From Clostridia bacterium (GTDB lineage: Bacteria > Bacillota > DSM-521 > Neomoorellales > SLTJ01): DNA of 64,000 nucleotides. Numbering within the stretch: the stretch's first letter is position 1; each line of letters starts with the position of its first letter. The DNA is taken from contig SLTJ01000001.1 of the NCBI GenBank assembly GCA_004347685.1, forward strand, positions 62,001-126,000, given 5' to 3'. The notes below the pieces were generated by a model, which did no database searches, had not been told where the DNA came from, and worked only from the letters and a program-made list of their open reading frames with translations. Shown here piece by piece: positions 1 through 64,000 of the stretch. The position numbers and the translations under genes are program-made.

Positions 1-1
1 A

Positions 2-1177
2 GAGTATGTCGTTAACCCGTCCAACAAAGATGCCTACGACAAGTGGCTGAAATCCCACCAGCCGTTTCACTGGTTCGTGGAGTTCTACGGGATCATAAAG
101 GATGGCGGATTTGACGTCATAATCGGCAATCCCCCTTACGTCGAATACAAGGAAGTGCGGGACACTTACATCGTCCAAGGATTCCTGACCCAGTCCTGCG
201 GTAATTTGTACGCATTTACCTTGGAGCGGTCCCTTGGGTTGGCTGGGGCGAGGGGGAGAATAGGTATGATCGTGCCGGTGGCTGCTATTTGCACGGAGGG
301 TTATGCGCCCCTGCAAGGACTGCTCCGTGAGTACGGCACCCTGGTTGCGAGCAGCTTCAACGACAGGCCAAGTAAACTGTTTGATGGTCTCGAACACTCA
401 CGACTCTGCATCATACTTGAGGAAAGACGAGATTCGGATAAGCGAACATTCTCGTCCACCTACAACAAGTGGCAGGCCGTTGAGCGGCTGAATCTATTCG
501 AACGCCTCGCATTCAAGGAATCCACTGGTTTGCAACTGGATGGAGCGGTAGCCAAGATTGGATCTTCTACCGAGGTATCGGTGCTCAACAAGCTCTCTCG
601 TGAATCGGGACCGTTGGCTGAATACACCGCCTATCACGGCAAGTATGCCATCTACTACACGCGGAAGCTGAGCCATTTCGTTCAAATCCTCAACTTCATC
701 CCGAGCATCAAGGGCGAAAATGGCCGGAAACGAGAGCCATCGGAACTGAAACAGCTATTGTTTTCAAATGAGGCGGACCGGGATGTGTTCTTGGCCATCT
801 TGAATTCATCGCTTTTCTATTGGTTAATAACGGTCTTCTCCGACTGTCGAAACCTGAATAAACGCGAAGTACATGCGGCCCGTTTTGACATGCGAAAAGC
901 GCGTTCACAGATCGTGGAATCGCTGCGTCAACTCAGTCGTAAGTTGATGGACGACATCCAGAGAAACTCCCATATCTTAACGATGAACTACAAGCGACTC
1001 GGCACCCTGAAGATACAGTGCACATATCCACGGCTCAGCAAGCCGATTATTGACGAGATTGACTACGCCCTGGCGAAGCATTACGGCTTTACGGACGAGG
1101 AGCTGGACTTCATCATCAACTACGACATCAAATACCGCATGGGAAGAGATGCGGGCGAGGAACAGGAAAGTAAGTGA
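2..1177 (+). CDS. Eco57I/PglX-like adenine-specific DNA methylase, C-terminal part
   Basis: The reading frame is open to the left window edge (codons from base 2), so the 5' end lies outside; the in-frame GTG at 77 is not the real start. The motif IIGNPPYVEY, about 35-44 codons into the visible part, is the NPPY catalytic motif of class I N6-adenine methyltransferases, preceded by a FHWFVEF-like segment usual in Eco57I, type IIG and PglX proteins. The remaining ~330 residues would be the rest of the methylase fold and a target-recognition domain. It would methylate adenine in a specific DNA site as part of a restriction or BREX-like defence system. An OLD-type nuclease follows 7 bases downstream, suggesting one operon. 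The subtype cannot be decided without the N-terminal half (fused nuclease or not). Confidence 0.8.
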   Translation, partial: EYVVNPSNKDAYDKWLKSHQPFHWFVEFYGIIKDGGFDVIIGNPPYVEYKEVRDTYIVQGFLTQSCGNLYAFTLERSLGLAGARGRIGMIVPVAAICTEGYAPLQGLLREYGTLVASSFNDRPSKLFDGLEHSRLCIILEERRDSDKRTFSSTYNKWQAVERLNLFERLAFKESTGLQLDGAVAKIGSSTEVSVLNKLSRESGPLAEYTAYHGKYAIYYTRKLSHFVQILNFIPSIKGENGRKREPSELKQLLFSNEADRDVFLAILNSSLFYWLITVFSDCRNLNKREVHAARFDMRKARSQIVESLRQLSRKLMDDIQRNSHILTMNYKRLGTLKIQCTYPRLSKPIIDEIDYALAKHYGFTDEELDFIINYDIKYRMGRDAGEEQESK

Positions 1178-1184
1178 GAAAGCT

Positions 1185-2941
1185 ATGAAACTCAAACATG
1201 TCCACATTGAGAACTTCCGCTCGATCAAGTCTTGGTGCTCGTGGGGGCGAACAATGCAGGCAAGTCGAACATCATTCGGGCCATCAACGCTATTTGCGGC
1301 GATGAATGGTTCGGTGCGGAAAAGATGCAGGACCATGACTTTTACCTGCGAGACCGTAATCGCCCGTTCGTGGTAAAGCTCAGTTTTGACAACGACTACA
1401 CAGCCGTACTTTCCTCATCTGCCAAATGGCCCGAGTACAAGGACAATTTTGGGAACCCCATCTACAGCAGCAAGGGCAATATCAAGGAGGATTTCCCCTG
1501 CACCTTCTTGGGAGCAGACCGGTCGTTTGACCGGCATATGTCTTTCTACGACTGGACGTTGTTGGGAAAAATCCGCAAGACCTTCCATCGTCGCTGTGCC
1601 GAAGTCGCCGACAAGCTCGACAAAAAGTTCAATGAGATTGTCGCCCTGTTTGATCTGGTTCCCGGCTTTCCTGAGTTTAAGCAGGACTTCGCGGAGTTCT
1701 TCAACGAGATGCAGGCAGATGCCCCCATCAAGATGTCGGTGAATTTCAAGCCATTCACGCCCAGCAACTACTTCAAGACGATGCATGTGCTTGCGTCCGA
1801 TCCGGCTCAAGGGGGACAGGATCTAGACTTAGACGAACTTGGCGAGGGAACGCGTAATCTTGCGGTTCTCGCGTTGCTCAGGAGCTACGCGCTAAATCTG
1901 CGGCGACACGGTGAAGAGGCGAGCGGCATTCTGGCATTGGAGGAACCGGAAATCTACCTGCATCCCCAAGCACAGCGAAACTTGTTTCGCGTCTTGCGTG
2001 AGATCGCCAGTAGTGGGATTCAGGTTATCATTTCGACGCAGTCAAGCTGCTTTGTAGACACGGAGTACTTCGATTCCATCGGTTTGGTGCGTAAGATTGA
2101 CGATCCAGAAAACGAGGGCTGTCAGCACACCGTTCTAACCCTGGTAACGAAAGCCGACCTCGTTGAGCATTGCCATCAAACGGGTGTCCCACAGGGTAAA
2201 GCCACCATTGAAAACATCGCTGAGTACTACAAGAGCACGTCAAACCACCGACTGAACGAGGCTTTTTTTGCCCGATTCGTGATTCTCGTCGAGGGCGAAA
2301 CCGAGGAATTGGCGCTGCCGGAATATCTTTCCGCAGCAGGGCTGGATTGCGACTGGCGCGGCGTGTCCGTTATTGCGGTCCAAGGCAAGAACCAAATCCC
2401 CAAGTACTGGCGTTTGTTCAGCAAGTTCGACATCCCGATGTTGGTGCTCTTCGATAACGACGATGATGGGACAGATAAGAACGGTGCTGACAACAAGAAG
2501 CGCAAATCGAACAAGAACTTAGCTACCTGTTTTGGTCTGGAATTAGACCAAATCTTGCATTCAAAGTCGTGGGATGTAATAAAAAGCGTGAGCAAACCGG
2601 AAACGATGATTGTGGTTCTGCGCAAGGACTTCGAAACGGCAGTACGTGAGGACTACATCAAAGTTGCTAGTTCTGGTTACTCAACCATTGACGATATGGA
2701 ACGACAGGCGCGAGACATTATTAAGCCCGAGACCAGGGATCAGGCTAAGGGACTCATTGCTCGCCACGTTGCGCGTCAAATTCACGCTTTCAAGCCCGGG
2801 TACGCACCCAAGTTCGTGCGTCACATCGCCGATGCGGTCAACGCTTGCCTCGGTTTTTCCAACGTTACGGTTCAACAAAAGCAGAAGACCTTTTCTCCAT
2901 TAGCTATCGAGGAGTCTTCTGATGACGAACTTCCATTCTGA
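1185..2941 (+). pseudogene. OLD-family ATPase/TOPRIM endonuclease with disrupted 5' end
   Basis: The main frame (1232-2941) encodes an ATPase P-loop VGANNAGKSN, a Walker B region LALEEPEIYLHP, a TQSS switch, and a C-terminal TOPRIM domain with VEGETEE and FDNDDDG, the acidic metal-binding residues of OLD nucleases. The expected start MKLKHVHIENFRSIKS is present at ATG 1185 but in another frame, and roughly ten codons that normally lie between this strand and the P-loop are missing. A small deletion with frameshift near 1229-1232 therefore separates start and body. A TTG at 1232 could restart translation, but the product would lack the first strand of the ATPase. OLD proteins are defence nucleases, and pairing with the upstream methylase is consistent with that. 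Probably inactive unless the shift is a sequencing error. Confidence 0.75.
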
Positions 2942-3070
2942 GGGGAAAATTACAGCGTAGAGATCGTTGGCGTGTCACACGGATTGACGGCGGAGAAGCT
3001 GGACTTCATTGTCAACTACTACAACATCAAATACCGCATGAGCAGGAATGCGGTGCATTCGCTAAAATAA
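2942..3070 (+). pseudogene. Remnant of a second methylase C-terminus
   Basis: Directly after the OLD stop codon, in the same frame, bases 2984-3070 encode LTAEKLDFIVNYYNIKYRMS and end in TAA. This closely matches the last residues of the methylase at the left edge (DEELDFIINYDIKYRMG, bases 1099-1143). No start codon or ribosome site belongs to it. It is best read as the surviving 3' tail of another Eco57I/PglX-type methylase gene, or of the original gene before the OLD gene was inserted. The IS21 element begins at its stop codon. Confidence 0.6.
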
Positions 3071-3253
3071 AAGTGAGCCATTTTGGCTCAGATTGATAAT
3101 ATCAAAGTGAGCCACCCAGGCACCAGAATTGCGTGTAATGATATTGTCAAACTGAGCCATTTGGGCCGATTTTGCTATTGTAAACTGAGCCACTTCCCCA
3201 TAACCCCTGTATACTGGAGGAAAAGCTCACAGTAGCAGGGGGTAGACAAGGGA

Positions 3254-4735
3254 GTGATCAACATAAACCTTTACGAGCAAATAAGATACCTGTATGCGGT
3301 AGAAAAGCTTTCCCAACGCGCCATATCCCGTAAGTTGGGTATTTCCCGCAATACGGTGAAACGTTACTGCCAGGGCGAGAACGTACCCTGGGAAGGCAAA
3401 CATCGAAGATATGAGCGCCCGGTAACCGGACCCGTGGAAGAGGTGGTCAGGGAATGGCTGGCCAAGGATAAAACCGCACCCCGGAAACAACGCCACACCG
3501 CTGACCGCATCTACCAGCGTCTGGTGGAAGAATACGACTTTACCGGCGCTCCTTCTACCGTTCGCAAGCTGGTGAAAGAGCTGCGGCTGGAAGGGGGCAA
3601 AGCCTTCATACCCCTGGAGTTTGACCCTGGCGAGGCTGCCCAGGTGGACTGGGGTGAAGCTGTAGCTTACATAGGCGGCCAGAAAACCAGGGTACAGATA
3701 TTCTGTTACCGGCTCTGTTACAGTTGCGCTTGTTATGTAGCCGTATTCCCTACCCAGCGTAGCGAGGCATTTTTGGCCGGCCACCTCCAGGCGTTTAGCT
3801 TCTTTGGTGGTGTGCCCCGGCGGCTGATCTATGATAACCTGAGAACTGCCGTCAAAGAAGGCTGGGGCCGTTACGTCAAGGCCGAACAAGACGATTTTAT
3901 GGCGTTACGAAGCCACTATGCTTTCCGGGCCGATTTCTGCAACCCGGGCAGCGGCAATGAAAAAGGCCTGGTGGAAGAACTGGTTGGCTATATCCGCCGT
4001 AACGTTATGGTTCCGGTGCCGCGGGTGGAAAGCATGGAGGAACTCCAAGTAGAGCTGGATCAAAGGTGTTTGCGCTACCAGGACAAGCACCTGCGCTATC
4101 ACCCCCTCCCGGTTAAGGAAGCCTTGGCAGTGGAAAAGCAGCACCTGATCCCTCTGCCGGTTAAGGAGTTCGAGTACGCCCTTACCAAGATGGCCGAGGT
4201 AGATAACCTGAGCCTGGTCAAATTCGATAGAAACCGCTATTCGGTACCGGTAAACCTGGTGGGCCGGACGGTAACCGTCAAGGGCTACCCCTTCCAGGTG
4301 AAGGTTTACCATCACGGCCTGGAGGTGGCCACCCATCCCCGCCTCTATGGCCAGAACGAAACCCGCCTGGAACTGGAGCACTACCTGCCGGTACTGGTGA
4401 AAAAACCGCGCTCGTTGGCCAATGCCGCCCCCTTACGCCGGGCTAACCTGCCCCCGGGCCTTAATGAGTTGAAAGATCGCCTTTTGGCCCGCCAGGGAGA
4501 TCATGAACTGGCCAAAGTTTTAGGCCTTGTCATTGACCACGGCGTTGAGGAAGTGGAGAAGGCCATTTTAGTGGCCTTGCAAGGCGGTCAGGATACATAC
4601 CAGGCAGTGCGTTATTACCTCGACCGGAAAGACACGCCTGACAGTTACCGGGGAGCCATTGACACCAGTTTTCCCAAGGTGGAACCGGTAAACCTGCAGG
4701 TATACGATAACCTCCTGGCAGGTGAACTCCAATGA
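3254..4735 (+). CDS. istA: IS21 transposase IstA
   Basis: A 493-residue DDE transposase that cuts and joins the IS21 ends. The N-terminus has a helix-turn-helix (SQRAISRKLGISRNTVKRYC, residues ~18-37), followed by an RNase-H-like core with VDWGE (~130), IYDNLRTAV and NEKGLVE (~240), which supply the acidic triad. The C-terminal part binds IstB or DNA. The GTG start follows a reasonable ribosome site just inside the left repeats. The stop overlaps the istB start by 4 bases, so the two are translationally coupled. Length is usual for the family and no damage is seen. Confidence 0.93.
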   Translation: MININLYEQIRYLYAVEKLSQRAISRKLGISRNTVKRYCQGENVPWEGKHRRYERPVTGPVEEVVREWLAKDKTAPRKQRHTADRIYQRLVEEYDFTGAPSTVRKLVKELRLEGGKAFIPLEFDPGEAAQVDWGEAVAYIGGQKTRVQIFCYRLCYSCACYVAVFPTQRSEAFLAGHLQAFSFFGGVPRRLIYDNLRTAVKEGWGRYVKAEQDDFMALRSHYAFRADFCNPGSGNEKGLVEELVGYIRRNVMVPVPRVESMEELQVELDQRCLRYQDKHLRYHPLPVKEALAVEKQHLIPLPVKEFEYALTKMAEVDNLSLVKFDRNRYSVPVNLVGRTVTVKGYPFQVKVYHHGLEVATHPRLYGQNETRLELEHYLPVLVKKPRSLANAAPLRRANLPPGLNELKDRLLARQGDHELAKVLGLVIDHGVEEVEKAILVALQGGQDTYQAVRYYLDRKDTPDSYRGAIDTSFPKVEPVNLQVYDNLLAGELQ

Positions 4736-5478
4736 GCAAGGCGGCGGCTATTGCCCTGTATGCCAAAGAACTTAAGCTCCCCACCTTCGCTGATTATCAA
4801 GCAGTAATCCGCCAAGCCACCGCCGAGGGTTGGGGGTATGAAGAATTCCTGGGAGAAATGTTATCCCGGGAAGCTGCCAGCCGTAAAGAACGCCAGACCG
4901 CCAGACGGATCACCCTTGCCCGTTTCCCCTTCCAGAAAACCCTGGAAGAATTCAAGTTCGAGGCTCTGCCCCATGTAGAAGAAGCCCTGGTGTTGGAGTT
5001 GGCCACGGGAGAATTTATCAAGCGCCGGGAAAACATTGTCATGATCGGTAACCCCGGAACCGGCAAAAGCCATTTAAGCATAGCCTTGGGCATTAAGGCC
5101 TGTACCCACGGTTATTCCACCCGCTTTTTCACGGCGGCCAACCTGGTGACCAGGCTTTCCGAAGCCCAAACAGAAAAGAGGCTGGGCAGGATGCTGAAGG
5201 ACCTGGCCAAGGTCAACCTGCTGATTATTGACGAGCTGTCATACGTGTCCTTCCCGCGCCCCGGCGCCGAATTGCTATTCCAGGTTATCGCCGAAAGGAG
5301 TGAGCGTAGCAGTGTAATCATCAACACCAACCTGGACTTCTCCAAATGGGAGGAAATCTTCGGGGACCATATGCTGGCCGCGGCTTTGGTAGACAGGCTT
5401 ACCTTCAAATCACATATCTTAAACATGAACGCGGAATCATACCGCCTAAAGCAACGGCAAAAGGCCAAGGCCGGATAG
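4732..5478 (+). CDS. istB: IS21 helper ATPase IstB
   Basis: A 248-residue AAA+ ATPase related to DnaC/DnaA that selects target DNA and activates IstA. It has the Walker A motif GNPGTGKSH (~residues 105-113), Walker B LLIIDELSY (~163-171) and the sensor-like arginine region VDRLTFKSHIL near the end. It starts with ATG inside the last codons of istA (ATGA-type overlap). Length is typical. The stop lies about 70 bases before the right-end repeats. Confidence 0.93.
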   Translation: MSKAAAIALYAKELKLPTFADYQAVIRQATAEGWGYEEFLGEMLSREAASRKERQTARRITLARFPFQKTLEEFKFEALPHVEEALVLELATGEFIKRRENIVMIGNPGTGKSHLSIALGIKACTHGYSTRFFTAANLVTRLSEAQTEKRLGRMLKDLAKVNLLIIDELSYVSFPRPGAELLFQVIAERSERSSVIINTNLDFSKWEEIFGDHMLAAALVDRLTFKSHILNMNAESYRLKQRQKAKAG

Positions 5479-5649
5479 AACAACTGTTCGCCGCGCTGAC
5501 CTTCCCCTCCCCTCGGGGAGGGGAAGGTCTCCACCCACCATAATGTGGTAGTGGCTCAGTTTTACGTTAGCAAAGGTGGCTCACTTTTACAGTAGCAAGT
5601 GGCTCACTTTTGCGTTGACAAAAGCAATTGCGGAGTGTAAGGAGGAACA

Positions 5650-5766
5650 ATGAATACCGACAAGAACCTTTTTGCCAAACTTCAAAACGCCGATTCCCCC
5701 CGTGGCATCTGGGAGATCACCGGCGCAGGGCGCGAGTATCTTCGGAAATACGGCTCCACAGAGTGA
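5650..5766 (+). CDS. Small winged-helix-like ORF (Mrr_N-like fragment)
   Basis: A 38-residue ORF with an excellent ribosome site (GGAGGA at 5641-5646) just right of the IS21 end. The segment RGIWEITGAGREYLRK resembles the wing and last helix of the N-terminal domain of Mrr-type restriction proteins (pattern RGxWxITxxGRxYL). A stop codon lies in frame 10 bases upstream of the ATG, so it is not an extension of a larger visible ORF. It may be a leftover of an Mrr-like gene cut by IS21, or a real small DNA-binding peptide. Its stop overlaps the likely ribosome site of the next gene. Confidence 0.35.
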   Translation: MNTDKNLFAKLQNADSPRGIWEITGAGREYLRKYGSTE

Positions 5767-5780
5767 GGACTTTTGTAACT

Positions 5781-6339
5781 ATGCTCGCGACAGTGCACCG
5801 CATAACACAGGACGAGACCCTTTATCCGCGTGTCTTGCTGAAGCGATTAGGTGCAGCCGCCCCCGAGCAGTTAACGCTCGTCGGGAACGTGGACCTGCTC
5901 GCTCATAACAAGACCGCCCTTTTCTGCTCCGCTCGGACGCCTGGCGATGCGATTCTGCGCACCTTCGATACCGTGCGCCGCTTCAGAGACGACGGCGTCA
6001 CCGTCATCAGCGGCTTTCACTCGCCGATCGAAAAGGAATGCCTGCATATTCTGCTGCGCGGCCGACAACCCATCATCAATCTGCCCGGCGCGTGCTATCG
6101 AATCTATGCGCATCCCCTCCGAATGTCGGCCCGCGTTCGAGGCTGGCCGCCTTCTCTTTCTGTCACGGTTCATTGGGCAGCCGAGGCGCGTTACCCGGGA
6201 ATCTGCCCTACGCCGAAATGAACTTGTTGCCGCTCTTGCAGATGAAGCCTACATAGCATACGCCGCCCCTGCTGGCTACACGGAGCGGATCGTAGAATGG
6301 CTGAAGTCATGGCGCGTTCCCCTTTTGTCCGTGCGCTGA
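5781..6339 (+). pseudogene. DprA-like (SLOG-fold) protein, frameshifted
   Basis: From ATG 5781 the frame encodes LVGNVDLLAHNKTALFCSAR and DGVTVISGFHSPIEKECLHI, typical of the Rossmann/SLOG fold of DprA/Smf-like DNA-processing proteins. Near base 6080 the similarity jumps to the next frame, where CPARAIESMRIP and AGRLLFLSRFIGQPRRVT continue the family and run to the stop at 6339. A single-base frameshift best explains this. DprA proper loads RecA on single-stranded DNA, while short DprA-like proteins also occur in defence loci. The setting beside the Mrr-like ORF and methylase favours the latter. The end abuts a transposase relic. Confidence 0.65.
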
Positions 6340-6906
6340 TTACCCACGAGGCACACCGCAGCCAGAAAGGCACCCATTCGGCTGGTGTCAGCCGCCAGTA
6401 TTGTGGTGTCATGGGTAAAACAGACAACTGCATGGCTGGCGTGTTCGTCGGGTATTCCGGGGCCAAGGGCTATGGCCTGGTGGACCGGCGGCTGTATATG
6501 CCCCATAATTGGTTTAACGAAGACCACGCCCAGCTTCGCGCGCTGTGGTGTTCCAGAAGATATCACTTTTGCTACCAAGCCGCAGTTGGCGGCAGAAGTG
6601 GTCAACCAGGTAATGCAAGAGTTACCTGGGAATGGACGATAATGAAGCGCGGTCCTCGAATGCCTGGCACTGATATATGCTTTTTGTATTCATTGCTCAC
6701 CTCTTTATCACCGAGATTCGGATGCGGTTTAAAAAACACCCTGTCCTACCACTGCCTCAAGCCTACCGCCTGATTCGAGCACTTTAACCCAAGACCCCCC
6801 TCAAGTCCGCCGTGCCTTGGCGGAAGTGAACTACTACTTGAGACGCAACCATGTCGCCTACCAGTCGCACCGGAAAAAGGCACTGGCGCTCTTGGACACC
6901 GGATAA
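6337..6906 (+). pseudogene. IS701-family transposase relic
   Basis: Three frames each carry pieces of one DDE transposase. KGTHSAGVSRQYCGVMGKT and VDRRLYMPHNWF (about 6369-6520) match the central core of IS701-type enzymes. After a shift near 6545 the next piece is GVPEDITFATKPQLAAEV (to 6642). A C-terminal tail EVNYYLRRNHVAYQSHRKKA (about 6828-6890, stop near 6906) follows after a deletion and more shifts. No intact ORF or clear inverted repeats are seen. Inserted next to or into the DprA-like gene and long dead. Confidence 0.65.
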
Positions 6907-7010
6907 CCGCCAAGTCTAGGAAAGAAACTTGCGCTGTAGTACTAGCATTCACGCCCTAAGCCATTATGGCTCAGTTCTATTTCAGCGAATGCAGGGAAGA
7001 AATAGAACAA

Positions 7011-7457
7011 TTAAGAGACCTGGAGCGGCTGCGGCTGGTTTTCAGGCTGAGACCCGTACGCGATCTCGGCGAGCAACCGGGGCAATTGCAGTGCTCGCTG
7101 GCGCCCGGCGATGTCGAGCATCCGGTCGTGAGAGCTCGGGTTGACGTTCAGCAAGAAAATTTGACCTTTCGCTACGGCCTTCGCTAACTCCTCCGGTTCT
7201 CCTTCGCTTCTGCTCCGCTTATCCATAGTACAAGTAGTCCTGACCAATAGCCGTACTAATCGCCGGCTGCCACCAAGCTTCTTTTCGGCCAGCAGTATGA
7301 GCAAAGGCGCTAACTCCTTGAGTTCACCGCCCGCAATGGCTTCTTCGTATTCCCAGAGCCTAACATTGACGGCCAAGGGGCAAAATCCTTTCCGGCAAGT
7401 ACTTTCTGGCAAAGTCATTATACCACGGGCAGAAAGCAAGGGAAAGAAAAAATCCAT
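7011..7457 (-). pseudogene. Possible Rpn/PD-(D/E)XK-type protein fragment
   Basis: An ORF of 148 residues on the minus strand includes LWEYEEAIAGGELKELAPLL followed by ILLAEK, a stretch resembling the middle of Rpn-like (recombination-promoting nuclease) proteins of thermophilic Clostridia. The residues on both sides look unrelated, there is no convincing ribosome site, and the expected nuclease motif is not visible. At best a degraded fragment. I cannot exclude that it is noncoding. Confidence 0.25.
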
Positions 7458-7516
7458 GTTGGATACTGCTGGCCGTCACGGCCAGCAGGCTTCTGCAAAA
7501 AAACCTTTTCTTCAGG

Positions 7517-7545
7517 TTGATTTATCGCGCCAGGTGCGGTATAAT
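7517..7545 (+). promoter_or_regulatory. Sigma-A promoter for the tRNA cluster
   Basis: TTGATT (7517-7522), a 17-base spacer, then TATAAT (7540-7545), 16 bases before the first tRNA gene. Confidence 0.75.
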
Positions 7546-7561
7546 AGGGTCAGGCCTGTGC

Positions 7562-7655
7562 GGAGAGATGGCCGAGTGGCTGAAGGCGGTCGCCTGCTAA
7601 GCGACTATATGGGCCAAAACCTGTATCGTGGGTTCGAATCCCACTCTCTCCGCCA
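7562..7655 (+). tRNA. tRNA-Ser (anticodon GCT)
   Basis: A class II tRNA with a long variable arm. The 7-bp acceptor stem GGAGAGA pairs with TCTCTCC, discriminator G and CCA are encoded, the T-loop is GGTTCGAATCC, and the anticodon loop CTGCTAA reads GCT (codons AGC/AGT). It has its own promoter just upstream and leads three closely spaced tRNA genes. Confidence 0.95.
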
Positions 7656-7660
7656 AATGT

Positions 7661-7737
7661 GCGCCCGTAGCTCAACCGGATAGAGTAACTGACTACGAAT
7701 CAGGAGGTTGGAGGTTCGAGTCCTCTCGGGCGCGCCA
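7661..7737 (+). tRNA. tRNA-Arg (anticodon ACG)
   Basis: A 77-base tRNA with acceptor stem GCGCCCG/CGGGCGC, T-loop GGTTCGAGTCC and encoded CCA. The anticodon loop CTACGAA reads ACG. The A34 of this tRNA is the known substrate of TadA, which is encoded at 15185-15664 in this window. It starts 5 bases after tRNA-Ser. Confidence 0.95.
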
Positions 7738-7809
7738 GTTTCTCGTACGGCCTTGGCGTGGTTGGGTTTGGTGGCTACCTTTGTAGCGGCCAATTGCCGC
7801 TTTTGCCGT

Positions 7810-7886
7810 GCGCCCGTAGCTCAGCAGGACAGAGCAGCGGTTTCCTAAACCGCGTGCCGGAGGTTCGAGTCCTCTCGGGCGCACCA
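7810..7886 (+). tRNA. tRNA-Arg (anticodon CCT)
   Basis: A 77-base tRNA with the same GCGCCCG acceptor sequence as the preceding tRNA-Arg. The anticodon loop TTCCTAA within stem GCGGT/ACCGC reads CCT (codon AGG). CCA is encoded. Confidence 0.94.
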
Positions 7887-8256
7887 TTAATTGAACTGGC
7901 CCGTAACTATTCGGCCCTGCCCATGCCGCCTGTGGACAACGGGGCGTGTCGCCCGGAAAATCCGCGGCGCCTTACCTGACTTTGAGCCCTACGGCTAGGC
8001 GGGCGTGCACTTGGGTGCCGGCGCGAGATAACCGCCAAACTAACTAAGCAGCTACCGGGCATCAAGCAAATATCGCGTTTTCTGCCGGTAACACGAGGCA
8101 ACCTGCTGCCAGCAGGTTTTTTTATTCTCCGGGAGCCCACCGGTCCGGTCATAAATGGTCCGGGTCGAGCCCCCCCTTGCCACTTCTCGTCTCGCTCCTG
8201 GTGCCTTGTCCGGTAGTGCGGGGTGTTCAGCAACGCAGGGAGCACTTATCATGGTA
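7887..8256. other. Intergenic stretch without a recognised gene
   Basis: 370 bases between the tRNA cluster and the kinase promoter. Apart from the terminator at 8101-8123 nothing is recognised. Short ORFs on both strands lack ribosome sites or family features. Confidence 0.5.
8101..8123 (+). terminator. Intrinsic terminator of the tRNA operon
   Basis: ACCTGC-TGCCA-GCAGGT hairpin followed by a run of seven T (8117-8123). Confidence 0.75.
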
Positions 8257-8285
8257 TTGTTATTTTCATGGCCATACCTTATAAT
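8257..8285 (+). promoter_or_regulatory. Sigma-A promoter of the histidine kinase gene
   Basis: TTGTTA (8257-8262), a 17-base spacer and TATAAT (8280-8285), 58 bases before the kinase start codon. Confidence 0.7.
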
Positions 8286-8343
8286 CAAAATAGGCTGATC
8301 AAGCCGGAGGGCCGTCAGGTCCGGATGAAAGGGGGCTAAAAAG

Positions 8344-9663
8344 ATGGTGGGGGAAGAAGAAGAAAAGACCAGCTTTTTCGCCGGCGACCTGCAGTCGGCC
8401 TTCCAGTGGGAGCTCAGAAGCCGGGTGGAAGCCTGGATACGCATCCGTTTGATTATCGCGGCCTTGCTGTTCTTGCTCAGTTTTTTACTCCGGCCCACCC
8501 TGAGCATTCCGTATCCTATTGTCCCTATGCTGGCTGTAGTCTTGCTCTTGGTAGGATTTAATTCCTTTAGCCACCTTTTCCTGGATCGGCGGTTCTGGAC
8601 GCGGCGGCTTGGTTACATACAGATTGCCATGGATCTATTTATAATCACGGCCATTTTGCAAAATACCGGGGGCGTAGATAGCCCTTTCGGCTGGCTTTAT
8701 CTATTACTCGTTGTCGCCACCGGACTGATAGGTGGTTTCCGCCTGACCATGGTAGTAGCTTTCCTGAGCCTGGGCCTTTATGCCGCCGTTTTACTAGGTC
8801 AGTATTACTTTTACCTGCCGCACTACCACGTTGGCCATTTGGCTACCCATGCCGATGTTGGCTTTCGCAACGTCGAGCTGGTTAGCTTTAGCCTCCTGAG
8901 CAATGCCTTTGCCTTCATAGCTACCGGTGTTATAGCTGGATACGTGGCGGAAATTGCTGAGCAGCGCAAAAGACAGGTGGAGGCGGCATCCCGCCATTAC
9001 AATGAAGCAATCTTGAGAAGGGTTACGGCGGCTCAGGAAGAAGAAAGGAAAAGGATCTCCAGGGAGCTACATGATGACACCGGTCAATCCCTAACTTCTC
9101 TCCTGTTAAACTTGGAAATCCTGGAGGAAGAAAATTGCCTGCCCAGCCGGGCACGGGAGAGAATACATAACCTTCAAGGTCTCACTGCCTCCCTCCTTGA
9201 GAGCTTGCGGACTATTATTTCCGACCTTAGACCTTCTGTTCTGGATGACTTGGGCTTGATCCCTTCTTTAAAGTGGTACTTGCAAAACCGCATTGAGCCC
9301 CTCGGGCTGAAGTCCAGCATTGTAGTCCACGGCCACCCGGTGCGCCTGCCCGAGCCAATGGAGATTTCAATTTACCGCGTTATTCAGGAAGCAGTAACCA
9401 ATGTGGTTAAACACGCGTGCGCCAGCGAGATATCAATAATATTCCGCTTTAATTGTGACCGGATTCGCATCATTACCCAGGACAATGGCCAGGGGTTCAT
9501 GCCCGCCAGTTTGCCGGTGACCAATAAGTGGGGTATCGTCGGCATGAAGGAGCGCATCGGTATGCTGGGTGGGAGCCTTGACATATCTTCGTCTCCGGGA
9601 GAGGGTACTGAAGTAATTATCGAGGTCCCCATCCAGAGGGAGAGAGTTAAGGAGGCGGGGTAG
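8344..9663 (+). CDS. NarL/DesK-type membrane sensor histidine kinase
   Basis: A 439-residue sensor. The first ~210 residues contain about six hydrophobic membrane segments with almost no extracytoplasmic domain. Then comes a HisKA_3 dimerisation domain with the phospho-acceptor histidine in KRISRELHDDTGQSLTSLLL (~residues 236-255), and a C-terminal HATPase with VIQEAVTNVVKHA, DNGQGF and GIVGMKERIGMLGG. This layout is known from DesK/LiaS/NarX-like kinases that pair with LuxR-type regulators. It starts at ATG 8344 after GGGGG-rich ribosome site. The next gene, a heme c protein, starts 3 bases after its stop, and the partner regulator lies at 10288. The signal is unknown; membrane or respiratory state is plausible. 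Confidence 0.9.
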   Translation: MVGEEEEKTSFFAGDLQSAFQWELRSRVEAWIRIRLIIAALLFLLSFLLRPTLSIPYPIVPMLAVVLLLVGFNSFSHLFLDRRFWTRRLGYIQIAMDLFIITAILQNTGGVDSPFGWLYLLLVVATGLIGGFRLTMVVAFLSLGLYAAVLLGQYYFYLPHYHVGHLATHADVGFRNVELVSFSLLSNAFAFIATGVIAGYVAEIAEQRKRQVEAASRHYNEAILRRVTAAQEEERKRISRELHDDTGQSLTSLLLNLEILEEENCLPSRARERIHNLQGLTASLLESLRTIISDLRPSVLDDLGLIPSLKWYLQNRIEPLGLKSSIVVHGHPVRLPEPMEISIYRVIQEAVTNVVKHACASEISIIFRFNCDRIRIITQDNGQGFMPASLPVTNKWGIVGMKERIGMLGGSLDISSSPGEGTEVIIEVPIQRERVKEAG

Positions 9664-9665
9664 AA

Positions 9666-10151
9666 GTGTTTCCCATGAAGGAAGTGAGCCTGGGCTGGTT
9701 CGCATTAGTTAGCCTGAGCTTGATCGGCGCTTTGGCGCTCGAAACCCCTCTTTTCCGTGGGAAGGGTAGGAGGAGGTTAGCCTGGACCCTCGGCTTCTGC
9801 AGTGTTCTAGGAGTTCTTGTCCTGGTGTTCAGCGATGTTGGCGCCAGCTACCCCCTGCGTACAGCCTTATTGCAGGAAACCGCTATGACTGAGGAAGTAA
9901 AGCAGGGTATGGATATCTACTTTAAATACGGGTGCCCTAATTGCCACCAGCTCAACGGGTGGGGGACTCCTGCCGGTCCGGACCTGGCTGGTGAAGTTTC
10001 CCGCCGGGGAAAGGCGTGGGTTAGAGAATACCTGGTTAATCCGGCTTTCCGTGGTAAATCTTCTCTTATGTTGCATTACTCCTTCCTTACCGAGGCCGAG
10101 TTGGACCGGCTGCTCGCTTTCCTGGCGGCTGTCTCTGCGACAAAGGAATAG
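9666..10151 (+). CDS. Membrane-anchored monoheme cytochrome c
   Basis: A 161-residue protein with two N-terminal hydrophobic segments (~residues 9-26 and 37-55), then a class I cytochrome c domain. The heme-binding motif is CPNCH (~residues 91-95), and a methionine in SSLMLHY near residue 135 is a candidate sixth ligand. The heme domain should face outside. It starts 3 bases after the kinase stop and therefore is translated with it, and the response regulator follows. A c-type cytochrome inside a two-component operon suggests either a redox sensor subunit or an electron carrier controlled by the same system. Both are inference. Confidence 0.85.
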   Translation: MFPMKEVSLGWFALVSLSLIGALALETPLFRGKGRRRLAWTLGFCSVLGVLVLVFSDVGASYPLRTALLQETAMTEEVKQGMDIYFKYGCPNCHQLNGWGTPAGPDLAGEVSRRGKAWVREYLVNPAFRGKSSLMLHYSFLTEAELDRLLAFLAAVSATKE

Positions 10152-10239
10152 GGGGTTTCTGCCCTCCCGGCATTTGCGGCTGGCTGCCGTTGCTGTTTTT
10201 GCCCAATATGTCTTGGGCATCTATCACAAGAGAAAATAT

Positions 10240-10268
10240 TTGCCCCGAGGCAGCCTACTTGGTATAAT
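10240..10268 (+). promoter_or_regulatory. Sigma-A promoter of the response regulator
   Basis: TTGCCC (10240-10245), 17-base spacer, TATAAT (10263-10268), 19 bases before the start codon. The regulator can thus be made independently of the kinase-cytochrome transcript. Confidence 0.75.
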
Positions 10269-10287
10269 AGCCCCGGGAGGAGTTAGG

Positions 10288-10965
10288 ATGAATACTATAA
10301 AGGTATTAGTGGTTGATGACCATACCCTGGTCCGGGAAGGCATAGCGCAACTGCTGCACTCTCAGGATGATATTGTCATCGTAGGCGAAGCCACTAACGG
10401 TCAAGAAGCGGTGGAAAAGACGGGCCAGCTACTGCCAAAGGTGGTACTGATGGATATCGCCATGCCGGTGATGAACGGCATCCAGGCCACCAGGCAGATC
10501 AAAAAGTTGTTTCCTGAGGTCCAGGTGGTAGCCCTGACCATGTATGATTTTGATGAGTACATTATGGAGATGTTCAGTGCCGGAGCCTTAAGCTATATCT
10601 TGAAGACTGCGGCGAAACAGGACCTCATTTCCGCCATTCGCTGCGCGGCCGAAGGACAATCCTTTCTTTATCCTCCCGTGGCCACCAAACTGGTGTCCCG
10701 CCTATCCAGCCAGAAGGTGGAACAGCCTGAAGGCGCCGTCGCTTCCCTCACGCCTCGAGAAAGAGAGATCCTGAAACGCATCGCTGAAGGCAGTTCGACC
10801 CAGGAAATTGCTCAAGCGTTGGGCCTTAGCCTGCGCACGGTACAAACTCACCGGGCTAACATTATGAAAAAGCTGGGGCACCACAATACGGCGGAGCTGG
10901 TTCGCTATGCTATTGGCGCCGGGCTGGTGGAGGCCTACCAAGGGCTTCCTGGTCCGGCCAGTTAG
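10288..10965 (+). CDS. NarL/FixJ-family response regulator
   Basis: A 225-residue regulator starting at ATG 10288 behind GGGAGG. The receiver domain has the acidic pair in VLVVDDHTLVREG (~residues 6-18), the phospho-acceptor aspartate in VVLMDIAMPVMNG (~54) and a conserved lysine near residue 105 (SYILKTA). The C-terminal LuxR-type helix-turn-helix is LTPREREILKRIAEG to TVQTHRANIMKKLG. It is the natural partner of the kinase at 8344. A palindrome at 11174, upstream of the electron-transfer operon, is a candidate target. A terminator follows at 10989. Confidence 0.93.
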   Translation: MNTIKVLVVDDHTLVREGIAQLLHSQDDIVIVGEATNGQEAVEKTGQLLPKVVLMDIAMPVMNGIQATRQIKKLFPEVQVVALTMYDFDEYIMEMFSAGALSYILKTAAKQDLISAIRCAAEGQSFLYPPVATKLVSRLSSQKVEQPEGAVASLTPREREILKRIAEGSSTQEIAQALGLSLRTVQTHRANIMKKLGHHNTAELVRYAIGAGLVEAYQGLPGPAS

Positions 10966-10988
10966 GCTGTCTCTTAGGCAATAGATTC

Positions 10989-11020
10989 AGCCCAGCCCAC
11001 ACAAGGGGTTGGGCTTTTTT
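10989..11020 (+). terminator. Intrinsic terminator after the response regulator
   Basis: AGCCCAGCCC (10989-10998) pairs with GGGTTGGGCT (11006-11015) with one G-T pair, followed by six T. Confidence 0.85.
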
Positions 11021-11173
11021 GTTTTGTATCCAGCGCATTTCTGTAGTGGGACATAGATCTAGGATATTCATCCCATCATTGATGGGCTTTAGCCCTCAGT
11101 AAAGTACGTAAATAGCCCGATAGACTTCCTGCGCAGAATATGCTACTTTCATCTAAACAGCATGTGAGAATAG

Positions 11174-11187
11174 CTTAGGTACCTAAG
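11174..11187. promoter_or_regulatory. Perfect 14-bp palindrome, candidate operator
   Basis: CTTAGGTACCTAAG is a perfect palindrome lying 156 bases before the Tat-ferredoxin start. Symmetric sites of this kind suit dimeric LuxR-type regulators, and such a regulator is encoded just upstream. Assignment is by position only. Confidence 0.4.
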
Positions 11188-11216
11188 GCTAGATCTCTCG
11201 GTAAACCGCTGACGAA

Positions 11217-11248
11217 GTGCCGGGCTGATAACGCAACTATCCCGGCAC
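11217..11248 (+). other. Stem-loop in the leader of the electron-transfer operon
   Basis: GTGCCGGG (11217-11224) and CCCGGCAC (11241-11248) form an 8-bp perfect stem with a 16-base loop. No T-run follows, so it is not a standard terminator. It could be a leader structure or a further operator. No riboswitch class was recognised. Confidence 0.4.
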
Positions 11249-11329
11249 AGAAGTAGTTAATATGCGCTAACAGACATGGCGCGCTATGCCAGCGGATTTC
11301 GTCAAAATCGCATAAGGGGTGAGGGGCTG

Positions 11330-12130
11330 ATGCCTACTTCCCGGCGAGGGTTTCTGCGCGGCCTTGGTATGGCCGGTTTGGGTCTGGCCGTGTCCCCGCT
11401 TTTGGCTCGGCTGGGCGGCCCGGCGACCGAAGCCCTGGCCGCCTCCGAAAAAAAGAAGTTGACCAGGCAGTGGGTAAGGGTCGTTGACCTGAAGAAATGC
11501 GACGGTTGCGAAGGTCGGAAGACCGGGCCGGCTTGCACCGAAGTCTGCCGTAGCACTTATCATCCCTTGGAGGGCCAGGAATGGATCAAGGTCAGCAGGG
11601 TTGAAGGGGAAGGCGGCAGTAGTTATTGGATGCCCTTCCCATGTATGCATTGTGAAAACGCGCCGTGCGTTAATGTTTGTCCAGTGGGAGCAAGCTACCA
11701 TAATGAGAACGGCTTGGTTTTGATTGACCACAGAAGATGTATTGGCTGCCGTCTGTGCATGGCTGCATGCCCGTACCAGCGCCGCTATTTCAACTGGAAG
11801 GAGGCGGAGCCCCCCAAGAACGTATTTGCCGAGTACTCGCCTGAATACCCGGTGCCGCCCATCAAGGGCACGGTAGCAAAGTGTGTGTTTTGTGCCCATT
11901 TCCTTGAGATCGGGATGCCAACCATGTGCACCGGAGCCTGTCCGCGGGGCGCTTTGTACTTCGGGGATAAAGAGAGGGATGTGATCACTAACACCAGAGA
12001 GGTGTTGTCCCTGAGCAAGACCCTGGCCGAAAATAATGCTTTTCGCTACAAGGAAGAACTGGGGACTGAGCCCAGGGTGTATTATTTGCCCGGCCACGGG
12101 CAAGAGTCGGGGAGGGAAGCTCGTGGGTAA
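11330..12130 (+). CDS. Tat-exported 4x[4Fe-4S] ferredoxin subunit (DmsB/NrfC/QrcC type)
   Basis: A 266-residue electron-transfer subunit. ATG 11330 after AAGGGGTGAGGGG gives a twin-arginine signal, SRRGFLRGL, followed by a hydrophobic stretch, so the folded protein is exported. Cysteine clusters follow: CDGCEGRKTGPAC, CMHCENAPCVNVCP, CIGCRLCMAACPYQRR and CVFCAH...CTGACPRGA, the usual set for four [4Fe-4S] clusters in DmsB-like proteins. Such subunits pass electrons between a quinone-reactive NrfD-type membrane subunit (next gene) and a periplasm-side partner. The downstream gene start overlaps its stop. No molybdopterin catalytic subunit is nearby. Confidence 0.9.
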   Translation: MPTSRRGFLRGLGMAGLGLAVSPLLARLGGPATEALAASEKKKLTRQWVRVVDLKKCDGCEGRKTGPACTEVCRSTYHPLEGQEWIKVSRVEGEGGSSYWMPFPCMHCENAPCVNVCPVGASYHNENGLVLIDHRRCIGCRLCMAACPYQRRYFNWKEAEPPKNVFAEYSPEYPVPPIKGTVAKCVFCAHFLEIGMPTMCTGACPRGALYFGDKERDVITNTREVLSLSKTLAENNAFRYKEELGTEPRVYYLPGHGQESGREARG

Positions 12131-13454
12131 GATGGCGCGGAAGGCAAAGGCAGAAGACCCGCTTCTGGCTCCGCTGCTCCATCCGGGGTGGGGTTATAAC
12201 CTGGTCGTGGTTATCCTGGCGGCCCTGGTAGCCTGGGGGATCTATTCGTGGGCAGGCCAGTTACGGCAGGGGCTGGCTGTTACCGGCATGAGGGACCAGG
12301 TTTTCTGGGGACTATATATTAGCACCTTTATCTTTTTTGTCAGTATTAGCCTCACCGGGACCTTCCTGTCGGCGGTGCTTCGAGTAACGGGAAACACCTG
12401 GCAGGTGCCAGTTACCCGACTGGCAGAAGTAATTACTGGCGCGGCCTTGCTCGGGGCGGCGGCCATGATTGTCGTAGATATGGGACGGCCGGATCGCCTG
12501 CTGAACGTATTTATTTACGGGCGCATCCAGTCTCCATTAATCTGGGATGTAATTGCCATCACCAGTTACCTGGTTGGCAGTCTAATTTATCTTTATCTCC
12601 CCTTGATCCCCGATATCGCCTTGTGTCGTGATCGGCTGGGCCAGGTGGTGTCACCCGCTCGCCGCAAACTCTACACCCTTTTAGCCCTGGGCTGGCAGGA
12701 CACTCCGGCCCAGCGGGAGAGGCTGGAAAAGGCCATTGGCGCTATGACGGTAACGATAATTCCGGTCGCGGTGTCAGTCCACTCGGTTACTGCCTGGATA
12801 TACGCGATGACCATACGGCCCGGGTGGAACAGCACCATCCTTGCTCCTTATTTCGTAGCCAGTGCTTTTCTTTCCGGGGTGGCTATGGTCATCATATTTA
12901 TGAGCGTCTATCGCCGTGCCTTCCACCTGGAAAATTACATAACACCGCTACAGTACTCCAAACTGGGATGGCTGCTCCTGGGCCTTACCCTGGCCTACGC
13001 TTATTTCTCCTTTGCCGAACTCCTTCCCGGTGCCTATAAGCTGGAGGAACACGAAGTGGGACTGCTCTCCCTGCTTTTCACCGGAGGGCAGGCTATGCTG
13101 TTTTGGTTTTCAATCTTCGGCGGGATAGTCATACCGGTGGCCTTAATGTGCTGGCCCAAAACGCGTAATGTGGCTGGCCTGACCATCGCCTCTATCTTGA
13201 TTATCGTGACCATGTGGATCAAGAAAAGCTACCTCTTGGTGGTGCCTACGTTGCAGGTGCCGTTAATGCCCTTTTTTACCCTTGGTCAATACAGCCCCAC
13301 CCTGGCGGAATGGACGATCACCATAGCCGGTATTGCCGGGTTTATCTTGGTGGTACTCCTTTTCTTCCGTTTCTTCCCGGTAATCACCGTTTGGGAAGTG
13401 ACCGAGACAAGCGGTGACTCAGGGCGCGAGTTTCAATTTAGTCTTCGTGCATAA
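12123..13454 (+). CDS. NrfD/PsrC-type polytopic membrane subunit
   Basis: An integral membrane protein of about 443 residues with roughly ten hydrophobic helices, matching NrfD/PsrC/HmcC proteins that exchange electrons with menaquinone. The internal phrase VDMGRPDRLLN (~120) and the VSVHSVTAWIYAMTIRPGW region (~225-245) are family-like. GTG 12123 is chosen because a GGGAGGG ribosome site lies seven bases upstream; an ATG at 12132 is the alternative. It overlaps the ferredoxin stop, so the two are coupled. Together they form the core of a membrane quinone oxidoreductase. Confidence 0.88.
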   Translation: MGKMARKAKAEDPLLAPLLHPGWGYNLVVVILAALVAWGIYSWAGQLRQGLAVTGMRDQVFWGLYISTFIFFVSISLTGTFLSAVLRVTGNTWQVPVTRLAEVITGAALLGAAAMIVVDMGRPDRLLNVFIYGRIQSPLIWDVIAITSYLVGSLIYLYLPLIPDIALCRDRLGQVVSPARRKLYTLLALGWQDTPAQRERLEKAIGAMTVTIIPVAVSVHSVTAWIYAMTIRPGWNSTILAPYFVASAFLSGVAMVIIFMSVYRRAFHLENYITPLQYSKLGWLLLGLTLAYAYFSFAELLPGAYKLEEHEVGLLSLLFTGGQAMLFWFSIFGGIVIPVALMCWPKTRNVAGLTIASILIIVTMWIKKSYLLVVPTLQVPLMPFFTLGQYSPTLAEWTITIAGIAGFILVVLLFFRFFPVITVWEVTETSGDSGREFQFSLRA

Positions 13455-13469
13455 AGGGAGGCTGAAGCA

Positions 13470-14294
13470 ATGGTGCGTGGTTTTCCTTATAGTCGGCGGA
13501 TGGAAGCTGTGATCTGTATCCTGTTCGGACTGGTGGTGGCTTTGGGCCTGGTGCTGCCTTCAGTCGCCATGGCAAGGCCGGAGTTTCTTTCGCGGGCGCC
13601 GGCGAACCTTAGCAGTAGAGGTTGTAACCTCTGTCATAGCCAGGTGCCGAGCCTGAATGATTTCGGCCAAGCCTTTAAACAGAACAGTTTTAGTTTCGCC
13701 GGTCTGACAGATCAGGGTGGCCGGTCCGAGACTCCAGTGGCTACGGGCGGGAAAGGGGCGGTGGCAGGTGCCGCCACGCAGGGAGATAAGGGGCTCCAGG
13801 TCAAACTGATGCTGCCGGCAGAGGTTGTCAGGGGGGAGAAAACCGGACTGAAGGCCTGGGTTACGGCCGGCGGCGAGCCAGTGGATGGCGAGCAAGTTAG
13901 GTTTTACGAGGAAACCGATTTGTTCATCGGCGGGCGCATGTATTTGGGGGAGGCTACGACCAACGCTGAGGGTATGGCCGAAATTGATTACTGGCCCATG
14001 GCCACCGAGGGAGAGGTGAAGCTGGTAGCCCAGGTTGCCGCCGGGGCTGATATTCCGGCGGCAGAAGGGGCTGCCACGTTCCCACTGGTAGCGGCAGGGC
14101 CGCTGGTAGAGCCGGTTGCGAGGTTGGAGGTCCCGTTCCTGGGAGGGTGGTTGGTTTTCGTGCTGGTGGGCGCCGTCTGGGCTATTTATCTCTATTCGGT
14201 GTACAGTGCCCTGCAGATCAGGAGACTGGGCCGCGAGGCCGTCGAGGAAAAGGTGGCCCAAGCCAGACAAGAGCGCAGGTACGCTTCCATCTAG
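13470..14294 (+). CDS. Exported, membrane-anchored c-heme protein with Ig-like domain
   Basis: A 274-residue protein. A signal peptide (~residues 1-35) is followed by a heme c motif CNLCH (~residues 51-55) in a segment GCNLCHSQVPSLNDFGQAF like that of small monoheme c proteins. Next is a Gly/Ala-rich linker, a beta-rich domain (~110-220) resembling a Big/CopC-type immunoglobulin fold, and a C-terminal membrane helix (~225-247) with a charged cytoplasmic tail. It follows the NrfD gene by 15 bases with a GGGAGG ribosome site, so it is likely the third subunit of the complex and accepts or donates electrons outside the membrane. Confidence 0.8.
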   Translation: MVRGFPYSRRMEAVICILFGLVVALGLVLPSVAMARPEFLSRAPANLSSRGCNLCHSQVPSLNDFGQAFKQNSFSFAGLTDQGGRSETPVATGGKGAVAGAATQGDKGLQVKLMLPAEVVRGEKTGLKAWVTAGGEPVDGEQVRFYEETDLFIGGRMYLGEATTNAEGMAEIDYWPMATEGEVKLVAQVAAGADIPAAEGAATFPLVAAGPLVEPVARLEVPFLGGWLVFVLVGAVWAIYLYSVYSALQIRRLGREAVEEKVAQARQERRYASI

Positions 14295-14414
14295 AGCTTT
14301 TTCGCAGGGCTATTGTCAGAGAGAGGGATTTGCTCGTGCCCTAGCGTTCCCGAGAAAACCCGGCAAGTGGTATTTGCTTGTAACGGGGTAAAGTGTACGC
14401 ACTCCTTCTTCTAG

Positions 14415-14525
14415 AGGTGAGAAGTGGGAGGTGAGAGGTGGGGAACTCGTAGGAACCACTTGCGCCAATTCCGGATTCAAATTTCGAAACCTCTCACCCA
14501 TCCCGCCTCCTCGCGCATTCTCATC
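14415..14525. repeat. GAGGT-rich hairpin repeat, copy 1
   Basis: A G-rich arm with successive GAGGTGAGAAGTGGGAGGT-like units (14415-14444), a centre with GAACCACTTGCGCCAATTCC, and a C-rich arm (about 14488-14525, CCTCTCACCCATCCCGCCTC) complementary to the first. The same architecture recurs at 16494 and partial copies occur elsewhere in this window. Confidence 0.6.
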
Positions 14526-14767
14526 CGTCTGCTGGTGGCGCCGGAGCAGCGTGAAGTTCTCATAATTTTTTCCCTGGTGGTGAGGTTATGTGGCCTGGGA
14601 TCCAATCTCGCCTGGTTCCAAAGTCAGATCGCCAAGCCGAGGTCAGAAAACTGGGGTTGCCGTCCCGGCAGGGAGCTGTTACAGCCAGTTGCGGGCAGCG
14701 GCGTGCATCCTTTGGGACAAGAGAGGTAGCTTTTAGGAGTAATGCTTACCTCGCTACCCGTGAAGGA

Positions 14768-15184
14768 ATGCGAGACTGGCTACGGGATGTAGGCACTTGG
14801 GCCGCCGCCTTTCTTATCGGGGCTGCCGCCCTGGCCAATATTACCGTTATCTTTATGCCTTTGGGTGTATGGCTGGTTCTCGGAGGGCTGGCGGTATTCC
14901 TGGCCGGGTGGGGGGCAAGCTGGGTTGTCCCGGCCCTTGGGCGCTATACTGCGGTTATTTGCCCCCAGTGCCACCACCAAAACCAGGTCCGAACCGGCGC
15001 AGGACGGTTTCAGTGCTGTCGCTGCAATTTCCTGGTGAAGCCCAGGCCCGTCCGGAACCAGGGGCAGGTTCGGCCGCTGCTTGCCTGGTCTGCAGGGCCC
15101 TTGTCAAGAAGTCCTCGGCATGTTAAAATGAATGGTGCCAGGGGCAGGGTTGCCAGGGACGTTGGTCGCAGCGAATCCAGGTAG
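14768..15184 (+). CDS. Two-helix membrane protein with zinc ribbon
   Basis: Not assigned to a named family. From ATG 14768 the product has 138 residues: two adjacent hydrophobic segments (~residues 9-29 and 33-53), then a zinc-ribbon-like motif CPQCHHQNQVRTGAGRFQCC and RC (~66-90), and a basic tail. The frame is open further upstream (to 14588), but that stretch looks noncoding and overlaps the repeat region. The stop abuts the tadA start. The pattern of membrane hairpin plus cytoplasmic zinc ribbon occurs in many small Clostridial proteins of unknown role. Confidence 0.5.
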   Translation: MRDWLRDVGTWAAAFLIGAAALANITVIFMPLGVWLVLGGLAVFLAGWGASWVVPALGRYTAVICPQCHHQNQVRTGAGRFQCCRCNFLVKPRPVRNQGQVRPLLAWSAGPLSRSPRHVKMNGARGRVARDVGRSESR

Positions 15185-15664
15185 GTGGGCAGTGTCGCCG
15201 GTATGGTCGGGGTTGGCGCCGAGTACTTCATGCATATGGCCCTGGGGGAGGCCCATAAGGCCTTGGCCCTGGGCGAAGTTCCGGTGGGCGCGGTAGCTGT
15301 CAGGGGGCAAGTGATCCTGGGCCGGGCCTATAACCTCCGGGAACTGGTAGGCGATCCTACAGCCCACGCGGAGGTGCTGGCTCTACGCCAGGCCGCAAGG
15401 AGGCTTGGCACGTGGCGGCTGGATGACGTGACGCTGTACGTGACCCTGGAGCCGTGTGTGATGTGCGCCGGGGCCATGGTGCAGGCCCGGCTGGGGGCAC
15501 TGGTTTATGGCGCGCCGGACCCCAAGGGCGGCGGGTGTGATTCTGTTTACGACGTTATTCATTCGCCGTGGCTGAATCACCGGGTGGCGGTGCGGGCCGG
15601 GGTGCTGGCAGCGGAGTGCCAGCAAGTGGTGCAGGAGTTTTTTCGCGCGCGGAGAGATGGCTGA
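15185..15664 (+). CDS. tadA: tRNA-specific adenosine deaminase TadA
   Basis: Converts A34 of tRNA-Arg(ACG) to inosine so that it can read CGU, CGC and CGA. The zinc and catalytic motifs are HAEVLAL (His and general-base Glu, ~residues 60-66) and PCVMCAGAM (~92-100). Total 159 residues from GTG 15185, immediately after the preceding stop; the family-like part begins at EYFMHMALGEA, so a start at ATG 15203 or later is possible. The substrate tRNA-Arg(ACG) is encoded at 7661. Unusually, the last 14 bases of the gene lie inside the tRNA-Ser(CGA) gene. Confidence 0.93.
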   Translation: MGSVAGMVGVGAEYFMHMALGEAHKALALGEVPVGAVAVRGQVILGRAYNLRELVGDPTAHAEVLALRQAARRLGTWRLDDVTLYVTLEPCVMCAGAMVQARLGALVYGAPDPKGGGCDSVYDVIHSPWLNHRVAVRAGVLAAECQQVVQEFFRARRDG

Positions 15665-15744
15665 GTGGTTGAAGGCGCTCGACTCGAAATCGAGTAGGCG
15701 GTCTGAAAGCTGCCTCGTGGGTTCGAATCCCACTCTCTCCGCCA
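15651..15744 (+). tRNA. tRNA-Ser (anticodon CGA)
   Basis: Class II tRNA with acceptor GGAGAGA/TCTCTCC identical to the tRNA-Ser at 7562, long variable arm, anticodon loop CTCGAAA (CGA, codon UCG) and encoded CCA. Its 5' end overlaps the 3' end of tadA, including the tadA stop codon at 15662-15664, so it is probably processed from a tadA-tRNA transcript. Confidence 0.95.
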
Positions 15745-15765
15745 TATCCATATCAGGCATATACT

Positions 15766-15797
15766 GGGGTGGTGCGGTCAGCACGCCCCTTTTATTT
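15766..15797 (+). terminator. Terminator after tRNA-Ser(CGA)
   Basis: GGGGTGGTGC (15766-15775) and GCACGCCCC (15781-15789) form a stem with a small bulge, followed by TTTTATTT. Confidence 0.7.
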
Positions 15798-16045
15798 CTC
15801 TCCAGAGGCGGAAAAAGCGCGATACTGCGAAGGCAGCAGGGATCGGTCGGCGCCAGCGCCTTCTTTCGTTGTTGGTGGCATCAGCCGAGGAAGCATTGAT
15901 GGCGGCCCAGTGACGGAACTGATGCGTGTGCACGACAGAACTCTTTCTATCTGTGCCGGCGTGTGTCGGGAGATGACGGCACACCTGAGGGCAAGGAGAG
16001 GGTATTAACTATGTGAAACAGAGAACAATCCGGCGCCGCGTTAGG
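15798..16045. other. Intergenic stretch with no recognised gene
   Basis: About 250 bases between the terminator and the veg promoter. A 7-bp stem (TGTGCCG ... CGGCACA, about 15952-15983) suggests RNA structure, but no known RNA family was recognised. A short ORF (GTG 15910 to 16008) has no ribosome site. Confidence 0.4.
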
Positions 16046-16074
16046 TTGACACTATCGGCCATTGCTGGTATAAT
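16046..16074 (+). promoter_or_regulatory. Consensus sigma-A promoter of veg
   Basis: Perfect TTGACA (16046-16051), 17-base spacer and perfect TATAAT (16069-16074), 28 bases before the start codon. This fits the very strong veg promoter known in Bacillus. Confidence 0.9.
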
Positions 16075-16102
16075 AATAGCATAAGCGAAAGAGGGTGGTC
16101 GT

Positions 16103-16396
16103 TTGGCAGCAAAAAAGGCGCTGGCGGAAATTCGGCATGACCTGGAGGGCTGGGTAGGCCAGCGGATAAAGTTGAGGGCAAACCGGGGTAGGAGGCAGAT
16201 TGTAGAGCGGGTTGGCATCCTGGAAAAGACCTACCCCAATATTTTTGTCATCAAGCTGGACGAGCAGGGTGACAGCGAACGCCGGGTTTCCTTCAGTTAT
16301 GCCGACGTTCTCACCGAGACGGTGGAGTTGAGTTTTTACGGGGAAGAAGCGGTGTCCGGGAGAGAGGTCGCTGCCGGTGAGGCCTCTTCGCGCTGA
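16103..16396 (+). CDS. veg: Veg protein (DUF1021)
   Basis: A 97-residue protein starting at TTG 16103. LRANRGRRQIVERVGILEKT, then YPNIFVIKLDEQG and SFSYADVLTETVEL, are the conserved core of Veg proteins, which influence biofilm formation in Bacillus and are highly expressed. The last ~20 residues are not conserved. It is monocistronic: a consensus promoter is upstream, and a repeat and terminator are downstream. The usual neighbour ispE is absent. Confidence 0.92.
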   Translation: MAAKKALAEIRHDLEGWVGQRIKLRANRGRRQIVERVGILEKTYPNIFVIKLDEQGDSERRVSFSYADVLTETVELSFYGEEAVSGREVAAGEASSR

Positions 16397-16493
16397 AACC
16401 GGGGGCCATACAGTGGCGGCCGCTACCCTCGCTGTCAATTTCATGCTTCTGATGGTGCCGGGGCGCCGAGCCCCGGTATGAGGGTCTGTCCTG

Positions 16494-16585
16494 AGATTAG
16501 AGGTTGGAAGTTGGAGCTCGTAGAAAGTGGCTGCGCCACTTTCAATTTAAATCTGGGCGTCCACCCTCCAGCCTCCAAACTGCGG
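16494..16585. repeat. GAGGT-rich hairpin repeat, copy 2
   Basis: A G-rich arm TTAGAGGTTGGAAGTTGGAG (from 16498), a central hairpin GAAAGTGG-CTGCG-CCACTTTC, then a C-rich arm CCACCCTCCAGCCTCCAAAC complementary to the first. Same architecture as 14415-14525. Confidence 0.65.
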
Positions 16586-16591
16586 GAGAAA

Positions 16592-16618
16592 GGGCTGCGC
16601 TGGCGCAGCTCTTTTTTT
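16592..16618 (+). terminator. Intrinsic terminator after veg
   Basis: GGGCTGCGC-TG-GCGCAGCTC hairpin followed by seven T (16612-16618). Confidence 0.8.
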
Positions 16619-16859
16619 CTGCATAGCGTATCCGAGTGCTTATTTTTTTATTGCCAAAAACAGGATTTTCCGCCTTTATGGAGAAAGGTATATGTGTCCT
16701 TCTACTGGCGCACTGCCAGGACACTAGCCAGGTCACGGTCACAGGTTACATTTTTTCGCACTTAGAAAGATATGCTAGGCCTATGAGCAGGCTGCAGAAT
16801 TCCCGGCCTGGGTCAGCCGGAAGCCCTAATAAACGCCCCTGGGAACGGAGGGAACAGGA

Positions 16860-17669
16860 TTGCCTAAAGACAAGCTAACCATCCCTGATTTCATGCGCTT
16901 GAAAAAGGAAGGCCGCAAGATCACGATGCTTACGGCCTACGATTACCCCACGGCCCTCATGGTCGAGGAAGCCGGCCTGGATATGATCCTGGTGGGCGAC
17001 TCCCTGGGGATGACCGTCCTCGGCCTGGAAAGCACGATCCCGGTTACCATGGAAGATATGTTGCACCATACTAAAGCCGTAACCCGGGCTGTGCGGAACA
17101 CCTTCGTGGTGGCTGACCTTCCGTTTATGGCTTACAATATCAGCCGGGAGCAGGCCATTGCCAACTGCGGGATCCTTATCAAGGAAGGAGGGGCAGACGC
17201 GGTTAAGCTGGAAGGGGGCAACCCGTGGGTGGTGGAAACGGTGCGGGCCGTGGTTGAAGCCGGCATTCCGGTGATGGCCCACCTAGGGCTCACCCCCCAG
17301 ACGGCCACCCAGTTGGGAGGCTACCGGGTGCAGGGCAAGGATTCTGATGATGCCCGCCGCATCACCGGGCAGGCTGAGGCCCTGGCGGAGGCGGGTGCCT
17401 TCAGCCTGGTGCTGGAATGCGTGCCGGCCTCGCTGGGAGCTGAGATAACCAAAGCCTTGTTGATTCCTACCATCGGCATTGGCGCCGGCCCGGACTGTGA
17501 CGGGCAGGTGCTGGTATTTCATGATCTGGTGGGGCTCTTTGAAAAGTTCGTGCCTAAATTTGTCAAGCGGTATGCTAATGTGCGGGAGATCATTGTCCAT
17601 GCCATGGCGGAATATGCTGAAGAAGTACGTACCGGCGCCTTTCCTGATGCGCAACACAGCTTCAAGTGA
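16860..17669 (+). CDS. panB: 3-methyl-2-oxobutanoate hydroxymethyltransferase PanB
   Basis: First committed step of pantothenate synthesis: transfers a hydroxymethyl group from 5,10-methylene-THF to alpha-ketoisovalerate, giving ketopantoate. The 269-residue TIM barrel shows the metal-binding residues in LVGDSLGMTVLG (~40-51), the VKLEGG motif (~114-119), VMAHLGLTPQ (~134-143) and IPTIGIGAGPDCDGQVLVFH (~200-219). It starts at TTG 16860 behind GGAGGGA. It stands apart from panC and panD, which are in their own operon at 52877-55083. Confidence 0.96.
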   Translation: MPKDKLTIPDFMRLKKEGRKITMLTAYDYPTALMVEEAGLDMILVGDSLGMTVLGLESTIPVTMEDMLHHTKAVTRAVRNTFVVADLPFMAYNISREQAIANCGILIKEGGADAVKLEGGNPWVVETVRAVVEAGIPVMAHLGLTPQTATQLGGYRVQGKDSDDARRITGQAEALAEAGAFSLVLECVPASLGAEITKALLIPTIGIGAGPDCDGQVLVFHDLVGLFEKFVPKFVKRYANVREIIVHAMAEYAEEVRTGAFPDAQHSFK

Positions 17670-17858
17670 CATACGCATAGGCCGGAGGAGGTGGGGCTGG
17701 CCCGACCGTTACTCTACCCAGCTTCCTAGCCAGCAAGTAGTCTCTAAGTGGTCTCTGCCGAGCGTCGGCCTGGTTCGCCCGGAGCAACCCTGCCGCGCCA
17801 GGGACCACCGCGCGCGAGCCTGGGAAGGAGTTACGTTCTCGGGGCCGGCCGTAAGCCC

Positions 17859-18470
17859 GTGAATTACCTCGATATCGCTCTGCTTATCATGCTGCTGCTG
17901 GCCGCCTGGCAGGGCTACCGCCGCGGCGTTTTGCGGACCCTGGCCGGAATGGCCAGCTACCTAGTGGGTTTGGTGGCGGCCTGGCGCTACAGCCCGGCCC
18001 TGGCCACCTGGCTGGACCGGCAGTTCGCTCTCCGCGCTGTCCTGGCCCGGTGGTGGCAGGAGAGCCTGCCAGCGCCGGAAACGCCAGTGCTCCCCGGTGT
18101 ACACCTGCCGGCCCTGGCTTCCGCCGGCGGGGCTGGGCCGACAGGAGAGGCGGCTGCCTTTGTGGTTACCGCCCTGGCCTTCGTTATTTTGCTTGTGGTG
18201 GTAGTAGTGGTTGTCCGCTGGCTGGCCGGGTTGCTGACCGGCCTGCTCGGGCATACTCCGTTAGGCGCTGTTAACCGGTTGGCCGGTCTGGTGGTCGGGG
18301 CGGCAGTGGCCGTGCTGGTTCTGGGAACTGTCCTCAGCCTTGTGGCGATAATCCTGCCCCCGGATACCGGGGGCATGGCCCAGGCCATGGCCAGTTCTAC
18401 AGTGGCGCCTTATCTGATGCGAGGGTATACTTTTCTGGCCGGGCAACTGGCGGCCTTAACCGGGGGTTGA
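17859..18470 (+). CDS. CvpA-family membrane protein
   Basis: About 203 residues from GTG 17859. It begins MNYLDIALLIMLLLAAWQGY followed by RRGVLR, the signature of CvpA (colicin V production/accessory) proteins, then has further hydrophobic helices near residues 27-45, 100-125 and 140-168. The frame is open upstream to 17748, but that part lacks family character. CvpA proteins are cell-envelope membrane proteins of unclear biochemical role. A weak GAAGGAG site lies some distance upstream. The aminopeptidase gene follows by 39 bases. Confidence 0.8.
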   Translation: MNYLDIALLIMLLLAAWQGYRRGVLRTLAGMASYLVGLVAAWRYSPALATWLDRQFALRAVLARWWQESLPAPETPVLPGVHLPALASAGGAGPTGEAAAFVVTALAFVILLVVVVVVVRWLAGLLTGLLGHTPLGAVNRLAGLVVGAAVAVLVLGTVLSLVAIILPPDTGGMAQAMASSTVAPYLMRGYTFLAGQLAALTGG

Positions 18471-18509
18471 GGTGCTGGCCCAGTCGCCGGGAAATTTGCC
18501 ACAGCCGAT

Positions 18510-19973
18510 ATGGAGGAATCGCGTTTGGTGGAAAAAAACGATAGTCCGGGAAAGAAATTACAGGAGATGCTGGAACGCAAGGCTATCATTGGTTGGGATA
18601 AGGTCAAAGGGACCCCGCAATGGGATGAAGTTTTCCGCCTGGGGGAAGACTATAAGGATTTCCTGAACCAGGCCAAGACGGAGCGGGAAGCGGTAAATGC
18701 TATCAGCCAACGGGCCCTGGCCAGCGGCTTCGTGCCCTGGGAGGAACTGGAGGGCAAGGAGTTTGCCCCGGGAACAAAGTTCGTCCGCACTTTCCGGGGC
18801 AAAGCCGTGGTGCTGGGGATCTGCGGCCGGGATCCCTTGAGTGCCGGTCTGCGCCTGGTGGGAGCCCATATCGACTCTCCACGCCTGGACCTAAAGCCCA
18901 ATCCCCTATACGAGGGGGGCAATTTGGCCCTGCTCAAAACCCATTACTACGGCGGTATTAAGAAATACCAGTGGCCGGTTATGCCGCTGGCCCTCCACGG
19001 CGTGGTTATCCTGGCCGATAGCCGGCGGATAGAACTAGCCCTAGGGGAGAAAGAGGATGACCCGGTCTTTACCATCACTGATTTGCTGCCCCACCTGGGC
19101 AAGGAGCAGGCGGAGAAGAAGCTGAAGGAAGCCATTGAAGGCGAATGCCTCAATGTCTTGGCAGGACATATCCCCTACGCCGGAGATGAGGAAATCAAGG
19201 ACCGGGTGAAGTTGGCCGTGCTGGATTACTTGCACCGCCAGTACGGGCTGATCGAAGAAGATTTCTTAACCGCGGAAATAGAGGTGGTTCCGGCCGGGAA
19301 GGCCAGGGATGTCGGCCTGGACCGCAGTATGGTGGGGGCTTATGGCCAGGATGACCGGGTTTGCGCTTACGCCATGCTACACGCCATCCTCGGGATGGCG
19401 GCGCCGCGCCATACGGCGTTAGCCTTTTTTGCCGACAAGGAAGAGATCGGCAGCATGGGGAATACCGGGGCGCAGGGGCCGATACCGCTACAAATGGTGG
19501 CCGACCTTAACCGCCTCACCCTGGGTGACGACAGCCCCAGTTCCCTGCGCCAAGTTTTCGCTGCCTCGGCGGCCCTTTCGGCAGATGTTGACGGGGCGCT
19601 GGACCCCACGTTCGAGAGCGTCATGGACAAATTAAACGCCGCCCGGCTGGGTGGAGGTGTGGTCCTGACCAAATATACCGGTTCTGGCGGCAAGTTCGGC
19701 GCCAACGACGCTCATGCTGAGTACCTGGCGCGACTGCGGAGGCTCTTTAACCGCGAAGGGATTGTCTGGCAGATAGGGGAACTGGGCAAAGTGGATCAGG
19801 GAGGCGGCGGCACCATTGCCCAGTTTTTAGCCAACCTGGGGTTGGAGGTAGTGGACTGCGGGGTGGCAGTCCTGAGCATGCACTCTCCCTTTGAGGTTAC
19901 CAGCAAGGTGGATATCTACTACACCAGCCGGGCCTATCAGGCCTTTTGGCAGGCGGAAAAGCTCGGGGAATAA
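18510..19973 (+). CDS. M18-family aminopeptidase
   Basis: A 487-residue zinc aminopeptidase of the aspartyl aminopeptidase/ApeA family, acting in the cytosol on peptide N-termini. The metal and active-site segments are GAHIDSPRLDLKPNPLYEGG (~residues 117-136), GQDDRVCAYAML (~278-289), ADKEEIGSMGNTGAQG (~308-323) and a C-terminal SMHSPFE with the last metal-binding histidine. Length is normal. The ATG start lies at 18510, and GTG codons shortly after are alternatives. It is followed after 20 bases by yedF. Confidence 0.93.
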   Translation: MEESRLVEKNDSPGKKLQEMLERKAIIGWDKVKGTPQWDEVFRLGEDYKDFLNQAKTEREAVNAISQRALASGFVPWEELEGKEFAPGTKFVRTFRGKAVVLGICGRDPLSAGLRLVGAHIDSPRLDLKPNPLYEGGNLALLKTHYYGGIKKYQWPVMPLALHGVVILADSRRIELALGEKEDDPVFTITDLLPHLGKEQAEKKLKEAIEGECLNVLAGHIPYAGDEEIKDRVKLAVLDYLHRQYGLIEEDFLTAEIEVVPAGKARDVGLDRSMVGAYGQDDRVCAYAMLHAILGMAAPRHTALAFFADKEEIGSMGNTGAQGPIPLQMVADLNRLTLGDDSPSSLRQVFAASAALSADVDGALDPTFESVMDKLNAARLGGGVVLTKYTGSGGKFGANDAHAEYLARLRRLFNREGIVWQIGELGKVDQGGGGTIAQFLANLGLEVVDCGVAVLSMHSPFEVTSKVDIYYTSRAYQAFWQAEKLGE

Positions 19974-19993
19974 GGATAACGGTCCGGGGGGGA

Positions 19994-20587
19994 ATGAAAA
20001 TGCAGGTGGTGGACGCGCGGGGGCTGGCTTGCCCCCAGCCAGTGGTGGCTACCAAAAAAGCCCTGGAAACAGGGGCGGAAGACCTGGTTACCATTGTTGA
20101 CAACGAGGCGGCGCGGGATAACGTGGTGAAGTTTATCCTCAGCCAGGGCCGGCGGGCGCGGGTGGAAGAAAGGGATGGGGGCTACCACATTTACATCTCC
20201 GGCCAGGGTGACCTGGAAGTACCGGAACTGGCCACCCGGGTGTCCGCTATCAATACCCAGGTGGTGCTGGTAACTTCCGATACCCTGGGCCACGGCGAAG
20301 CTGAACTAGGACGGGTGCTGATGCAGAGTTTCCTGGGTACCCTGGCGGAAAGCGAGGCGCTGCCCCAGAGCTTGACCTTTATCAACAGCGGAGTCAAGCT
20401 GGTCTGCGAAGGCTCACCGGTGCTTGATAGTCTGATGCGGCTGGAGCAGGGTGGCGTAGAGATAAGCGCTTGCGGCACCTGTTTGGACTACTACCATTTG
20501 AAGGAAAAGCTCTGTGTCGGTCGGGTGACCAACATGTATGCCATTGTCACCAGCCTCCTGACCGCCAGCAAGGTTACTACCCTGTAG
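19994..20587 (+). CDS. yedF: Sulfurtransferase-like selenium metabolism protein YedF
   Basis: A 197-residue protein from ATG 19994 behind GGGGGG. The N-terminal TusA-like domain has VDARGLACPQPVVATKKAL with the conserved Cys-Pro (~residue 11). The C-terminal DsrE-like domain ends with EGSPVLDSLMRLEQGGVEIS and ACGTCLDYY. This two-domain arrangement defines the YedF family, which is found in selenium-using organisms and is thought to handle selenium or sulfur for selenophosphate-dependent processes. DUF951 follows 6 bases later in the same operon. Confidence 0.92.
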   Translation: MKMQVVDARGLACPQPVVATKKALETGAEDLVTIVDNEAARDNVVKFILSQGRRARVEERDGGYHIYISGQGDLEVPELATRVSAINTQVVLVTSDTLGHGEAELGRVLMQSFLGTLAESEALPQSLTFINSGVKLVCEGSPVLDSLMRLEQGGVEISACGTCLDYYHLKEKLCVGRVTNMYAIVTSLLTASKVTTL

Positions 20588-20593
20588 CCGGCC

Positions 20594-20788
20594 ATGCCGC
20601 AACGGTATTGTGCTGGCGACATCATTGAACTGCGTAAGCCGCACCCCTGCGGCAGCAACCGGTGGGAAATCCTGCGCACAGGCGCGGATTTTCGCCTGCG
20701 CTGCCTCGGATGCGGGCACCTGATCTGGTTGCCGCGGGCCCAGTTGGAAAAACAGGTTAAAGTCACCATGACCAGGGCCGAGAGTTAA
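20594..20788 (+). CDS. DUF951 small zinc-binding-like protein
   Basis: A 64-residue protein with the DUF951 pattern: GDIIELRKPHPCGSNRWEIL, then RTGADFRLRCLGCGHLIWLPR. The cysteines could bind zinc. In Bacillus the homologue YyaB-like ORF lies near rpsF, and here too rpsF is close. Function unknown. It ends inside the 3' end of the converging CGGC-domain gene (26-base overlap). Confidence 0.85.
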   Translation: MPQRYCAGDIIELRKPHPCGSNRWEILRTGADFRLRCLGCGHLIWLPRAQLEKQVKVTMTRAES

Positions 20789-21290
20789 CTCCCCGGGATA
20801 CGGGCTCGTCGGGCCCCTGGTTCTGTTTTTGTCCGGCACCTGCCGGGCCGGTGGCGGCCAGCCATGAGCAGTAGTTCAGGAAACGCAGGTACGTGGGCCG
20901 GTGCTCCGTGAGTCCCTGCAGGTACAGGCGGGGCAGGGCGTCCAGTTTCTTGTTAGGTTTGAGATAGCTGCCAAGGACGACCGAACAGCCCATTTCGGCG
21001 CTGATTTCCGCTGCGACCTGGTGCACGGTGGCGCAATTCTCCAGGAGGAAGCAGCAGGAACCAAAGGCGATGATTTCTACTCCGTCTTCCTGGAGCATCT
21101 GCCGGGCTGTTTCCTTCAGGCCACTCCCGGGGCAGCCGGGACAGGGACGGTAAGAGACCAAACGGGCCTCGGGAATCCCCCCCAACGGCCCTTGTTTATC
21201 CCGCAGGGCATCGAAGCAAAGGATGTGGGAGTTTAGCCCGGGGCAGCCGGTGTGCCAGTACTTCCCGCAAGCAATAATGCCTACCTTCAC
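20763..21290 (-). CDS. CGGC-domain protein
   Basis: About 175 residues from GTG at 21290 (complement), MKVGIIACGKYWHTGCPG. The family-like features are the N-terminal strand with Cys, the segment YRPCPGCPGSGLKETARQML (~residues 55-74) and FGSCCFLLENCATVHQ (~85-100), a cysteine-rich CGGC domain thought to bind metal or a redox centre in anaerobes. The C-terminal ~40 residues are Gly/Pro rich and may be nonconserved. It converges on DUF951. Function unknown. Confidence 0.75.
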   Translation of the reverse strand: MKVGIIACGKYWHTGCPGLNSHILCFDALRDKQGPLGGIPEARLVSYRPCPGCPGSGLKETARQMLQEDGVEIIAFGSCCFLLENCATVHQVAAEISAEMGCSVVLGSYLKPNKKLDALPRLYLQGLTEHRPTYLRFLNYCSWLAATGPAGAGQKQNQGPDEPVSRGVNSRPWSW

Positions 21291-21427
21291 TAAAGGATCC
21301 CCCTGACAAAATAAGAAGCTTTTAGCATTAAAGTATCGAACCGGGGGGAAGTATACTACGCCCGGGGGGAGCAATCTGTCGAAATGTCAGGTGCGAAAAT
21401 TATTTTTTCTTGGCGCGGCCAGGGCCC

Positions 21428-21456
21428 TTGGCTGGCCCGGTTTGTTGTGCTATAAT
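21428..21456 (+). promoter_or_regulatory. Sigma-A promoter of the rpsF operon
   Basis: TTGGCT (21428-21433), 17-base spacer and TATAAT (21451-21456), 65 bases before the rpsF start. Confidence 0.7.
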
Positions 21457-21521
21457 ATGCCCAGTATTTGCTTCCCTGCCCCGTCAGGGGCCGTAAGTCC
21501 GAAGGGAGGAGGTGGAAGCTG

Positions 21522-21869
21522 TTGCGGACCTATGAGGTTCTCTATGTCCTCAGGCCTGACCTGGGGGAAGAGGCTACCGCGGCGGCCATGGCCAGATTAG
21601 CGGAGGTTATCACCAGCCACGGCGGCGAGGTACTGAAGACCCAGCCCTGGGGCAAACGCCGCCTGGCCTACGAGATAGCCAAATATCGCGAAGGCTATTA
21701 CGTGCTGGTGCTTTTTGCGGGTGAACAGGCGGTAAGCCAGGAACTGGAACGGGTATTGAAACTGAGCGAGGAAGTTATCCGCTACCTGATGCTGCGTAAG
21801 GAAGACCGCAAAGAAGCCGGCGAAGAGGAGACGAACGCCGCCACAGAGGAAAAGGCGGCTAACGAGTAA
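21522..21869 (+). CDS. rpsF: 30S ribosomal protein bS6
   Basis: 115 residues from TTG 21522, chosen for the GGGAGGAGGTGG ribosome site just upstream; the protein starts MRTYEVLYVLRPDLGEE. PWGKRRLAYEIAKYREGYYV is the conserved S6 core that binds the 16S central domain together with S18. The C-terminal tail is acidic and lysine rich. It heads the operon rpsF-ssb-rpsR. Confidence 0.96.
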   Translation: MRTYEVLYVLRPDLGEEATAAAMARLAEVITSHGGEVLKTQPWGKRRLAYEIAKYREGYYVLVLFAGEQAVSQELERVLKLSEEVIRYLMLRKEDRKEAGEEETNAATEEKAANE

Positions 21870-21893
21870 TACCGAATACGGGTGGTGCAGGCC

Positions 21894-22313
21894 ATGTTAA
21901 ACAAGGTTATCCTGATTGGCCGGCTGGCGCAGGATCCGGAGTTGCGATACACACCCAGCGGGGTGGCGGTGGCCAACTTTACCGTGGCTGTCCAGAGGTC
22001 CTTTGCTAACCAGCAGGGGGAGCGGGATACGGATTTCATCCGCGTGGTCGCCTGGCGCAAACTAGCCGAGACGTGTGCCAATAACCTGGCCAAGGGCCGG
22101 TTGGTGGCCATTGACGGCCGGCTCCAGGTTCGCTCCTACGAGGGAAAAGACGGGCAGCGGCGGCAGGTGGCCGAAGTGGTCGCCGGCGACGTGCGCTTCC
22201 TGGACAGCCGGCGGCCGCAGGCGGCAGACATGGGCTTTGACGAGGTGGGCAGCGGCCTGGAGGAACTGGACCTGGACAGCGACCTGGATAGCGGCGAGGA
22301 TTTGTCCTTCTAG
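21894..22313 (+). CDS. ssb: Single-stranded DNA-binding protein
   Basis: 139 residues from ATG 21894 (an upstream GTG at 21882 is possible). The OB-fold has [43 protein letters not shown] and [20 protein letters not shown]. The acidic C-terminus ends DSGEDLSF, a variant of the usual DDDLPF tip that recruits partner proteins. It coats single-stranded DNA in replication and repair, and sits between the S6 and S18 genes as in most Firmicutes. Confidence 0.95.
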
Positions 22314-22383
22314 GCCCCTAGGCCCGAACGTATCTTCGCCAAGTGGAAAGAAAAGCGCGCGGCAGCGTTTGGTTCCGGCTGGT

Positions 22384-22458
22384 CCGGGTTATTAGGCTTC
22401 GCGAAAGTCGGCGCGGCCGCTGACGGCGGCGGTGATAGGCGGTGGCCTTAGTAGTTAC
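22384..22458 (-). repeat. MITE-like repeat copy in the ssb-rpsR gap
   Basis: The complement of 22384-22458 aligns with the element at 43081: GTAACTACTAAGGCCACCGC at one end, then CTTTCGCGAAGCCTAATAAC and CCGG. The other end (towards ssb) is not recognisable, so the copy is partial. It lies in the ~265-base gap between ssb and rpsR. Confidence 0.6.
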
Positions 22459-22579
22459 GTCTCTCTGTTTCTGCCCCGCCTGTTTCCATCCTTCTGACGG
22501 TGGTGCCGGTGCCGGGTTGTGTATGGCCGTTTTCGTCCAGCCGTAGGGGAGGCGGCAACATATATCTAGGAGGTATTAA

Positions 22580-22807
22580 ATGCGCAGGGATAAACGGAAG
22601 GGGCGCAAGCGCGTCTGTTCTTTTTGCGTGGATAGAATACCTGAAGTTGACTATAAGGACGTGGGCCGGCTGCGTAAGTATGTCACCGAGCGAGGCAAGA
22701 TCCTGCCCCGGCGTATTACCGGCAACTGTGCCCGCCACCAGCGGCAGTTGACGGTAGCCATCAAGAGGGCGCGTCACGTGGCGCTACTGCCTTTTACGTC
22801 TGAATAG
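22580..22807 (+). CDS. rpsR: 30S ribosomal protein bS18, zinc-type
   Basis: 75 residues, ATG 22580 behind AGGAGG. CSFCVDR, then [20 protein letters not shown] and RHQRQL are the bS18 core; the CxxC pair and the later Cys/His suggest the zinc-binding (C+) form. It binds next to S6 in the small subunit. A perfect palindromic terminator follows directly. Confidence 0.95.
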
Positions 22808-22812
22808 TGGCC

Positions 22813-22846
22813 TTGATAGGGAGCGCCGGCGCTCCCTATCAATTTT
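22813..22846 (+). terminator. Terminator with a perfect 30-bp palindrome
   Basis: Bases 22813-22842 are an exact palindrome (arms TTGATAGGGAGCGCC and its complement) followed by TTTT. This strong hairpin directly after rpsR should end the rpsF-ssb-rpsR transcript and makes a GTG start for the next gene at 22807 unlikely. Confidence 0.8.
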
Positions 22847-22866
22847 GGGAAGAAATACGTAAAGGA

Positions 22867-23889
22867 ATGCGGTTTGCCGTGCCGAATAATATGATGCCTG
22901 AACGGCGGGACAAGGGGCTGCTCCCGGGGTGGCTAGCGCCGACCGGAATGGCCCTGGCCTGTGGCTGGGTGGCCGGGACAGTGCTGGTGCTGACTATGTA
23001 TGGCGGGATTGCGACTATCCTGGCGACGCTGGGCGGGATCGCCCTGATCAGCACCCTCACCGGACGGCGGGGGATATTTTTTGGCCTGGTAGCTGCCGCC
23101 ACGGCTCTGGCGGTGCTTTTCCTGGGAGGTGGCGGGCTGCCCATGGCCCTGTACTGGGGCGCCCGCATGGCCGCTACCGGGGCCGCGTACGGGTATTTTC
23201 TGGCCGCCGGGGCCGCAGTCGGGACGGCCGTGGCCTGGGGGGTGGGGTTGGGCTTTCTGGGCGTCGTCCTGGCCCTGCCGCAGGTGGTCCGGCTCTGGGC
23301 AGCGCTGCGGCAGGAGGTAGCGGCCAGCCTGGAGCCCACCTGGCAGTTTTACCAGGAGAGCGGCCTGCTCAAGAGCCTCGGGGAACAGGGAGTAAACGTA
23401 GATAGTCTGCGCCACACCCTGGAAACGACCATCCACTTTGTTACCAACGTGGTGCCGGCCCTGACCTTACTGGAAGTGGCCCTGACCGCCGTGCTGGCTT
23501 GTTTCCTGGCCCGGGTAGTCTTGCTCCGGCTGCGAGTGGGGGTACGCCTTCTCCCCCCTTTTACTTATTGGCGAGTCCCGTGGTACTTGGCCTGGGGGGT
23601 AATAGCCGGGCTGGCGCTGATGTTGGCTGGCGACTTCTACGGGGTTGGCTGGCCGCTGGTCTGGGGTCAGAATATCATGCTGCTGTACCTGCCTTTGCTC
23701 CTGGTTATCGGCACGGCAGTCGCGGTTACTTTCTATCTTTATCTGCCGGTGCCGCTGTTCCTCAAGAATATTGTTTTGCTGGTGGCGCTGCTTAATCTGC
23801 CATTCCTCGTGCTGATCTTGGCTATTCTAGGGGCCTTTGACCCGCTGGTGGATTTTCGCGGGCGCCTCACCAAGGAGGGCAACGGATGA
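22867..23889 (+). CDS. DUF2232 (YybS-like) membrane protein
   Basis: About 340 residues with eight or so hydrophobic helices, at the position of yybS in the conserved rpsR-yybS-rplI order. Gly/Ala-rich N-terminal helices, a soluble loop (~170-215, EPTWQFYQESGLLKSLGEQG) and a C-terminal set of helices ending with GAFDPLVDFRGRL are as in DUF2232 proteins. ATG 22867 is preferred over GTG 22807 because of the terminator between them. The role is unknown; membrane location is clear. The stop overlaps the rplI start (ATGA). Confidence 0.85.
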   Translation: MRFAVPNNMMPERRDKGLLPGWLAPTGMALACGWVAGTVLVLTMYGGIATILATLGGIALISTLTGRRGIFFGLVAAATALAVLFLGGGGLPMALYWGARMAATGAAYGYFLAAGAAVGTAVAWGVGLGFLGVVLALPQVVRLWAALRQEVAASLEPTWQFYQESGLLKSLGEQGVNVDSLRHTLETTIHFVTNVVPALTLLEVALTAVLACFLARVVLLRLRVGVRLLPPFTYWRVPWYLAWGVIAGLALMLAGDFYGVGWPLVWGQNIMLLYLPLLLVIGTAVAVTFYLYLPVPLFLKNIVLLVALLNLPFLVLILAILGAFDPLVDFRGRLTKEGNG

Positions 23890-24332
23890 AAGTCGTCTTG
23901 CTTAAAGATGTCGGGGGCCTGGGCCCGCGGGGTAAGGTGGTGGAAGTGGCCGAAGGTTACGGCCGTAATTACCTTTTGCCCCGGGGGCTGGCTGCTCCGG
24001 CCCGGGCCGGCGTGGTGGAGCAGTTTGCGCAGCAGAAACAAGCCCGGGAAAAAAAGGATGCCCGCCAGATCGAGCAGGCGCAAGCATGGCGATCCCGGCT
24101 AGAAGGGGCCGCGGTGGAGATAAAGGCCCGGGCCGGGGCCGGGGGCAAGCTCTTCGGGGGGATAACCAACCGGGAAGTCAGCGAGGCTATTGCTCTCCAG
24201 TTCGGGATTGCCGTGGACAAACGGAAGATTGAGATGGAAGGGCCGGTCAAGCTGGTGGGGGAATACCCGGCGGTGGTGCGGCTGCACCCCGAAGTTATCG
24301 CCCGGATCACAGTACGGGTTACGGCGGCCTGA
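23886..24332 (+). CDS. rplI: 50S ribosomal protein bL9
   Basis: 148 residues. The N-terminal motif MKVVLLKDVGGLGPRGKVVE followed by VAEGYGRNYLLPRGLA is diagnostic for L9; a long connecting helix (EKKDARQIEQAQAW) and the C-terminal domain with GKLFGGITNREVSEAI complete it. It binds 23S rRNA near the L1 stalk base. It is translationally coupled to the DUF2232 gene. Confidence 0.96.
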   Translation: MKVVLLKDVGGLGPRGKVVEVAEGYGRNYLLPRGLAAPARAGVVEQFAQQKQAREKKDARQIEQAQAWRSRLEGAAVEIKARAGAGGKLFGGITNREVSEAIALQFGIAVDKRKIEMEGPVKLVGEYPAVVRLHPEVIARITVRVTAA

Positions 24333-24540
24333 CCGGGTCCGGCTGCGCCGGGGCTCGGTTTAGGAGGCGACTGCTGGCCGCAGGCACTCGTGGTCGGTGG
24401 CCAGTGGGTCCAGGATAACCGGAGCCGGGGGAACGGGGAGCCGGCCTCGGAGTCTTCGCTAACGGCGTTTTACAGTACGGTGACTGGGGTTTCCTTGAGG
24501 ATGCTGCCGCGAGGCGGGAACTCTGCGTTGAGTTGGGGTG

Positions 24541-26430
24541 ATGGGGATGAAGAATATCGCGCCGGAAGATCCTTGGCTGTCGCAAAAGGAGATTCTCAGC
24601 CGGCGGGTAGCGGCTTTATTTGGCATACTGTCTCAGGTTTACGGCACCGATCAACTGGTGCTCAAGGCCAGCAAGGTGGACGCTCTCAAGCTATTGCGTT
24701 CCGACCACCTGGAGGAGCGGGTACTGGCCCTGGAAAAACTGGTTTATGAGGACCCTACCCTGGACCGGATGCCGGAAGAAGAAGACATTGAGGGCATCCT
24801 CAATGATCTGCAGGAGCAAATTGCCGATTTCCTGGCGCGGCGTTCGGTGGAGGACGAAATTGAGCGGCGGGTCGCGGACCGCATGCATGAGCGGCATGAA
24901 GATTACATTAACGAGATCAAAGAGCAGCTTATCAGGGAAAGCGCCGGTCCGGAGAATGCCCAGACCCTCAAGAAGCTGGCCCTGCTGGAAAAGCAGTCCC
25001 AGATCAAGCTGAATCGCTCGATCCTGGAAGTACTGCGGCCCAAATCGGCCCGGGAAATCGTGGGCCAGGAACGGGCCCTACGGGCGTTGATCGCTAAGAT
25101 AGCCAGCCCCTTTCCCCAGCACGTCATCCTTTACGGTCCCCCCGGCGTCGGCAAGACCACGGCGGCCAGGATTGCCATGGAGGAGGCTAAGAAACTCCCC
25201 AGCGCTCCCTTTAGAAAGACGGCCCCCCTGGTTGAGGTCAATGGCAGCACCCTGCGCTGGGACCCACGGGAAGTAACCAATCCCCTCCTGGGTTCGGTAC
25301 ACGACCCCATCTACCAGGGGGCGCGGCGGGATCTGGCCGACAGCGGCATTCCCGAGCCCAAGCTAGGCCTGGTCACGGAGGCCCATGGCGGTATCCTCTT
25401 CATTGACGAGATCGGGGAAATGGACCCGCTGCTGCTAAATAAGCTGCTGAAGGTGCTGGAGGACAAGAAGGTGGAATTTGATTCCTCCTACTACGACCCC
25501 GACGACGAGCGGGTACCCCAGTACATCCGCAAGTTGTTCCAGGAAGGGGCCCCGGCCGACTTTGTCCTCATCGGCGCTACCACCCGCGACCCGGAGGAGA
25601 TTTCCGGCGCCTTGCGTTCGCGTTGCTCCCAGGTTTTCTTCGAGCCCCTTACGCCGGAGCATATTCAAATTATTGTGCGGCAGGCGGCCCGGAAGCTCAG
25701 GGTGGAGCTGGAGCCCCAGGTGCCTGAGATAGTAAGCGAATATACCATCGAGGGCCGCCAGGCCATCAACCTCCTGGCCGACGCCTATAGCCTGGCCCGA
25801 TACGATAGCCGCCGCCGGCGCCGCCCAATAATCAGCATCGCTCATGTCCACGAGGTCATTCAAAACGCCCGGCTGACCCCGTACAACGTACCCCGGGCCA
25901 GTGACGCGGCTGAGATCGGGCGGATTTTCGGCCTGGGAGTGGCCGGGTTTGTCGGCTCTTTGATCGAGATCGAGGCCATCACCTTCCCGGCCGCAGAAGT
26001 CGGGCACGGGCAGATCCGCTTTAATGAAACGGCCGGCAGCATGGCCCGGGATTCAGTTTTTAACGCGGCCGCGGTGATCCGCAACCTTACCGGCGAGGAT
26101 ATCCGTGATTACGACCTGCACGTTAACGTGGTAGGCGGTGGCAATATCGAAGGCCCATCAGCCGGAGCCGCCATTTGCCTGGCCATCTGGAGCGCCATAA
26201 AGAAGCAGCCCCTGCGGCAGGATGTGGCGGTGACTGGAGAAATATCTATCCAGGGCAAGGTCCATCCGGTGGGCGGCCTGCTGGAGAAGATCTTTGGGGC
26301 CAGGCAGGCCGGAATCAAGAAGGTGCTGGTGCCGGAGGAGAACCGGACGGATATTCCCGCCGATATTAAGGGAATCGAGATCATCCCGGTGGCCAGTATC
26401 CAGGAGGCCATCCCCCAGGTAAGCAGTTAA
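24541..26430 (+). CDS. Lon-family ATP-dependent protease (sporulation type)
   Basis: About 629 residues without the N-terminal substrate domain of LonA, instead a coiled-coil region (~80-180). The AAA+ module has Walker A GPPGVGKTT (~200-208), Walker B GGILFIDEIGEMD (~283-295) and an arginine finger region SGALRSRCSQVF. The C-terminal Lon protease domain has the catalytic serine in EGPSAGAA (~542) and lysine in GGLLEKIFGARQAGIKKV (~585). This is the layout of the LonB/LonC proteases of endospore formers. The start is ambiguous among GTG 24538, ATG 24541 and ATG 24547. Gene order rplI-lon-dnaB is typical for Moorella-like genomes. Confidence 0.92.
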   Translation: MGMKNIAPEDPWLSQKEILSRRVAALFGILSQVYGTDQLVLKASKVDALKLLRSDHLEERVLALEKLVYEDPTLDRMPEEEDIEGILNDLQEQIADFLARRSVEDEIERRVADRMHERHEDYINEIKEQLIRESAGPENAQTLKKLALLEKQSQIKLNRSILEVLRPKSAREIVGQERALRALIAKIASPFPQHVILYGPPGVGKTTAARIAMEEAKKLPSAPFRKTAPLVEVNGSTLRWDPREVTNPLLGSVHDPIYQGARRDLADSGIPEPKLGLVTEAHGGILFIDEIGEMDPLLLNKLLKVLEDKKVEFDSSYYDPDDERVPQYIRKLFQEGAPADFVLIGATTRDPEEISGALRSRCSQVFFEPLTPEHIQIIVRQAARKLRVELEPQVPEIVSEYTIEGRQAINLLADAYSLARYDSRRRRRPIISIAHVHEVIQNARLTPYNVPRASDAAEIGRIFGLGVAGFVGSLIEIEAITFPAAEVGHGQIRFNETAGSMARDSVFNAAAVIRNLTGEDIRDYDLHVNVVGGGNIEGPSAGAAICLAIWSAIKKQPLRQDVAVTGEISIQGKVHPVGGLLEKIFGARQAGIKKVLVPEENRTDIPADIKGIEIIPVASIQEAIPQVSS

Positions 26431-26466
26431 TAACCAACTGAAGCCGTCCCGGGTGGGGGTGAAGCA

Positions 26467-27801
26467 GTGAGCGTGCTGTTAGAAAAAGTTCCGCCCCAGA
26501 ACCTGGAGGCCGAACAGGCGGTGCTGGGTTCCATTCTCCTTGACAGCCAGTCCCTGTATGTAGTCATGGAGTTCCTGCGGCCAGAGGATTTTTATCTGGA
26601 AGCGCATCGAGTCCTGTACCAGGTATTCCTGGAGATGGCTGACCGGGGGCAGGCGGTAGATGCGGTAACCGTGGCCGCGGAGTTGACCCGGCGGGGCCTG
26701 GTGGAGAAGGTAGGCGGGGCCAGCTACCTGGCTTCCCTGGCCGGCACGGTGCCCACGGCCGCCAATATTGCCCACTACAGCCGTATCGTGGCTGACAAGG
26801 GCCTGCTGCGGGCCTTGATCCGGGCCGGGACCGAGATCGTGGAGAAGGCCTATGCAGAGGAGGAAGACCCGGACCAACTCCTGGACACGGCTGAAGCCAT
26901 GATCTTCGGCCTTTCCCGGACGCGGAGCCGCCAGGGTCCGGTACCCATCGGGGAATTGCTGCAGGGTACCTTTAACCGCCTGGAGTTTCTTATCGGCCAC
27001 AAGGGTGAGGTTACCGGGGTTCCTACCTTCCGGGAACTGGACAAGTATCTTTCCGGCCTACAGCCCAGCGATCTGATAATCTGTGCCGCCCGGCCGGGGA
27101 TGGGCAAGACATCCTTTTGCCTGAACATCGCCCAGGGAGCGGCCCAGCGTCACGGCATCCCGGTACTTATCTTCAGCCTGGAGATGTCGGCCCAGCAGGT
27201 GGCCGAGCGGTTGCTGGCCGCGGCGGCTATGGTGGACCAGCACAAACTGCGCACCGGGTTTCTAAACGAGGCCGAATGGAAGAGCCTGGTAGATACAGTC
27301 GGACCGCTTTCTACGGCCCCCATTTTTGTGGACGATACCCCGGCGGCCACGGCCATGGAAATCAGGGCCAAGGCGCGGCGCCTGAAGGCCGAGCACGACA
27401 TCGGGCTGGTGGTGGTGGACTATCTGCAACTGATGCGCAGCTACAGCCGGGTGGAAAACCGGCAGCAGGAGGTGGCTGGGATGTCCAGGGCTTTGAAGGC
27501 CCTGGCCCGGGAGTTAGGCGTGCCGGTGCTGGTGCTCTCCCAGCTTAATCGCGGGGTGGAAAGCCGGCAGGACAAGCGGCCGGTGATGGCCGACCTTTTG
27601 GAAAGCGGGGCCATCGAGGCCGACGCTGACGTGGTTTTGTTCCTTTACCGGCCCGAGTATTACGACCGTGAAACTGACAAGAAAGGAATAGCCGAAGTGA
27701 TTATCGGCAAACACCGCAACGGCCCGGTGGGCATGGTGGAGCTGGGGTTCTTTGCCGAGTATACCCGGTTTGTGGATCTGGCGCCTGAGGACATGGGTTA
27801 A
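26467..27801 (+). CDS. dnaB: Replicative DNA helicase DnaB
   Basis: 444 residues. The N-terminal domain (PPQNLEAEQAVLGSILLD, ~9-26) binds primase; the RecA-like motor has Walker A AARPGMGKTSF (~205-215), LVVVDYLQLM (~315-324) and LSQLNRGVESR (~358-368), ending with VIIGKHRNGPVG. It unwinds DNA at the replication fork as a hexamer. It starts with GTG 26467; GGTGGGGGTGAAG serves as ribosome site. No intein is present. Confidence 0.97.
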   Translation: MSVLLEKVPPQNLEAEQAVLGSILLDSQSLYVVMEFLRPEDFYLEAHRVLYQVFLEMADRGQAVDAVTVAAELTRRGLVEKVGGASYLASLAGTVPTAANIAHYSRIVADKGLLRALIRAGTEIVEKAYAEEEDPDQLLDTAEAMIFGLSRTRSRQGPVPIGELLQGTFNRLEFLIGHKGEVTGVPTFRELDKYLSGLQPSDLIICAARPGMGKTSFCLNIAQGAAQRHGIPVLIFSLEMSAQQVAERLLAAAAMVDQHKLRTGFLNEAEWKSLVDTVGPLSTAPIFVDDTPAATAMEIRAKARRLKAEHDIGLVVVDYLQLMRSYSRVENRQQEVAGMSRALKALARELGVPVLVLSQLNRGVESRQDKRPVMADLLESGAIEADADVVLFLYRPEYYDRETDKKGIAEVIIGKHRNGPVGMVELGFFAEYTRFVDLAPEDMG

Positions 27802-27831
27802 GGCCACGGGCCGGAAAAGGCAAGCGGGACG

Positions 27832-27876
27832 AAATGGGGAGAAGATAAACGGGGAGAAGAGAAACGGGGAGGGCTC
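27832..27876 (+). repeat. Three 15-bp tandem repeats carrying Shine-Dalgarno-like cores
   Basis: AAATGGGGAGAAGAT, AAACGGGGAGAAGAG and AAACGGGGAGGGCTC follow each other at 27832, 27847 and 27862. Each carries GGGGAG; the last serves the TTG start at 27880. Confidence 0.8.
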
Positions 27877-27879
27877 TAT

Positions 27880-29289
27880 TTGCACAGGCTTATGGTGGCT
27901 ATTCTGGTGGTGGCGCTTTTGGGGGCCGTAACCTGGGCGCCGGTGGCCCAGGCGGCCCCGGAGATCAAGGTGGTAGTAGACGGGCGGCCGGTATCCTTCG
28001 ACGTGCCTCCGGCGCTCGTACAGGGGCGGACCCTGGTGCCGGTACGCTTCGTGGCCCAGGAACTGGGGGCGCAGGTGGACTGGGAGGCAGCTACCCGGAC
28101 GGTGACGGTACATAAGGGGACAGATGAAATAGCGGTGCAGGTGGGGCAGAATACGGCTCGGGTTAACGGCGTGGCCTACCAGTTGGATGTGTCCGCGCGC
28201 ATGGTACGCGGCCGGGTGCTGGTGCCGGTGCGTTTCTTCAGCGAGCTTCTGGGCGCTGCCGTGGCCTGGGACGTGGCCACGAACACGGTTTTTATTATTA
28301 CCGGCCGCAGCGTCACCCCGGCCGACATGTGGATTACCGGCTACCTGTACGGAGCCAACTCGCTGCGGTCGGTGCAGGAAAACCTGGACATGCTGACAGG
28401 CATTTTCCCCTTTGCCTATATCGCCCAGGCGGACGGCAGCATCGGGGTTGACCCGGTCATGCAGAATCCCACGGTGGGTTGGCAGGAAGCGGAAAACCTA
28501 GCGCGGCAAAAGGGTATTCCCATGTATGCGTCCATCAGTCAGCACAGCCGGGATATCCTGCAGCAACTGCTTTTTACGGGTGAAGCCCGGGACCGGTTTG
28601 TTGCGGAAGCCTTCAAGCTGGTAGTAGATCAGGGATACCAGGGCCTGAACCTGGATTTTGAGCAGGTGCCGGCCAGCGTGGCCGCCCGCGAAGCCTACGA
28701 CGGGCTGGTGCAGGAGCTGGCGGCCCGCCTGCACGGAGCCGGGCTGGAGCTCAGCCTGGCCGTTCCCGCCAAGGTGAGCGACGATGTGGCCTGGCAGCTT
28801 GGCTACGATTACGCCGGTCTGGGGCGTTATGCCGACTATGTGGTCATCATGGCCTATGACGAACACCATGCCGGGGGAGAACCGGGGCCCGTAGCCTCCC
28901 TGCCCTGGGTACAGCAGGTGGCGCAGTATGCTGCCAGCCAGATTCCCCCGGAGAAAATACTTCTGGGGGTGGGAGTCTACGGCTACGACTGGGGCGCCTC
29001 CGGGAATGCCAAGGCGGTGGACCTGCTGACAGCGCAGACCCTGGCCATGAACAGCGGGGCCCAGGTGACATGGGACGCCACAGCCTATGTCCCCCATTTT
29101 ACCTACTGGGACGCCGCCGGGGTCAAACATGAGGTGTGGTACGAGGACCCACGGAGCCTGGCGGGCAAGCTAGAAGTGGGCCGGGCCAACAAGTTATCCG
29201 GCATCGCCATCTGGCGTCTGGGAATGGTGGCCCCGGAAATGTGGCAGGTTATCCGCGGCAGTCTGGCGCCCCTGGGCAGGACGAATTAG
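27880..29289 (+). CDS. Exported GH18-type hydrolase with copper amine oxidase-like N-terminal domain
   Basis: 469 residues. A signal peptide (MHRLMVAILVVALLGAVTWA) is followed by two copies of the copper amine oxidase N-terminal-like fold (LVQGRTLVPVRFVAQELGA ~47-65 and VRGRVLVPVRFFSELLGA ~107-124), which in Clostridia act as a wall-associated module. The C-terminal ~300 residues are a glycoside hydrolase family 18 barrel: GLNLDFEQVP carries the catalytic acidic residues (DxE, ~250-259), and VVIMAYDEHH (~323-332) follows. Related proteins (YaaH/SleL) cleave spore cortex peptidoglycan. The TTG start follows a triple GGGGAG repeat. Confidence 0.88.
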   Translation: MHRLMVAILVVALLGAVTWAPVAQAAPEIKVVVDGRPVSFDVPPALVQGRTLVPVRFVAQELGAQVDWEAATRTVTVHKGTDEIAVQVGQNTARVNGVAYQLDVSARMVRGRVLVPVRFFSELLGAAVAWDVATNTVFIITGRSVTPADMWITGYLYGANSLRSVQENLDMLTGIFPFAYIAQADGSIGVDPVMQNPTVGWQEAENLARQKGIPMYASISQHSRDILQQLLFTGEARDRFVAEAFKLVVDQGYQGLNLDFEQVPASVAAREAYDGLVQELAARLHGAGLELSLAVPAKVSDDVAWQLGYDYAGLGRYADYVVIMAYDEHHAGGEPGPVASLPWVQQVAQYAASQIPPEKILLGVGVYGYDWGASGNAKAVDLLTAQTLAMNSGAQVTWDATAYVPHFTYWDAAGVKHEVWYEDPRSLAGKLEVGRANKLSGIAIWRLGMVAPEMWQVIRGSLAPLGRTN

Positions 29290-29308
29290 GGAGTGTGAGG
29301 GGATAATT

Positions 29309-29827
29309 ATGGAAGGAGTAAGGATAGCTGCTGAACTGATGGAACTTGCCGCCCGGACAGCTCCCAAGACCGGGGGCAAGGATTTCCTGGCCGTAACCGT
29401 GGTCAGCGGGCCGGACCTCGCCCGGCTGGCCGCAGCCATGGTAGCCTACGGGGGAGACAGCGGCAAGAAGAATTTTGACCGGGACGGCGAGAACGTCAGG
29501 AATTCCGAAGCCGTCCTCCTGATCGGCCTAAAGAACCCGGCCACCGGCGGGCTGGACTGCGGCGCCTGCGGCCACGACCGGTGTACCGAACTAGAAGAGG
29601 GCCAGCACGAGGGCCCAGAGTTTCGTGGCCCCTGGTGCGCCTGGCGCCTGGTGGACCTGGGCCTGGCCGTGGGCTCGGCGGTGAAGACGGCCAGCCTCCT
29701 GAACGTGGATAACCGCGTCATGTATCGGGTCGGGGTGGTGGCCAGGAGAATCGGTCTGGTGGAGGCCGACGTGGTGCTGGGCATCCCGCTGGCGGCTACC
29801 GGCAAGAACATCTTTTTTGATCGGTAG
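29309..29827 (+). CDS. DUF2148 ferredoxin-like domain protein
   Basis: 172 residues, start ATG 29309 behind GGGGATAATT. ARTAPKTGGKDFLAVTVVSG is the DUF2148 opening and GGLDCGACGHDRCTELE (~75-91) holds a ferredoxin-like cysteine cluster; VGVVARRIGLVEADVVLGIP is the conserved C-terminal segment. Such proteins occur mostly in strict anaerobes. The cysteines suggest an iron-sulfur cluster, but the reaction is unknown. Confidence 0.88.
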   Translation: MEGVRIAAELMELAARTAPKTGGKDFLAVTVVSGPDLARLAAAMVAYGGDSGKKNFDRDGENVRNSEAVLLIGLKNPATGGLDCGACGHDRCTELEEGQHEGPEFRGPWCAWRLVDLGLAVGSAVKTASLLNVDNRVMYRVGVVARRIGLVEADVVLGIPLAATGKNIFFDR

Positions 29828-30021
29828 GAAGGGGCAAGCCCAGGCAGGCCCATGCCGGGCTTGGTGACTGTCCCGGCAGAGGGAGGAAATAGCCTTGCGG
29901 CGTGGCGCCAATTTAAGGCGGCAGATCCACCCAGAAACCAGCCTTTGCGGCATGGGGTTTAGAGTTCACAGGGCCAAGGGGGAGCCCGTCGCTCCTTTTC
30001 GTCCCTGGTGGGAGGAAACCA

Positions 30022-30204
30022 ATGCGTACGTTTCTCAGGTATTTGTTAATCAAGGTGGCGGTCGCCGCCCTGGTCTACCTCGTCATCCAGCTTTTTATTT
30101 TTAACCATGCCCTGGATCAAGCGGCCTTTACCGAACTGGCCGTCTTTGCCCTGATATTCGGGCTCGTATCTACGGTTTTGCACCGCCTTTTGCCCAGGAG
30201 GTAG
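30022..30204 (+). CDS. Small two-helix membrane protein
   Basis: 60 residues, ATG 30022 with GGGAGGAAACC upstream. Two hydrophobic helices (~residues 8-27 and 38-54) with a basic C-terminus LHRLLPRR. No family recognised. The next gene starts 5 bases after its stop, with its ribosome site inside this gene's end, so they are coupled. Confidence 0.7.
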   Translation: MRTFLRYLLIKVAVAALVYLVIQLFIFNHALDQAAFTELAVFALIFGLVSTVLHRLLPRR

Positions 30205-30209
30205 CAACC

Positions 30210-31172
30210 TTGGCCCTTGACGAGAGTCAGCTTCACTGCCAGCAGATTTACTTTCCCAACGGCTACGGGCACCTGCTCTACGGCGAACTATTCCTGCCGG
30301 CCGGTGAGGCCGAGGCCCGCGTCGCCCGGCGACACCAGCAGGTAGATGAAAATAGCGGCGAAGCAGAGGCCCGGGTTCCAATCCGGGACTGGCACAGCCA
30401 ATTCCACCAACCGCGAACCTCGATTTTCAGGGTAGACCCCCATGCCACCGTTGGTGGCACCATCTTCCCACCTCTCACCTCTATTTTCAGGGCAGGGGTG
30501 GTCCTCACCCACGGGTTCCGGGCCGGCCCACCGGACTGGGAACGCTCCCGCTACCTGGCCCGACGGTTGAGCGGGCAGGGAGCGGCGGTTCTCTGCTTTG
30601 ACTACCGGGGCGTGGGCCAGAGCCAGGGTGAGATGCGCGAGGCCGGCCTCACCAATTATGCCCTCGATCTAGGAGCAGCCGTCAGCCACCTCCTTTCTTT
30701 TGTCAGCCAGGTGGTCGTGGTGGCCCATAGCTTTGGGGGCCAGGTGGCCATGGCCAGGGCCGCCGAAGACCCCCGCATTGCCGCCGTTTGTACCCTTGGC
30801 ACGCCCAGGCACAGCCTGCCCATCTTTCAGCAAGTCCTGTCGCCGGAAAGATACGCTGAACTTGTGGGCGGCGCGGAAATACGCTTTGCGGACCGCTACG
30901 GCTCTTTTCCTTTGCGGCCAGGGTTCCATTACGACCTGGTGCGGTACAACATGATCGAACTCGTCCCCAGGATAGCCCCTCGCCCGCTGCTTCTCGTTTA
31001 CGCTGGTGCTGATAACCTTACGCCTCTGACCGAAGGTTACGACCTCCTCGCCGCGGCCGGTGAGCCGAAAGCCCTGGAAATAGTGGCCGGAGCCGACCAC
31101 TTTTTCAGCCGCCGCCAGCACCGGGAAGCCTTGGCGGCTACCATCGAGCACTGGCTTGCAAGGATCGGGTAG
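30210..31172 (+). CDS. Alpha/beta hydrolase with an in-frame repeat insertion
   Basis: 320 residues from TTG 30210 behind AGGAGG. The fold features are the GVVLTHGF oxyanion strand (~96-103), FDYRGVGQSQGEM (~130-142), nucleophile elbow VVAHSFGGQ (~171-179), the acid in VYAGADNLTP (~270-279) and histidine in VAGADHFFS (~294-302). Compared with the family, ~60 extra residues (about 32-95) lie between GELFLPAG and GVVLTHGF. They contain two internal duplications, GEAEARV and TSIFR, and their DNA matches the GAGGT-type repeat. The catalytic residues are all intact, so the enzyme may still work. The substrate is unknown; serine aminopeptidase/esterase-like. Confidence 0.82.
   Translation: MALDESQLHCQQIYFPNGYGHLLYGELFLPAGEAEARVARRHQQVDENSGEAEARVPIRDWHSQFHQPRTSIFRVDPHATVGGTIFPPLTSIFRAGVVLTHGFRAGPPDWERSRYLARRLSGQGAAVLCFDYRGVGQSQGEMREAGLTNYALDLGAAVSHLLSFVSQVVVVAHSFGGQVAMARAAEDPRIAAVCTLGTPRHSLPIFQQVLSPERYAELVGGAEIRFADRYGSFPLRPGFHYDLVRYNMIELVPRIAPRPLLLVYAGADNLTPLTEGYDLLAAAGEPKALEIVAGADHFFSRRQHREALAATIEHWLARIG
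30357..30495 (-). repeat. GAGGT-type repeat inserted in a coding sequence
   Basis: The complement reads two adjacent units starting GAAAAT(A/C)GAGGT. The unit at 30469-30494 is GAAAATAGAGGTGAGAGG followed by TGGGAAG, matching 46363-46388 except for one base. The other (30390-30430) has GAGGTTC and GTGGAATTGGCTGTGCCA, matching the centre of the family. CCTC(G/T)ATTTTCAGGG occurs at 30418 and 30478, 60 bases apart. GGYGARGCMGAGGCCCGSGT occurs at 30303 and 30357, 54 bases apart; both spacings keep the frame. Confidence 0.7.
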
Positions 31173-31200
31173 CCCCTGTCCGCGCCACCCATCTTTGCTA

Positions 31201-31229
31201 TTGCCGCCAGCGTGGCCAAGTGATATAAT
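31201..31229 (+). promoter_or_regulatory. Sigma-A promoter of the Crp/Fnr gene
   Basis: TTGCCG (31201-31206), 17-base spacer, TATAAT (31224-31229). The leader to the start codon at 31457 is about 220 bases and holds no recognised element, only a 23-codon ORF from ATG 31379 without a clear ribosome site. Confidence 0.65.
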
Positions 31230-31456
31230 AAATTGCAACAATGGAGTGGTATCGAGGGATGTTGTCCTGCCGGCCGATAGGTCTATTTTCGTCCTCCTCC
31301 GGGGGGCGCGAGGGCGGCAGGGCGGCTTATTTCTCATCTGGTGGGCGGAAAGAAGCAGGGTAGAGGGCTGTTATTTAGATGGCAGCAGACGAGAATCTCG
31401 TTGCCGCCGGGGAAGCTACGGTAGTCGTAGGAATCTCACGCCAGGGGTGAGGCTCG

Positions 31457-32125
31457 ATGGGTACAAAGCAGCCATATTCCAGCGTAGCTTCGCCGAAAAA
31501 ATTGCTGGTAGATGAAGAAGTGCTAAGGCGAGGCTTGACCGTCCGTTTTCCGCCCAAGGCCGTTATTTTCGCCCAAGGTGACCCGGCAGACAAGATTTTT
31601 TACCTGCGCTCGGGGATGATTAAACTTTACTTCATGAGCCGAGAAGGATATGAGAAGACCGTACTGTATAGCGAGGAAGGGAATTTCTTTGGCGATGCCG
31701 GGATGTTACGTGGAAAGCCATATGGGATCACGGCGGTAACGGTGACCGGTTGCGAGGTGGTGGTATTCACGGTCGGCCAGTTCCTGACCCTGTTCAAGGA
31801 GAATACCGAATTCGCCGAGGCATGTCTATACTCCCTGGCCGAGAAGCTTTGGGCAACTGGCCGGCAGGTAAACAACCTGGCCTTTGAAACCGGCTACGGC
31901 AAGGTGGTCAGCGCCCTAGCCTACGTAGCCAGGCACTCCGGGGTACCGGGGGGACAGGAGCCAGGTGAAGTGCGGGTCGAGGTAACCCAGCAGGAACTGG
32001 CCGAGATGGCCGGGGTAAGCCGGGTCACCGTGTCGGCTACGCTTAAGGATCTGCAGAAAAGCAATATTATCAGTACCAGCCGCAACGCCATTTTGGTGCA
32101 AAACCTGGAACTGCTGCGGCTGTAG
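31457..32125 (+). CDS. Crp/Fnr-family transcription regulator
   Basis: 222 residues, ATG 31457 with AGGGGTGAGG upstream. The N-terminal cyclic-nucleotide-binding-like beta barrel (FPPKAVIFAQGDPADKIFYL, ~31-50; GNFFGDAGMLRG, ~75-86) is followed by a long dimer helix and a C-terminal winged helix with VTQQELAEMAGVSRVTVSAT (~174-193). No N-terminal cysteine cluster is present, so it is not an FNR-type iron-sulfur sensor; the effector is unknown. It precedes the UbiD-TRAP cluster, whose upstream region carries a 21-bp inverted repeat at 32253, a plausible target. Confidence 0.92.
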   Translation: MGTKQPYSSVASPKKLLVDEEVLRRGLTVRFPPKAVIFAQGDPADKIFYLRSGMIKLYFMSREGYEKTVLYSEEGNFFGDAGMLRGKPYGITAVTVTGCEVVVFTVGQFLTLFKENTEFAEACLYSLAEKLWATGRQVNNLAFETGYGKVVSALAYVARHSGVPGGQEPGEVRVEVTQQELAEMAGVSRVTVSATLKDLQKSNIISTSRNAILVQNLELLRL

Positions 32126-32153
32126 GAGCTAGAAGCGACAATCCTGAGTGTGA

Positions 32154-32179
32154 AAGGCCTGGTTTCAGGCCTTCTTTTT
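32154..32179 (+). terminator. Intrinsic terminator of the Crp/Fnr gene
   Basis: AAGGCCTG-GTTT-CAGGCCTT hairpin followed by CTTTTT. Confidence 0.88.
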
Positions 32180-32252
32180 CTGGTGACCTCACTTCACGAC
32201 GCCACTCTGCCTCTCTTCCTGGAGTAACCTGCCATTGAGCAAGTGTAAAGTA

Positions 32253-32273
32253 CTTAACATATTCCGTGTTAAG
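32253..32273. promoter_or_regulatory. 21-bp inverted repeat, candidate Crp/Fnr operator
   Basis: CTTAACA (32253-32259), 7-base spacer, TGTTAAG (32267-32273): perfect 7-base arms, about 185 bases before the UbiD start. The spacing suits a dimeric winged-helix regulator such as the one just upstream. Confidence 0.5.
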
Positions 32274-32457
32274 AGATTTTTTATCTTATGCCAACAGCTT
32301 AGTCGTAGCTGTCTGAGTTCCAGATTATAATGCGCAATAAGAACGGCGTTGCAATAATGGGGAAGTCGGTATTATTACTGGAGGTGAAAAAACAAGAAAG
32401 TCCTCATTTAGCAAGAAAGTCAGGTCGCAAGGTTTATCACGAGGAGGAGGCAGCACT

Positions 32458-33957
32458 TTGGGCGGCAAGGACATCACTACTCTACGCGGAACTCTGGATT
32501 ACCTGGAGCAAGAAGGCGAACTGCTGAAAACCGACGCGGAAATTGATCCGATATACGAGATCGCCGGGGTAGAGAAAGCCCTGGAGAACGGTCCGGCCAT
32601 CCTGTTTAACAACATCAAAGGTTATCCCAACGCCAGGGATGCAGGCAATCTCTTTGCCCGCAAGGACCGGCTGGCCAAGATTTTTGATGTTGATACCCAC
32701 CAGAACACCAAATTTAAGTTCCTGAAAGCCATCAAGCACCCACTGGCACCAAAGGTGGTAGAGGCAGCCCCATGCCAGGAAGTGGTGCTGACAGAAAACC
32801 TTGACGTGCTTGCTACCATACCCATTATTAAGCATACAGAAAAAGACGCTGGCCGCATTTTGGGCGGAGGAATTATCTTTCTAGGTGGCGAATATTTCGA
32901 CGGAGGTAGCCATATTTCTCTCAACCGTGTTCATTTTCGCGGCAAGGACTGGGCCAGTATTTCCACCGGTTTGGAATACCACCTCTACAAGTCGGTGGGC
33001 GTGAAGCACCGGGGCAAAAAGGTTCCGATTACAATTAACATCGGCAATTCACCGGCAGTATGCGAATGCGCCGGTGGTGCCGGCACCCATACCATGATCC
33101 CGCCCGGCAGCGACGAACTGGCCATTGCTGGCGCCCTACAGGGAAAGCCGGTGGAGATAGTCAAGGCCAGGACTGTGGACGCCTACGCGATAGCAGATTC
33201 GGAGTGGGTCATTGAAGGATATATTGACACCAGCACCAAGGTGTGGGAAAGCGACGAATCCGAGCAGAACCAGAAGGCAGATACCTATCCCTTTTTCCCG
33301 GAATGGCCAGGGTACCTGGGGAGAGCCTATAAAGTCTTCAGGTTTCAGGTAACAGCTATCACCCATCGTTCCGACCGGCCGATTTTCTATAGCCCCCTGG
33401 CCGATTCCTACGAAGGGCTGTTGCTGGGGCTCCCCTTCCGGGAAGCCTGCCTGTACGAGGAGGCCAACCGGCTCTATCCGGGGCTGGTGCAAGATGTTAA
33501 CATCCTCTACGGCATGGGCGGCTGGTCCAGTGCTGTATATCAGATCAAGAAAAGAAGGCCGGCTGACGAGGGGTACCAGAAGAACGTCTTGCTGACCGCC
33601 TTCGGCACCCTCCCCGGCTGTCGCATTGCCATGGCGGTAGACGAAGATATTGACATTTATTGCGCCGAGGATCTTCTCTGGGCCCTGTCTACCCGGGTAG
33701 ACCCCACCAAGGACATTTTCTTCATCCCCGGCAAGGCCCATGCTTTTATCCCTGTAGCCAGATATAATCCTGAGACTCAGGCCCTGGCCATAGACGCCAC
33801 CGCGCCCTTCCAGTATAAGTTCCTCTTTGAGCGGGCGCACTACCCGGTAGACCGGGTGGACGTAAACCGCTGGTTCGGCAAGGAAGAAGTCACCAGGGCC
33901 CTCGCGCAGCAACTGGACAGCGAACGGGCCGTGAGCATGGCTAAAAACGGCTGGTGA
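32458..33957 (+). CDS. UbiD-family decarboxylase
   Basis: 499 residues from TTG 32458 behind GAGGAGG. It has the full UbiD fold (GGKDITTLRGTLDYLEQEGE at the start; a metal/prenyl-FMN region INIGNSPAVCECAGGAGTHT ~200; conserved acidic segment YEGLLLGLPFREACLYEEAN ~318-337). These enzymes (de)carboxylate aromatic or unsaturated acids with prenylated FMN. No ubiX prenyltransferase is in this window, so the cofactor must be made elsewhere. The neighbours (acyl-CoA synthetase, TAXI-TRAP transporter) suggest a route for an imported carboxylic acid. The substrate cannot be read from the sequence. Confidence 0.9.
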   Translation: MGGKDITTLRGTLDYLEQEGELLKTDAEIDPIYEIAGVEKALENGPAILFNNIKGYPNARDAGNLFARKDRLAKIFDVDTHQNTKFKFLKAIKHPLAPKVVEAAPCQEVVLTENLDVLATIPIIKHTEKDAGRILGGGIIFLGGEYFDGGSHISLNRVHFRGKDWASISTGLEYHLYKSVGVKHRGKKVPITINIGNSPAVCECAGGAGTHTMIPPGSDELAIAGALQGKPVEIVKARTVDAYAIADSEWVIEGYIDTSTKVWESDESEQNQKADTYPFFPEWPGYLGRAYKVFRFQVTAITHRSDRPIFYSPLADSYEGLLLGLPFREACLYEEANRLYPGLVQDVNILYGMGGWSSAVYQIKKRRPADEGYQKNVLLTAFGTLPGCRIAMAVDEDIDIYCAEDLLWALSTRVDPTKDIFFIPGKAHAFIPVARYNPETQALAIDATAPFQYKFLFERAHYPVDRVDVNRWFGKEEVTRALAQQLDSERAVSMAKNGW

Positions 33958-34123
33958 GTGGTACACAAAAATTAGAAAAACAGGGGTGACACAGAGGCAA
34001 CCTCATTCCCCCTGGAGCAGAAAACCTTGGCGCCGCGGGCAACAACGAAAGGCGGTAACGACGGCCAGGCACGGTTGGTAAGCCCGGTTTGAAGAGACTC
34101 CGAAAGCGGAGGCGACAAAAAGA

Positions 34124-36283
34124 TTGGGGAAACCTAAGCTTGATGCTTTGTTTAAGCCGTCGGCAATTGCCCACATTGGGGCGTCCGCTGATTTTACCAA
34201 AATCAGCGGACGGCCCCTGCGCTTCCTTTTGGAAATGGGCTATGCCGGGATGGTCTACCCTGTCAACCCGCAATACGATAATATTGGCGGACTCAAATGC
34301 TATCCCGATGTAGAGCAGCTCCCGTCCGGAATAGAGCTGGCCATAGTCAGCCTGCCGGCCCCGGCGGCGGTGGACGCGGTGGAGAAGTTTGCCCGGAAGG
34401 GTGGCCGGGCCGCTGTGATCATTTCTGCCGGTTTTGCCGAAGCTGGCCCCGAGGGGCAGAAATTACAGAAGAGGGTGCAGGAAGTAGCCGCTAAATACGA
34501 TCTGGCCGTCTGCGGGCCGAACTGTTCAGGTTTGATGAACGTCGGCGACAGGGTCACAGCCACCTTCAGCAGCGGTCTGGAGAGGGGACTGCCGCTAGAC
34601 GGCCCCGTGGCCATGGTGGGCCAGAGCGGCGCCCTGAGTTCTAATTTTCTGGCTGCAGCCAAGGATGCAGGCATAGGCTTTACCTACTGGGTAAGTACTG
34701 GCAATGAAGCGGTTTGTAATTTCAACGATTATGTGGCCTATTTCTTAGAAGACCCACGTACCGAAGTGGTGGTGGGCTACGTAGAGGATATCCGCCAGGG
34801 GCGACAGTTCAAAGAAGTCGCCAAACGCGCCCTGGAGCTCGGCAAGCCTATTATCCTCCTTAAGGTAGGCGTTTCCCAGGCCGGAGCCCGGGCCAGTTTC
34901 TCCCACACCGGCGCCCTGGCCAGCGCCGACAGCATCTACCAGGCCGTGTTTTCCCAACTGGGGGTTATCCGCGCCCACAACCTGGACGAGCTTTTTGACT
35001 TTGCCCGGGTGTGTACGGCCCGGGTCAGACCCCGGGGTAAACGGGCGGTCATCCTTACGGCTTCCGGCGGGGCCGGGGTGCTCATGAGCGATGCCTGCGA
35101 AGCCGAAGGTCTGGACCTGATCGAGGTATCAGAGGGACAAAGGGAGCGGTTGAGAAGAGCCTTGGGGCCCATTGCCGCGCGGGTGGCCATGCATAACCCC
35201 ATTGACTTTCCCGCCGAGGTCCTGGCCCGGCCCGAAATGCTGCGCCAGGCCTGTGAAGTCTTTGCCCACGACGACGAGGTAGATATAATCATCCTTTACG
35301 CCGGCATCCTTCCTGACGGCGGCGAGGAAAAGCTGGCGCGGGAGATAATCCAGGTAGCCACCAATTGTTCCAAACTGGTAGTCACCAACTGGTTTCCCAC
35401 CCCGCCAGCCCATGTGCTGCAAATGTTAACCGCAGCCCGCATCCCCTACTTTACCGAACCTACCCGGGGGGTGAAGGCCGCAGCCAGGCTGGCCGATTAC
35501 TGCCTCCTGCGAAAGGAATACCTGGACCGGCGGGGAAAGCCTGAACCGGAGCCGGCGATCCGGCCCGAAATCCTGGCCGAGGGTAAGAGCTACCTTGCGG
35601 AACTAAAAAAGGAACTAGGTGGCCGTAACCAACTTACCGAATACGAGGGCAAGAAACTCCTGGCCAAATTCGGCTTCCCGGTACCCCGGGGCGGGCTGGC
35701 CCGCACCGCCGAGGAGGCGGTAACCATCGCCGAGGGCCTGGGCTATCCGGTGGTGGTGAAGGTGGTTTCACCGGAGATCATGCACAAGACGGAGGCCGGC
35801 GGCATCCGGGTCGGCCTGAAGGGCCCGGAGGAAGTGCAAGAAGCTTTTGCCGCGGTCACCACCAGCGCCAGGACGTACAAGCCGGGGGCTGACGTGTGGG
35901 GGGTGCTGGTAGAAGAAATGATTGCCGGCGTCAGGGAGGTGATAGTAGGCCTCACCAACGATCGCTCCTTCGGCCCGGTGATAAGCTTTGGGCTGGGCGG
36001 CGTCTTTGTCGAGATACTCCGGGACGTGGCTTTCCTGCCTATACCCTTTGCCTGGGACGAGGCGCAGAATCTGCTGGCGAAGGTCAAGGGGTACCCCTTG
36101 CTGGCGGGTTTCCGCGGGGCTGAACCCGGCGATACCGAGGCCGTCGTCTCCGTGCTGATGCGTTTGCAGACCATGATCTTGACCCTGGGAGGCGAGATCG
36201 CCGAGCTGGACATTAATCCCTTGATGATCTGTGGCGCCGGCCAGGGCGCTGCGGTGGGCGATTGCCTGTTAGTATTGGCCTAA
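34124..36283 (+). CDS. ADP-forming acyl-CoA synthetase (acetate--CoA ligase family)
   Basis: 719 residues from TTG 34124, a fused alpha-beta NDP-forming acyl-CoA synthetase. The CoA-binding N-terminus has PSAIAHIGASADFTKISGRP (~12-31); VGQSGALSSNF (~166-176) and FSHTGALASADSIYQ with the phospho-histidine (~259-273) follow. The C-terminal ATP-grasp domain runs from LTEYEGKKLLAKFGFPVPRG (~500) to EIAELDINPLMICG. Such enzymes either activate an acid with ATP or make ATP from an acyl-CoA. Between the UbiD and TRAP genes, the likely role is CoA activation of the imported acid or energy recovery at the end of its pathway. Confidence 0.92.
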   Translation: MGKPKLDALFKPSAIAHIGASADFTKISGRPLRFLLEMGYAGMVYPVNPQYDNIGGLKCYPDVEQLPSGIELAIVSLPAPAAVDAVEKFARKGGRAAVIISAGFAEAGPEGQKLQKRVQEVAAKYDLAVCGPNCSGLMNVGDRVTATFSSGLERGLPLDGPVAMVGQSGALSSNFLAAAKDAGIGFTYWVSTGNEAVCNFNDYVAYFLEDPRTEVVVGYVEDIRQGRQFKEVAKRALELGKPIILLKVGVSQAGARASFSHTGALASADSIYQAVFSQLGVIRAHNLDELFDFARVCTARVRPRGKRAVILTASGGAGVLMSDACEAEGLDLIEVSEGQRERLRRALGPIAARVAMHNPIDFPAEVLARPEMLRQACEVFAHDDEVDIIILYAGILPDGGEEKLAREIIQVATNCSKLVVTNWFPTPPAHVLQMLTAARIPYFTEPTRGVKAAARLADYCLLRKEYLDRRGKPEPEPAIRPEILAEGKSYLAELKKELGGRNQLTEYEGKKLLAKFGFPVPRGGLARTAEEAVTIAEGLGYPVVVKVVSPEIMHKTEAGGIRVGLKGPEEVQEAFAAVTTSARTYKPGADVWGVLVEEMIAGVREVIVGLTNDRSFGPVISFGLGGVFVEILRDVAFLPIPFAWDEAQNLLAKVKGYPLLAGFRGAEPGDTEAVVSVLMRLQTMILTLGGEIAELDINPLMICGAGQGAAVGDCLLVLA

Positions 36284-36303
36284 ATTTTTTCTTGGGAGGG
36301 TGG

Positions 36304-37410
36304 ATGATGAAAACAAGCCGTATCCTGGTACTTTTGTTGTCCCTCGCCATGGTTTTGGTTCTGGTGGCCGCCTGCGGGCAAGAAGCCGAATCGCCCACCT
36401 CAGGCCCGGCCGCAGGTCAATCCGGGACCGCTGGGTCACAACCTGCGGCCGTCGAACTTCCCAAAGTGGTCAACATTGGTACCAACCAGGTAGGATCAAC
36501 CTATCACTCCGTCGGGAGCGTACTGGCCACGGTGATGACCAAGTACTCGCCCATCCCGGCTAAGGTGGTGCCGCTGACCGGCTCGCTGGAATGGATTCCC
36601 ATGATGTTGACCAAGGAAATTGATCTGGGGATAGTGGGAGACTATGAGGCCTGGGCCGCGCTGCACGGGAAAGAGGACTTTGAAAAGCTGGGTCAGGGCA
36701 AGGGTTTTCCCTTGCGCCTAGTGGCTGCGGGGCATCATAATCAGACCACGATGTTGACCTCGGAAGCATCCGGCATTAAGACGGGAGCCGATTTGAAGGG
36801 GAAGAGAGTTACGCTTACCTACAGTGCCGGGGGGCTTATTCTCAAGAAACAACCTTACGCTTTTTTAGCCAATCTCGGGCTACAGCCCGGCGATGTTAAA
36901 GACGTGCCCATGTCGGCCATGGCCGAGGGCGTCAAGGCGGTTATCGAGGGCCGCGCCGACGTGGCCATGGACGTCTCCCTGACGGCACCGGCCGTACAGG
37001 AGCTGGAGGCGGCCAAGGGGGCGAGGTTTATCTCGCTGGATCCGTCTTCTGAGGCTATTGCCAGGGCCGCGGAGATAATACCCGGTTTTCAGGTCAAAAA
37101 GGTTGATCCGGCCCCAGGCCGTGCCGGGGTGAAAGAGCCCACGTACTTCGCCGATTATCCCGTCTATCTGGTCAGCCGGGCCGACTTGCCGGACCAGGCG
37201 GTGGGGGAACTCCTTAAGGCCCTTTGGGATCACAACGATGAAATTGTCTCTGCCGCCAAGCCCCTTAACGAGTGGACAAAGGCAGCCTTCGTAACGTCCA
37301 ACCCGATTATTCCATACCACCCTGGGGCGGTGAAGTTCTACAAGGAGATAGGGGCTTGGCCATCAGATCTCGATGCCAAACAGGATCAGTTACTCCAGGA
37401 AGCGAAGTAG
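36304..37410 (+). CDS. TAXI-family TRAP transporter solute receptor (lipoprotein)
   Basis: About 368 residues. ATG 36304 behind GGGAGGGTGG gives a lipoprotein signal with lipobox LVAAC (~residue 24), then a Ser/Pro/Gly linker and the receptor domain beginning VVNIGTNQVGSTYHSVGSVL, the TAXI pattern. LKGKRVTLTYSAGG (~167-180) and GRADVAMDVSLTAP are typical. It binds an organic anion outside the membrane and hands it to the fused permease encoded 98 bases downstream. A stem-loop in that gap could stabilise its mRNA for higher expression. Confidence 0.93.
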   Translation: MMKTSRILVLLLSLAMVLVLVAACGQEAESPTSGPAAGQSGTAGSQPAAVELPKVVNIGTNQVGSTYHSVGSVLATVMTKYSPIPAKVVPLTGSLEWIPMMLTKEIDLGIVGDYEAWAALHGKEDFEKLGQGKGFPLRLVAAGHHNQTTMLTSEASGIKTGADLKGKRVTLTYSAGGLILKKQPYAFLANLGLQPGDVKDVPMSAMAEGVKAVIEGRADVAMDVSLTAPAVQELEAAKGARFISLDPSSEAIARAAEIIPGFQVKKVDPAPGRAGVKEPTYFADYPVYLVSRADLPDQAVGELLKALWDHNDEIVSAAKPLNEWTKAAFVTSNPIIPYHPGAVKFYKEIGAWPSDLDAKQDQLLQEAK

Positions 37411-37438
37411 CAAGTATTGATTTGGATTCTTTATTTTG

Positions 37439-37479
37439 GTGCCCCTGGTGTCTGGCGGTATGTGGATAGCCGGGGGCAC
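37439..37479 (+). other. Stem-loop between TRAP receptor and permease genes
   Basis: GTGCCCC (37439-37445) and GGGGCAC (37473-37479) form a perfect 7-bp stem without T-run. Such intercistronic hairpins often protect receptor mRNA. Confidence 0.45.
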
Positions 37480-37508
37480 GAACCTCACCTTGGTGTGGAG
37501 GGTCAGCG

Positions 37509-39449
37509 GTGGACGAAAACGAACGTGGGCAATACCGCATCTTCTCTGGCATGCTGGGAGGGTTTGAAAGGTGCCTGGCCGTGGCCCTCCCATTGCTGGG
37601 AGTCGCCTTTATCCTGCATCTTCCCGATTCTCTCCTCGGCATCAGCGTCCTGATGCAACAATACGTAGCCCTCTTTCTGGCAGCCGCGCTTTTGCTCGTT
37701 TTTATGGGGGTACCCGCCTCGGGAAGCGCCCCCAGAGACAGGTGGCCTTGGTATGATATCCTGCTGGCCGTAACCGCCTGTCTGGCCTGTTTATATGTGG
37801 TGGGTTTTTACCCCACCTTGATACTCGGCCTGGGGCAGACCACCTTGCTTAAGTCCGTTCTGGGTGCGGTAATCCTTGTGTGCGTTTTGGAGGCGACCCG
37901 TCGGGTAGCCGGCTGGACCCTGACCATTGTGGTTTTAGTTTTTATATTTTACGCCAAGTTCACCAACCTGTTCCCCAGTTTTCTGTACGGGCAGCCGTTA
38001 AGTTGGGCCAGGTTGCTGAATTACGTATATCTCGGCGCGGACGCCGTCTTCGGCTCAATAATAGCCATAGCCGCTACCACGGTACTGGCCTTCGTACTGT
38101 TTGGCCAGTTTTTATCCGGTACCGGCGGCAGCACTTTCCTGATCAGCCTGGCCCAGGGGGTTATGGGCCGTTACCGGGGCGGACCGGCTAAGGTCGCAGT
38201 GGTAGCCAGCGGTCTGTTCGGGATGATTTCCGGAAGCGCCGTGGCCAACGTCGTCAGCACCGGCATCATAACCATCCCGATGATGAAGCGCACGGGTTAC
38301 CCGCCGTACTTCGCCGGGGCGGTGGAAGCGGCTGCCTCTACGGGCGGCTCAATCATGCCACCAGTGATGGGCGCGGCCGCCTTCCTGATGGCCCAGTTCC
38401 TGGGAATCCCCTACGCCAGCGTGGCCCTGGCCGCTTTCATCCCCGCCGTCCTATATTACCTGGGAATTTTCATCCAGGTTGACTTGCGGGCGGCCAAGGT
38501 AGGACTGAAGGGGTTGGAACGCTCCATGATCCCATCTATAAAGAATACTCTGGCGCAGGGCTGGATCTTTATCGTCCCCATGGTGGTGCTGGTCTATGCA
38601 TTGTTGGTGCTGTACCTCCCGGCCGAACTCGCGGCCATGTATTCTGTCGCCAGCCTGCTGGTGGTCGCCACGTTAAGAAAGGAAAGCAGGATAGCGCTGG
38701 CCAAGGTGCTGGAGATGCTTGAGGGCGCCGGCTGGGCCCTTCTCGATATAGGCATTGTCTGTGCCGTGGTGGGTTTCGTAGTGGGTCTCGTGTCTGTCAC
38801 CGGCCTGGCCTTTTCCTTGCCCCAGGCCCTGGTAAGCCTGGCCGGCGGAAACATATATGTCTTGCTGCTGTTGACAGCAGGCATTACCGTTATCATGGGC
38901 ATGGGCTTGCCCATCACCGCCAGTTACGCTCTCATGGCGGTTATCGCGGTGCCTGCCCTGGCACAGTTGGGGGTTCAGCCCCTGGCGGCGCACCTATTCG
39001 TGCTCTACTTTGCTGCCATGTCCTTTATTACGCCGCCGGTGGCCCTGGCTGCCTATGCCGCAGCTTCGGTGGCCGGAGCGCCTATGGTGCAGACTGGGTG
39101 GCAGGCAGTCCGCCTGGCCATATCGGCCTTCCTGGTGCCCTTTGTCTTCATCTTTCACCCGCCTTTGCTGGCCATGGGATCAGCAGGCAGCGTGATCACC
39201 TCGTTCATCTTTACTGCCATTGGTGTCGTCGCCCTGGCCATGGCGCTGGAAGGCTATGTTCTCCGGATGCTGGGGCTGCCTGAGAGGGTGTTCCTGGGTG
39301 CTGCCGGAGTCCTGATGATCCTGCCGGAAATGATCAGCACCCTGGTCGGGCTGGTTGTTGTAGCGGCCATTGTGATGCTTGAGTTTATCCGGCGCAAGCA
39401 GGTTTCATCGGTCGTATTTAATGAAACGCGGGCTGAAGGCCAGGGATAA
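37509..39449 (+). CDS. TRAP transporter permease, 4TM/12TM fusion
   Basis: 646 residues, GTG 37509 with GGAGGG upstream. About four helices of the small (DctQ-like) subunit are fused to the 12-helix DctM-like permease. VASGLFGMISGSAVANVVST followed by GIITIPMMKRTGYPP (~235-270) and VEAAASTGGSIMPPVMGAAA (~277-296) are signature segments of the fused TAXI-type permease. It imports an organic acid with sodium or protons. The last helices (VVALAMALEGYVLRM onwards, ~577-640) are partly duplicated in the next small ORF. Confidence 0.93.
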   Translation: MDENERGQYRIFSGMLGGFERCLAVALPLLGVAFILHLPDSLLGISVLMQQYVALFLAAALLLVFMGVPASGSAPRDRWPWYDILLAVTACLACLYVVGFYPTLILGLGQTTLLKSVLGAVILVCVLEATRRVAGWTLTIVVLVFIFYAKFTNLFPSFLYGQPLSWARLLNYVYLGADAVFGSIIAIAATTVLAFVLFGQFLSGTGGSTFLISLAQGVMGRYRGGPAKVAVVASGLFGMISGSAVANVVSTGIITIPMMKRTGYPPYFAGAVEAAASTGGSIMPPVMGAAAFLMAQFLGIPYASVALAAFIPAVLYYLGIFIQVDLRAAKVGLKGLERSMIPSIKNTLAQGWIFIVPMVVLVYALLVLYLPAELAAMYSVASLLVVATLRKESRIALAKVLEMLEGAGWALLDIGIVCAVVGFVVGLVSVTGLAFSLPQALVSLAGGNIYVLLLLTAGITVIMGMGLPITASYALMAVIAVPALAQLGVQPLAAHLFVLYFAAMSFITPPVALAAYAAASVAGAPMVQTGWQAVRLAISAFLVPFVFIFHPPLLAMGSAGSVITSFIFTAIGVVALAMALEGYVLRMLGLPERVFLGAAGVLMILPEMISTLVGLVVVAAIVMLEFIRRKQVSSVVFNETRAEGQG

Positions 39450-39484
39450 CGGGTCCTAGCGCCGGGTAGGTGTAATGGCAAAGG

Positions 39485-39781
39485 GTGGGCCGGGAACTGC
39501 TATTGAACCGGTCGCATCTGCGCCATGGGGTAGCTAACAAGCTGGACAGCAAAATTGAAGAGCAGCGCAAGGAATTAGCTGGAGTGTCCGCCACAGGCGT
39601 GGCTGCCCTGGCGGCTGCCCTCGAGGGATATATCTTCCGGGAGAGGCCTATAGTTTATAGGGTAATTCTTGGGGTCTCTGGAATCCTGGTCATATTCCCC
39701 GAGTTGGTCACCACTGTTATCGGCCTGGTAGCCGTAATAGCAGTGGGGGCGTGGAATTGTTGTGGCACCAGTCGCATCTAG
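39485..39781 (+). CDS. Chimeric ORF: coiled-coil piece plus TRAP-permease tail duplicate
   Basis: 98 residues. Residues ~18-33 (KLDSKIEEQRKELAG) match the coiled-coil protein at 41264 (KLDTKIEEQRKEIRQ). Residues ~37-90 (GVAALAAALEGYIFRERPIV and on to LVTTVIGLVAVIAV) match the C-terminal helices of the upstream TRAP permease (GVVALAMALEGYVLRM ... MISTLVGLVVVAAIV). It looks like a duplicated permease tail with a coiled-coil start in front, probably a gene remnant. No strong ribosome site is seen at GTG 39485. Confidence 0.5.
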   Translation: MGRELLLNRSHLRHGVANKLDSKIEEQRKELAGVSATGVAALAAALEGYIFRERPIVYRVILGVSGILVIFPELVTTVIGLVAVIAVGAWNCCGTSRI

Positions 39782-39844
39782 CCCGTCAAATAGCCGAAGG
39801 GTAGTGACCGGAGAAAGCCGTGAGCGGCTGGGAGAGAGTTACGC

Positions 39845-41059
39845 ATGTATCGCTTAGCCCTCCCCCTGATCTATCTTACAGGGGGCGTTTACAACATAGC
39901 TTTGTTTGTTGCGGTTATCCTCATCCCTTTATATGCCCTCTCTTTAGGTCTTGACCCCATGTCCATCGCTGTGCTGGTTTCGGTGCCGGCGGCGATGCAG
40001 TTGGTTACCAGATTTATAGGCGGAGCCATGACTGATAGATGGGGGGAGAAAAACGTCCTGCTTGTTAGCTATGGGGGGATAGCCCTAACAGGGCTGGCAT
40101 TTGCGGGTGCCCGCGGCTTTTGGGCTATGATGGCGGCCCAGTTTCTTTTGAGCTTTTCGCGGGGATTATTCTGGAGCCCGGCGCAGACTTATCTCTCTAA
40201 GTTGCCCGGGAGTAAGGTTCGCCTGGGCCAGATTATGGGCTACTTTAATGGGACTACCAGTGCCGGAGCTGTGGCCGGTCTTATGGTAGGAGGAATGCTG
40301 CCGGAAAGGGTGGGTTACAGCCTGTCTTTCCTGGGCGTGGCTGCTTTGGGAGTCACCTGCCTGGTATTTCTATTCTTTTTGCCCTCCCTACCGAAGAAGG
40401 GAGCAGGGGCGGTGCGGGGAACAGGTTTTGGGGGACTGTTGGAAGTAGCGAAGATCAAGCCTCTGTACCTGGCAGGGATTTGCGCTTTTGTAGCTGCTTT
40501 GCCCATGAGCCTGGTGGGGTCCTTTTACCCGATCTACCTGGATGACGTGGGATTTAGTGAAGACGTCATCGGGATACTTACTGCCCTGCGATCTGTAGGC
40601 ATGGTCATCGCCGGTGTTTTCCTGGGGAAATACGTGGATTTACTCAGTCCTGTTCTTTCGTACAGCCTCGGCCTCGTAGCGGCCGGGGCTGGCCTCGCCC
40701 TTACCAGGTTTACGGCGGATGGTCTGGCTCTTGCCTTGCTCATTTCCCTCACGGGGACAGGTGCCGGCGTGGCGAATACCCTTTACCAGACTTTGACGGC
40801 CCGGTACAGCCCGGAGGATAAGCGTGGGGCGGCCATGGCCTTGACAGGTAACTTCTGGGGAGCTTCGCTGTTAGTCACTCCTCTTGTGTTTGGCCTGATT
40901 ACCGAGCTTATCAGCCTGGCGTCTTCTTTTCTGATCGTGGGGATGGCTGTAATTATTACTGGGGCTCTCGGGCCAGTGATGTTCAAATGGTTGTTGCCTG
41001 CCGCCTATTTGCAGCCTCAGCCCGCCCTGGAGAGCCCGGGCCGGGTGAAAGGCGAATGA
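39845..41059 (+). CDS. Major facilitator superfamily transporter
   Basis: 404 residues with twelve hydrophobic helices. The loop 2-3 motif GGAMTDRWGEKNVLL (~60-74) is the MFS A-motif variant, and GLVVAGAGLAL/LFLSLTGTGAG-like glycine-rich helices follow in the second half (TGTGAGVANTLYQTLTARYS). The substrate is not evident. It sits downstream of the TRAP genes but after a 65-base gap with no obvious ribosome site other than GAGAGAGTT. Confidence 0.85.
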   Translation: MYRLALPLIYLTGGVYNIALFVAVILIPLYALSLGLDPMSIAVLVSVPAAMQLVTRFIGGAMTDRWGEKNVLLVSYGGIALTGLAFAGARGFWAMMAAQFLLSFSRGLFWSPAQTYLSKLPGSKVRLGQIMGYFNGTTSAGAVAGLMVGGMLPERVGYSLSFLGVAALGVTCLVFLFFLPSLPKKGAGAVRGTGFGGLLEVAKIKPLYLAGICAFVAALPMSLVGSFYPIYLDDVGFSEDVIGILTALRSVGMVIAGVFLGKYVDLLSPVLSYSLGLVAAGAGLALTRFTADGLALALLISLTGTGAGVANTLYQTLTARYSPEDKRGAAMALTGNFWGASLLVTPLVFGLITELISLASSFLIVGMAVIITGALGPVMFKWLLPAAYLQPQPALESPGRVKGE

Positions 41060-41263
41060 GGGCGGGCAGAGCTATGGGTGGAAATATAAATTAGGTCAAC
41101 TCCATGTTGATTCCAGGTTCTGCCCGTGGTATGATGGGGGTGGGAGGCGAGTCTTGATAGCCATGCCTGAGGAGGAACTTTTAAAGCAGCAGGTAGCCGC
41201 GGGGAGGAAGGTCGGAAGCCGGAGGTTACCTATGGAACAGTCTTTGACCCCTTTGGGCTGATT

Positions 41264-41791
41264 TTGCAACAACTCAATAAGCTGGATACAAGAATTGAAG
41301 ATCAGCGTAAGGAAATAAAGCAGGATTTCGAGAAGCTGGATACCAAAATCGAAGAGCAGCGCAAGGAAATAAGGCAGGGTATCCGGGCGCTGCGGGAGGA
41401 GATGAAGCAGGGGGATCAGACCCTACGGGAAGAGATGAACCAAGGTATCCAGGCGCTGCGGGAGGAAATGAAGCAGGGGGATCAGGCCCTACGGGAAGAG
41501 ATGAGGCAGGGTATCCGGGCGCTGCGGGAGGAAATGAAGCAGGGGGATCAGACCCTACGGGAAGAGATGAACCAAGGTATCCAGGCCCTGCGGGAGGAAA
41601 TGAGGCAGGGGGACCAGGCCCTGTGGCAGGAGATGCAGGGCCTGCGGCAGCAAATGGAGCAAGGTTTCCAGGTGCTGCACCAGGAAATCCACGGCCTCAG
41701 CCGCTGGGCCATAGGTACGATAATAGCTGTGGCCGTTGGTCTCGGCGGAGTTATAGCGTCGCTTCTGGCTATTTTAGCCCGAATGCCCTAG
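41264..41791 (+). CDS. Hendecad coiled-coil protein with C-terminal membrane anchor
   Basis: 175 residues. After two 18-residue repeats (KLDTRIEDQRKEIKQDFE, KLDTKIEEQRKEIRQGIR) come at least eight consecutive 11-residue repeats of type ALREEMKQGDQ (~residues 42-129); DNA repeats of 66 bases underlie them. A membrane helix (AIGTIIAVAVGLGGVIASLL, ~148-167) closes the protein. The start is uncertain: TTG 41264 has no ribosome site, the frame is open back to 41171, and a better start region (ATG 41163, MPEEELLKQQVAAGRK) is in another frame that stops at 41260, which suggests a frameshift. Function unknown; an extended membrane-tethered rod is likely. Confidence 0.65.
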   Translation: MQQLNKLDTRIEDQRKEIKQDFEKLDTKIEEQRKEIRQGIRALREEMKQGDQTLREEMNQGIQALREEMKQGDQALREEMRQGIRALREEMKQGDQTLREEMNQGIQALREEMRQGDQALWQEMQGLRQQMEQGFQVLHQEIHGLSRWAIGTIIAVAVGLGGVIASLLAILARMP

Positions 41792-41845
41792 AATTCGAGG
41801 TTCAACCGTGTAGAAGGTGGCTGTGTCACCCTCAAATTGTTTCCG
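41787..41845 (+). repeat. GAGGT-type repeat, partial copy
   Basis: CGAGGTTCAACC, then GTAGAAGGTGGCTGTGTCAC and CCTCAAATTG, matching the centre of the copy at 16494 (GTAGAAAGTGGCTGCGCCAC). No complementary second arm is evident. Confidence 0.45.
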
Positions 41846-42106
41846 GGGCCCCTGTCTCGTCGCAAATTTCATTCTTTTGCTGGTTTCGGCAGGCGCTGTT
41901 TTGTTCGCTGTTCAGATAATATCCAGGGACCATACCCAGGCCCTTCAGGGCGCAAGAGTTGCCCCAGGTTGTCCCCACCCACCGTTTTGGGCCAACCCTT
42001 TGCGCGATCCCAGGGTGTTATTCGGCCGGCCAAGGGATAAGAACCTCCATGCCAGAGCTGGTATGTGGAGATAAGTATCGGAGCATTGCCTGGGCCCTGC
42101 AGGCAC
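41846..42106. other. Intergenic stretch with no recognised gene
   Basis: About 260 bases (380 in total between the coiled-coil gene and hepT). Overlapping short ORFs in three forward frames lack ribosome sites and family features. Confidence 0.4.
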
Positions 42107-42135
42107 TTGTAATTATTCTCCACGGCTGGTACAAT
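42107..42135 (+). promoter_or_regulatory. Sigma-A promoter of the hepT-mntA pair
   Basis: TTGTAA (42107-42112), 17-base spacer, TACAAT (42130-42135), 38 bases before the GTG start. Confidence 0.65.
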
Positions 42136-42173
42136 TATGTCCGGGACACTTTTACCGACTGGGGAGAGTAATT

Positions 42174-42632
42174 GTGACCGCATCCCGGATTGACTTAGTG
42201 CGCCTGACGGCAAAGATAAGTGACATTGAGGAGTGCCTGGGCATTCTGCGCGGCTACGCGGGGTACGTGGATGAGCAGTTCCTGGAAAACGCCGAAGCTG
42301 TCCGTTCGGCCCGCTACACATTTATCGTGTTAGTCGAAGCGGCGGTAAATATTGCCATGCACCTTTGCGCCCGCTTGTTGCGCCAGGCTCCAGCTACCTA
42401 TGCTGAGAGCTTCGAAATGCTGGCCGAACATGGGTTTTTACCGGCAGAGCTGGCTCGGCGGCTGGCCCAAATGGTTGGCTTCCGCAATTTGCTGGTGCAC
42501 GGCTATGAAAAGATAGACGACCGGCGGATGCTGAAGGTGACGCGCGAGGACCTCGGGGACCTTGAGCTGTATTTGGCCGCGATAAGAGAAGTGCTGGCCA
42601 GGGAGAAGGGTAACCATGGCCAGAGGCGCTAG
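42174..42632 (+). CDS. hepT: HepT-like toxin (DUF86)
   Basis: 152 residues, GTG 42174 with GGGGAG upstream. The helical DUF86/HEPN fold contains the catalytic-type motif RNLLVHGY (R-x4-H, ~residues 103-110) of HepT, plus EAAVNIAMHLC and the ERMLKVTRED-like C-terminal part. HepT is a HEPN ribonuclease or AMPylation target neutralised by the MntA nucleotidyltransferase, whose gene overlaps its 3' end by 17 bases. Confidence 0.9.
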   Translation: MTASRIDLVRLTAKISDIEECLGILRGYAGYVDEQFLENAEAVRSARYTFIVLVEAAVNIAMHLCARLLRQAPATYAESFEMLAEHGFLPAELARRLAQMVGFRNLLVHGYEKIDDRRMLKVTREDLGDLELYLAAIREVLAREKGNHGQRR

Positions 42633-43068
42633 GGTAAACATGAGCCTGGACGAGCGGCCCCAAAAGCTTTCCCGGCGGGAGAAAGGGCGCATCCGCCGGG
42701 TTGTCCGCGAGACATTGGCGGAGCGCCGGGAGGTCAGGTTTGCCTTTTTGCATGGCTCCTTTTTGGACAATATTCCTTGTCAGGACGTGGATGTGGCAGT
42801 TTATTATGAACCAGATCTTGACTCTGAGGCCCAGATGGACTTGTCCCTATCCCTGGCGGCGCAGCTAAGCGTGCGGGCGCGTATTGAGGTGGATGTCCAT
42901 GGGTTGAACCAGGCCCGGTTGCCTTTTCGCTATGCAGCTACCAGGGGTGAAGTAATGGTGATGCGGGATGAGCAGGAGTTGGGTGAATTTCTGGAGCGGA
43001 CATGGCGGGATTACCTTGATTTCGAGCCTTTATACCGGGCCACCATAGAAGATATTCTGGCCCCGTAG
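42616..43068 (+). CDS. mntA: MntA-type nucleotidyltransferase antitoxin
   Basis: 150 residues with the minimal nucleotidyltransferase motif GSFLDNIPCQDVDVAVYY (~residues 52-69; GS and DxD) and a third acidic residue in RIEVDVHGL (~92). In known HepT/MntA systems this antitoxin AMPylates HepT. ATG 42616 overlaps hepT; ATG 42640 is an alternative. Order toxin-antitoxin is as in other HepT/MntA pairs. Confidence 0.9.
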   Translation: MARGARVNMSLDERPQKLSRREKGRIRRVVRETLAERREVRFAFLHGSFLDNIPCQDVDVAVYYEPDLDSEAQMDLSLSLAAQLSVRARIEVDVHGLNQARLPFRYAATRGEVMVMRDEQELGEFLERTWRDYLDFEPLYRATIEDILAP

Positions 43069-43080
43069 CCATTCGGTCCG

Positions 43081-43215
43081 GTAACTACTCAGGCCACCGC
43101 CTGTCACCACCGCTATCGGCGGCGTTGCCGTCACTTTCACGCAGCCTGATAACCCGGCCTGCATCCTCAGCCGTTCACCGCCAGACCCCGACCGGCTTGA
43201 AGGCTGAGTGGTTAC
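43081..43215. repeat. MITE-like element, complete copy
   Basis: 135 bases bounded by imperfect inverted ends GTAACTACTCAGGCC (43081-43095) and GGCTGAGTGGTTAC (43202-43215). No coding capacity. The interior is shared with the copies at 22384 (inverted) and 59462, and the ends with those at 52445 and 52629. Confidence 0.7.
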
Positions 43216-43417
43216 TCCGTCTGAGCTCCGGCAGCGGGGTGGGGGACGGGGGGCCTGGGCTTTGTTCGGTCACCCACCCGGCGGCAGACCGCCCTCCTGA
43301 CCCCCGTCCCTTAATCACACGCCAACCCTAGTTTACCAGGCCGCGGCTGCAAGTCAGTGGTCGTCGCCAGGACTGCCTGTCCCTTAATCACGAGCCCAAC
43401 TCAACGTGCGAGCTACC
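43216..43417. other. Intergenic stretch with a short direct repeat
   Basis: GTCCCTTAATCAC occurs at about 43307 and 43378, 71 bases apart. No gene seen. Confidence 0.4.
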
Positions 43418-43452
43418 AAAAAGCGGCTTTCCTCACCGGGGGCCGCTTTTTT
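43418..43452. terminator. Intrinsic terminator, possibly bidirectional
   Basis: AAAAAGCGGC (43418-43427) pairs with GCCGCTTTTT (43442-43451); T-rich on one side and A-rich on the other. Confidence 0.8.
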
Positions 43453-43458
43453 CCTTCC

Positions 43459-43487
43459 TTGACAAGGGCAGGGCTCTTTGCTAGACT
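43459..43487 (+). promoter_or_regulatory. Sigma-A promoter upstream of the FAD protein and purA
   Basis: TTGACA (43459-43464), 17-base spacer, TAGACT (43482-43487). Confidence 0.65.
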
Positions 43488-43622
43488 GAATGTGCTGACT
43501 GGAGCAATATGCCGCGCGGCTTGAGGAGAGGCCGATGCTTTGTGGTTGTTCCCATAGTAGCAGAAATTTGCCACAATACCGGGTGGCCACGGCCGGCGGA
43601 GAAATACGGGGATGATCGGGTT

Positions 43623-45020
43623 GTGAAAGTTGATGTGGTGATTGTCGGGGCTGGCCCGGCGGGCATTTTTACCGCTCTGGAGCTGGTGCAGGGGGCTCCG
43701 GGGCTGAGGGTGGCCATAGTTGACAAGGGGTATGACCTGGATAAGCGCTATTGTTACTCGCAGGAGAAGAAGACGGCCTGCCGTCACTGCCAGCCCTGCT
43801 CTACGGTGAGCGGTTGGGGCGGGGCCGGGGCGTACAGCGATGGTAAGCTAACCCTCTCGCCCGAGGTGGGGGGGATGCTGGACCAGTACCTGCCGCCCGG
43901 CGAGCTGCTGGAGTTGATCGCCTATGTGGACCGTACCTATTTGGATTTTGGCGCCCCCCGGCAGGTGTATGGTGAGGATAGGGGGGAGGAGCTGGCAAAG
44001 ATCCAGCGGCAGGCAACGCTGGCCGACCTGAAGCTGGTTCCGGCGCCGGTACGACACCTGGGCACCGGCCGCACCAAGGAAATCCTCAGGAATATGCAAC
44101 AGCGCCTGGCGGTCGCCGGGGTAGCGATGCTGATGGAGGCACCGGTAGCCGAGATCATGGTGGCCGGCGACCGGGTGGGGGGGGTGAGGTGCGAAAACGG
44201 GCTGGAGATCGCGGCTGACTGCGTGGTGCTGGCCCCAGGTCGGGAAGGGGCGGAATGGCTGGCGCAGGTGGCGCGGCAGTTGCACCTGCGCACCGCCGTG
44301 AACCCGGTGGATATTGGGGTAAGGGTGGAAGTACCGGCAGCCGTCATGGAGCACCTCACCCAGGTCATCTATGAAGCCAAGCTCCTTTTTGATTCACCGA
44401 CCTTTGATGACCGGGTGCGCACCTTCTGTATGAACCCTTACGGCGAAGTAGTGCAGGAGAATAATAACGGCCTCATTACCGTTAACGGCCACGCCTATGC
44501 GGATAAGAGGACTAGCAACACTAATTTTGCCCTCCTGGTAAGCAAGAATTTTACCCGACCCTTCCACGAGCCTATTGCCTATGGCCGGTATGTGGCTTCC
44601 CTGGCCAACCTGCTGGGGGGCGGGGTGCTGGTGCAGCGCCTGGGCGATCTCCTTTCCGGCCGCCGCTCCACGCCGGAGCGGCTGGAAAAGAGCCTGGTAA
44701 GGCCCACGTTGGCGAAGGCCACGCCGGGGGATCTTTCCCTGGTCTTTCCTTACCGGCACCTGCGGTCTATAATAGAAATGCTGCAGGCCATGGATAAGAT
44801 TGCCCCCGGAGTAGCCTCCCGGCATACCCTGCTCTACGGGGTGGAGGTGAAGTTCTATTCCTCGCGTCTGGAGCTCAGCGAGGAACTGGAAACCAAGATT
44901 GCTAACCTGTACGCCGTTGGAGACGGGGCCGGCGTAACCCGAGGGTTGGTACAGGCTTCGGTTTCTGGGGTGGTGGCGGCCAGGAGCATCCTGCGCCGGA
45001 TGGCCCGGGCTGGGGCATAA
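43623..45020 (+). CDS. FAD-dependent oxidoreductase (COG2509 type)
   Basis: About 465 residues from GTG 43623 (MKVDVVIVGAGPAG; the frame is open upstream to 43509 without family character). It has a Rossmann dinucleotide motif VVIVGAGPAGIFTALEL, a Cys-rich segment CRHCQPCSTVSGWGGAGAYSDGKLT-like (written in parts: CRHCQPC, then GWGGAGAYSDGKL, ~55-80), and a C-terminal FAD motif NLYAVGDGAGVTRGLVQAS (~430-448). The family is called FAD-dependent dehydrogenase and its substrate is unknown. Its cysteine pair may be redox active. purA follows and is probably cotranscribed. Confidence 0.85.
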   Translation: MKVDVVIVGAGPAGIFTALELVQGAPGLRVAIVDKGYDLDKRYCYSQEKKTACRHCQPCSTVSGWGGAGAYSDGKLTLSPEVGGMLDQYLPPGELLELIAYVDRTYLDFGAPRQVYGEDRGEELAKIQRQATLADLKLVPAPVRHLGTGRTKEILRNMQQRLAVAGVAMLMEAPVAEIMVAGDRVGGVRCENGLEIAADCVVLAPGREGAEWLAQVARQLHLRTAVNPVDIGVRVEVPAAVMEHLTQVIYEAKLLFDSPTFDDRVRTFCMNPYGEVVQENNNGLITVNGHAYADKRTSNTNFALLVSKNFTRPFHEPIAYGRYVASLANLLGGGVLVQRLGDLLSGRRSTPERLEKSLVRPTLAKATPGDLSLVFPYRHLRSIIEMLQAMDKIAPGVASRHTLLYGVEVKFYSSRLELSEELETKIANLYAVGDGAGVTRGLVQASVSGVVAARSILRRMARAGA

Positions 45021-45076
45021 GATTATCTGGCCGAAACAGATAGTCATTGGCCAAGGAGAATGGAGGTAGTAGCGAT

Positions 45077-46363
45077 TTGCCGGGGATTGTTTTGGTGGGA
45101 GCGCAGTGGGGAGACGAAGGCAAGGGGAAGGTAACCGACTACCTGGCCGGCCGGGCCGATATGGTGGTGCGCTACCAGGGTGGCAGCAACGCCGGGCATA
45201 CGGTGGTAGTTGAGGACCGGGAATTCAAGCTGCATTTGATCCCGGCCGGCATCCTGCACCCAGGGACTTCCTGCCTGATCGGCAACGGGATGGTGATTGA
45301 CCCGCAGGTATTGCTGCAGGAGATGGACGATCTGGAACGGGCCGGGGTAGACATTTCCATGTTAGGTATCAGCCCCCGAGCCCACCTGGTCCTGCCCTAC
45401 CACCGGCTTCAGGACGAACTGGAGGAAAAAAGTCGGGGTGTGGGGCGGCTGGGGACCACCCAGCGGGGTATCGGGCCAGCTTATCTGGACAAGGTGGCCA
45501 GAACGGGGCTGCGGGTGAGCGACTTGCTGGATGAGACGGCCCTGAAAGACGCCTTGAGCCGGGTTCTGGCGGAAAAAAATCGCCTGCTGCAGAATGTTTA
45601 CGGGGCTAGCGGGTTGCCCCCGGAGCCAATTCTCGACCAGTTGCGCGTTCTTGCCGCCAGGATCGCTTCTCTGGTCAAGGACACTTCTCTGGAAGTAAAC
45701 AAAGCCCTTGACCGGGGTGAGACTGTGCTCTTTGAGGGGGCCCAAGGCACTTTTCTCGACCTGGACCATGGCACCTATCCTTACGTTACCTCCTCTTGGC
45801 CGGTGGCCGCCGGAGCCTGCCTGGGCAGCGGCGTCGGCCCGACCCGCATTGACCGGGTGATAGGGGTGGCCAAGGCTTATACCAGCCGGGTGGGGGCAGG
45901 GCCTTTCCCGGCGGAACTGACCGACGGCCTGGGGGAGACCTTGCGCCAGCGGGGGCAGGAATTCGGTACCACCACCGGCCGGCCGCGGCGCTGCGGCTGG
46001 CTGGATGCGGTCATGCTACGCTATGCGGTGCGGGTGAATGGCCTCTCCTCCCTGGTGCTGACCAAGCTGGACGTTCTCGACGGTCTCCCGGCGGTCAAGA
46101 TCTGCACCGCCTACCGCGCTGACGAGGTGATCACCGAGTTTCCCCCCAGCCTGAAGGTTTTGTCCGGTTGTGAGCCGGTCTATGAGGAATTACCGGGCTG
46201 GGAAGGTGATATCGGCCCCAGCCGGGATTGGGCCGAGCTGCCTCGGGAGGCCCAGGATTACGTGCGCCGGGTCGAGGACCTGGCCGGCGTGCCGGTGGCG
46301 GCGGTGACGGTGGGACCCGAAAGGAGCCAGATTATCCAGTTGCGGCCGGAATTGCTGCCATGA
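45077..46363 (+). CDS. purA: Adenylosuccinate synthetase
   Basis: 428 residues. TTG 45077 is chosen because GGAGG lies 10 bases upstream and the product begins MPGIVLVGAQWGDEGKGKVT as in the family (TTG 45047 is also in frame). The GTP-binding loop GDEGKGK, VRYQGGSNAGHTVV, LFEGAQGTFLDLDHGTYPYV (~223-242) and TTTGRPRRCGWLD (~295-307) are all present. It joins IMP and aspartate with GTP to give adenylosuccinate, the first AMP-specific step. Confidence 0.96.
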   Translation: MPGIVLVGAQWGDEGKGKVTDYLAGRADMVVRYQGGSNAGHTVVVEDREFKLHLIPAGILHPGTSCLIGNGMVIDPQVLLQEMDDLERAGVDISMLGISPRAHLVLPYHRLQDELEEKSRGVGRLGTTQRGIGPAYLDKVARTGLRVSDLLDETALKDALSRVLAEKNRLLQNVYGASGLPPEPILDQLRVLAARIASLVKDTSLEVNKALDRGETVLFEGAQGTFLDLDHGTYPYVTSSWPVAAGACLGSGVGPTRIDRVIGVAKAYTSRVGAGPFPAELTDGLGETLRQRGQEFGTTTGRPRRCGWLDAVMLRYAVRVNGLSSLVLTKLDVLDGLPAVKICTAYRADEVITEFPPSLKVLSGCEPVYEELPGWEGDIGPSRDWAELPREAQDYVRRVEDLAGVPVAAVTVGPERSQIIQLRPELLP

Positions 46364-46430
46364 AAATGAGAGGTGAGAGGTGGGAAGTGGGATGTGAGAC
46401 ACTTGTGGGAACCTGGCACTCAGCCCGGTG
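46363..46430 (+). repeat. GAGGT-type repeat after purA
   Basis: GAAAATGAGAGGTGAGAGGT then GGGAAGTGGG starts at the last base of the purA stop codon and nearly matches the unit inside the hydrolase gene (complement of 30469-30494). Confidence 0.6.
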
Positions 46431-46443
46431 TTCGTTCGCCGGC

Positions 46444-46480
46444 TGGCCCCTGGAGACGTTTTCGCCGGGGGCCATCTTTT
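46444..46480 (+). terminator. Intrinsic terminator after purA
   Basis: TGGCCCC (46444-46450) pairs with GGGGCCA (46468-46474), followed by TCTTTTT. Confidence 0.75.
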
Positions 46481-46598
46481 TGCCGGTGGCGCCAGGGCGC
46501 ACCCCCTCTCTCCCTGCAATTTCCCCGTAATTTCCCCGTAATTCCCAATGAAGCAGACGCATAGCCTGTAGTATAATCAGGACCGGGGAGGGGAAAGC

Positions 46599-47489
46599 AT
46601 GGGACGATCTGGCACAGCATTTACCTGGGTCCGGGCGGCACGCGCAGCCGCCGCCGGTCTTTTTTTTCTGGCCGTGCTCGCGGGCCGTTACCCTAACTGG
46701 CCACGGACCATGGCTTACAGCCTGTTTCGGGAGGCGGCAAAAAAGGAAATCCTCTGGCAGACGCGGGACTGGGAGCGAGTCGCGGATGATCATTTTGAGA
46801 TAATCTACCGGGACCCGGACCGCGACGTGGCACCCCTGGTGCTGGAGGTAGCTAAAGGTAGTTATGCCGGCGTGGCTAGGATGCTCGGCCACTTCCCTCC
46901 CGGCCGGGTGCCAGTCATTATTTACCCGGACCGGGCTTCCCTGGGCCGGAGCTTTGGCTGGGCCGCCGATGAGAGCGCCATGGGAGTTTACTGGGCCGGG
47001 GCCGTGCGGGTGCTATCACCCCAGGACTGGGTCCAGGCCGCTGACCAGCATGAATTATATGAAACCTTCCGCCAATCAGGGCCGGTGGTACACGAGCTGG
47101 CCCACCTGGCCGTAGACTATCGAGCCAGGGGCAATTACCCCCGCTGGCTTACTGAAGGGATTGCCCAGTACGTGGAGCGGGAGCTGACCGGCTTTGTCAT
47201 GGACGCCCCTGGTTCCCGGATGGGCCGGTGGTACCCCCTAGAAAAAATGGACCGGGGGTTCGATGCCCTCCCGGACCAGGGCCTGGCTTACCGGCAGTCC
47301 CTGGCCCTGGTGGACTTTCTGGTAGATGCCCACGGCTATGAAGTCATTGATAGGATGCTTACTTCCCTGGGACAGGGCCTGACCTGGAGCCAGGCCTTGC
47401 AGCAGGAGACGGGCCTGCGGGCGGAAGAACTGATGGCCAGGTTCACTGTCTGGGCTGAGGAGAAAGACCGGTGGTCGCAGGCAGGGTAG
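46599..47489 (+). CDS. Membrane-anchored peptidase-MA-like metalloprotease
   Basis: 296 residues, ATG 46599 behind GGGGAGGGGAAAGC. One N-terminal signal anchor (~residues 11-27) is followed by an external domain with the zinc motif VVHELAHLAVDY (HExxH, ~residues 165-176) and the downstream glutamate in PRWLTEGIAQYVE (~184-196). This is the gluzincin-like peptidase MA family. The substrate is unknown; an envelope location is clear. Confidence 0.85.
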   Translation: MGRSGTAFTWVRAARAAAAGLFFLAVLAGRYPNWPRTMAYSLFREAAKKEILWQTRDWERVADDHFEIIYRDPDRDVAPLVLEVAKGSYAGVARMLGHFPPGRVPVIIYPDRASLGRSFGWAADESAMGVYWAGAVRVLSPQDWVQAADQHELYETFRQSGPVVHELAHLAVDYRARGNYPRWLTEGIAQYVERELTGFVMDAPGSRMGRWYPLEKMDRGFDALPDQGLAYRQSLALVDFLVDAHGYEVIDRMLTSLGQGLTWSQALQQETGLRAEELMARFTVWAEEKDRWSQAG

Positions 47490-47652
47490 AAGCCGAAACC
47501 GTTTCCCTCAGGTACGGCCCCGGATCCACTTCGTCCGCCCGGAACCCCGCCGGCTCCGGGTGGGTAAAATTGGCGGACGGGTTGACGCCGGCGGTGGCCT
47601 GGGATACAATTTAAGTATTCCGGGTCAATAACTATACTATGGGGGAACGAAG

Positions 47653-48519
47653 ATGGATTTTACCCAGGAGCAGATTGAGCGGTATAGCCGGCAGATTATC
47701 CTGCCGGAGATCGGCGGGCGGGGCCAGGAACAATTGGCCCGGGCCAAGGCAATCATCATTGGTACCGGGGGACTTGGCTCGCCGTGTGCTTACTACCTGG
47801 CCGCTGCCGGGGTAGGTACCCTGGGCCTGGTGGACAGTGACGTGGTGGATCTTTCCAACTTGCAGCGGCAGATCCTGCACAATACCGAGCGGTTGGGCCG
47901 TCCCAAGACGGATTCGGCCCGGGAGACGCTGGTCGCCCTCAATCCCGAGGTAAAGATAGTCACCCACCAGTTGCGCGTAGGCGCAGATAACGTGATGGAA
48001 CTGATCAGGGACTACGACGTGGTGGTAGACGCGGTAGATAACTTTGCTGCCCGCTTCCTGGTCAACGACGCCTGCGTCATGGCCGGCAAGCCCCTGGTGG
48101 AGGCCGGGGTCCTGCGCTGGGACGGTATGGTTATGACCATCCTGCCGCGCGAGGGGCCGTGTTACCGCTGTGTATTCCCGTCTCCGCCGCCGCCCGGCAG
48201 CGTACCCACCTGCCAGGAGGCCGGGGTGATCGGGGTGGTCCCAGGGGTCATGGGCCTGCTCCAGGCCACGGAGGTTATCAAGCTTATTCTTGGAAAAGGA
48301 AGCCTTCTCAGCGGCCGGCTGCTTCTCTTTGACGCTCTGAACAGCAGCTTCCGCGAGGTGAAGGTCAAGCGCAACCAGATGTGTGCTGTTTGCGGTGACC
48401 ACCCGAGCATCACCACCCTGCAGGAGTACGACCTGGCCTGTGAGCTGCGCGGCCCGGACGGCTCTTCCGGAGAGGCTGGGGCCGGTGGCCTCCGGTCCGA
48501 AAGTGGCGGTGAGAATTAA
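47653..48519 (+). CDS. ThiF/MoeB/HesA-family adenylyltransferase
   Basis: 288 residues, ATG 47653 with GGGGGAACGAAG upstream. The E1-like fold has RYSRQIILPEIGGRGQEQL (~12-30), nucleotide-binding GTGGLGSPCAYYLAAAGVG (~38-56), the RQILHNTERLGRPKTDSA arginine/lysine segment (~74-91), a zinc CxxC pair (CYRC ~170 and CAVC ~245) and a possible thiol in CQEAGVIGVVPG. It activates a ubiquitin-like sulfur carrier (MoaD or ThiS) by adenylation. Neither partner is in the window, so molybdopterin versus thiamine cannot be decided. Confidence 0.9.
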   Translation: MDFTQEQIERYSRQIILPEIGGRGQEQLARAKAIIIGTGGLGSPCAYYLAAAGVGTLGLVDSDVVDLSNLQRQILHNTERLGRPKTDSARETLVALNPEVKIVTHQLRVGADNVMELIRDYDVVVDAVDNFAARFLVNDACVMAGKPLVEAGVLRWDGMVMTILPREGPCYRCVFPSPPPPGSVPTCQEAGVIGVVPGVMGLLQATEVIKLILGKGSLLSGRLLLFDALNSSFREVKVKRNQMCAVCGDHPSITTLQEYDLACELRGPDGSSGEAGAGGLRSESGGEN

Positions 48520-48765
48520 GGGGTGAGAGGGCCACAGGAACTCGCCGGTACCGCCCCACCCCCGGCCTCGCCGGCATATTCACCTTGGTGCTGCAGCCGC
48601 CTTGAGAGCTAAAATTTTTGCCCTGGGAGGAGGAGATTTAAAAAAAAGGGGGAAACTATATTAGGGTTAAAAGGCCGGCCCGGGTTATTGGAGGGTTATG
48701 AGAAATATATCACAACCCCCGGTCTTGCTGAGCTAAATTCAATACATAGTCAAGGGGGACAGAAG

Positions 48766-50526
48766 ATGCCTTACGATCCAACCAAGCTAGCCGACTGGCA
48801 GATAGCAGAAGCATCCGAACCAAATATGCCTGCTCCAGAGGAATGGCGTGACAGATTGGGGTTAGAGAAGGATGACGTTATTCCTTACGGCAAGCTGGCC
48901 AAACTTGACTTCTTAAAGATCATTGATCGCCTCAAGGACAGGCCCGACGGCAAGTATATTGATGTGACGGCCATCACTCCCACCCCCCTGGGTGAAGGTA
49001 AAACCACCACCACCATGGGTCTCATCGAAGGTCTGAGCAAGAGGGGGATGAATGTAGGCGGGGCCATCCGCCAGCCTTCAGGCGGGCCGACCATGAACAT
49101 CAAAGGTACGGCCGCCGGCGGCGGCAACGCCCTGGCCATCCCCATGACCGAGTTCTCCCTAGGCCTCACCGGGGATATCAACGACATTACCAATGCCCAT
49201 AACCTGGCCATGGCCGCTCTCAACGCCCGCATGCAGCACGAGAGGAATTACGACGATGCGGAACTGGCTAAGCGGAACTTGCGCCGTTTGGACGTAGATC
49301 CTACCAACGTGCAGATGCGCTGGGTCATTGACTTTGCCGCCCAGGGCCTGCGCAACATCATCATGGGCCTCGGCGGTCGCATGGACGGCTATACGATGCA
49401 GTCTGGGTTTCAAATCACGGTCAGTTCGGAGCTCATGGCCATCCTGGCCATCATTCGCGATCTGAAGGACCTGCGGGAACGGCTGGGCAAGATCATCCTG
49501 GCCTACGACAAGAAGGGGAACCCGGTAACCACCGAGGACCTGGAAGTGGCCGGGGCCATGACCGCCTGGATGCGCAACACTATCAACCCCACCCTGATAT
49601 GCACGGTGGAATATCAGCCGGTTATGGTGCACGCCGGCCCCTTTGCCAACATCGCCATCGGCCAGTCCTCCATCATCGCCGACCGCCTGGGCCTGAAGAT
49701 GTTTGACTACCACGTGACCGAGAGCGGTTTCGGGGCCGACATCGGCTTTGAGAAGTTCTGGAACGTGAAATGCCGCCTGAGCGGCCTCACTCCCAATGCC
49801 GCCGTCGTGGTGGCCACCATTCGGGCCCTGAAGATGCACGGCGGCGGCCCGAAGGTAGTGCCGGGCCGGCCGATACCGGCAGAGTATAACGAGAAGAACC
49901 TGGAACTGGTGGAGCAGGGTATCGCCAACCTCCTGCACCACATCAGTATTGTCCAGAAGTCCGGCGCCAAGCCGGTGGTCTGTCTCAATTCCTTCCACAC
50001 CGATACCCAGGAAGAAATTGACCTGGTGCGGCGGTATGTGGAGCAGGCCGGAGCCCGTTTCGCCGTTTCCCAGCACTGGCTCAAGGGCGGCGAAGGGGCC
50101 CTGGAACTGGCTGACGCCGTTATTGACGCCTGCAAGGAGCCCGTGGACTTCAAGCCCCTTTATCCGCTGGACATGCCCCTGCGCCAGCGGGTAGATCTTA
50201 TCGCCAGGGAAGTATACGGCGCCGACGGCGTCTCCTGGACCCCCGAAGCCGAAGCCAAGGCCAAGCAATTCGAGGCGAATCCGGCCTACAGGGATTTTGC
50301 CACCATGATGGTGAAGACGCACCTCAGCCTCAGCCACAACCCCGACCTGAAGGGTGTGCCTAAGGGCTGGGTCCTGCCGGTGCGTGACGTCCTTATCTTT
50401 GCCGGCGCAGGCTTCCTCTGCCCCATGACCGGAACCATCAGCCTGATGCCCGGGATGAGCTCTGACCCGGCCTACCGGCGCATTGACGTGGACGTGAATA
50501 CAGGCAAAGTTATGGGGTTATTCTAG
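48766..50526 (+). CDS. fhs: Formate--tetrahydrofolate ligase (FTHFS)
   Basis: 586 residues from ATG 48766 behind [26 protein letters not shown] (~70-86) is the ATP-binding loop, followed by [20 protein letters not shown] (~101-120) and [20 protein letters not shown] (~136-155). The enzyme makes 10-formyl-THF from formate and ATP, the entry step of the methyl branch of the Wood-Ljungdahl pathway. The first ~45 residues ([20 protein letters not shown]...) form a longer N-terminus than in many Firmicute FTHFS, so it may be a distinct subtype. About 245 bases precede it with no recognised riboswitch. folP-folB-folK follow, supplying its cofactor. Confidence 0.96.
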
Positions 50527-50565
50527 GGGCAGAACGCATCTATTAAACTAAACCAGGATGACGTG

Positions 50566-50586
50566 GCAGGGGCCGGTGGCCCCTGC
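50566..50586 (+). terminator. Stem-loop after fhs, weak terminator
   Basis: GCAGGGGCC-GGT-GGCCCCTGC, a perfect 9-bp stem, followed only by TTGGTTATT; attenuates or stabilises rather than fully terminates. Confidence 0.5.
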
Positions 50587-50618
50587 TTGGTTATTATGGT
50601 CCGGCGAGGGGAAAAGAG

Positions 50619-51488
50619 GTGCAGCCTGAAGAACGGATTGGGAAACGGATCGAAAAGGAAGAAGGGCGGCAGGGGGTTCTTGAGTGCCGTGGTTACCGGC
50701 TGGCCTGGGGCGAGCGGACCCTGGTCATGGGCATCCTCAACGTCACCCCTGATTCCTTTTCCGATGGTGGCCGCTATTTTGGCGCTGGCCGCGCCAGGGA
50801 GCATGCCTGGGAGATGGTGGAACAGGGGGCTGACATCATTGACATCGGCGGCGAATCTACCCGGCCCGGGGCTGTTTCGGTAGGTGCGGCTGAAGAGCTG
50901 CGGCGGCTGATGCCGGTGCTGGAAAGCTTGGTGGCGGAAGACTTCCCGGTTCCTATCTCCGTGGACACTTACCGGGCCGAGACGGCCCGCGAAGCCCTGG
51001 CCTGCGGGGCACACATGCTCAACGACATATGGGGCCTCAAGGCCGACCCGGAGCTGGCGGCCGTGGCTGCTGCCTACCGGGCCCCCGTTATCCTCATGCA
51101 TAACCAGCATGGCACTGAATACCGCGACCTCATGGAAGACGTCCGGGCCTCTCTGCGCCGGAGCGTGGAACTGGCGGTGGAGAGGGGCGTGCCCCGGGAG
51201 CAGGTAGTGATTGATCCAGGAATTGGCTTTGGCAAAGACACGGCGCAGAACCTCAAGGTCTTGAAGCACCTCCGGCAACTGCAGGTACTGGGCCGCCCGA
51301 TTCTCCTGGGTACTTCCCGCAAGTCGGTCATCGGCAATACCCTGGGGTTGCCGGTGGACGAGCGGCTGGAGGGCACGGCGGCCACCGTGGCCTGGGGCAT
51401 TGCCCAAGGAGCCGATATCGTGCGGGTTCACGAGGTAAAGGAAATGGTACGGGTGGCCAGGATGATGGACGCCATTATCCTGGCCTAG
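50619..51488 (+). CDS. folP: Dihydropteroate synthase
   Basis: 289 residues from GTG 50619. VMGILNVTPDSFSDGG (~38-53), GADIIDIGGESTRPGA (~70-85), DTYRAETAREAL and PRLLGTSRKS-like GRPILLGTSRKSVIG (~225-239) are the pterin- and pABA-binding motifs; the HEVKEM ending is also conserved. It condenses the pterin pyrophosphate with p-aminobenzoate. It heads the folate operon folP-folB-folK. Confidence 0.96.
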   Translation: MQPEERIGKRIEKEEGRQGVLECRGYRLAWGERTLVMGILNVTPDSFSDGGRYFGAGRAREHAWEMVEQGADIIDIGGESTRPGAVSVGAAEELRRLMPVLESLVAEDFPVPISVDTYRAETAREALACGAHMLNDIWGLKADPELAAVAAAYRAPVILMHNQHGTEYRDLMEDVRASLRRSVELAVERGVPREQVVIDPGIGFGKDTAQNLKVLKHLRQLQVLGRPILLGTSRKSVIGNTLGLPVDERLEGTAATVAWGIAQGADIVRVHEVKEMVRVARMMDAIILA

Positions 51489-51501
51489 TAGGCACTAAGA
51501 G

Positions 51502-51903
51502 ATGATACCACTGGATAAGATTGTCCTGGATAAAATGGAATTTTATGGCTTCCACGGGGTAGAAGCACGAGAGGGCCAGTTGGGCCAGAAGTTCGTCGTC
51601 TCGCTGGAAGTATACTGCGACCTGAAAAAGGCGGGGCGGTCGGACAAGCTCACCGATACTTTGGATTATGTCTCCCTCTACCAGGCGATAAGGAAATTGG
51701 TGGAAGAAGGGCGGTTTGCCCTGTTGGAGGCCCTGGCGCGGGAAGTGGCCTGCGCCTGTTTTCTATTCCCCCAGGTACTCGGGGTGCGGGTAAAGATAGA
51801 GAAACCCCAGGTATCCCTGCCGGGGTCCTTTGTCGGCATCGGGGTGGAGATTGAGAGATGGCGCGTACACCGTCCCGGGGCGGGAGCGGTGGAACATGGC
51901 TGA
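51502..51903 (+). CDS. folB: Dihydroneopterin aldolase
   Basis: 133 residues, ATG 51502 with AAGAGATG nearby. The family motifs are MEFYGFHGVEAREGQLGQKF (~12-31), TDTLDYVSLYQ (~50-60) and LLEALAREVA, with KIEKPQVSLPGSFVGIGVEI near the C-terminus. It cleaves dihydroneopterin to the hydroxymethyl pterin used by FolK. Its end overlaps folK by 8 bases. Confidence 0.95.
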   Translation: MIPLDKIVLDKMEFYGFHGVEAREGQLGQKFVVSLEVYCDLKKAGRSDKLTDTLDYVSLYQAIRKLVEEGRFALLEALAREVACACFLFPQVLGVRVKIEKPQVSLPGSFVGIGVEIERWRVHRPGAGAVEHG

Positions 51904-52429
51904 CCCGGAGAATCTGGCCTATATAAGTATTGGTTCTAACCTGGGGGACAGAGCCGAAAACTGCCGCCGGGCTATGGCCGCGATACAGGACCACAGCCTG
52001 CAGGTGACCAAAGCTTCTCGCTTGTACCTTACCGAGCCGGTGGGGGGAATCGAGCAGCCCTGGTTTGCCAATCAGGTGGTAGAGGTGCGCACGACGCTGG
52101 CACCTCGGGAGTTGCTGGCCAGGCTCCTGGCCGTGGAGCATGAAATGGGACGGGTGCGCCAGGAACGCTGGGGGCCGCGGATAATTGACCTCGATCTGCT
52201 GCTCTACGGCGACCGCGTGGTCCAGGAGCCAGACCTGATCCTCCCCCATCCTCGGCTGGGGGAACGCGCCTTTGTGCTGGTCCCGCTGGCCGAGATCGTC
52301 CCGGAAGTTAAATTGCCCAATGGAGTTAGTGCAAAAAATCACCTGCATAACAACCAATTCTCAGAAAAGGTATTGCCATGGCCCGCGGAAGATGGTATAA
52401 TTCAAACGGATGGTATCACATTTGCGTGA
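51896..52429 (+). CDS. folK: HPPK, 2-amino-4-hydroxy-6-hydroxymethyldihydropteridine pyrophosphokinase
   Basis: 177 residues from ATG 51896, inside the folB end. AYISIGSNLGDRAENCRRAM (~8-27), SRLYLTEPVGG, WFANQVVEV and the signature RWGPRIIDLDLLLYG (~86-100) with PHPRLGERAFVL are diagnostic. It transfers pyrophosphate from ATP to the pterin. The last ~35 residues are unlike the family and may be a read-through into intergenic DNA after the original stop was lost. Confidence 0.94.
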   Translation: MADPENLAYISIGSNLGDRAENCRRAMAAIQDHSLQVTKASRLYLTEPVGGIEQPWFANQVVEVRTTLAPRELLARLLAVEHEMGRVRQERWGPRIIDLDLLLYGDRVVQEPDLILPHPRLGERAFVLVPLAEIVPEVKLPNGVSAKNHLHNNQFSEKVLPWPAEDGIIQTDGITFA

Positions 52430-52444
52430 ACCAGACCAGATTTC

Positions 52445-52584
52445 GTAACTGCTCAGCTACCCTGTCACCAGTTAGCGAAAACCAGAGGCCTGCCCGGGGT
52501 GCTCCTTGCGCCCCGCTCCGGATAGCCAGAGCGGCCCGACAGCGTTCAGGCGTCAACGCGATAGGCACCAGGCTGAGTAGTTAG
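52445..52584. repeat. MITE-like element between folK and the pantothenate operon, copy A
   Basis: 140 bases bounded by GTAACTGCTCAGC (52445-52457) and GCTGAGTAGTTAG (52572-52584), imperfect inverted ends of the same type as 43081-43215. The interior is mostly different but contains CACCAGTTAGCG, shared with the next copy. Confidence 0.6.
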
Positions 52585-52628
52585 CAGATTTCTATCAGTC
52601 CGCGTTAACGGGGAGGCGCTCACCCGCC

Positions 52629-52720
52629 GTAACTACCCCTGGGGCCGCGGGCGTTGCTCATCGCAAGCCGGGTTGACGCTTGCCGGAGGCCGCTTACCAG
52701 TTAGCGGGCCGCGTAGTTAT
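52629..52720. repeat. MITE-like element, copy B
   Basis: Shorter (92 bases) unit bounded by GTAACTAC (52629-52636) and GTAGTTAT (52713-52720), with internal ACCAGTTAGCG as in copy A. Confidence 0.5.
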
Positions 52721-52756
52721 AAGAACCGGGCAATTGCATAGTGGTCTTTTCCGCTT

Positions 52757-52831
52757 GGATCCTCGGACCGAGACGGTATCAGGGTGAGATCCCAGAGCCC
52801 TCTGGTTTTGTGTATCCAGAGGGCTTGTTTT
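52757..52831 (+). promoter_or_regulatory. Structured leader of the pantothenate operon, candidate attenuator or pan-motif RNA
   Basis: A compact fold precedes a terminator: GGATC (52757-52761) can pair with GATCC (52788-52792), enclosing CTCGG-A-CCGAG. Two small hairpins with GAGA in the loop, ACC-GAGAC-GGT and GGG-TGAGAT-CCC, lie in tandem and compete with this pairing. The terminator at 52796 then precedes the first codon by 45 bases. A pan RNA motif is known upstream of pantothenate genes in Firmicutes; whether this is one needs a covariance search. Confidence 0.45.
52796..52831 (+). terminator. Intrinsic terminator in the pantothenate leader
   Basis: AGCCCTCTGG (52796-52805) pairs perfectly with CCAGAGGGCT (52816-52825), followed by TGTTTT. 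It lies just before the DUF2520 gene and about 370 bases after folK. Confidence 0.8.
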
Positions 52832-52876
52832 GTGGAGGGTAGTTACTATGGACGTACTTTTGGGGGATGAGGATGG

Positions 52877-53812
52877 ATGCGGGTGAAGGTAGCAATCATC
52901 GGGGCCGGTTCGGTAGGCACGGCGGTAGGGGTATTGCTGGCGCGGGCCGGTTACGAAATGGCGGGGGTGGCTAGCCGCACCCCGGAATCGGCGGTCCGGC
53001 TGGCCGGCCGCCTGGGGGCTCCTTGCTGTGAGCGGCCGGAGGACGCGGCCAGGGGCGCAGATATGGTGCTGATTACCACGAGCGACCAGGCCATCGGTAC
53101 GGTGGCCCGGGAAGTGGCCCGGGCCGGGGGATTTGGGGCCGGCCAGGCAGTCATGCATTTTAGCGGTTCCCTCACTTCAGAAGTGCTGGAGCCGGCGGCC
53201 CAGGCCGGGGCCATTACCCTGTCCGTCCACCCGCTCCAATCGTGCCCTTCCGGGGAGGCCGGCATTAGGAATTTGCCCCGGGCCGTATATAGCATTGAAG
53301 GGGACCCGCGGGGGTACGAGCTGGCGGAAAAGCTGGTGCGGGCTTTGGGGAGTGCGTCGTTTTTCTTTATTGATAAGGAAGCTAAGCCCTTATACCATGC
53401 TGCGGCCTGTGTGGCCTCCAACTACCTGGTCACCTTGCTGCGCCTGAGCCAGGATCTGCTCGCCCGGGCCGGCATGCCGGTGGAGATGGCCTTCCCAGCC
53501 TTGCTGCCGCTTATTCAGGGCACCCTGGATAACGTGGCTTCCCTGGGCATCCCCCAGGCCCTCACCGGCCCCATTGCCCGGGGCGACGTAGACACCATCC
53601 AGGACCATCTGGCCGCCATGCAGGTGCAGGCCCCGGAACTTATCCCCTTTTACCGCCTTCTGGCCCGGCGGACCATTGACCTGGCGCAGGAAAAAGGCAC
53701 CCTGGCCCCCGAGAAAGCGGCCCGGTTGTGGCTGCTAATGGGCGGCCGTGAGGATCTGGCGGGCGGGGCGCCAGGCCGGCGGGAAGAAACCGCTCCCAGG
53801 TTACCCAACTAA
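52877..53812 (+). CDS. Rossmann-like/DUF2520 oxidoreductase, candidate ketopantoate reductase
   Basis: 311 residues from ATG 52877. The N-terminal NADP-binding fold has VAIIGAGSVGTAVGVLLARA (~5-24) and ASRTPESAVRLAGRLG; then VMHFSGSL and LSVHPLQSCPSG (~112-125); the C-terminal DUF2520 helical domain has AACVASNYLVTLLRLSQDLL and GPIARGDVDTIQDHL. The overall plan matches PanE/ProC-like dehydrogenases. It is first in the operon with panC and panD, and no panE is seen, so it may reduce ketopantoate to pantoate (inference from context). Confidence 0.85.
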   Translation: MRVKVAIIGAGSVGTAVGVLLARAGYEMAGVASRTPESAVRLAGRLGAPCCERPEDAARGADMVLITTSDQAIGTVAREVARAGGFGAGQAVMHFSGSLTSEVLEPAAQAGAITLSVHPLQSCPSGEAGIRNLPRAVYSIEGDPRGYELAEKLVRALGSASFFFIDKEAKPLYHAAACVASNYLVTLLRLSQDLLARAGMPVEMAFPALLPLIQGTLDNVASLGIPQALTGPIARGDVDTIQDHLAAMQVQAPELIPFYRLLARRTIDLAQEKGTLAPEKAARLWLLMGGREDLAGGAPGRREETAPRLPN

Positions 53813-53838
53813 CTTCTGATCCTGGTGGTGCCATACCG

Positions 53839-54681
53839 GTGGAGATATTGAGAACAATTACCGAAGTAAGGGAATACGTGGTCGGGCAGCGGGCCCGCGG
53901 GGCGAGGATAGGCCTAGTACCTACCATGGGGTACTTCCATGCCGGGCACCTGGAGCTCATGCGCCGGGCTGGTGGGGCCGGGTATACGGTGGTGGTGAGC
54001 ATTTTTGTCAACCCCACCCAGTTCGGCCCGGGGGAGGACTATGAGCGGTATCCCCGGGATTTGGCCCGGGATGCGCAAATGGCCCAGACGGCGGGGGCCG
54101 ACGTCCTTTTTGTCCCTGAGGCGGCAGAGATGTATCCGTCAGGTTACGGCACCTATGTCCAGGTGGAGGGAGTGAGTGAGGGTCTCTGTGGGGCTGCCCG
54201 GCCGGGGCACTTCCGCGGGGTGGCCACGGTGGTCTGCAAGCTGTTTAACATTGTCCAGCCGGAGGCGGCTTTCTTCGGCCAGAAGGACTACCAGCAGGTC
54301 ATGGTGATAAAGAGAATGGCGGCCGATCTGAACCTGCCCGTAGCTATCACGGTGGTGCCCACGGTGCGGGAAGCCGATGGTCTGGCCATGAGCTCTCGCA
54401 ACACCTATCTCAGCCCGGAGGAGCGCCGGCAAGCCCTGGCCCTGTATCAGGCCCTGCGGCTGGGGGAACGCCTGATTAAGAGCGGCGAAAGGCGGGCCGC
54501 AGCCGTTGAGACAGCCCTGCGCGAGGGATTGCAGAAGCCGGGGGTAAGGTTAGACTACGCGGAGGTGCGCCGGGCCGGGGACCTGGCCCGGGTGGAAGTA
54601 ATAGAAGATGACGCGGTCTTGTTGGTAGCGGCCTGGGTAGGGCAGACCAGATTGATTGATAACCTGGTAGTGGGGGTATAG
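53839..54681 (+). CDS. panC: Pantoate--beta-alanine ligase
   Basis: 280 residues from GTG 53839. GLVPTMGYFHAGHLELMRRA (~27-46) is the ATP-binding HxGH region; VSIFVNPTQFGPGEDYERYP, FFGQKDYQQVMVIKRMAADL (~148-167) and DGLAMSSRNTYLSPEER (~183-199) are family motifs. It joins pantoate and beta-alanine with ATP to give pantothenate. panD starts 3 bases after its stop. Confidence 0.96.
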   Translation: MEILRTITEVREYVVGQRARGARIGLVPTMGYFHAGHLELMRRAGGAGYTVVVSIFVNPTQFGPGEDYERYPRDLARDAQMAQTAGADVLFVPEAAEMYPSGYGTYVQVEGVSEGLCGAARPGHFRGVATVVCKLFNIVQPEAAFFGQKDYQQVMVIKRMAADLNLPVAITVVPTVREADGLAMSSRNTYLSPEERRQALALYQALRLGERLIKSGERRAAAVETALREGLQKPGVRLDYAEVRRAGDLARVEVIEDDAVLLVAAWVGQTRLIDNLVVGV

Positions 54682-54684
54682 GCC

Positions 54685-55083
54685 ATGTGGCGAGAGATGA
54701 TGAAGGCAAAAATCCACCGGGCAACGGTGACCGAGGCCAATCTGAACTATGTGGGCAGCATCACCATTGACAGTCGCTTGCTGGAAGCGGCTGACATCCT
54801 GCCGAACGAAAAAGTACAGGTGGTCAACAACAATAACGGTGCCCGGCTGGAAACCTACGTCATTCCCGGGAAGCCGGGCAGCGGCGTGATCTGTCTGAAC
54901 GGGGCCGCAGCCAGGCTGGTGCAGCCGGGGGATAACATAATCATCATCTCTTACTGTTGGCTGGCAGAGGGTGATGTGGAGGGGTTCCGGCCGCGGGTGG
55001 TCTTTGTTAACGAGGCCAACGAAATAGTAGAAATACGCGACCATGAAATCTACGGGCAGGTATGGGTCAACGCGGATTCATAG
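54685..55083 (+). CDS. panD: Aspartate 1-decarboxylase
   Basis: 132 residues from ATG 54685. [20 protein letters not shown] then TID contains the Gly-Ser pair (~residues 28-29) where the proenzyme self-cleaves to form the pyruvoyl cofactor; [12 protein letters not shown] and [12 protein letters not shown] follow. It makes beta-alanine for PanC. The stop is about 100 bases before the end of the converging DNA methylase gene, which marks the edge of an inserted cassette. Confidence 0.96.
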
Positions 55084-55184
55084 TCCTGGTCCGCCTGTAC
55101 CGCGCGGTCATGCGCGTGCTACTGGCGGCAAGGAGGCCTGCGCGTCTGAGGGCCAGCGCTTGTACCCTGGGGTCAAGGAGTAAA

Positions 55185-56189
55185 TTACGTTGTAGTGTTA
55201 GCAGAGGATGCAAAACTCAAAACGGGTTGTTTGATGGGCCTTAGGCTGACCTGTTGTTGGCCATTGAGGATACACCTGTAAGCATGCATTGCCTGCTCAA
55301 CGTCATCACAAAACCTTATTACCGAACTTGCTACGTATTCTCGCTCCAATTCAAAGGCGATCCAACGCCGGTCTAAACGTTCTGCAACCTCACCAGTGGT
55401 ATTAGAACCTGCGAAAACATCTACGACCAGATCCCCAGGGTCCGTTAAGAGCCTGATAAAAAATTCGGGGAGACGGGCCGGAAATCTCGCTGGATGGCTC
55501 TTGATCCCGAGTTCTTTGCAGGCCCGCATGTACCACGAGGTACTCTCCGTATTAGGGAGTTCCAGAAGGTTGGAAGGAATGGCCCCCCCACGGTCCAAGC
55601 CAAAGCCATCGGAAATATCATGGCCCGACGGGCGCTCCTTTGGATCGTACCACCTTTTGCCATCCTTAAGTAGTTTTTTCATTCGCTCTGAGTACGGGAC
55701 CAGCACATTGCTCACGGAAGCCTTGGGAAATTCAGCGACAGAGAACCACCAAACAGTATTGACCGCATCCTTTACTCGTATTTTGCGCTTATTAACCCAC
55801 TCAATGGGCGAAGGCAGTTTTGCTGGATTATACCAAAAGAATTCTTCCGCAAGGAAATAGCCCTCCTCTTTGCAGAAACGCAGTAGTACTTCGTAGTTAT
55901 ACAGTGACCTTACTGGCACACCCTTCTGATAAGCTCCCCCCAAGTCCAAGACAAAGCTCCCGGTTGGGGTAAGCTTGACCTTGAGCTTTCGAGCAAACCC
56001 CACCAACCAGTCCACGTAATCTTCCTGGTCCTTATTTCCATATTCTTTCTGCCTTTGCAAGGCAAATGGTGGCGAAGTCATAACAAGATCTATTGAGGCA
56101 TCCGGAAGATCTTCGATAAGTTTCATGGAATCGCCACAATACGCCTGCCCCATACGGGTTTCATAGGCGGGCAGATCCCCCACAAGCAT
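55185..56189 (-). CDS. Beta-type site-specific DNA methyltransferase
   Basis: 334 residues read leftwards from ATG at 56189. The catalytic motif TSPPF (~residues 38-42, in DLVMTSPPFALQRQKEYG) comes before the SAM-binding motif VVDVFAGSNTTGEVAERL (~252-269), the beta-class order; S/TPPF hints at N4-cytosine methylation, but N6-adenine is possible. The target-recognition region lies between (~110-240). The DNA is visibly less GC-rich than the flanking pan and bir genes. It is divergent from the XRE and HEAT-repeat genes, the usual layout of a controlled restriction-modification cassette. Confidence 0.9.
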   Translation of the reverse strand: MLVGDLPAYETRMGQAYCGDSMKLIEDLPDASIDLVMTSPPFALQRQKEYGNKDQEDYVDWLVGFARKLKVKLTPTGSFVLDLGGAYQKGVPVRSLYNYEVLLRFCKEEGYFLAEEFFWYNPAKLPSPIEWVNKRKIRVKDAVNTVWWFSVAEFPKASVSNVLVPYSERMKKLLKDGKRWYDPKERPSGHDISDGFGLDRGGAIPSNLLELPNTESTSWYMRACKELGIKSHPARFPARLPEFFIRLLTDPGDLVVDVFAGSNTTGEVAERLDRRWIAFELEREYVASSVIRFCDDVEQAMHAYRCILNGQQQVSLRPIKQPVLSFASSANTTT

Positions 56190-56305
56190 CCCCCTCTTAA
56201 CAAGAGACCGGTGGCTACCCTGATTTACCGACCTGGTTCATTTACAAACCCAATTTATATTAGACACCAACTCGTGCTTCCAGTCAAGGGGGTTCTGGAT
56301 AAAGA

Positions 56306-56353
56306 ATGCTACTCATCGTCTGTAGACCCTAATTAAAAGTATGAGATGCTACT
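56306..56353 (+). promoter_or_regulatory. Direct repeats in the divergent control region (candidate C-boxes)
   Basis: ATGCTACT occurs at 56306-56313 and 56346-56353, exactly 40 bases apart, each followed by a TGTRGAC word (TGTAGAC near 56321, TGTGGAC near 56354). They lie 43-90 bases before the XRE gene, where C-protein operators sit in controlled type II systems. Confidence 0.45.
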
Positions 56354-56395
56354 TGTGGACTGCATTTCCTACCAAAATGCGCAGGAGGGACCCAT

Positions 56396-56635
56396 ATGCA
56401 GCCATGTACTTATCAGAGCCTCTTTGGCCAGAGGGTGCGGTCACTTCGTTTGCGCATGGGCGTTTCCCAGGAAGAACTGGCATTCCAAAGTGGCCTGCAC
56501 CGAACGTATATCGGCGCAATCGAACGTGGCGAACGCAATATATCCTTGGACAGCATTGTGAAGTTAGCTCGGGCGCTGGGGGTTCAGCCCGCAGATCTAA
56601 TGCCCAGCCTGGAGGAGAAAAATAATGGCCTTTAA
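56396..56635 (+). CDS. XRE-family controller-like DNA-binding protein
   Basis: 79 residues, ATG 56396 behind GGAGGGACCC. The whole protein is one helix-turn-helix domain: GQRVRSLRLRMGVSQEELAF (~11-30), QSGLHRTYIGAIERGERNIS (~31-50), LDSIVKLARALGVQPADLM. Size and sequence match C-proteins that time restriction-modification expression. The next gene starts within its last 11 bases, so the effector is coupled to it. Confidence 0.9.
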   Translation: MQPCTYQSLFGQRVRSLRLRMGVSQEELAFQSGLHRTYIGAIERGERNISLDSIVKLARALGVQPADLMPSLEEKNNGL

Positions 56636-58115
56636 ATCCGATAGGAGTTTCCTGGACAAGCTTACGATGGGGGCTCTTGGCACGACATACGCCAAAAACG
56701 TTCTTATGTATCATGGGCATAAGGTCATTGAGCTGGAGCGATGCTCCACCAGCAACAAAATTTGGTCTACCAAGGTTAAAAGACTGCGTATCCCAGACCT
56801 GCTCTGCGTGAACTGCGGGCGACGTATGGAGGTAAGATCCAAGTCCACTCTTAAAATTACCATGTCGGACTCCCCGTCTATACCGCATCGCCGGTGGGAC
56901 TACGGTTTGCGGGACGATGACCTGGTTCTTCTTATTGCTTGTAACAAGGATTTACATACCTCCAATTGGGTACCGTCCAGTGCTATAAATGCCTTTACAG
57001 TTGGAGATTTAAGAGCAACAGTTCATCTTTCCAGGCTTGGGCCTCCGAAGTCCGCAGCAGAGGGAGCAGAGCGTGACCGTACCTGGCCTTGTTATGTTCC
57101 GTCGTTTGGTGGTCAAGTAATTGAGGTAAAACCAGAATTCATCTCGGTGCGAAAAGTAAACGGGCGGAGACAAACCTACTCCCTGGTCCGGGCTGGGTAC
57201 CATCCCCATGTTTTTCGTGGTCAAACATTCGAGCCCGACTCGGTTATCGCCGCCTCCGTGGTACCGCGATTGGCAGATCTCTCATGTCATGTTGACAAAC
57301 CCTTCGACTTTATCGCTAACCTTGCCGCTACTGATCGTGAAACGCTTTATTGCGCGGTTAAGGCGTTAGGGCGATTGCCTGAAGCCGGAAAGGCGGCGAT
57401 CTCTCACCTGTTAAGGATAGCTGGGGGTGGCACTGACGACCAACTGGTGCGACTTGAAGCGTACGCTTCCCTTGCTCGGCTCGGCTACGCACGGGCATGG
57501 AAAGGAATCTCAACCTTCTTGCAATCCGGAAGCCCTGAAGTAAGGATGGAGGCCGTTCTTATTCTCGGCGAACTGAATGACCCGGCGGCACAGAGTATTT
57601 TGTCAGACATTGCCTCTAACCATGCTAATGATTCCGAACTAAGGGCGGCTGCCGTTTGGGAAATGGGACATTGTCGTTTTGACAATCCTCTAAATCAGCT
57701 TCTACCGTATTTTGGTGATGATGACCATTTTGTAGCGATACATGCCATTGTTGCCTCCTTGCCGTATATCAACGCAGAAACCCTACCCTTCCTATTGCAA
57801 GAACTAGGCCCTCCCCACCGTTCAGCCGCTGTAGTACGCGCTATTGTCGAAAGCAATTTCCGTGATGTGAACTTGTTGGTGGATTACCTGTTCCGCATCA
57901 GTACGGAGGCCCAAAAACCGTGGATACTTTATCTTTTTGGTCTGCTCGGTGAGGAGGTTGTGAGACCGGCTCTGGTGGGACATGGTAAGGAGGAAGATGA
58001 AACGGCTCAAATGCTGTCAATCCTATGGAATCAACATTTTCATAACTGGACTAATGAGTTTAGTGCTCAAGATCTTTTGGACTATACGCTTCGGCAAAAT
58101 ATTCGTGGCACATAA
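56625..58115 (+). CDS. Putative restriction effector: PD-(D/E)xK-like N-terminus with HEAT repeats
   Basis: 496 residues, ATG 56625 behind GGAGGAG. Not a recognised family. Residues ~15-36 (MGALGTTYAKNVLMYHGHKV) look like the first helix and strand of a PD-(D/E)xK nuclease; RIPDLLCVNCGRRMEVRSKS (~55-74) offers Pro57-Asp58 and Glu69 with Arg71/Lys73 as a catalytic set, together with a CVNC pair that may bind zinc. Residues ~230-430 form several HEAT-like helical repeats (DRETLYCAVKALGRLPEAGK; VRLEAYASLARLGYARAWKG; VRMEAVLILGELNDPAAQSI; LRAAAVWEMGHCRFDNPLNQ). Coupled to the XRE gene and divergent from the methylase, it is the likely cognate endonuclease. The nuclease call is inference. Confidence 0.6.
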   Translation: MAFKSDRSFLDKLTMGALGTTYAKNVLMYHGHKVIELERCSTSNKIWSTKVKRLRIPDLLCVNCGRRMEVRSKSTLKITMSDSPSIPHRRWDYGLRDDDLVLLIACNKDLHTSNWVPSSAINAFTVGDLRATVHLSRLGPPKSAAEGAERDRTWPCYVPSFGGQVIEVKPEFISVRKVNGRRQTYSLVRAGYHPHVFRGQTFEPDSVIAASVVPRLADLSCHVDKPFDFIANLAATDRETLYCAVKALGRLPEAGKAAISHLLRIAGGGTDDQLVRLEAYASLARLGYARAWKGISTFLQSGSPEVRMEAVLILGELNDPAAQSILSDIASNHANDSELRAAAVWEMGHCRFDNPLNQLLPYFGDDDHFVAIHAIVASLPYINAETLPFLLQELGPPHRSAAVVRAIVESNFRDVNLLVDYLFRISTEAQKPWILYLFGLLGEEVVRPALVGHGKEEDETAQMLSILWNQHFHNWTNEFSAQDLLDYTLRQNIRGT

Positions 58116-58306
58116 AACGGTATCGCGGCCTTGAAAACGGAGGTCGGAGGTACCTGGCACTAAACCTGCCGTTCACGCGGTGTGTTACCCGAACATCTTA
58201 CCGCCCAAGTGGTAGCATTCCGGGTGAAGCGCCTTGTGACCGCAGAGTCGAGCAGTGCCGGGGCAAGTGCCCTTGCCTCCTGGGTTAACCAGGTTGCTAT
58301 CCGTGG

Positions 58307-58335
58307 TTGACAGTACCATTTCCGGGTGGTAAAAT
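58307..58335 (+). promoter_or_regulatory. Sigma-A promoter of birA
   Basis: TTGACA (58307-58312), 17-base spacer, TAAAAT (58330-58335), 57 bases before the birA start. Confidence 0.75.
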
Positions 58336-58392
58336 GAAGGACGCCAGGTTTTGCCGCTACCAGGCAGTTTCCCGGCGTTTGGAGGTGAGGGT

Positions 58393-59439
58393 TTGCAGGC
58401 AGCAGCAGATAGCGAAGGGGGTACGGTGGTTTTCTCCCGGCTTGCCGGGGGGATTCTTGACATCCTGCGCAGCTTCCGGGGCGAATATCTCTCCGGCGAA
58501 GAAATAGCCAGGCAAATGTCCGTCTCGCGCACGGCGATCTGGAAACATGTCCGGGAGCTGCGCGAGCTCGGCTACGGCGTCAGCGCGGGCGGGAAGCTTG
58601 GCTACCGGTTGGACAGCATCCCGGACCGGCTTTACCCGGCGGAAGTGCGGGCCGGGCTGGGCACCCAGTTTATCGGCCGGGCGGACATCCACTATTACCG
58701 GGAAGTGACCTCTACCAACGAAGTGGCCCGGGACCTGGGGGAGCAGGGAGCTCCGGCCGGCACGGTGGTGGTAGCCGAAGCTCAGGTGCAGGGGCGCGGG
58801 CGCCTGCGCCGTTCCTGGTGGTCGCCGCCCGAGAAGGGGGTATGGATGTCGGTCCTCTTGCGGCCCGAACTTCTCCCCGGCGAAGTCTTCCTTCTGAGCT
58901 TTGCCACGGCAGTGGCGGTGGCACGGGCTATCGGTAGACTTTTACCCCTGGAGGCCCACATCAAATGGCCAAACGACATCCTGGTCGGCGGGAAAAAGGT
59001 GGCCGGCATTCTCCTGGAGGTAAAGGCGGAGCTGGACCAGGTGCATTATGTGGTAGTCGGCATGGGCCTGAATGTCAACCAGGAAGAAGCTGATTTCCCG
59101 CCCGAGTTGCGCTCGCGGGCCACTTCCCTGCGCCAGGCAGCGGGGCAACCGGTAGCCAGAGTGCCCCTGGTCCGGGAAATCCTTGCCGGACTGGAAGATG
59201 AATACTTCGGTCTGGCCCGCGGGGAAGGGGAGAGGTTGTGGCAGGAATGGCGGAATCTCGACATCACGGTGGGCCGGCCGGTGGAGGTGGTCACGTCCGC
59301 TGGTAGCTGCAGTGGCCTGGCGGCCGGCGTCACCAGGGAAGGGAGACTGGTGTTGCGGTTACCGGGAGGGGAAATCCAGGAGTTCGCTGCCGGGGACGTG
59401 ACCCTGGCCGGCAGTAGGTGGAATCCCGATATCCCATGA
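58393..59439 (+). CDS. birA: Biotin--protein ligase and biotin repressor BirA
   Basis: 348 residues from TTG 58393 behind GGAGGTGA. The N-terminal winged helix (ILDILRSFRGEYLSGEEIAR, ~21-40; SVSRTAIWKHVRELRELGYG) makes it a bifunctional repressor. The ligase domain has VVAEAQVQGRGRLRRSWWSP (~118-137, the biotin-AMP loop GRGRxxR), HIKWPNDILVGGKKVAGILL (~182-201) and VGMGLNVNQ. A matching operator is present before bioY at 59736. It attaches biotin to carboxylases and represses biotin uptake when biotin is plentiful. Confidence 0.95.
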   Translation: MQAAADSEGGTVVFSRLAGGILDILRSFRGEYLSGEEIARQMSVSRTAIWKHVRELRELGYGVSAGGKLGYRLDSIPDRLYPAEVRAGLGTQFIGRADIHYYREVTSTNEVARDLGEQGAPAGTVVVAEAQVQGRGRLRRSWWSPPEKGVWMSVLLRPELLPGEVFLLSFATAVAVARAIGRLLPLEAHIKWPNDILVGGKKVAGILLEVKAELDQVHYVVVGMGLNVNQEEADFPPELRSRATSLRQAAGQPVARVPLVREILAGLEDEYFGLARGEGERLWQEWRNLDITVGRPVEVVTSAGSCSGLAAGVTREGRLVLRLPGGEIQEFAAGDVTLAGSRWNPDIP

Positions 59440-59461
59440 GGTGGCCGGGAAATGTCTGGGC

Positions 59462-59570
59462 GGCCACCACCTATTACAGCCTTTGAGCGCGGCCTCGCCG
59501 TCACTTTCGCGCAGCCTGATAACCCGGCTTGCGTCCTCGACTGTTCACCGCTAGACCCTGACCGGTTTGA
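59462..59570. repeat. MITE-like element interior, copy after birA
   Basis: Bases 59497-59570 align without gaps to 43127-43200 with nine differences, all transitions. The flank GGCCACCACCTATTACAGCC (59463-59482) matches the left part of the family less well, and the inverted ends are not conserved here. Confidence 0.65.
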
Positions 59571-59735
59571 CAGGCCGGGCAGACGCCCATGCCACTGGAC
59601 AGTGGCACCAACGAAGGATGAAAATGGCAGTGAGCGCCTAGTTTTCATGGTAGTTACGGCGGTGAGTTACCTAGCTCGCTTCCTCCAGCCTGGGGGTGGC
59701 AAATGAGTTGGCGAGTGCCGGCTTTTTTGGGCCAT

Positions 59736-59771
59736 TTAGGTTAACCCCAACATAGTATTAGGTTAACCTAA
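59736..59771. promoter_or_regulatory. BirA operator upstream of bioY
   Basis: TTAGGTTAAC (59736-59745), 16-base spacer, GTTAACCTAA (59762-59771): perfect 10-base inverted arms with the GTTAAC core and spacing of bacterial BirA boxes. It lies 110 bases before bioY and likely overlaps its promoter. Confidence 0.85.
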
Positions 59772-59880
59772 CCCAGACCAAACGCTACGTACGATTTCCT
59801 TTCCATTTTGCGGGGCGGTTCGGAAGTAAGGGCGTCCCGAGGCGCTACGCATATTCTTGCATATTCTTGGAGGTGCTTTG

Positions 59881-60513
59881 ATGTCTACGCGATGGATGGT
59901 GTTGGCCGCTCTCTTTGCGGCCTTGATAGCAGTGCTGGCGCAACTGGCCATCCCTTTACCGGGCGGCGTGCCATTTACCATGCAGTTGTTCGGCGTCTTT
60001 CTGACTGGCTCTCTCCTCGGCGGCCGCTGGGGCGCTGTGGCCATGCTGGTTTATCTGCTCCTGGGGGCCGCTGGGATGCCAGTGTTTTCCAATGGTCACG
60101 GCGGCCTGGGGTGGCTGCTCGGGCCCACCGGCGGCTTCCTGATCGGTTTCCTGCTGGGAGTTTACGTGCAGGGTAAAATCGTGGAGGGGGCTCTGAAACG
60201 CAGGCCGTCTCAACCTGCCTCGGGGGAGGAAGGAGGAGCCGCGAGGCTGGTCGGGGAAAAGATCCCGCTTCCTTCTTTCTGGCGTTTTCTAGGGGCCATG
60301 ATTCCCTGCCTCCTTATTTCTTATGCCGTGGGGACTTTGCAGTTTTCCCTGGTAAACCGGATGCCAGTCCCCGTGTCCCTGGGAATGACCGTCCTGCCCT
60401 TTGTGCCTTTTGATGCAGTAAAAATGGTAGTGGCGGCCGCTGTGGCCAGGGGGGCGTGGGCGGCCCTGGTGGCTGAAGGCCTTTTGCCCCTGGGTCAGCA
60501 GGCGAGGAGTTGA
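59881..60513 (+). CDS. bioY: Biotin transporter BioY
   Basis: 210 residues from ATG 59881 behind GGAGGTGC. Six hydrophobic helices; LAIPLPGGVPFTMQLFGVFL (~21-40) and LLGAAGMPVFSNGHGGLGWL followed by LGPTGGFLIGF (~60-90) are BioY motifs for biotin binding. BioY is the S component of an ECF transporter or acts alone; no bioMN is in the window. About 30 extra hydrophilic residues (~105-135) lie between helices 4 and 5. It is controlled by the BirA box just upstream. Confidence 0.95.
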   Translation: MSTRWMVLAALFAALIAVLAQLAIPLPGGVPFTMQLFGVFLTGSLLGGRWGAVAMLVYLLLGAAGMPVFSNGHGGLGWLLGPTGGFLIGFLLGVYVQGKIVEGALKRRPSQPASGEEGGAARLVGEKIPLPSFWRFLGAMIPCLLISYAVGTLQFSLVNRMPVPVSLGMTVLPFVPFDAVKMVVAAAVARGAWAALVAEGLLPLGQQARS

Positions 60514-60685
60514 AGAACAGGAGCAGGTGGGTAGCGAAAAAAAGGTGTATTTGCCGGCCCCTGGGGTGAGTTCCAGGCGCAGGCCGGTATGGTATTTTTT
60601 CGTCAGCTTACAGGTAAAATACTATCCGCCAGCGAAATACTTACCCGAGAATCGGCAGGCTGGATTTGACTGGAGTGGACTGGCC

Positions 60686-61639
60686 ATGGGAGTTCGCTGG
60701 GGAAACATCACCGATGTCGCTGGGATCAGGGTGGGTCATGCCGATCACCCGGCCGGTACTATGGGTTGCACCGTGGTTTTGGCCGAGGGCGGGGCCGTCG
60801 CCGGCGTGGACGTGCGCGGCGGGGCCCCGGGCACCCGGGAGACCGACGCCCTTGACCCCCTGAACCTGGTGGAAAGGGTCCACGCCGTACTCCTGGCCGG
60901 TGGCAGTGCCCACGGCTTGGCTGCGGCCGACGGAGTGGCCGGCTGGTTGGCGGAGCGCGGGCTGGGCTTTGCCGCTGGGGAAGTGACCGTGCCGGTGGTG
61001 CCGGCCGCGGTGATCTTTGACCTCCAGCCCGGGGCTTCCTTTCACGCCCCAGGGGCCGACCTGGGTTATGCCGCCTGTACCCGGGCCGTATCCGGCCCGC
61101 TGCCCGAGGGCCGGGTTGGCGCCGGCCGCGGCGCCACTGTCGGCAAGATCCTGGGTCGGGAGCACTCCTGCCCCGGCGGGGTGGGGAACTGGGCGATAGC
61201 CCTACCCGGGGACGGCGTAGTGGCGGCCTTGGTGGTGGTTAATGCCCTGGGGGAGGTGGTTGGACCTGGTGGCGACATCTTGGCCGGGGCCCGCGATCCC
61301 CAAACCGGCCAATGGCTCGATACGCTATCTTATTGGCAGCAGCACCCTGACGCCATCCCCTGGCCGGGAAATACCACCCTGGGCGTGGTGGTGACAGACG
61401 CCAGGCTGAACAAGGCCCAGGCCAGTTTTATCGCCCGGGCGGCCCAGGCCGGCATGGCCAGGAGCATCCGGCCGTCCCACACCCTGTATGACGGCGACAC
61501 CATCTTCGTCCTGGCCACCGGCGAAAAGGATGTCCCGCCCGCCCTGGTGGCTGCCTTGGCGGCCGAGGCAATGCGCGTGGCCGTCTGGCGGGCGGTGCTG
61601 GCGGCCGGCGGCGCGCTCGATCGGACAGGTACCCGGTAA
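60686..61639 (+). CDS. P1-family peptidase (DmpA/S58-like, self-processing)
   Basis: 317 residues from ATG 60686. NITDVAGIRVGHADHPAGTM (~7-26), GAPGTRETDALDPLNLVERV (~49-68) and LLAGGSAHGLAAADGVAGWL (~72-91) are the family core. NTTLGVVVTDARLNKAQ (~228-244) contains the Asn-Thr pair expected at the autocleavage and nucleophile site. Relatives are beta-aminopeptidases, ornithine acetyltransferase-like or nylon-oligomer hydrolases; the substrate is unknown. The open frame reaches 60527 but that part is not family-like. Confidence 0.88.
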   Translation: MGVRWGNITDVAGIRVGHADHPAGTMGCTVVLAEGGAVAGVDVRGGAPGTRETDALDPLNLVERVHAVLLAGGSAHGLAAADGVAGWLAERGLGFAAGEVTVPVVPAAVIFDLQPGASFHAPGADLGYAACTRAVSGPLPEGRVGAGRGATVGKILGREHSCPGGVGNWAIALPGDGVVAALVVVNALGEVVGPGGDILAGARDPQTGQWLDTLSYWQQHPDAIPWPGNTTLGVVVTDARLNKAQASFIARAAQAGMARSIRPSHTLYDGDTIFVLATGEKDVPPALVAALAAEAMRVAVWRAVLAAGGALDRTGTR

Positions 61640-61786
61640 GGCCTGGCCTGCGTGCCAGGCCCGGCGAGGCTTCTTGCGGGGTGGGCGGGCTTTCCGGTCA
61701 CTGGCCAGGCCTCCGGGTCGGACCAGACCGTCCCGCTCCGGCAGTGGTTAGGGCAAAATATGTGAGGAAGATGGAAGGGGGCGAGC

Positions 61787-62566
61787 ATGTTGTTGCTGGT
61801 CTTTGACGTGGGCAATACCAATACTGTCCTGGGAGTTTATTCTGCCCAGCACTTGGAGCAGCACTGGCGGGTGGCCACTCACCGGGAGCAGACGGCCGAC
61901 GAGCTGGCCATGTTGTTCCTAAGCTTATTCCAGCACAGCGGCCTTTCCTTTGCCAGCATCAAAGCCGTGGCTATCTCTTCGGTTGTGCCGTCCCTGATGA
62001 GCGCCTTGAGTGAACTTTCCTGCCGTTACTTTGGGGTCGAGCCGCTGGTGGTGGGGCCGGGCACCCGGACCGGTATGCCCATCAAGTTCGATAATCCGCG
62101 GGAGGTGGGCGCTGACCGCATTGTCAACGGGGTGGCCGCATACCACCTGTACGGAGGCCCGGTCATCGTGGTGGACTTCGGCACGGCCACAACCTTTGAC
62201 GTGATTTCCAGCCACGGCGAGTACCTGGGGGGTGCCATCGCTCCGGGTATCGGTATCTCCACCGAGGCCCTCTTTGCCCGGGCCGCCAAGCTTCCCCGGG
62301 TGGAACTGGTCAATCCCAAGACCGTCATCGGCAAAAACACCGTGGCCAGCATGCAGGCCGGCATCATCTACGGTTTCATCGGCCAGGTGGATGGCATCGT
62401 CACCCGCATGAAGCAGGAACTTGGTGACGAGCCATTGGTAGTAGCCACCGGGGGCCTGGCTGAACTTATTGCGCCGGAAACACAAACCATCAACGAGGTC
62501 AACCCCCTGCTTACCCTGGAGGGCCTGCGCCTGATTTACGAACGCAACCAGCATACTGGAAGTTAG
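61787..62566 (+). CDS. coaX: Type III pantothenate kinase
   Basis: 259 residues, ATG 61787 behind [29 protein letters not shown] (~4-18) is the ATP-binding phosphate loop, [17 protein letters not shown] (~107-123) and [12 protein letters not shown] (~127-138) the pantothenate site, [16 protein letters not shown] and [12 protein letters not shown] complete it. It phosphorylates pantothenate, the first step to CoA, and is not inhibited by CoA in known members. It completes the pantothenate-to-CoA theme of this window. Confidence 0.96.
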
Positions 62567-62596
62567 AAGTTGGAGGTTAGAGGTTGGAGCAAATTT
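62562..62596 (+). repeat. GAGGT-type repeat after coaX
   Basis: GTTAGAAGTTGGAGGTTAGA followed by GGTTGGAG overlaps the coaX stop codon; same heptad-like GA/GT pattern as the other copies. Confidence 0.5.
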
Positions 62597-62688
62597 CCAC
62601 GGGAGTTGTGCCGGCCGGTTTTTCCCTTTGCAAGGCGAATGGCCCCTGGCCTCATCCAGGCGCAGCGACGATCTCGGCATAGCCTTCC

Positions 62689-63690
62689 ATGCCATTTTCT
62701 GGAGGGAGTAATCTGCCGCTCACCATCGGTAACGTAGAACTCTCAACCCCGGTGCTGCCGGCGCCTATGGCCGGCGTCAGCGACAAGCCCTTCCGCCTGA
62801 TCCTGGCTGAATTTGGCTGCCCCCTGGTCTATACGGAAATGGTGAGCGCCAAGGGGCTGGTGTACGGCAGCCGGGCCACCCTGAAGATGATTGACCTGGC
62901 CGGGGAGGGGAACGTGGCCGTGCAGCTATTCGGGCGCGAACCGGAGATCCTGGCCCGGGCCGCGAAGACGGCCGTGGAGCGCGGCGCCGTCCTGATTGAC
63001 CTCAACTTGGGCTGTCCCATGCCTAAGGTGGTGAAGAACGGCGAGGGGGCGGCACTCATGCAGGAGCCCAGCTTGGTAGGAGAGCTGGTGGCCGCCGTGG
63101 CCGCAGCCGTGGCGGTGCCGGTCACCGTGAAAATGCGCTCCGGCTGGGACGGGGCTAGCCGAAATGCCGTCCAGGTGGCCCTGGTAGCCGCGCGGGCCCG
63201 GGCCAAAGCCGTCACCGTCCACGGCCGTACCGCGGTGCAGCGGTATGCCGGGCGGGCGGAATGGGATACCATCCGCCAAGTGGCGGTGGCCCTTTCCTCC
63301 CAGGGCGTCTCGGTTATCGGCAACGGCGACGTGGCTTCCCCCGAGGACGCATCCCGGATGCTGGCCGAAACCGGCTGCCAGGGGGTGATGGTGGGCCGGG
63401 CGGCTATGAGCAATCCGTGGATCTTCCCCAGGATTTCCGCCTACCTCCGTGACGGGACCTGGCTGGACCCGCCGTCCCCCAGCGAGCGGCTGGCCGTGGC
63501 CCGGCGCCACCTGGACCAGGCCGTGCACTGGGAAGGCGAAGAGCGGGCTGTGCGGCAGATGCGCAAGGTGATCGGCTGGTACGTTAAGGGCCTGCCCGGA
63601 GCGGCGGCCCTGCGTCAGGAGGTCAGTCAGATCAGGGAGGCCGAAGCCATGCGCCAGGCCCTCCACCGCTACGCGACCCGCCTACACTGA
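62689..63690 (+). CDS. dusB: tRNA-dihydrouridine synthase DusB
   Basis: 333 residues, a flavin TIM-barrel enzyme that reduces uridines in tRNA. LPAPMAGVSDKPFR (~25-38), VQLFGREPEIL, DLNLGCPMPKVVKNGEGAAL (~104-123, catalytic Cys), VTVKMRSGWD (~145), TVHGRTAVQRYAGRAEWDTI (~174-193) and GVMVGRAAMSNPWIF (~234-248) are all present. The start is uncertain: ATG 62689 lacks a ribosome site, whereas GGAGGGA at 62701-62707 points to a start near 62713, where only CTG is available. Confidence 0.94.
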   Translation: MPFSGGSNLPLTIGNVELSTPVLPAPMAGVSDKPFRLILAEFGCPLVYTEMVSAKGLVYGSRATLKMIDLAGEGNVAVQLFGREPEILARAAKTAVERGAVLIDLNLGCPMPKVVKNGEGAALMQEPSLVGELVAAVAAAVAVPVTVKMRSGWDGASRNAVQVALVAARARAKAVTVHGRTAVQRYAGRAEWDTIRQVAVALSSQGVSVIGNGDVASPEDASRMLAETGCQGVMVGRAAMSNPWIFPRISAYLRDGTWLDPPSPSERLAVARRHLDQAVHWEGEERAVRQMRKVIGWYVKGLPGAAALRQEVSQIREAEAMRQALHRYATRLH

Positions 63691-63692
63691 AA

Positions 63693-63724
63693 TAGAGGTC
63701 AGAGGCGGGAGGTCAGAGGTCGGA
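63693..63724 (+). repeat. GAGGT-type repeat after dusB
   Basis: GAGGTCAGAGGCGGGAGGTC then AGAGGTCGGAG starts 3 bases after the dusB stop; followed by the small hairpin GTCGGCCT-CC-AGGCCGAC. Confidence 0.5.
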
Positions 63725-63809
63725 GCGCCGTCGGCCTCCAGGCCGACCCGGAGCAGTGCTGGCAGCGGTGGCGGCAGACCGGGGAAATACCTCCGTTTCC
63801 CCTGGGCCG

Positions 63810-63971
63810 ATTTCATCCAGAGCCAGGGCGGCCCGGCCAGCATCGAGCAGTACATGCCGGATGTAGTTAGCAGGGCTTCCAGAAGAGTTACTACAGCCAG
63901 GGAGGCGGGCTAACTGTAAAGGTCATCAACGATCCCCCGGCCACCAATCCCAAGTTCCCTGACTTTCAATA
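63810..63971 (+). pseudogene. Degraded coding remnant at the right edge, unidentified
   Basis: Two pieces look coding but are in different frames. ADFIQSQGGPASIEQYMPDV (from 63810) is followed after a shift near 63880 by FQKSYYSQGGGLTVKVINDP and PATNPKFPDFQ ending at TAA. No start codon or ribosome site. The family is not recognised. Confidence 0.3.
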
Positions 63972-64000
63972 ACCTGAGGCCTTTGCCCCAAGAATCAGGT

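Follow-up and report, generated by a model that had tools for sequence, protein, structure and literature searches.

A UbiD decarboxylase, ADP-forming acyl-CoA synthetase and TAXI/TRAP transporter cluster as a possible uptake and activation module for aromatic acids in a Clostridia bacterium

Gene content of the locus and its upstream region

Within the 64,000-nucleotide stretch of Clostridia bacterium DNA that was analysed (hereafter, the window), four genes follow one another on the plus strand, in the order that a previous sequence-only reading had claimed. The first encodes a 499-amino acid UbiD-family decarboxylase of the phthaloyl-CoA decarboxylase (PCD) clade, with a TTG start (32458–33957; PF01977, PF20696 and PF20695), and the second an NDP(ADP)-forming acyl-CoA synthetase (ACS) of 719 amino acids with fused alpha and beta parts (34124–36283). 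The class of the latter was assigned by its CoA-binding (CoA_binding), ligase (Succ_CoA_lig) and ATP-grasp_5 domains together with both catalytic histidine motifs, SHTG (residue 260) and HKTE (residue 554). These are followed by a TAXI-family solute-binding lipoprotein (about 36304–37410; TIGR02122, 163 bits against a cut-off of 84; lipobox LVAAC) and a fused TRAP permease of the DctQM type (37509–39449; TIGR02123, 634 bits against a cut-off of 321), such that receptor and permease both exceed the curated cut-offs for a TAXI-TRAP transporter. Further downstream, on the same strand, lie a 98-amino acid remnant corresponding to the C-terminus of a second TRAP permease (39485–39781; TIGR02123 positions 551–607) and an MFS transporter (39845–41059; PF07690, 150 bits), which possibly belongs to the same unit as the TRAP permease cluster.

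Upstream of this set, as had been claimed, and on the same strand is a 222-amino acid regulator of the Crp/Fnr family (31457–32125; PF00027, 69.8 bits; PF13545, 55.5 bits), though it lies outside the interval that the reading had assigned to the cluster, and a terminator-like hairpin with a T-run comes directly after it (32154–32173, plus strand). Because of this hairpin, crp is probably a separate unit, bearing in mind that the number of terminators around the crp region does not exceed that of shuffled sequence. The gaps between crp, UbiD, ACS, TAXI and TRAP are 332, 166, 20 and 98 bp, respectively. The only cysteines of the regulator are C99 and C123, and an Fnr-type cysteine cluster is absent. 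We infer that this protein probably controls transcription of the cluster.

The 332-bp gap contains two overlapping, unstranded features. One is a 21-bp inverted repeat, CTTAACA-N7-TGTTAAG (32253–32273), which is weakly above chance and has a single perfect copy in the 3.1-Mb genome; the other is a candidate operator, the Crp-geometry near-palindrome TGTAAAGTACTTAACA (32244–32259), a post hoc motif match of the form TGTAA-N6-TAACA and the sole TGTWA-N6-TWACA match in the window. Arms of 7 bp at one fixed spacing are expected by chance about 4 times per 64 kb (64000/4^7), and the repeat pattern with up to 3 mismatches about once in the window, so that the repeat constitutes weak evidence for an operator. 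A pattern search upstream of the other UbiD-ACS clusters of the genome found no copy of the repeat, and its role as an operator shared across a regulon was accordingly rejected. The proposal that the repeat is the binding site of the regulator is no more than suggestive.

Placement of the UbiD protein

Among solved structures, the window UbiD best matched the PCDs 8oz5/8p02 and 8pmk (334 bits, 37% identity), compared with 195 bits for AroY, and a scan of a genome collection with the same protein recovered 79 homologous loci at 36–49% identity, including those of Desulfosarcina cetonica (L102) and Aromatoleum (L098 and L106). We built careful trees with an outside group made of AroY, relatives from the same phylum and seven UbiDs of the same genome, and an additional quick UbiD tree of 120 rows. 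In the careful trees the window UbiD and the PCD homologues formed one clade with a support of 100/100, separated by a long stem from this outside group, in keeping with the suggested comparison to the clusters of phthalate-degrading anaerobes. A menaquinone/ubiquinone UbiD, the menaquinone type of which had been named as an outcome that would overturn the proposal, was ruled out, as the protein scored 107.8 bits against the TIGR03701 cut-off of 495.9 and stood apart from this group in the tree. The phenolic-acid decarboxylases were likewise rejected (VdcC, 239 of 650 bits; AroY falling outside the clade), and AroY-like homologues in other Firmicutes (36–37% identity, ~210 bits) were excluded as orthologues by the tree.

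The PCD of Thauera chlorobenzoica (8oz5, 8p02 and 8pmk) is the closest match in both sequence and fold. Arg157 and Glu282 (in PEWPGY) of the window UbiD are conserved and align with the arginine and glutamate of the prenylated FMN site in other UbiDs. However, identity to the Thauera enzyme is only 37%, the C-terminal loop following approximately residue 437 is missing in an alignment with the clade, and most clade-specific residues have been lost: 40 of 125 such positions are retained, compared with 78–82 in other basal members. The window UbiD is the most divergent branch inside the clade, and an AU test did not separate a truly basal position from one that joins L029–L032 (p of 0.09 and 0.06). 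Given the few positions kept and the absent loop, we regard it as a sister or basal lineage and not as a proven PCD. An AlphaFold2 model of the protein (pLDDT 81, pTM 0.85) gave as its top Foldseek match 8oz5, solved with 2-cyano-benzoyl-CoA (E 3e-47, TM 0.80), with a large rmsd of ~11 Å, which means that the domains are arranged differently.

Activating enzymes and transporters beside related decarboxylases

The characterised members of the PCD clade are phthaloyl-CoA decarboxylases, acting on a very unstable thioester which is known to be made by two routes, in that denitrifiers transfer CoA from succinyl-CoA and sulfate reducers employ an ATP-dependent ligase (PMC13040137). Of the 78 PCD-clade loci, 44 have a class III CoA-transferase no more than 6 kb from UbiD, mostly directly downstream, and two, those of D. 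cetonica and Syntrophorhabdus, have an AMP-forming ligase directly 3' of the PCD-type UbiD; altogether, at least 46 of the 78 have a CoA-activating gene nearby, which fits CoA-ester substrates. The phthalate degrader D. cetonica shares with the window the order PCD-type UbiD, CoA ligase, TAXI and fused TRAP, bearing out the proposed likeness to anaerobic phthalate clusters, but its ATP-dependent ligase, which we read as AMP-forming (PF00501), is of another type, its UbiX gene lies ~1.3 kb past the permease and its TAXI and TRAP proteins belong to a separate group. The Syntrophorhabdus locus (L031) runs GntR, PCD-like protein, AMP-forming ligase, TAXI and TRAP, again the same order with a different ligase, and Syntrophorhabdus is known to activate isophthalate by an AMP-forming reaction (PMC9516798). 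In Aromatoleum evansii and its relatives, PCD, TAXI and TRAP are present as in the window, whereas the acid is activated by two class III CoA-transferases and UbiX is directly upstream.

An NDP-forming ACS was found beside the PCD-clade UbiD in none of the 78 homologous loci and only here, in agreement with the expectation that ADP-forming ligation would be unusual for aromatic acids. Considering that the gene order matches while the ACS does not recur, the window carries the same module with its activating enzyme swapped for a non-homologous one. Elsewhere in the phylum, none of 14 neighbourhoods of the same ACS had an adjacent UbiD (one had a UbiD ~4–5 kb away), and no second genome among 398 sampled from the phylum carried the pairing. 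Every role of a phthalate locus (PCD, activation, transporter and UbiX) has a candidate, but the activator is ADP-forming and UbiX is unlinked.

The window ACS shares its domain order and both histidine motifs with the archaeal ADP-forming 4-hydroxybutyrate-CoA ligase 8wzu; the substrates known for 8wzu and the Pyrococcus family of synthetases are, however, short-chain or arylacetic acids and include no aromatic dicarboxylate (PMC3942289). Since the Pyrococcus enzymes are active on arylacetates, an aromatic acid is a conceivable substrate; they also make ATP from acyl-CoAs (PMC3942289). We found no earlier case of an aromatic dicarboxylate being activated by an ADP-forming ACS, and in the literature searched no paper connected synthetases of the ADP- or NDP-forming type with UbiD or with benzoyl-CoA. 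The description of this ligation as energy-conserving calls for caution: in the import direction the ACS would use one ATP, giving ADP and Pi, a lower cost than that of AMP-forming activation but no gain of energy.

TAXI-TRAP import of phthalate is documented in denitrifiers (PMC13040137). The TAXI proteins of the phthalate clusters form a group separate from the window TAXI (split 100/99), the window TRAP likewise falls outside the group of phthalate-cluster TRAP proteins, and a structure search with a TAXI model matched general TAXI structures only. Because the phthalate-cluster TAXI proteins stand apart, the transporter lends no support to phthalate itself, and reading that substrate from it was rejected.

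Genome context and proposed function

In this genome, UbiD and ACS genes lie close together at four sites (C6, C16, C9 and C39), compared with about 0.2–0.4 expected at random by an approximate calculation that takes no account of gene duplication. The neighbourhoods on C16, C9 and C39 contain the same kinds of genes (UbiD, ACS, TAXI and TRAP), but their UbiDs come from other clades; that on C16 is ordered UbiD, small subunit, ACS, TAXI and TRAP, and that on C9 is partly decayed, with a Crp gene upstream. The window ACS clusters with the UbiD-linked ACSs of C16 and C39 (99/98). Homologues of UbiX, 62–65% identical to that of D. cetonica, are encoded elsewhere in the genome, and C18 carries a BcrC-BcrB-BcrA-BcrD-like set, in which BcrC and BcrB score above the NCBIfam cut-offs, BcrA-like is slightly below and the fourth, adjoining gene (272 amino acids) is called BcrD-like by size. 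No protein of the genome exceeded the cut-off of TIGR03200, 6-oxocyclohexenecarbonyl-CoA hydrolase (best, 75 of 464 bits), so that, as read, the route through benzoyl-CoA either lacks a step or relies on another ring hydrolase.

Taking these data together, we consider it somewhat more probable than the alternatives combined that the cluster serves to take up and activate an aromatic carboxylic acid, which is then processed as its CoA ester. The TAXI lipoprotein would bind the external acid and the fused TRAP permease would take it up, driven by an ion gradient; the ACS would then form the CoA thioester by phosphohistidine chemistry, converting ATP to ADP and Pi. UbiD, with prenylated FMN supplied by the UbiX encoded elsewhere, would strip the CoA ester of its second carboxyl group, giving an aroyl-CoA, probably benzoyl-CoA, which could enter benzoyl-CoA metabolism through the BcrCBAD-type reductase. 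We infer that the most likely substrate is a benzene-dicarboxylate, for instance phthalate or one of its close analogues; phthalate or an isomer of it in particular has a little less than an even chance. In favour of this reading we count the sequence, fold and clade of UbiD, its Arg157 and Glu282, the shared gene order and the CoA-activating neighbours, and further the grouping of the ACSs, the four UbiD-ACS places, the Bcr-type genes and the UbiX homologues. It is weakest as to the substrate, with a divergent UbiD and a non-orthologous transporter, and also in that the hydrolase is missing and the pairing did not recur in a second genome.

A different division of labour, in which UbiD acts on a free hydroxyaryl, heteroaryl or unsaturated acid, like AroY, VdcC or HmfF, and the ACS takes what is left after decarboxylation or else a short-chain acid with no relation to it, appears unlikely to us. 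It is favoured by the other UbiD-ACS-TAXI-TRAP modules of the genome, whose UbiDs belong to clades needing no CoA and one of which has a phenylphosphate-carboxylase-gamma-like subunit, and, to our knowledge, the substrate of an ACS is not readable from its sequence. Yet the window UbiD is strongly excluded from those clades, its own clade is tied to CoA activation, and a decarboxylated phenol or furan would offer no carboxyl group for ligation unless the substrate were a diacid.

The chances are slimmer still that the enzyme works in the carboxylating direction or serves to detoxify an acid that has no link to phthalate, be it unsaturated or heteroaromatic. UbiD enzymes are reversible, and most of the broad PCD-like clade is uncharacterised, including members from soil Alphaproteobacteria and Binatia that lack CoA-activating neighbours; the importer, however, points to an external substrate, and characterised members of the clade decarboxylate phthaloyl-CoA, as noted above. 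About equally improbable is an ACS running in the ATP-forming direction, whereby a diacid would be decarboxylated as its CoA ester and the energy of the aroyl-CoA recovered as ATP by an organism that only decarboxylates (CO2 serving an acetogen and benzoate being excreted), for although the Pyrococcus enzymes produce ATP from acyl-CoAs, TIGR03200 is missing and the order of the host looks Moorella-like, a group known for aromatic decarboxylation, the genome holds a Bcr-type reductase set.

Returning to the module for CoA-ester decarboxylation, we tentatively suggest, as an idea with the balance against it, that it reflects a third activation strategy for phthalate-type acids in anaerobes, in which a reversible ADP-forming ACS replaces the AMP-forming ligase or succinyl-CoA transferase, halves the ATP cost of ligation and is reused within one genome as a platform with several UbiDs for several aromatic acids. 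If true, this would add a third, cheaper and reversible route to phthaloyl-CoA, in a Firmicute, and would matter for how anaerobes short of energy meet the cost of using aromatic acids, as well as for the question of which organisms may break down residues of plasticisers. The genome contains ~26 matches to UbiD, a number that includes some fragments or near-duplicates located at contig ends, compared with 0–12 in 40 relatives, alongside 13 matches to ACS and 6 to TAXI. With so many UbiD genes, it is well suited to matching substrates to orphan UbiD clades.

UbiD expansion and its genomic setting

The window cluster stands in front of a larger finding, namely an exceptional genome-wide expansion of the UbiD family in this Clostridia bacterium, with 26 matches in all (some being fragments or near-duplicates at contig ends), seen on contigs C9, C11, C23, C35, C38, C39, C41 and C52 among others. 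These genes are linked with TAXI-TRAP, aldehyde-ferredoxin-oxidoreductase-like, HdrA-like and UbiX genes. A decayed copy of a Crp-UbiD-ACS-TAXI-TRAP module lies on C9 (locus L109:13369-16988), its UbiD and ACS present as fragments.

The genome also encodes a BcrCBAD-like class I benzoyl-CoA reductase set (C18, L135:7645-12303, minus strand), with BcrC and BcrB above the NCBIfam cut-offs, and yet no match to the ring hydrolase family TIGR03200 exceeded the cut-off.

Sequences around the window cluster

Upstream of UbiD, a second inverted repeat, ACAGCT-N7-AGCTGT (32294-32312), was found 40 bp downstream of CTTAACA-N7-TGTTAAG (32253-32273), with the same 7-base spacer.

The coiled-coil protein at 41264-41791 is built from repeated LREEMKQGDQ-like units and has a hydrophobic stretch at its C-terminus. 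The TRAP permease remnant ORF (39485-39781) contains a short sequence related to it, LDSKIEEQRKEL; this resemblance suggests recombination. Overlapping genes at 42174-43068 encode a HepT-like ribonuclease and a polymerase-beta nucleotidyltransferase, a candidate HEPN-MNT type toxin-antitoxin pair.

Follow-up and report, generated by a model that had tools for sequence, protein, structure and literature searches.

A probable pan-class attenuation leader, split by transposition, ahead of a clostridial DUF2520-panC-panD operon

Background

Attenuation leaders that act through an intrinsic terminator are either protein-controlled or of the riboswitch type. For pantothenate genes, the closest described element is the pan motif (Rfam RF01749), which in the parts of its description cited here consists of mostly tandem units, has a stem with two conserved bulged A residues, and lies upstream of panB, panC or panD (PMC2864571). 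The same parts of that work (Weinberg et al. 2010) report the motif from three phyla and take the close spacing of the units as a hint of a dimeric protein (PMC2864571). Two RNA-seq papers mention pan, in the portions cited here, either in front of a panB operon or among the leaders that were detected (PMC4342826, PMC4634765). The main text of an article on CoA synthesis in B. subtilis (PMC11487621) does not mention a riboswitch, panBCD, an RNA motif or attenuation, and PMC3766115 does not mention the pan motif, pan RNA, panB or pantothenate. Within the open-licence literature, no title or opening of an abstract gives an effector or a switching mechanism for pan; subscription papers may do so.

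Here we describe the leader of DUF2520-panC-panD in a clostridial DNA stretch of 64,000 nucleotides (the window, to which all coordinates refer). From sequence and comparison with relatives, a promoter match, two pan units, an insertion between them and an intrinsic terminator can be recognised (Table 1). We consider it probable that this is an attenuation leader of the known pan class (RF01749) that was naturally split by transposition, with an effector and a mode of control that we infer.

Results

Operon and surroundings

The initial annotation had placed a structured leader with a perfect 10-bp terminator in front of DUF2520-panC-panD, and the terminator and the three genes are confirmed here by the inverted repeat with its T-rich tail and by family matches, respectively (Table 1). 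The distance to the operon was given as 45 bases and is corrected to 51, counted between the end of the inverted repeat and the DUF2520 start codon (52877). The leader element itself reaches about 350 bases further upstream than the annotated segment 52757-52876. Upstream on the same strand lie folP-folB-folK.

Table 1. Features of the leader and operon in the window
Feature	Position	Strand	Details
Promoter match	52373..52401	+	TTGCCA-17-TATAAT, within the end of folK; expected start ~52407-52409
pan unit 1	52407..52438	+	Hairpin CGGAUGGUAUCACAUUUGCGUGAACCAGACCA; both bulged A (52415, 52435)
Target duplication, left copy	52437..52444	+	8 bp, CAGATTTC
MITE A	52445..52584	.	140 bp; terminal inverted repeats GTAACTGCTCAGC / GCTGAGTAGTTAG
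Target duplication, right copy	52585..52592	+	8 bp, CAGATTTC; perfect match to left copy
Second MITE-like piece	52629..52720	.	GTAACTAC ... GTAGTTAT; relative at L008, 77% over 61 nt
pan unit 2	52751..52776	+	CCGCUUGGAUC-CUCG-GACCGAGACGG; bulged A at 52759 and 52773; from model R2 and relatives' consensus
Tail, unit 2 to terminator	52777..52795	+	Possible antiterminator strand 52778-52784
Intrinsic terminator	52796..52834	+	Perfect 10-bp stem 52796-52805/52816-52825, T-rich tail
DUF2520 / Rossmann-like gene	52877..53812	+	First in operon; PF10728, E 5.3e-39
panC	53839..54681	+	TIGR00018, E 9.2e-102
panD	54685..55083	+	TIGR00223, E 1.5e-48

The DUF2520 gene overlaps at its start with a 12-codon frame (MDVLLGDEDGCG, 52848-52886) whose ribosome-binding site, GGAGGG, is a good one, and translational coupling is possible. 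Beside this frame, GGGTAGTTAC (52837-52846) is a perfect complement of the end of the second MITE-like piece (52629-52638), and this pairing appears in the predicted leader fold. The panB gene stands alone at 16872-17648, about 36 kb from panC-panD, and the whole-genome search with the unit 2 model (R2, below) found no pan unit near it. Between panD and birA-bioY, a N6/N4-family DNA methylase and a HEAT-repeat protein (55185-58115) possibly represent an inserted modification or defence module.

Membership in the pan class

No Rfam family exceeds its cut-off in the leader. The best sub-threshold match is the pan motif RF01749 itself (52687-52780), with 19.7 bits against a cut-off of 36.2, a gathering score that serves as an annotation threshold and is not a structural feature. 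In a search of 101 genomes with filters stricter than those of the small search, this match is the only one in the source genome; 73 genomes have any match and 45 of the 101 exceed the cut-off. We attribute the low whole-model score to the MITE insertions, which part the units so that the model cannot span them. The unit 1 placement by Rfam (52687-52710) was rejected: this hairpin falls within the second MITE-like piece, which is related to another site of the genome, the two bulged A are missing from it, and the relatives have their unit 1 at a different position.

For comparison we used 40 relatives' leaders, drawn from the 73 genomes with a match and composed of the 30 best-scoring loci and ten chosen relatives of the same order, four of which score below the Rfam cut-off. 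Both pan helices covary in these relatives, with counts that lean towards pairing because the leaders were found by models that demand it. The leader shares with RF01749 the tandem units on one strand, the two bulged A in both units, the sequence and structure of unit 2 and the pan genes downstream. The short linker of the RF01749 relatives is absent: the units are 312 nt apart here, as against 22-50 nt in 38 relatives' leaders, a difference explained by insertions with an 8-bp target duplication.

Unit 2, the hairpin just before the terminator, is nearly invariant across the relatives of the order (CCGCUUGGAUC-loop-GACCGAGACGG). All of its 22 stem and bulge bases equal their consensus, all ten pairs and both bulged A are present, and the loop is CUCG. 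A covariance model of unit 2 (R2), built from a hand-picked 24 of the 40 relatives' leaders with the window excluded (left out were the mis-assigned G024 and 15 others), finds this hairpin as its best match in the whole genome, with 38 bits and an E-value of 2.8e-9; the runner-up has 16.9 bits. Its mean pairing probability in the predicted leader fold is 0.92. The fold z-score of 52730-52880 taken alone is modest (-1.82, with 8 of 200 shuffles as good); it is homology that argues for the structured element.

The pattern of unit 2 is widespread. A scan of named genomes based on proteins found no relative; the scan with the DNA pattern of unit 2 matched at least 119 stretches in named genomes. 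Among 80 of these at least 119 loci, 71 have panB, panC, panD or DUF2520 within 3.5 kb downstream on the same strand, and at a Moorella thermoacetica locus (L127) the same pattern lies ahead of DUF2520-panC-panD. The initial reading is supported in its broad lines: the leader would control pantothenate genes by transcription attenuation, is related to the pan motif and belongs to an organism resembling Moorella. The suggestion of a divergent or new type is not upheld, as unit 2 is canonical letter for letter. In the same 80 loci (L070-L149), exact copies of unit 2 ahead of pan genes occur in records of Chloroflexi, Deltaproteobacteria and Clostridia, and likewise in records titled Nitrospinota, Acidobacteria, Myxococcales, Dadabacteria, Binatia and Methylomirabilis. 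Many of these records are metagenome bins; their taxonomic spread is wider than the three phyla given in the cited part of PMC2864571.

Promoter and pan unit 1

The promoter match agrees with the consensus at 11 of 12 positions and has a TG; none of 2000 shuffles equals it. In the relatives, a promoter score of at least 9 is reached at the corresponding place in 21 of 38 leaders (99 of 1900 shuffles), and in many of them unit 1 starts a few bases past the match, within the order at the end of folK. The same layout is found here, where unit 1 begins 5 nt past the promoter match.

Unit 1 is weaker than unit 2: it forms eight of ten pairs, with two positions unpaired, and keeps both bulged A. A corresponding model (R1) was made from unit 1 of 32 of the 40 relatives' leaders, with the window excluded; dropped were G002 and G011, which have no acceptable unit 1, the duplicates G020 and G071, and G003, G013, G014 and G021, which have two unpaired positions (four similar others were kept). 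Within the 64-kb window unit 1 is the only match of R1 (16.9 bits, E 0.31), and in a search of the leader alone its E-value is 0.0024. It is not the top-ranked match when R1 is searched across the whole genome, so that its position beside the promoter carries much of the argument. Its mean pairing probability in the predicted leader fold is 0.91. The covariance-model search suggested by the initial annotation thus gave a sub-threshold pan match, and the unit models from the relatives find both hairpins; neither an absence of covariation nor a promoter match downstream of the terminator, which would have spoken against the leader, was observed.

Mobile elements between the units

A 140-bp element, MITE A, is inserted between the two pan units, as judged from sequence and comparison. 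It has terminal inverted repeats and a target duplication and lacks a long coding frame, in accordance with the definition of a MITE. Elsewhere in the genome there are four near full-length copies (80-89% identity), a partial one and a further short match at a contig end; a search of 40 relatives found no match. The terminal repeat of MITE A occurs at 146 sites in the genome, compared with 29 for the reversed control. Many of the 146 lie at contig ends, as if a longer repeated element had broken the assembly. A further pair of MITE terminal repeats, of the GTAACTRCTCAGCC family and about 135 bp apart, is found at 43081-43215.

The second MITE-like piece shows no visible target duplication and is probably a second, older MITE insertion between the units. 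The comparison covers a single genome of the source genus and no relative with an empty site.

In the minimum-energy fold predicted for the complete leader, unit 1, unit 2 and the terminator all form, and MITE A is closed on itself. The predicted energies add up, with -186.4 kcal/mol for the entire leader, -123.1 when MITE A is removed and -63.3 for MITE A together with its duplications. With MITE A folded in this way, the two units and the terminator are expected to form despite the insertion. A special neutrality of the insert towards unit 2 is not significant, as 11 of 60 shuffled inserts preserve the unit equally well, and we therefore claim no special adaptation of the insert.

Terminator and candidate antiterminator

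The inverted repeat of the terminator is followed by TTGTTTTG, and the pairing probability of the terminator in the predicted leader fold is 0.99. A terminator within 120 nt after unit 2 is present in 38 of the 40 relatives' leaders, against 59 of 800 shuffled sequences; it starts 11-27 nt past unit 2 in 37 of them and 92 nt past it in G090, and none was found in G047 and G100.

In the relatives, the last five bases of unit 2 and the next eight fit their own terminator better than the terminators of other genomes. None of 5000 permutations reaches the observed complementarity in 28 genomes (a subset of the 35 relatives tested by shuffling), and with one genome per family (16 genomes) 9 of 10000 do (p about 0.001). 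Mononucleotide shuffling of 35 of the 40 leaders (without G027, G047, G071, G090 and G100) gives a mean z of -1.75 for the pairing of tail and terminator, with 25 of 35 below -1; pyrimidine runs may inflate this z, and we rely on the permutation tests instead. The 3' strand of unit 2 alone shows no such complementarity to the terminator in the permutation tests of the relatives. An antiterminator formed by the 5' strand of unit 2 was rejected, having no support in the shuffle and permutation tests of the relatives. The tail-terminator match suggests that the relatives have an antiterminator in competition with two other structures, the foot of unit 2 and the terminator. The corresponding pairing in the window, 52778-52784 with 52801-52807, is equalled by 352 of 2000 shuffled tails (z 0.0), and the terminator dominates the predicted end state.

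Discussion

The arrangement can be read as a control by attenuation. Transcription would begin where folK ends, almost on the first pan hairpin, and proceed through unit 2 and the terminator into the genes. An effector, either a protein, perhaps dimeric, or a small molecule, would report sufficient pantothenate or CoA and hold the pan hairpins. Once unit 2 is held in this way, neither its foot nor the following bases could pair with the terminator, which would then form and stop transcription; without the effector, the same bases would pair with the terminator as an antiterminator and the genes would be read. Because of the competition of such an antiterminator with both unit 2's foot and the terminator, anything that holds unit 2 would promote termination, and this presumed direction is the one expected for end-product repression. 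The split leader of this genome may still work.

The spacing far beyond the range of the relatives, the weakened unit 1, the lack of a clear antiterminator and the predominance of the terminator would also suit a leader that is no longer regulated, in which control was lost with the separation of the units by the MITEs and the remnants give constant partial read-through. We regard such a loss as unlikely, though deserving serious attention, because unit 2 is fully conserved, unit 1 keeps both bulged A and the promoter match is intact; moreover, the leaders of G002 and G011 without a recognisable unit 1 indicate that one unit may suffice. Unit 2 would be the only unit in use, on an mRNA with a single unit and the terminator, if transcription started inside the inserted DNA. 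A weaker promoter-like match, TTACCA-18-TATAAG (52694-52723), agrees there with 9 of 12 consensus positions, and mobile elements often bring promoters. This start seems rather improbable: the upstream match is better and positioned as in the relatives, the internal -10 ends in a base other than T, and the internal match is absent from the stricter promoter scan.

The fol genes upstream on the same strand could suggest an ordinary terminator of folP-folB-folK without a regulatory role for pan. We find this very improbable for a terminator about 370 bases past folK that is preceded by a promoter match and two pan units and recurs at a similar place after unit 2 in nearly all relatives. The switch proposed initially, with two tandem GAGA-loop hairpins and an alternative pairing of GGATC (52757-52761) with GATCC (52788-52792) as a new type of RNA, is hardly credible. 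Its letters are indeed present in the window, but none of the 40 relatives' leaders has a GATCC in the 27 nt that follow the unit. The first GAGA (52770-52773) belongs to the 3' strand of the longer hairpin 52751-52776, so that a hairpin around it clashes with the covarying pan helix, and the second (GGG-UGAGAU-CCC) has only 3 bp in the predicted fold.

Returning to the split pan-class leader, we tentatively propose that the attenuator may still work at a unit spacing of 312 nt, because the inserted MITE folds into a closed domain of the RNA. In that case the units would act independently, or a protein dimer would bring them together by looping, and base pairing between the terminator and the stretch after unit 2 might be the switch of pan RNAs generally. 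The locus offers a natural experiment, by insertion, on whether pan units need to lie close together. The comparison of the relatives, with 38 of 40 terminators and the complementarity of tail and terminator, leads to a concrete model of antitermination that is testable by in vitro transcription. It also illustrates how a search with a whole RNA model can overlook a member of its class, here because of a mobile element in the linker. Both the split by a transposon and the hint of an antiterminator in the relatives are worth following.

Compared with bacterial MITEs (reviewed in PMC10969869), MITE A is alike in being short and non-coding and in its terminal inverted repeats, target duplication and many terminal-repeat sites, and differs by its location inside a structured regulatory leader. 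The leader resembles RF01749 in having two hairpins, whose stems each carry two bulged A, in front of pan genes; it differs in the MITE-derived DNA between the units, the score below the cut-off and the weaker unit 1. With attenuation leaders that use an intrinsic terminator it shares the succession of promoter, structured leader, terminator and biosynthetic genes, and the competing pairing of tail and terminator is supported in its relatives, whereas the window's own pairing is not above chance.
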